Source of the DNA: Candidatus Desantisbacteria bacterium CG1_02_38_46
GTDB lineage: Bacteria; Desantisbacteria; UBA1551; UBA1559
Length of the DNA: 9,002 bases
Assembly: GCA_001871015.1 (NCBI GenBank)
Contig: MNUO01000074.1
Span: 1-9,002, forward strand
Reading direction: 5' to 3'
A program made the position numbers and the translations under genes. Position 1 is the stretch's first letter, and the number at the start of each line of letters is the position of its first letter. The notes beneath the pieces are model-generated. The model was not told where the DNA came from. It did not search any database and worked only from the letters and a program-made list of their open reading frames with translations. Shown here one piece after another: positions 1-9,002 of the stretch.

Positions 1-2
1 CT

Positions 3-212
3 TTCCATCCCTTCTGGGGGAATATCCACCAGAAAGTTTTTATTTGCCTCTTCTTATTCATAAGAGGCTTCTATATAAAGGAAGTTGCGCCTAAGCACAT
101 TTTTAAAAAATTGCAAGAAAAAAATGCAATTTTGCCAGGGGAAGTACAAATTTCTTTCTTGCAAGGTCTGTTGTTAAAATCAGGAGAAGTTTTTAGATGT
201 TTGATGGTTTGA
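3..212 (+). CDS. Possible C-terminal tail of an unidentified upstream gene (partial)
   Basis: A reading frame stays open from the left edge of the window to a TGA at 210-212, about 69 codons. That is longer than expected by chance in A+T-rich DNA. The predicted tail begins FHPFWGN, has a hydrophobic patch (VFICLFLFIRGF), then a mixed polar stretch, and ends GEVFRCLMV. I do not recognise the family. Two inverted repeats lie within it (46-68 and 111-164), so it could instead be non-coding spacer with structure. There is no start in view, and the relation to the hydrogenase operon is unknown. Confidence 0.25.
   Translation, partial: FHPFWGNIHQKVFICLFLFIRGFYIKEVAPKHIFKKLQEKNAILPGEVQISFLQGLLLKSGEVFRCLMV
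46..68. repeat. Short inverted repeat (7-bp stem)
   Basis: GCCTCTT (46-52) and AAGAGGC (62-68) are perfectly complementary around a 9-nt loop. No T-run follows on either strand, so it does not look like an intrinsic terminator. It may be chance or part of a transcript structure. Confidence 0.3.
111..164. repeat. 10-bp perfect inverted repeat with 34-nt spacer
   Basis: TTGCAAGAAA (111-120) is the exact reverse complement of TTTCTTGCAA (155-164). It lies about 140 bases upstream of the first hydrogenase-operon gene. It could be an operator-like or transcript-folding element, or a chance palindrome within an upstream coding tail. Nothing in the sequence decides between these. Confidence 0.35.
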
Positions 213-331
213 TTTTGGGTAAAAAGGTAGGAAATAGTGGGTTGATACGAAGATTTTTAGGTAGGAAAATAGAGGGGAAAAGGTTTTTAAATCAGCTTAA
301 AAATGGAAAGTCTTTATATATCTTGTGTTAA
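197..331 (+). CDS. Possible 44-aa small ORF overlapping the start of the HydB-like gene
   Basis: ATG at 197 follows AGGAGAAG (182-189) at a workable ribosome-binding distance. The frame encodes a short basic peptide beginning MFDGLILGKKVGN and ending LYILC, with TAA at 329-331. Its stop lies 26 bases past the start of the HydB-like gene (303), which itself has no good ribosome-binding site at normal spacing. The overlap would allow translational coupling. I recognise no family, and a chance frame of this size is quite possible. Confidence 0.2.
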   Translation: MFDGLILGKKVGNSGLIRRFLGRKIEGKRFLNQLKNGKSLYILC

Positions 332-1364
332 TTTTAATGGGTTTTTGAAATCCACCCTTGAGAAGAAATGGGAAATATATGCACCTCTCAAGGTAATGGA
401 TAGTATTCGTTTTGAAAAGATTATTGATCCCGCCGCCTTTGGCGGGATTATTTTTGATGGAGTCAGGACAGACCAGTCTGTGAAATCATTCTTCTTCCAC
501 ACAAAAGAGATAGTGGCAACCATCCCAAAATCCTCCATAAGTCCAGTCAAATTTGAAAAAAGAATAATAATGGGTGTTAAAGGTTGTGATTTACATGCGC
601 TCAAAGTATTTGATAAGGCATATTATGAAGAAGGGATAATTCCTGAGCCATTTTACAAGGAAAGAAGAGAATCCACTTATGTTATTTCTAGTGATTGCGG
701 TTATTCTCTGGATTCTTGTTTCTGCACACTACTTGATTCAAAACCATATCCAACAGAAGGGTTTGACCTTAATTTTTCAACACTCAAAGATGGTTTTATT
801 GTAGAGGTAGGTTCTAATAAAGGAGAAGAACTGATAAAGGAAATGGGAGAGTCTGGAGCAGTGCTGTCAGATGTTACTCCAGTACAAATGGAAGAGCAGA
901 AAAGTAATAGGGATACTCTTACGAAAAAATTGGAAGAAGCTAACAGGGAATTTCAGATTCCAAAGAAATTTGATGAATTATGCAAGATTGCCTTTGGCTC
1001 CAAAATCTGGAAAGAACTCGCAGATAATAAATGTGTGCAGTGCAACGGGTGCCTGCATATTTGCCCAACCTGCTACTGTTTCCTTTTATATGATGCGAAG
1101 AAAGACAATTTATCTGAGCGTGTTAGAATCTGGGATGCCTGCATAAATGCTGGTTATGCAAGGGTAGCCGGAGGAGCAAATCCGCGCCCGACCCTGCAAT
1201 CCAGATTGCGACATAGATTCTTCCACAAGTTTCTGTATTTTGTTCAGAATTTTAATATGTATGCTTGCAGTGGTTGCGGCAGGTGTTTTAAAGTTTGTCC
1301 TGGAAAAATAGAAATCCGTGAAACTTTCAGAGACATAAATAAAGAAGTAAAAGTGAAGAGATAA
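303..1364 (+). CDS. hydB: HydB/AsrA-like 4Fe-4S electron-transfer subunit (sulfhydrogenase beta / anaerobic sulfite reductase A family)
   Basis: A 353-residue cytoplasmic iron-sulfur protein expected to relay electrons between the FAD protein encoded next door and the hydrogenase. Family landmarks seen: an N-terminal segment around residues 14-28 (WEIYAPLK), GVKGCDLHALKVFDKAYY (about 91-108), a Cys-rich segment DCGYSLDSCFCT (131-142), and PRPTLQSRLRHRFFHKF (294-310). Two classical [4Fe-4S] motifs follow: C244/C247/C250/C254, with extra Cys at 257 and 259, and C322/C325/C328/C332. No membrane segment is seen. ATG 303 is the only ATG between the upstream in-frame TAA (about 285) and the conserved N-terminus, so the start is firm even though no Shine-Dalgarno sits at normal distance. 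The stop is 6 bases before the HydG-like gene. In group 3b hydrogenases this protein partners HydG, HydD and HydA; here HydD/HydA are replaced by a group 4 enzyme. AsrA of sulfite reductase is the main alternative, but no AsrC gene follows. Confidence 0.85.
   Translation: MESLYISCVNFNGFLKSTLEKKWEIYAPLKVMDSIRFEKIIDPAAFGGIIFDGVRTDQSVKSFFFHTKEIVATIPKSSISPVKFEKRIIMGVKGCDLHALKVFDKAYYEEGIIPEPFYKERRESTYVISSDCGYSLDSCFCTLLDSKPYPTEGFDLNFSTLKDGFIVEVGSNKGEELIKEMGESGAVLSDVTPVQMEEQKSNRDTLTKKLEEANREFQIPKKFDELCKIAFGSKIWKELADNKCVQCNGCLHICPTCYCFLLYDAKKDNLSERVRIWDACINAGYARVAGGANPRPTLQSRLRHRFFHKFLYFVQNFNMYACSGCGRCFKVCPGKIEIRETFRDINKEVKVKR
427..448. repeat. GC-rich 8-bp palindrome inside the HydB-like gene
   Basis: ATCCCGCC (427-434) and GGCGGGAT (441-448) form a perfect stem around GCCTTT. 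It is conspicuously GC-rich for its surroundings and encodes the DPAAFGG region near residue 42. It may be a mini palindromic element tolerated in frame, or simply a local hairpin. Confidence 0.4.
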
Positions 1365-1370
1365 AGATTT

Positions 1371-2201
1371 ATGAAAGAAAATCCGTATCAACCCGTAGAG
1401 GCAAAATTGTTGGAAGTTACAGATGAGACTCCAAATATAAAAACATTTGTTGTAAAACCACTGGAGGAGATTTCCTTCCAGACAGGCCAGTTTATGGAAT
1501 TGACCTGCCCTGGTGTGGGTGAGGCTCCTTTTACTCCTTCCTCTTCGCCTTCAGTTAAGGACAAGATGGAATTTACAATAATGAAGGTTGGGGGAGTAAC
1601 ACAAACCTTGCACGAATTAAAACCTGGCGCAATTGTTGGGTTGCGAGGCCCGTTTGGTAAAGGTTATCCACTTCAAGATTTTGAAGGAAAAGAAGTTTTA
1701 ATTGTTGGAGGCGGTGTAGGGTTGGCTCCGCTGCGGTCTCTTTTGCTTACATTATTAGAGGAAAAAGAAAAATATAAAAAAATAATGCTGTGTTATGGCG
1801 CCAGAAGTCCCCAGGATATAGTTTACAAAGGTTGTGTAAGTGGGTGGTGTGAGGTGAAGTCTTCACTGGATGTGAGATTGACCGTAGATACTGATGAGAA
1901 GAATGAAAGGCCAAAAGGATGCGGGGTTGGACTGGTTACAACTACCTGTGATAGTTTAGGGCTTGATTTGAAGAATAGTGTCGCAATTGTTTGCGGTCCG
2001 CCGATTATGATGAAATTTACTACTTTAAAATTGCTTGATTGCGGATATGCCCCCCAAAATATTTATTTGTCAATGGAAAAGAATATGTCCTGTGGGCTTG
2101 GAATTTGCGGACACTGCATGTTAGATAAATACTTTGTCTGTAAGGACGGCCCAGTGTTTACTTATGAACAATTGAAAGACATTCCTGATATATGGACTTA
2201 A
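1371..2201 (+). CDS. hydG: HydG/AsrB-like FAD/NAD(P)-binding oxidoreductase subunit with C-terminal [2Fe-2S] site
   Basis: A 276-residue ferredoxin-NADP reductase-type protein, expected to exchange electrons with NAD(P)H through FAD. An N-terminal flavin-binding barrel (about 1-100) contains APFTPSSSPS (52-61) and LRGPFGKGYPL (91-101). The nucleotide-binding domain starts at VLIVGGGVGLAPLRSLL (109-125) and includes VCGPPIMMKF (207-216). Near the C-terminus C241, C246, C249 and C257 have the spacing of the [2Fe-2S] site of HydG/PyrK-type electron-transfer subunits. Length fits the family. It follows the HydB-like gene after 6 bases, so the two are almost certainly co-transcribed and form a complex, as in sulfhydrogenases and anaerobic sulfite reductase. 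Preference for NADH or NADPH cannot be read from the sequence with confidence. No good Shine-Dalgarno is seen before ATG 1371; coupling to the preceding gene is likely. Confidence 0.87.
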   Translation: MKENPYQPVEAKLLEVTDETPNIKTFVVKPLEEISFQTGQFMELTCPGVGEAPFTPSSSPSVKDKMEFTIMKVGGVTQTLHELKPGAIVGLRGPFGKGYPLQDFEGKEVLIVGGGVGLAPLRSLLLTLLEEKEKYKKIMLCYGARSPQDIVYKGCVSGWCEVKSSLDVRLTVDTDEKNERPKGCGVGLVTTTCDSLGLDLKNSVAIVCGPPIMMKFTTLKLLDCGYAPQNIYLSMEKNMSCGLGICGHCMLDKYFVCKDGPVFTYEQLKDIPDIWT

Positions 2202-2202
2202 T

Positions 2203-2256
2203 GTAGTGGTCGAGATTGCTCGACAAAATACTGTGCAGAGTAAACTCTGCCACTAC
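2203..2256. repeat. REP-like convergent pair, GTAGTG family (copy 1)
   Basis: GTAGTG (2203-2208) is followed by a 16-nt hairpin GTCGAGATTGCTCGAC (2209-2224). After a 10-nt spacer comes a second hairpin GCAGAGTAAACTCTGC (2235-2250), then the inverted hexamer CACTAC (2251-2256). It starts 1 base after the stop of the HydG-like gene and ends about 12 bases before the ribosome-binding site of the next gene. It could affect mRNA stability or stepped expression between the diaphorase genes and the ferredoxin gene. Confidence 0.85.
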
Positions 2257-2275
2257 AAATTTGATTTGAGGAATA

Positions 2276-2803
2276 ATGAGCAAAAAATTATACATAGATT
2301 TGGAGATTTGTAATAAGTGCCCGAAATGTGTGGTAAAGTGTGCTTATTACCACCATCCTGAGAACAATGGTATAACACACCTTCGGGAAGAAGGTGCTTT
2401 TAATGTGATTTGCCGTCACTGTGATAACGCTCCCTGTATCAATTCCTGTCCGAACGATGCACTTAAAAGGACAGAGGAGCGCGTGATTACCAGAAGTGTA
2501 TTCAAATGCACTGGATGTCATTCCTGTGTTGCTGCTTGTCCTTTTGGTACAATATTTCTCGAGACAATTCCATTTAAGAATTCTCAGTGTGACCTTTGTA
2601 TAGATATTCTTAAGGAAGGCGAAGAACCTGTTTGTGTCCCGACCTGTCCTTATGGAGCGTTGAAATTTGCAGAAGTAGGCTCTGGAAAAGGCGAGATTTC
2701 AGAGTCTCCCGAGGAATTCAAGACATTTGTGGGAAAACGGACACTTGTGCATGTATTACCCTGGAAGAAGCCGATTCCAGTGAAGAAAAAAAGTAATACT
2801 TAA
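2276..2803 (+). CDS. HycB/CooF-like ferredoxin with four [4Fe-4S] clusters
   Basis: A 175-residue electron-transfer protein of the HycB/HydN/CooF type, which links an electron donor to the small subunit of a group 4 hydrogenase. Four cluster motifs are visible in order: C12/C15/C18/C22; C46/C49/C54/C58; C78/C81/C84/C88; and C105/C108/C120/C124. The last three end in Cys-Pro, as usual for this family. No Tat signal or membrane segment is present, so it should be cytoplasmic. The tail after residue 130 is polar and Lys-rich. ATG 2276 is preceded by GAGG (2268-2271). Its position between the HydBG-like pair and the hydrogenase core suggests it is the wire between them. A NuoI/EchF-type two-cluster subunit is not seen in the window, so this protein might also fill that role. 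Confidence 0.85.
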   Translation: MSKKLYIDLEICNKCPKCVVKCAYYHHPENNGITHLREEGAFNVICRHCDNAPCINSCPNDALKRTEERVITRSVFKCTGCHSCVAACPFGTIFLETIPFKNSQCDLCIDILKEGEEPVCVPTCPYGALKFAEVGSGKGEISESPEEFKTFVGKRTLVHVLPWKKPIPVKKKSNT

Positions 2804-2815
2804 TCTATCAGATGT

Positions 2816-2863
2816 GTAACTCAAACCTTCAGGTTTGATATCAGGACTAAAGTCCTGAGTTAC
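2816..2863. repeat. Double-hairpin palindromic repeat, GTAAC family
   Basis: Two adjacent 18-nt hairpins, TCAAACCTTCAGGTTTGA (2821-2838) and TCAGGACTAAAGTCCTGA (2841-2858), are bracketed by GTAAC (2816-2820) and its complement GTTAC (2859-2863). It has the same two-hairpin, inverted-end architecture as the GTAGTG elements but no sequence in common with them. It lies in the 104-base gap between the ferredoxin and NuoH-like genes. Folding could also be one long stem using GTAACTCA/TGAGTTAC. Confidence 0.8.
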
Positions 2864-2907
2864 ATCGCAGGGCTAAATAATTACGAAAAAATAGACAGAA
2901 AAAGACA

Positions 2908-3849
2908 ATGGAAAAATTAGTTCTATATATTTTTTATTTCGTAGTATTCCCGGGGTTGATTTTCACTGCAGTCATAGGACTTCTTGCTGCCTGGGTTGAC
3001 AGAAAAGTTACAGCAAGAGTTCAATATCGGGTGGGACCACCCTGGTATCAAAATTTTGCAGATTTCTTTAAGTTGTTGGGCAAGGAAACAGTAATGCCTG
3101 AAGGAGCAAAGGGTACTGGTTTTCTAATCTCACCCCTTATAGGACTTGCAGGAATAACTCTTGTTTCAACAATTGTTTGGGTGATCAATCTCAACCTCGC
3201 TCCTTCTTTTGTCGGAGATATAATCGTTGTCCTTTATCTTCTAACCCTGCCGTCTCTTGCCGTTATTCTCGGTGCATCTGCTTCCAGAAACCCGGTGGCT
3301 GGTGTTGGAGCAAGCAGGGAAATGAAATTAATTCTGGGATATGAATTGCCCTTTGTTCTTGCAATGATTGTCCCAATTTTAAAAAGTGGTGGTATGCTCA
3401 GGTTTGATAGTCTGCTGGCATATCAAATTAGCACCAGACCATTTTTGTACAGCATATCAGGAGTTATTGCTTTTATAATTGTGATTATCTGCATGCAGGC
3501 AAAACTTACATTTGTTCCTTTTGATATTCCCGAAGCAGAGACAGAAATAATGGCAGGTGCTTATATTGAATATTCAGGTCCTGCTCTTGCCATTTTTAAA
3601 CTCACAAAAGCAATGATGCTCTTTGCAGTGCCAGTTTTCATAATAACGGTTTTCTGGGGAGGTATGCATTTCAATTCCCTGGCAAGTGCAATTCATGCTA
3701 TTCTTAAATACCTTATTATATTAGTAGTGGTGGTTTTGATAAAGAATACCAATCCCAGGTTGCGTATAGACCAGGCAATAAAATTATTCTGGGGTCGGTT
3801 GACTATATGGGCAATTGTTGCAATATTATTTGCAATGGCAGGACTGTAG
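2908..3849 (+). CDS. NuoH/EchB/HycD-like membrane subunit of group 4 [NiFe] hydrogenase
   Basis: A 313-residue polytopic membrane protein with about eight hydrophobic segments, the piece that couples the hydrogenase module to ion-pumping subunits. Family signatures are clear: WVDRKVTARVQYRVGPPWYQ (29-48, matching the NuoH/HycD motif), SREMKLILGYELPF around 145, and FDIPEAETEIMAGAYIEYSGP around 210, the acidic loop facing the quinone/cluster cavity in complex I. Length fits the Ech/Hyc members. The first Met gives a normal N-terminal helix, but only a weak purine-rich stretch (AGAAAAAGA) precedes ATG 2908. The NuoH-B-C-D gene order that follows matches echB-C-D-E. Complex I NuoH is excluded in practice by the catalytic Ni ligands in the partner large subunit. 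Confidence 0.92.
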   Translation: MEKLVLYIFYFVVFPGLIFTAVIGLLAAWVDRKVTARVQYRVGPPWYQNFADFFKLLGKETVMPEGAKGTGFLISPLIGLAGITLVSTIVWVINLNLAPSFVGDIIVVLYLLTLPSLAVILGASASRNPVAGVGASREMKLILGYELPFVLAMIVPILKSGGMLRFDSLLAYQISTRPFLYSISGVIAFIIVIICMQAKLTFVPFDIPEAETEIMAGAYIEYSGPALAIFKLTKAMMLFAVPVFIITVFWGGMHFNSLASAIHAILKYLIILVVVVLIKNTNPRLRIDQAIKLFWGRLTIWAIVAILFAMAGL

Positions 3850-3850
3850 A

Positions 3851-3878
3851 GCAAAAAAGGGGACAGGCTACTTTTTGC
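3851..3878. repeat. Hairpin with GGGGACAGGC core, repeat family remnant
   Basis: GCAAAAAAG (3851-3859) can pair with CTTTTTGC (3871-3878), with one bulged A, around a loop GGGACAGGCTA. It begins 1 base after the stop of the NuoH-like gene. The GGGACAG core is shared with the repeat at 6096-6136, so it is probably a dispersed element. An A+T-rich stem without a following T-run argues against a rho-independent terminator. Confidence 0.6.
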
Positions 3879-3897
3879 ATGACACCAATGGGGCTGG

Positions 3898-3919
3898 GCA
3901 GAGTAAACTCTGCCACTAC
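3898..3919. repeat. Solo REP-like unit, GTAGTG family, inverted orientation (copy 2)
   Basis: GCAGAGTAAACTCTGC (3898-3913) followed by CACTAC (3914-3919) is one half of the paired element seen elsewhere. Nothing resembling the left partner remains, so it is a solo or decayed copy. It lies about 17 bases upstream of the AGGA ribosome-binding site of the NuoB-like gene. Confidence 0.8.
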
Positions 3920-3946
3920 AACTGACGAATCACTAAAGGATATTAA

Positions 3947-4363
3947 ATGAAATTAAAGACATGGGGTTTGAAAAAATCAATCTGGGTTTTTCATGTTTCA
4001 AGTGGTGCGTGCAACAACTGTGACATAGAGGTTTTAGACTGTCTTACTCCAAAGTTTGACATTGAAAGGTTTGGGATGGTGCTTGTTGGTAGTGTCAGAC
4101 ATGCTGATGTTCTACTTTGTTGCGGTGCAATTACCAGACAATCTGCCCCCCGTATAAAGAGGTTATACGAGCAGGCGGCGAAACCCTGTTTTGTGGTGGC
4201 AATAGGTGGTTGTGCCTGTTCGGGAGGGATATTCAAGGGCAGTTATAGCATTGCGGGACCTTATGATAAAATAATACCTGTGCACGCATACATACCTGGT
4301 TGTCCGCCAAAGCCAGAAGCAATAATTGCAGGAGTAGTGAAATTGTTAAGCACGTTGAAGTAA
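3947..4363 (+). CDS. NuoB/EchC/HycG-like [NiFe] hydrogenase small subunit
   Basis: A 138-residue cytoplasmic-side subunit that holds the single proximal [4Fe-4S] cluster (N2-equivalent) next to the NiFe site. Cluster ligands are C22 and C25 (GACNNCDIE), C89 (GGCACSGGIF) and C119 (PGCPPKPEAI), as in NuoB and group 4 small subunits. Additional Cys at 32, 58, 59 and 91 are probably not ligands. The short length, lacking the extra cluster domain of group 1-3 small subunits, is typical of Ech/Mbh/Hyc. ATG 3947 has AGGA at 3937-3940 with a 6-base spacer. It sits between the NuoH- and NuoC-like genes, with repeat elements in the flanking gaps on both sides. Confidence 0.93.
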   Translation: MKLKTWGLKKSIWVFHVSSGACNNCDIEVLDCLTPKFDIERFGMVLVGSVRHADVLLCCGAITRQSAPRIKRLYEQAAKPCFVVAIGGCACSGGIFKGSYSIAGPYDKIIPVHAYIPGCPPKPEAIIAGVVKLLSTLK

Positions 4364-4368
4364 AGAGC

Positions 4369-4418
4369 GTAGTGGTCGACCTTGGTCGACATAATAGCAG
4401 AGTAAACTCTGCCACTAC
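4369..4418. repeat. REP-like convergent pair, GTAGTG family (copy 3)
   Basis: GTAGTG (4369-4374), hairpin GTCGACCTTGGTCGAC (4375-4390), 6-nt spacer, hairpin GCAGAGTAAACTCTGC (4397-4412), CACTAC (4413-4418). The architecture matches the element at 2203-2256, but the left hairpin differs while staying self-complementary. It almost fills the 65-base gap and ends 10 bases before the NuoC-like start codon. Confidence 0.85.
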
Positions 4419-4428
4419 AGAATAAAAT

Positions 4429-4887
4429 ATGGAAGACATAATTCAGAAAATCAAAGACGGGCTTGGGAATAAGATAAAAAAATGGGAAGAGAAGAACCCC
4501 AGGAGAATATATATTACTATCGCTAAAGAAGACACCAAAGAATCTGCCCGTTTTCTTTTTGAAGATTGCAAAGCGAGGTTTGTAATCAGTACAGGGATTG
4601 ATACGCCCGTTGGCTTTGAAATTTTGCACCATTTCAGTTTTGATTCTTTGGGTAAAATCGTTAGCTTAAAGGTGATTGTTCCAAAGTCAAACCCTGAAAT
4701 TGAATCAATAACACCAATTATTTTAGGTGCAGAGTTTATTGAGAGAGAAATCTATGAGATGCTTGGAGTGAAATTTCTAAACCATCCGAAGCTTGAGCGA
4801 CTTCTTCTTTCTGATGACTGGCCAAAGGATATTTGCCCGCTCAGAAAAGATGTAACATTAGGCGGAGAAATTAAAAAAAGTGATTAG
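4429..4887 (+). CDS. NuoC/EchD-like hydrogenase subunit (30-kDa complex I subunit family)
   Basis: A 152-residue soluble subunit that packs against the NuoB/NuoD-like pair; no cofactor is expected. The signature AEFIEREIYEMLGVKF (101-116), followed by HPKLERLLLSDDW (119-131) and CPLRKD (136-141), is the NuoC family block. The N-terminal ~60 residues are less conserved and shorter than in NuoC. In HycE and CooH-like relatives this domain may be fused to the large subunit or separate; here it is a separate gene 12 bases upstream of it. No Shine-Dalgarno is visible before ATG 4429, because a REP-like element occupies the sequence up to 10 bases from the start codon; translation may depend on coupling or be weak. 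Confidence 0.9.
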   Translation: MEDIIQKIKDGLGNKIKKWEEKNPRRIYITIAKEDTKESARFLFEDCKARFVISTGIDTPVGFEILHHFSFDSLGKIVSLKVIVPKSNPEIESITPIILGAEFIEREIYEMLGVKFLNHPKLERLLLSDDWPKDICPLRKDVTLGGEIKKSD

Positions 4888-4899
4888 ATGGAGTTATAA

Positions 4900-6126
4900 A
4901 TGAAAACAGTAATTCCAATAGGTCCATATCATCCATTGCAGGAAGAGCCGGAATTATTTTACCTCACTCTCGATGGTGAAACAGTTGTGGATGTTGATGT
5001 AAGATTGGGTTACAACCATCGTGGCATAGAAAAAATTGCAGAATCCAAGACTTGGGACCAGATTACATTTCTTATTGAAAGAATTTGTGGAATCTGTTCC
5101 ACATCCCATCCGATTGCCTATTGCAATGCTGTTGAGGATTGCGCAGGAATTGAGATTCCCGAGAGAGCAAAATATATCCGTTCAATTATTGGGGAACTGG
5201 AGCGAATTCATTCTCACCTCCTGTGGCTTGGCCTTGCAGGACATTTTCTTGGTTATAATACATTATTTATGTGGGCATGGAAATGGCGTGAACCGGTTCT
5301 TGATTTATTTGAACAAACTACCGGAAATCGCAACCACTATGCAATGATAAAAATTGGTGGTGCCAGAAGAGATATTAAAAATGAAGACATTCCGGCAATT
5401 CGCAAATGCGTTGATAGTCTTGTAGCGCCACTTGAAATGATTACAAAAGCTGCGATTGATGACCCTGTGCTTCATGCAAGATTAAAAGGCGTGGGTGTTC
5501 TTAAAAAAGAAGACGCAATTAAATACTGCGTGGTTGGACCAACTGCGAGGGCATCAGGAGTTGCAATTGATGTCAGAAAAGACGAACCCCATGCTGCATA
5601 TGACATGGTAGAGTGGAATGTAATCACTCAGGAATCAGGGGATGTATTCGCAAAGGCAGTTGTCCGACTCCTCGAGATGTTTGAATCAATAAAAATTATT
5701 CAGCAATGTCTGGATGGTCTTGAGAAGACAAAAGGAGCTGAATTTTGTGTGGAAGTTGAAAATATACCTCCAGGGGATGGAATAGGTCGTTATGAAGCAC
5801 CAAGAGGGGAAACTTATCATTATGTTCGCTCTGATGGGACGAATTGTCCGGTAAGACATAAAATCAGAGCTCCGACATATGTGAACCTTCCTTCTTTTAA
5901 GGCGTCCTGTATTGGGCAGACAATTTCAGATGTTGCGATTACTCTTGCGTCAATTGACCCCTGCTATTGTTGCACAGAAAGAACTGCAATTATTGATTCT
6001 AAGAATGGAAAGAAAGAACATTTGGGTGAAAAGGAATTGATAAGACTTTCACAGGAAAAGACTCAAAAAATCAGAAAAAAGTTAGGGAATCAAGAGGGAC
6101 AGTCCCCATTTTTCCTTGAAAAATAG
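4900..6126 (+). CDS. Group 4 [NiFe] hydrogenase large subunit (NuoD/EchE/HycE-like)
   Basis: A 408-residue catalytic subunit carrying the NiFe(CN)2CO site for reversible H+/H2 conversion. The N-terminal motif RICGICSTSH (61-70) gives C63 and C66, and the C-terminal motif DPCYCCTER (353-361) gives C355 and C358. All four Ni ligands are present, so it is a hydrogenase rather than a quinone-linked NuoD or a cysteine-less relative. C357 stands where Ser is common. Other family blocks: GYNHRGIEKIAE (38-49) and GELERIHSHLLWLG (98-111). About 47 residues follow R361; by analogy with HycE they may be removed by a maturation endopeptidase after that Arg. The last ~9 residues and stop derive from a palindromic repeat (6096-6136). 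ATG 4900 has GGAG at 4890-4893. No maturation (hyp) genes are in the window. Confidence 0.95.
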   Translation: MKTVIPIGPYHPLQEEPELFYLTLDGETVVDVDVRLGYNHRGIEKIAESKTWDQITFLIERICGICSTSHPIAYCNAVEDCAGIEIPERAKYIRSIIGELERIHSHLLWLGLAGHFLGYNTLFMWAWKWREPVLDLFEQTTGNRNHYAMIKIGGARRDIKNEDIPAIRKCVDSLVAPLEMITKAAIDDPVLHARLKGVGVLKKEDAIKYCVVGPTARASGVAIDVRKDEPHAAYDMVEWNVITQESGDVFAKAVVRLLEMFESIKIIQQCLDGLEKTKGAEFCVEVENIPPGDGIGRYEAPRGETYHYVRSDGTNCPVRHKIRAPTYVNLPSFKASCIGQTISDVAITLASIDPCYCCTERTAIIDSKNGKKEHLGEKELIRLSQEKTQKIRKKLGNQEGQSPFFLEK

Positions 6127-6136
6127 GGACAGTCCC
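6096..6136. repeat. Palindromic repeat with two GGGACAGTCCC copies at the 3' end of the large-subunit gene
   Basis: Two identical 11-nt palindromes, GGGACAGTCCC, at 6096-6106 and 6126-6136 flank an imperfect inverted repeat (CCATTTTTC / GAAAAATAGG) with a CTTG turn. The element overlaps the last codons and TAG stop (6124-6126) of the large-subunit gene and ends 5 bases before the GGAG of the next gene. It shares GGGACAG with the hairpin at 3851-3878. Confidence 0.8.
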
Positions 6137-6151
6137 TATACGGAGAAATAG

Positions 6152-7555
6152 ATGTGTAGTTGGTTGCCAGTTTTTATTCAAGACCTGTTTGTTGTGGATG
6201 CCATTGGCTGGATTTTTGCATCTGTATTCGGATTTATTGGTATTCTCGCATTCATATATTCCTTTTCGTATATGAAAAAATATACACATCTTGGCGAATA
6301 TTATCTTGCTTTTGTATTACTCATCTTGTCTTTAATCGGTCTTTCCTTTTCCAGAAATCTTATCCTTATATATATATTCTGGGAACTGGTAGCATTTTCC
6401 ACCTGGCGACTTGTCGGGTTTCACAGAGAACCTGAAGCAGTAAAGATTGCTGATAAAACATTTCTTATTATGTTTTTTGGTTCCTGCATGATGCTTTTAG
6501 GTTTCATATTACTATATTTTAACTTTGATACTTTTGATATTCTTGAAATGCGTGGGCTTTTCATCGCAGGTTTGGCAAAGCCTTCTGTAATGACAATGGT
6601 TCTTATATTTCTTGGTATTATTGCCAAATCTGCTACAATTCCATTGCATACCTGGCTTGCAGATGCACACCCGGTAGCTCCATCTCCAATGAGCGCAGTT
6701 CTTTCTGGGTTGGTGGCAAAGGTCGGAATTCTTGGATTTGTGCGAATTTTTGTGCAGACTTTCGGGTTGACAAACAACTGGATTTTGATTCTTGCCGGGA
6801 TAAGCTCAATAACAGCAGCAGGTGCAGCAATGCTCGAAAACGACATGAAAAGAATTATTGCTTATTCCACAGTGAGCCAGTTAGGATATATATTCTTAGG
6901 GCTTGGATTGATGACAAATTTAGGTATAATTTCTGGATTACTATATTTTATGGCTCATGCTATTGCAAAAGCTGGTTTATTTTTGTGTGCGGGTATTGTG
7001 GAGCGCTCAACCGGAGAGAGGGATATTCGTAAATTAGGTGGACTTATAAAATCAATGCCAGTAACAGGCGTTTCGTTCTTATTCTGCACGCTATCTATTA
7101 TGGGAATTCCTCCATTTTTTGGATTTTATCCGAAACTTGGAACTATAATGGGATTGGTTGAAAAAGGCCACTTTTATATAGCAATTCTCTCCATTATTAT
7201 TGCAATTATGACAATTCTTTATTTGATGAGAATATTCAATGCTGTTTTCTTGGGGACTAATGAAGTAAGTCGAGCAAGCTCGCCCACTACAAGTAGTGGC
7301 AGAGTTTACTCTGCAAATAAGGTAAGTCGAGCAAGCTCGACCACTACAAGTAGTGGCAGAGTTTACTCTGCAAATAAGGTAAGTCGAGCAAGCTCGCCCA
7401 CTACAGGTAGTGGCAGAGTTTACTCTGCAAATATTGAAGGCACTAAATTAATGTTAGCAGTTGTTATTATACTTGCAACTCTTTCATTGCAACTCGGTCT
7501 GTTTATAAATATTCCTTTAGATTTTGTACAGGGAGCGGTAAATATAATAAGGTAA
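6152..7555 (+). CDS. NuoL/M/N-like antiporter-type membrane subunit with in-frame repeat insertion
   Basis: A 467-residue polytopic membrane protein of the proton-translocating complex I/Mrp antiporter family. Key channel residues are present: E78 in IFWELV (TM5 Glu), K159 in AKSATIPLHTWLADAH (TM7 Lys), K190 in LVAKVG (TM8 Lys), H270/K273 in AHAIAKAGLF, and K328 in PFFGFYPKLG (TM12 Lys). It begins close to the VVDAIGWIF segment, so it lacks most of the first one or two helices of NuoM-type proteins. After LRIF/LMRIFNAVFLG (about 359-368) residues 372-426 are three 19-residue repeats (VSRASS..TTSSGRVYSANK), hydrophilic and encoded by REP-like DNA. The reading frame then resumes with a final hydrophobic helix. 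Without them the protein is about 410 residues. ATG 6152 follows GGAG (6142-6145). It probably conducts H+ (or Na+). Confidence 0.9.
   Translation: MCSWLPVFIQDLFVVDAIGWIFASVFGFIGILAFIYSFSYMKKYTHLGEYYLAFVLLILSLIGLSFSRNLILIYIFWELVAFSTWRLVGFHREPEAVKIADKTFLIMFFGSCMMLLGFILLYFNFDTFDILEMRGLFIAGLAKPSVMTMVLIFLGIIAKSATIPLHTWLADAHPVAPSPMSAVLSGLVAKVGILGFVRIFVQTFGLTNNWILILAGISSITAAGAAMLENDMKRIIAYSTVSQLGYIFLGLGLMTNLGIISGLLYFMAHAIAKAGLFLCAGIVERSTGERDIRKLGGLIKSMPVTGVSFLFCTLSIMGIPPFFGFYPKLGTIMGLVEKGHFYIAILSIIIAIMTILYLMRIFNAVFLGTNEVSRASSPTTSSGRVYSANKVSRASSTTTSSGRVYSANKVSRASSPTTGSGRVYSANIEGTKLMLAVVIILATLSLQLGLFINIPLDFVQGAVNIIR
7265..7428. repeat. Three tandem 57-nt REP-like units inside a coding region (GTAGTG family, copies 4-6)
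   Basis: Unit starts are 7265, 7322 and 7379. Each has GTAA, a 16-nt hairpin (GTCGAGCAAGCTCG then CC, AC, CC in the three units), CACTAC, AA or AG, GTAGTG, hairpin GCAGAGTTTACTCTGC, and (first two units) AAATAAG. The third unit loses the trailing spacer after 7428. Each unit is a divergent pair with the CACTAC/GTAGTG hexamers back to back. The 57-nt period is 19 codons, and only one forward frame lacks stops; that is the frame used by the gene. Confidence 0.92.
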
Positions 7556-7653
7556 GGCGAGTAAACTCGCCCACTACAAGTAGTGGCAGACCTTGGTCTG
7601 CAATTTAGGCGAGTAAACTCGCCCACTACAAGTAGTGGCAGAGTTTACTCTGC
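7556..7653. repeat. Two tandem REP-like divergent pairs (GTAGTG family, copies 7-8)
   Basis: Unit A: GGCGAGTAAACTCGCC (7556-7571), CACTAC, AA, GTAGTG, GCAGACCTTGGTCTGC (7586-7601). A 6-nt spacer, then unit B: GGCGAGTAAACTCGCC (7608-7623), CACTAC, AA, GTAGTG, GCAGAGTTTACTCTGC (7638-7653). The period is 52 nt. The array begins at the base after the TAA of the preceding gene and ends 7 bases before the AGGA of the next, so it fills the gap between the two antiporter-like genes. Confidence 0.9.
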
Positions 7654-7670
7654 AAAAGATAGGATGTAAT

Positions 7671-9002
7671 ATGATTATTCTTGTATATTCAATTTTCTTG
7701 CCAGTTTTGGGCGGACTAATCTGTCTGTTAATTCCTAATAGAGTAAAAATTATTAAAGAGGGAATTGCTCTGATAGCAAGTTTTAGTGCTTTGATTCTCG
7801 GTATAGCTATCTTTAAAGAAAAGGGTGCAATTTTTAGCCTGGATTTAGGTTTGCTTACACAGTTGCTTGGGATCAAACTTGACCTCAGGGTTGACCATTT
7901 AAATTCTTTTATACTTATGTTTATAACCTTTTTCGGTTTTCTGGTTACCCTCTATTCCATTAAATTTATGGAAGGTAAAAATAGGTTGAATGAGTATTAT
8001 GCCTATCTTCTTCTGAATGTTGGAGTTGCAAGTGGAGCGGTGCTTTCAAACAATCTTTTGACCCTGCTGATATTCTGGGATGTGGTTTTGCTCTGTCTTT
8101 ATGGAATGATCAGTATCGGTGGTGCATCTGCTGCCTCAGGCAGTGCCAAGAAATCCTTTATTATTATTGGAGTTTCTGATTTCTTGATGCTACTCGGGAT
8201 TCTTCTGGTATGGTATATGACAAAAAGCTTTAGTATGGATACAATAAAAGGAGCTCTATTTACCGGCGCAAGTTTTAAAATAAGTGTACTCGCGTTTATA
8301 TTCATCACTTGTGGTGCCCTTGCAAAAGCAGGTTCAATGCCTTTCCACACCTGGATTCCTGATGCCAGCACTGAAGCACCGATTCCTGTAATGGCATTCT
8401 TGCCAGCTTCTCTCGATAAACTCCTCGGTATTTATTTGCTTGTCAGGATTACTTCAGATTTGTTTATAATGACTCCATGGCTGGGGATGATTCTAATGTT
8501 TATTGGTGCTTTTACTATTGTAGCAGCGGCAATGATGGCTTTGGTTCAGAATGACCCGAGAAAACTTCTCGCCTATTTGATTGTTAGTTCTTCCGGGTAT
8601 ATGATTCTGGCTCTGGGCACAATGCAGAAAACAGGAATTGCCGGGGGTTTATTTTACATGTTGAACGCTGTCATATGCGGATTTTGTCTGTTTTCCTGTA
8701 TAGGAGCTGTGAAAAAACAATCTGAAACAGCAGAGGGTCAATCTGGATTGGCAACTGCTTTGCCAATTACTTTTGCTGCCTGTTTGATTACTTCTCTGTC
8801 AATGTCAGGAGTTCCTCCTCTTAGTGGTTTTGTCTCTAAGTGGATGGTATATCAAGGAGTAATACAGTCAGCAAGTTCACAAGTTAATCAGTTGGCAAGT
8901 TTCTTTTGCTGGATATTTCTTGTGTCTGCAATGTTTGGTTCTGCACTGACTCTTGCCTCATTTATGAAATTGATTCATTCCACATTTTTTGGTCAACCTG
9001 TT
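7671..9002 (+). CDS. Second NuoL/M/N-like antiporter-type membrane subunit (3' end outside window)
   Basis: The frame is open from ATG 7671 to the window edge (444 codons, no stop), so the C-terminus is missing. ATG has AGGA at 7661-7664, 6 bases upstream. It is a polytopic membrane protein with the complete N-terminal helices (MIILVYSIFLPVLGGLICLL). Family motifs: AKAGSMPFHTWIPDAS (218-233, TM7 K219), LDKLLGIY (249-256, TM8 K250), NDPRKLLAY (294-302), and GVPPLSGFVSKW (380-391, TM12 K390). Two usual features differ. TM5 Glu is Asp (IFWDVV, D137), and the His/Lys helix normally reading HAxxKAxLF reads LNAVICGFCLF (331-341). It may therefore be a HyfB/NuoN-like paralogue with a modified channel. 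It probably forms the membrane arm together with the preceding subunit. Confidence 0.9.
   Translation, partial: MIILVYSIFLPVLGGLICLLIPNRVKIIKEGIALIASFSALILGIAIFKEKGAIFSLDLGLLTQLLGIKLDLRVDHLNSFILMFITFFGFLVTLYSIKFMEGKNRLNEYYAYLLLNVGVASGAVLSNNLLTLLIFWDVVLLCLYGMISIGGASAASGSAKKSFIIIGVSDFLMLLGILLVWYMTKSFSMDTIKGALFTGASFKISVLAFIFITCGALAKAGSMPFHTWIPDASTEAPIPVMAFLPASLDKLLGIYLLVRITSDLFIMTPWLGMILMFIGAFTIVAAAMMALVQNDPRKLLAYLIVSSSGYMILALGTMQKTGIAGGLFYMLNAVICGFCLFSCIGAVKKQSETAEGQSGLATALPITFAACLITSLSMSGVPPLSGFVSKWMVYQGVIQSASSQVNQLASFFCWIFLVSAMFGSALTLASFMKLIHSTFFGQPV

Follow-up and report, generated by a model that had tools for sequence, protein, structure and literature searches.

A tandem array of GTAG REPs lies in frame within a predicted loop of an antiporter-like subunit in an uncultured relative of Candidatus Desantisbacteria

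We show that the gene for a NuoM/MrpD-like antiporter subunit (467 aa, positions 6152-7555, forward strand) in the 9,002-nt window, i.e., the whole stretch of DNA analyzed, carries an array of GTAG REPs in frame with the rest of the coding sequence. The array is absent from the nearest homologue, and the same pattern is repeated across the genome. We consider it highly probable that a tandem GTAG REP cluster was inserted into a tolerant loop, amplified, and read in frame as a passenger, whose effect on the subunit would be near neutral.

As originally predicted, the pump gene contains three in-frame 57-nt units within a single 467-codon ORF, which Tandem Repeats Finder placed at 7265-7433 of the forward strand (3.0 copies, 97% matches, 0 indels). 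Each unit consists of a reverse REP, 2 bases, a forward REP, and an 11-nt linker, so that the two REPs form an inverted pair with facing tails: 7269-7290 and 7293-7314 in unit 1 (7269-7314), 7326-7347 and 7350-7371 in unit 2 (7326-7371), and 7383-7404 and 7407-7428 in unit 3 (7383-7428). All units have GTAG at one end of a short stem-loop (GTAGTGGCAGAGTTTACTCTGC and GTAGTGGNCGAGCTTGCTCGAC), and the 46-nt core of unit 2 is identical to a REP pair within trpE of the same genome. The encoded insert is VSRASSPTTSSGRVYSANK-VSRASSTTTSSGRVYSANK-VSRASSPTTGSGRVYSAN. Among the forward frames, that of the gene is the only one free of stops, the second having a TAA in every unit and the third both TAG and TAA; this part of the earlier frame claim stands, but one frame of the reverse strand is likewise open and had been missed.

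The assignment of the units to the same family as the intergenic REP-like elements was also borne out, with REPs at four intergenic sites of the operon: pairs of a forward followed by a reverse REP at 2203-2256 and 4369-4418 (forward strand), a lone REP at 3898-3919 (reverse strand), and, immediately 3′ of the antiporter gene, an array of two REP pairs with a 52-nt unit at 7556-7653 (forward strand, Tandem Repeats Finder). These intergenic copies, along with the strong folding of the array as RNA (z = -7.0 against dinucleotide shuffles), could suggest that the array acts mainly in the mRNA, where its hairpins would tune the stability or translation of the downstream subunits and the loop would be a side effect. 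We find this very improbable, as ribosomes open hairpins in translated regions, the next intergenic array already supplies hairpins, and unrelated genes show the same pattern within their coding regions.

The closest homologue found belongs to Candidatus Desantisbacteria CG1_02_49_89, of the same order and a different family, and is 77-78% identical to the subunit. Where the homologue reads FLG-SGSRELAPAR-EGTVLM, the host reads FLG-TNE-(array)-I-EGTKLM, giving 10 and 60 residues, respectively, between FLG and EGT; judged by this alignment, the array is an insertion rather than an ancestral loop. The frame then resumes, as had been claimed, into a normal C-terminal helix: 28 of the 39 residues encoded at 7436-7552 (forward strand), which cover the last transmembrane helix and the C-terminus, are identical to the homologue (72%). 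The region 3′ of the insert has a pS of 0.83 and a pN of 0.21, which reflect constraint across the whole divergence and do not necessarily imply constraint after insertion, as the purifying selection may predate a recent insertion. A recent insertion could also have inactivated or weakened the subunit, the gene being on its way to becoming a pseudogene; the near-identical units suggest recent amplification, and the neighboring antiporter gene, itself a diverged paralogue, has lost conserved residues. However, the frame is intact, the C-terminal helix is conserved, the insert is placed in a loop, and many other REP-bearing genes are normally essential (topA, ispE, and tsaB), making this reading extremely improbable.

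The Pfam domain Proton_antipo_M (E 5.9e-65) covers residues 67-353 of the subunit, and its AlphaFold2 model, built on a five-sequence alignment (mean pLDDT 63.6, pTM 0.67), matched the folds of MrpD, ND4, and NuoN from end to end (Z 35-37). Against 7qru_D, 404 residues were aligned with a Z of 37.4 and an rmsd of 2.9, and both domain and fold place the subunit among NuoL/M/N and MrpA/D. The description as NuoM-like holds insofar as this is an antiporter-like subunit, but it is better assigned to a group 4 [NiFe]-hydrogenase-type complex, of which it would be the antiporter subunit. In the model, residues 370-430 are unstructured (pLDDT < 50) and lie between helices 341-367 and 432-450, so the insert is predicted to be disordered and to sit between the last two transmembrane helices, in agreement with the loop position proposed from the sequence. 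From the known 14-helix plan of antiporter-like subunits, we take this to be the TM13-TM14 loop, which is probably cytoplasmic; that side agrees with the positive charge of the insert (six Arg, two Lys, and no acidic residues). The translated insert would probably form a flexible, positively charged loop of ~55 extra residues rich in Ser, Thr, Arg, and Val. The original prediction had also raised the recruitment of a new loop domain, which found no support: the units are near-identical in DNA, and the predicted disorder and the presence of the same peptide in TrpE lead us to reject a recruited folded domain.

The host genome, of which the window is contig C118, is a 1.73-Mb draft of 133 contigs, in which the strict REP motif occurs 186 times, while the reversed control gave 0 matches, ruling out chance similarity. 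In the stretches around 181 of these 186 copies, and allowing up to two mismatches, we counted 222 REPs in 89 clusters, with gaps of 1-2 nt between tails and mostly 5-6 nt between heads. As in a dispersed, high-copy, mostly intergenic family, 71 of the 89 clusters are not in frame within a recognized gene. Among 386 genomes searched, the motif had matches in 18; besides the host, more than one copy was found in a sister genome (16) and in three genomes outside the host's order (G087, 67 copies; G114, 9; G337, 3).

The array is not an unusual case in this genome. In-frame REPs (18/89 clusters) were found in at least 17 recognizable genes, i.e., at least 16 in addition to the antiporter subunit gene: topA, dprA, ispE, a 5′-nucleotidase-like fusion, a radical SAM/DUF2344 gene, asd, thiL (twice), tsaB, an oligopeptide ABC ATPase gene, thrC, hypD, a GIY-YIG protein gene, aroA, trpE, trpG, and mfd. 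These names come from Pfam, except for the nucleotidase-like fusion, which had no Pfam match and was named from its sequence. Pfam domains extend across or flank the inserts, and in ThrC, Asd, IspE, TrpE, and AroA the insert coincides with an alignment gap, or with a break between two matched halves, relative to solved homologues. In-gene REPs are located in loops or linkers that tolerate indels. These genes also bear on whether REP repeats confused the short-read assembly, leaving the copy number or the array itself wrong. The draft is repeat-rich, and contig C110 breaks beside a REP cluster, but a short read roughly equals the three units in length, the gene continues in frame on both flanks, in-frame REPs occur independently in 16 other genes, and the thrC site is common to the assembly of another genome; an artefact is therefore extremely unlikely.

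The forward REP has two stop-free readings (VVAEFTL and SGRVYSA), as does the reverse REP (RVNSATT and QSKLCHY). Of the 15 sites with a forward in-gene REP, trpG included, 14 used the SGRVYSA frame (one-sided binomial ~0.0005 if both frames are equally likely), or 14 of 16 (~0.002) when an ambiguous N-terminal case is counted against it, a bias that would reflect a polar turn being more acceptable than a hydrophobic strand. Spacings between REPs of the same orientation were multiples of three in 20/20 cases in genes versus 34/82 elsewhere. Because open-frame clusters had been selected, the outcome of both tests, spacing and frame, is to some extent built in, and the spacing is consistent with the passenger reading rather than proof of it.

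In the relative CG1_02_49_89, thrC carries a single REP at the same codon as the host thrC (sites at L090, about 7115-7164, and L106, about 1640-1660), and the REPs of the two genomes differ by a compensatory loop change, CTTG to TTTA, each being the commonest form in its genome. The TsaB and Asd proteins of the relative have different palindromic repeats (KSPLTPLYERGDGG and LSQIYRPDGHRGVESGLSQ) in the loops occupied by GTAG REPs in the host. The shared thrC site and the swapped tsaB and asd palindromes favor tolerant loops that collect whichever repeat is active. They also touch on the suggestion that the REP-encoded loop was recruited with a function, e.g., contact with a partner subunit, with the peptide and copy number under selection. 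Both the predominance of the polar SGRVYSA frame and the maintenance of the thrC REP at one codon in two GTDB families could be read in that way, but tolerance of polar turns accounts for the frame bias, the same peptide is found in unrelated proteins, the insert is predicted to be disordered, and unrelated repeats occupy the same loops in sister proteins. We regard such recruitment as very improbable.

In the model that we favor, GTAG-type REPs, which are non-autonomous mobile palindromes, are probably spread by a RAYT-type transposase and insert everywhere. Using a six-frame search, we found a RAYT gene in the genome (327 aa, with a DnaA-like C-terminus; 82.1 bits versus an NCBIfam cut-off of 80); a second RAYT gene is interrupted by an internal stop. 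Neither gene has a GTAGTGG within about 1.5 kb, unlike the RAYT gene of a REPtron, which is flanked by its REPs, so we infer RAYT-driven spread from REP biology, and the mobilizer is not tied to these REPs. A Y1 transposase fragment near a REP on contig C53 was set aside, as the contig end cuts it short and the RAYT family model missed it. We propose that the loop joining the final two transmembrane helices of the antiporter-like subunit received one REP pair, which later expanded to three units, with the near-identical units pointing to replication slippage or recombination. The survival of the array would be explained by a loop that accommodates additional residues, a 57-nt unit that equals 19 codons, and an orientation and phase free of stops. 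More generally, REP copies that land in loops with an open frame and a length divisible by three may survive as passengers and could expand in tandem.

With alternating inverted REPs in tandem and short linkers, the array resembles the BIME-type REP arrays of enterobacteria; these are typically intergenic, unlike the array found here within a gene. A 2013 survey of GTAG and CGTC REPs by Di Nocera and co-workers described REPs located wholly within ORFs, over half of them as dimers or groups, with intragenic clusters in Thauera and R. conorii that encode 43-82 residues, and suggested neutral insertion in loops (PMC3733652). The REPs of our host share with those GTAG REPs the GTAG tail, the short stem-loop, the inverted pairs and clusters, a RAYT gene in the genome, and many intergenic copies along with some, grouped ones included, in frame in genes. 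The likeness to the 24 families of that survey (PMC3733652) is one of architecture and distribution, and our case differs in that it comes from an uncultured relative of Candidatus Desantisbacteria and that about one REP cluster in five is in a gene.

The resemblance to Rickettsia palindromic elements noted originally holds as an analogy, as both are palindromic repeats found in frame in unrelated genes (17 here) at residue-tolerant positions. However, those elements are about 150 bp long (PMC10969869), whereas the unit here is a pair of 22-nt GTAG REPs, and the likeness is one of insertion pattern; GTAG REPs, with published grouped or tandem copies in genes (PMC3733652), are the closer match. 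PARCEL palindromic coding repeats (PMC2996958) are similar in that palindromic DNA encodes tandem peptide repeats, but they are amphipathic repeat domains, whereas ours is a loop predicted to be disordered. In-gene REP insertion is already known from a few other bacteria, and our case, which belongs to that kind, widens its range to include an uncultured lineage as well as a subunit of a membrane pump. Its value lies in the unusual richness of the set, with 17 genes in a 1.7-Mb draft, and in a close relative that allows a before/after comparison. SGRVYSA, VVAEFTL, RVNSATT, and QSKLCHY peptides in annotations can be translated repeats.

Comparing thrC, tsaB, and asd makes it possible to test whether such loops only tolerate insertions or allow new protein parts to arise. 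REPs might be a recurrent source of new protein loops in this lineage, with the encoded peptide acting as the filter on both the hairpin sequence and the insertion. Core enzymes and a respiratory-type pump would then gather polar SGRVYSA-type loops, some of which would be fixed and gain a function, a scenario we consider rather unlikely.

Other repeats were observed beside the REPs. A tandem IHRTCSGT peptide occurs in HypD (L092, 4875-6080) and a tandem ECVTQDF peptide in the radical SAM protein (L070, 3-2288), suggesting that more repeat families are read in frame. The operon at 303-6126 resembles a group 4 [NiFe]-hydrogenase-type complex with sulfhydrogenase beta/gamma-like NAD(P)H subunits, and its large subunit retains RICGICSTSH and DPCYCC. 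At the 3′ end of the large-subunit gene (6092-6139), GGGACAGTCCC palindromes are located 30 nt apart, one of them forming the in-frame C-terminus, and a similar repeat, GGGACTGTCCC, is present in the asd loop of the relative. The next antiporter-subunit gene (7671-9002), a diverged paralogue of a gene on contig C110 (83% DNA identity over 950 nt), has LNAVICGF in place of LNHAIYKS, with loss of residues conserved in pumping subunits. Contig C110 opens on the final bases of the nuoM-like gene together with one REP pair, which suggests a REP-associated duplication.
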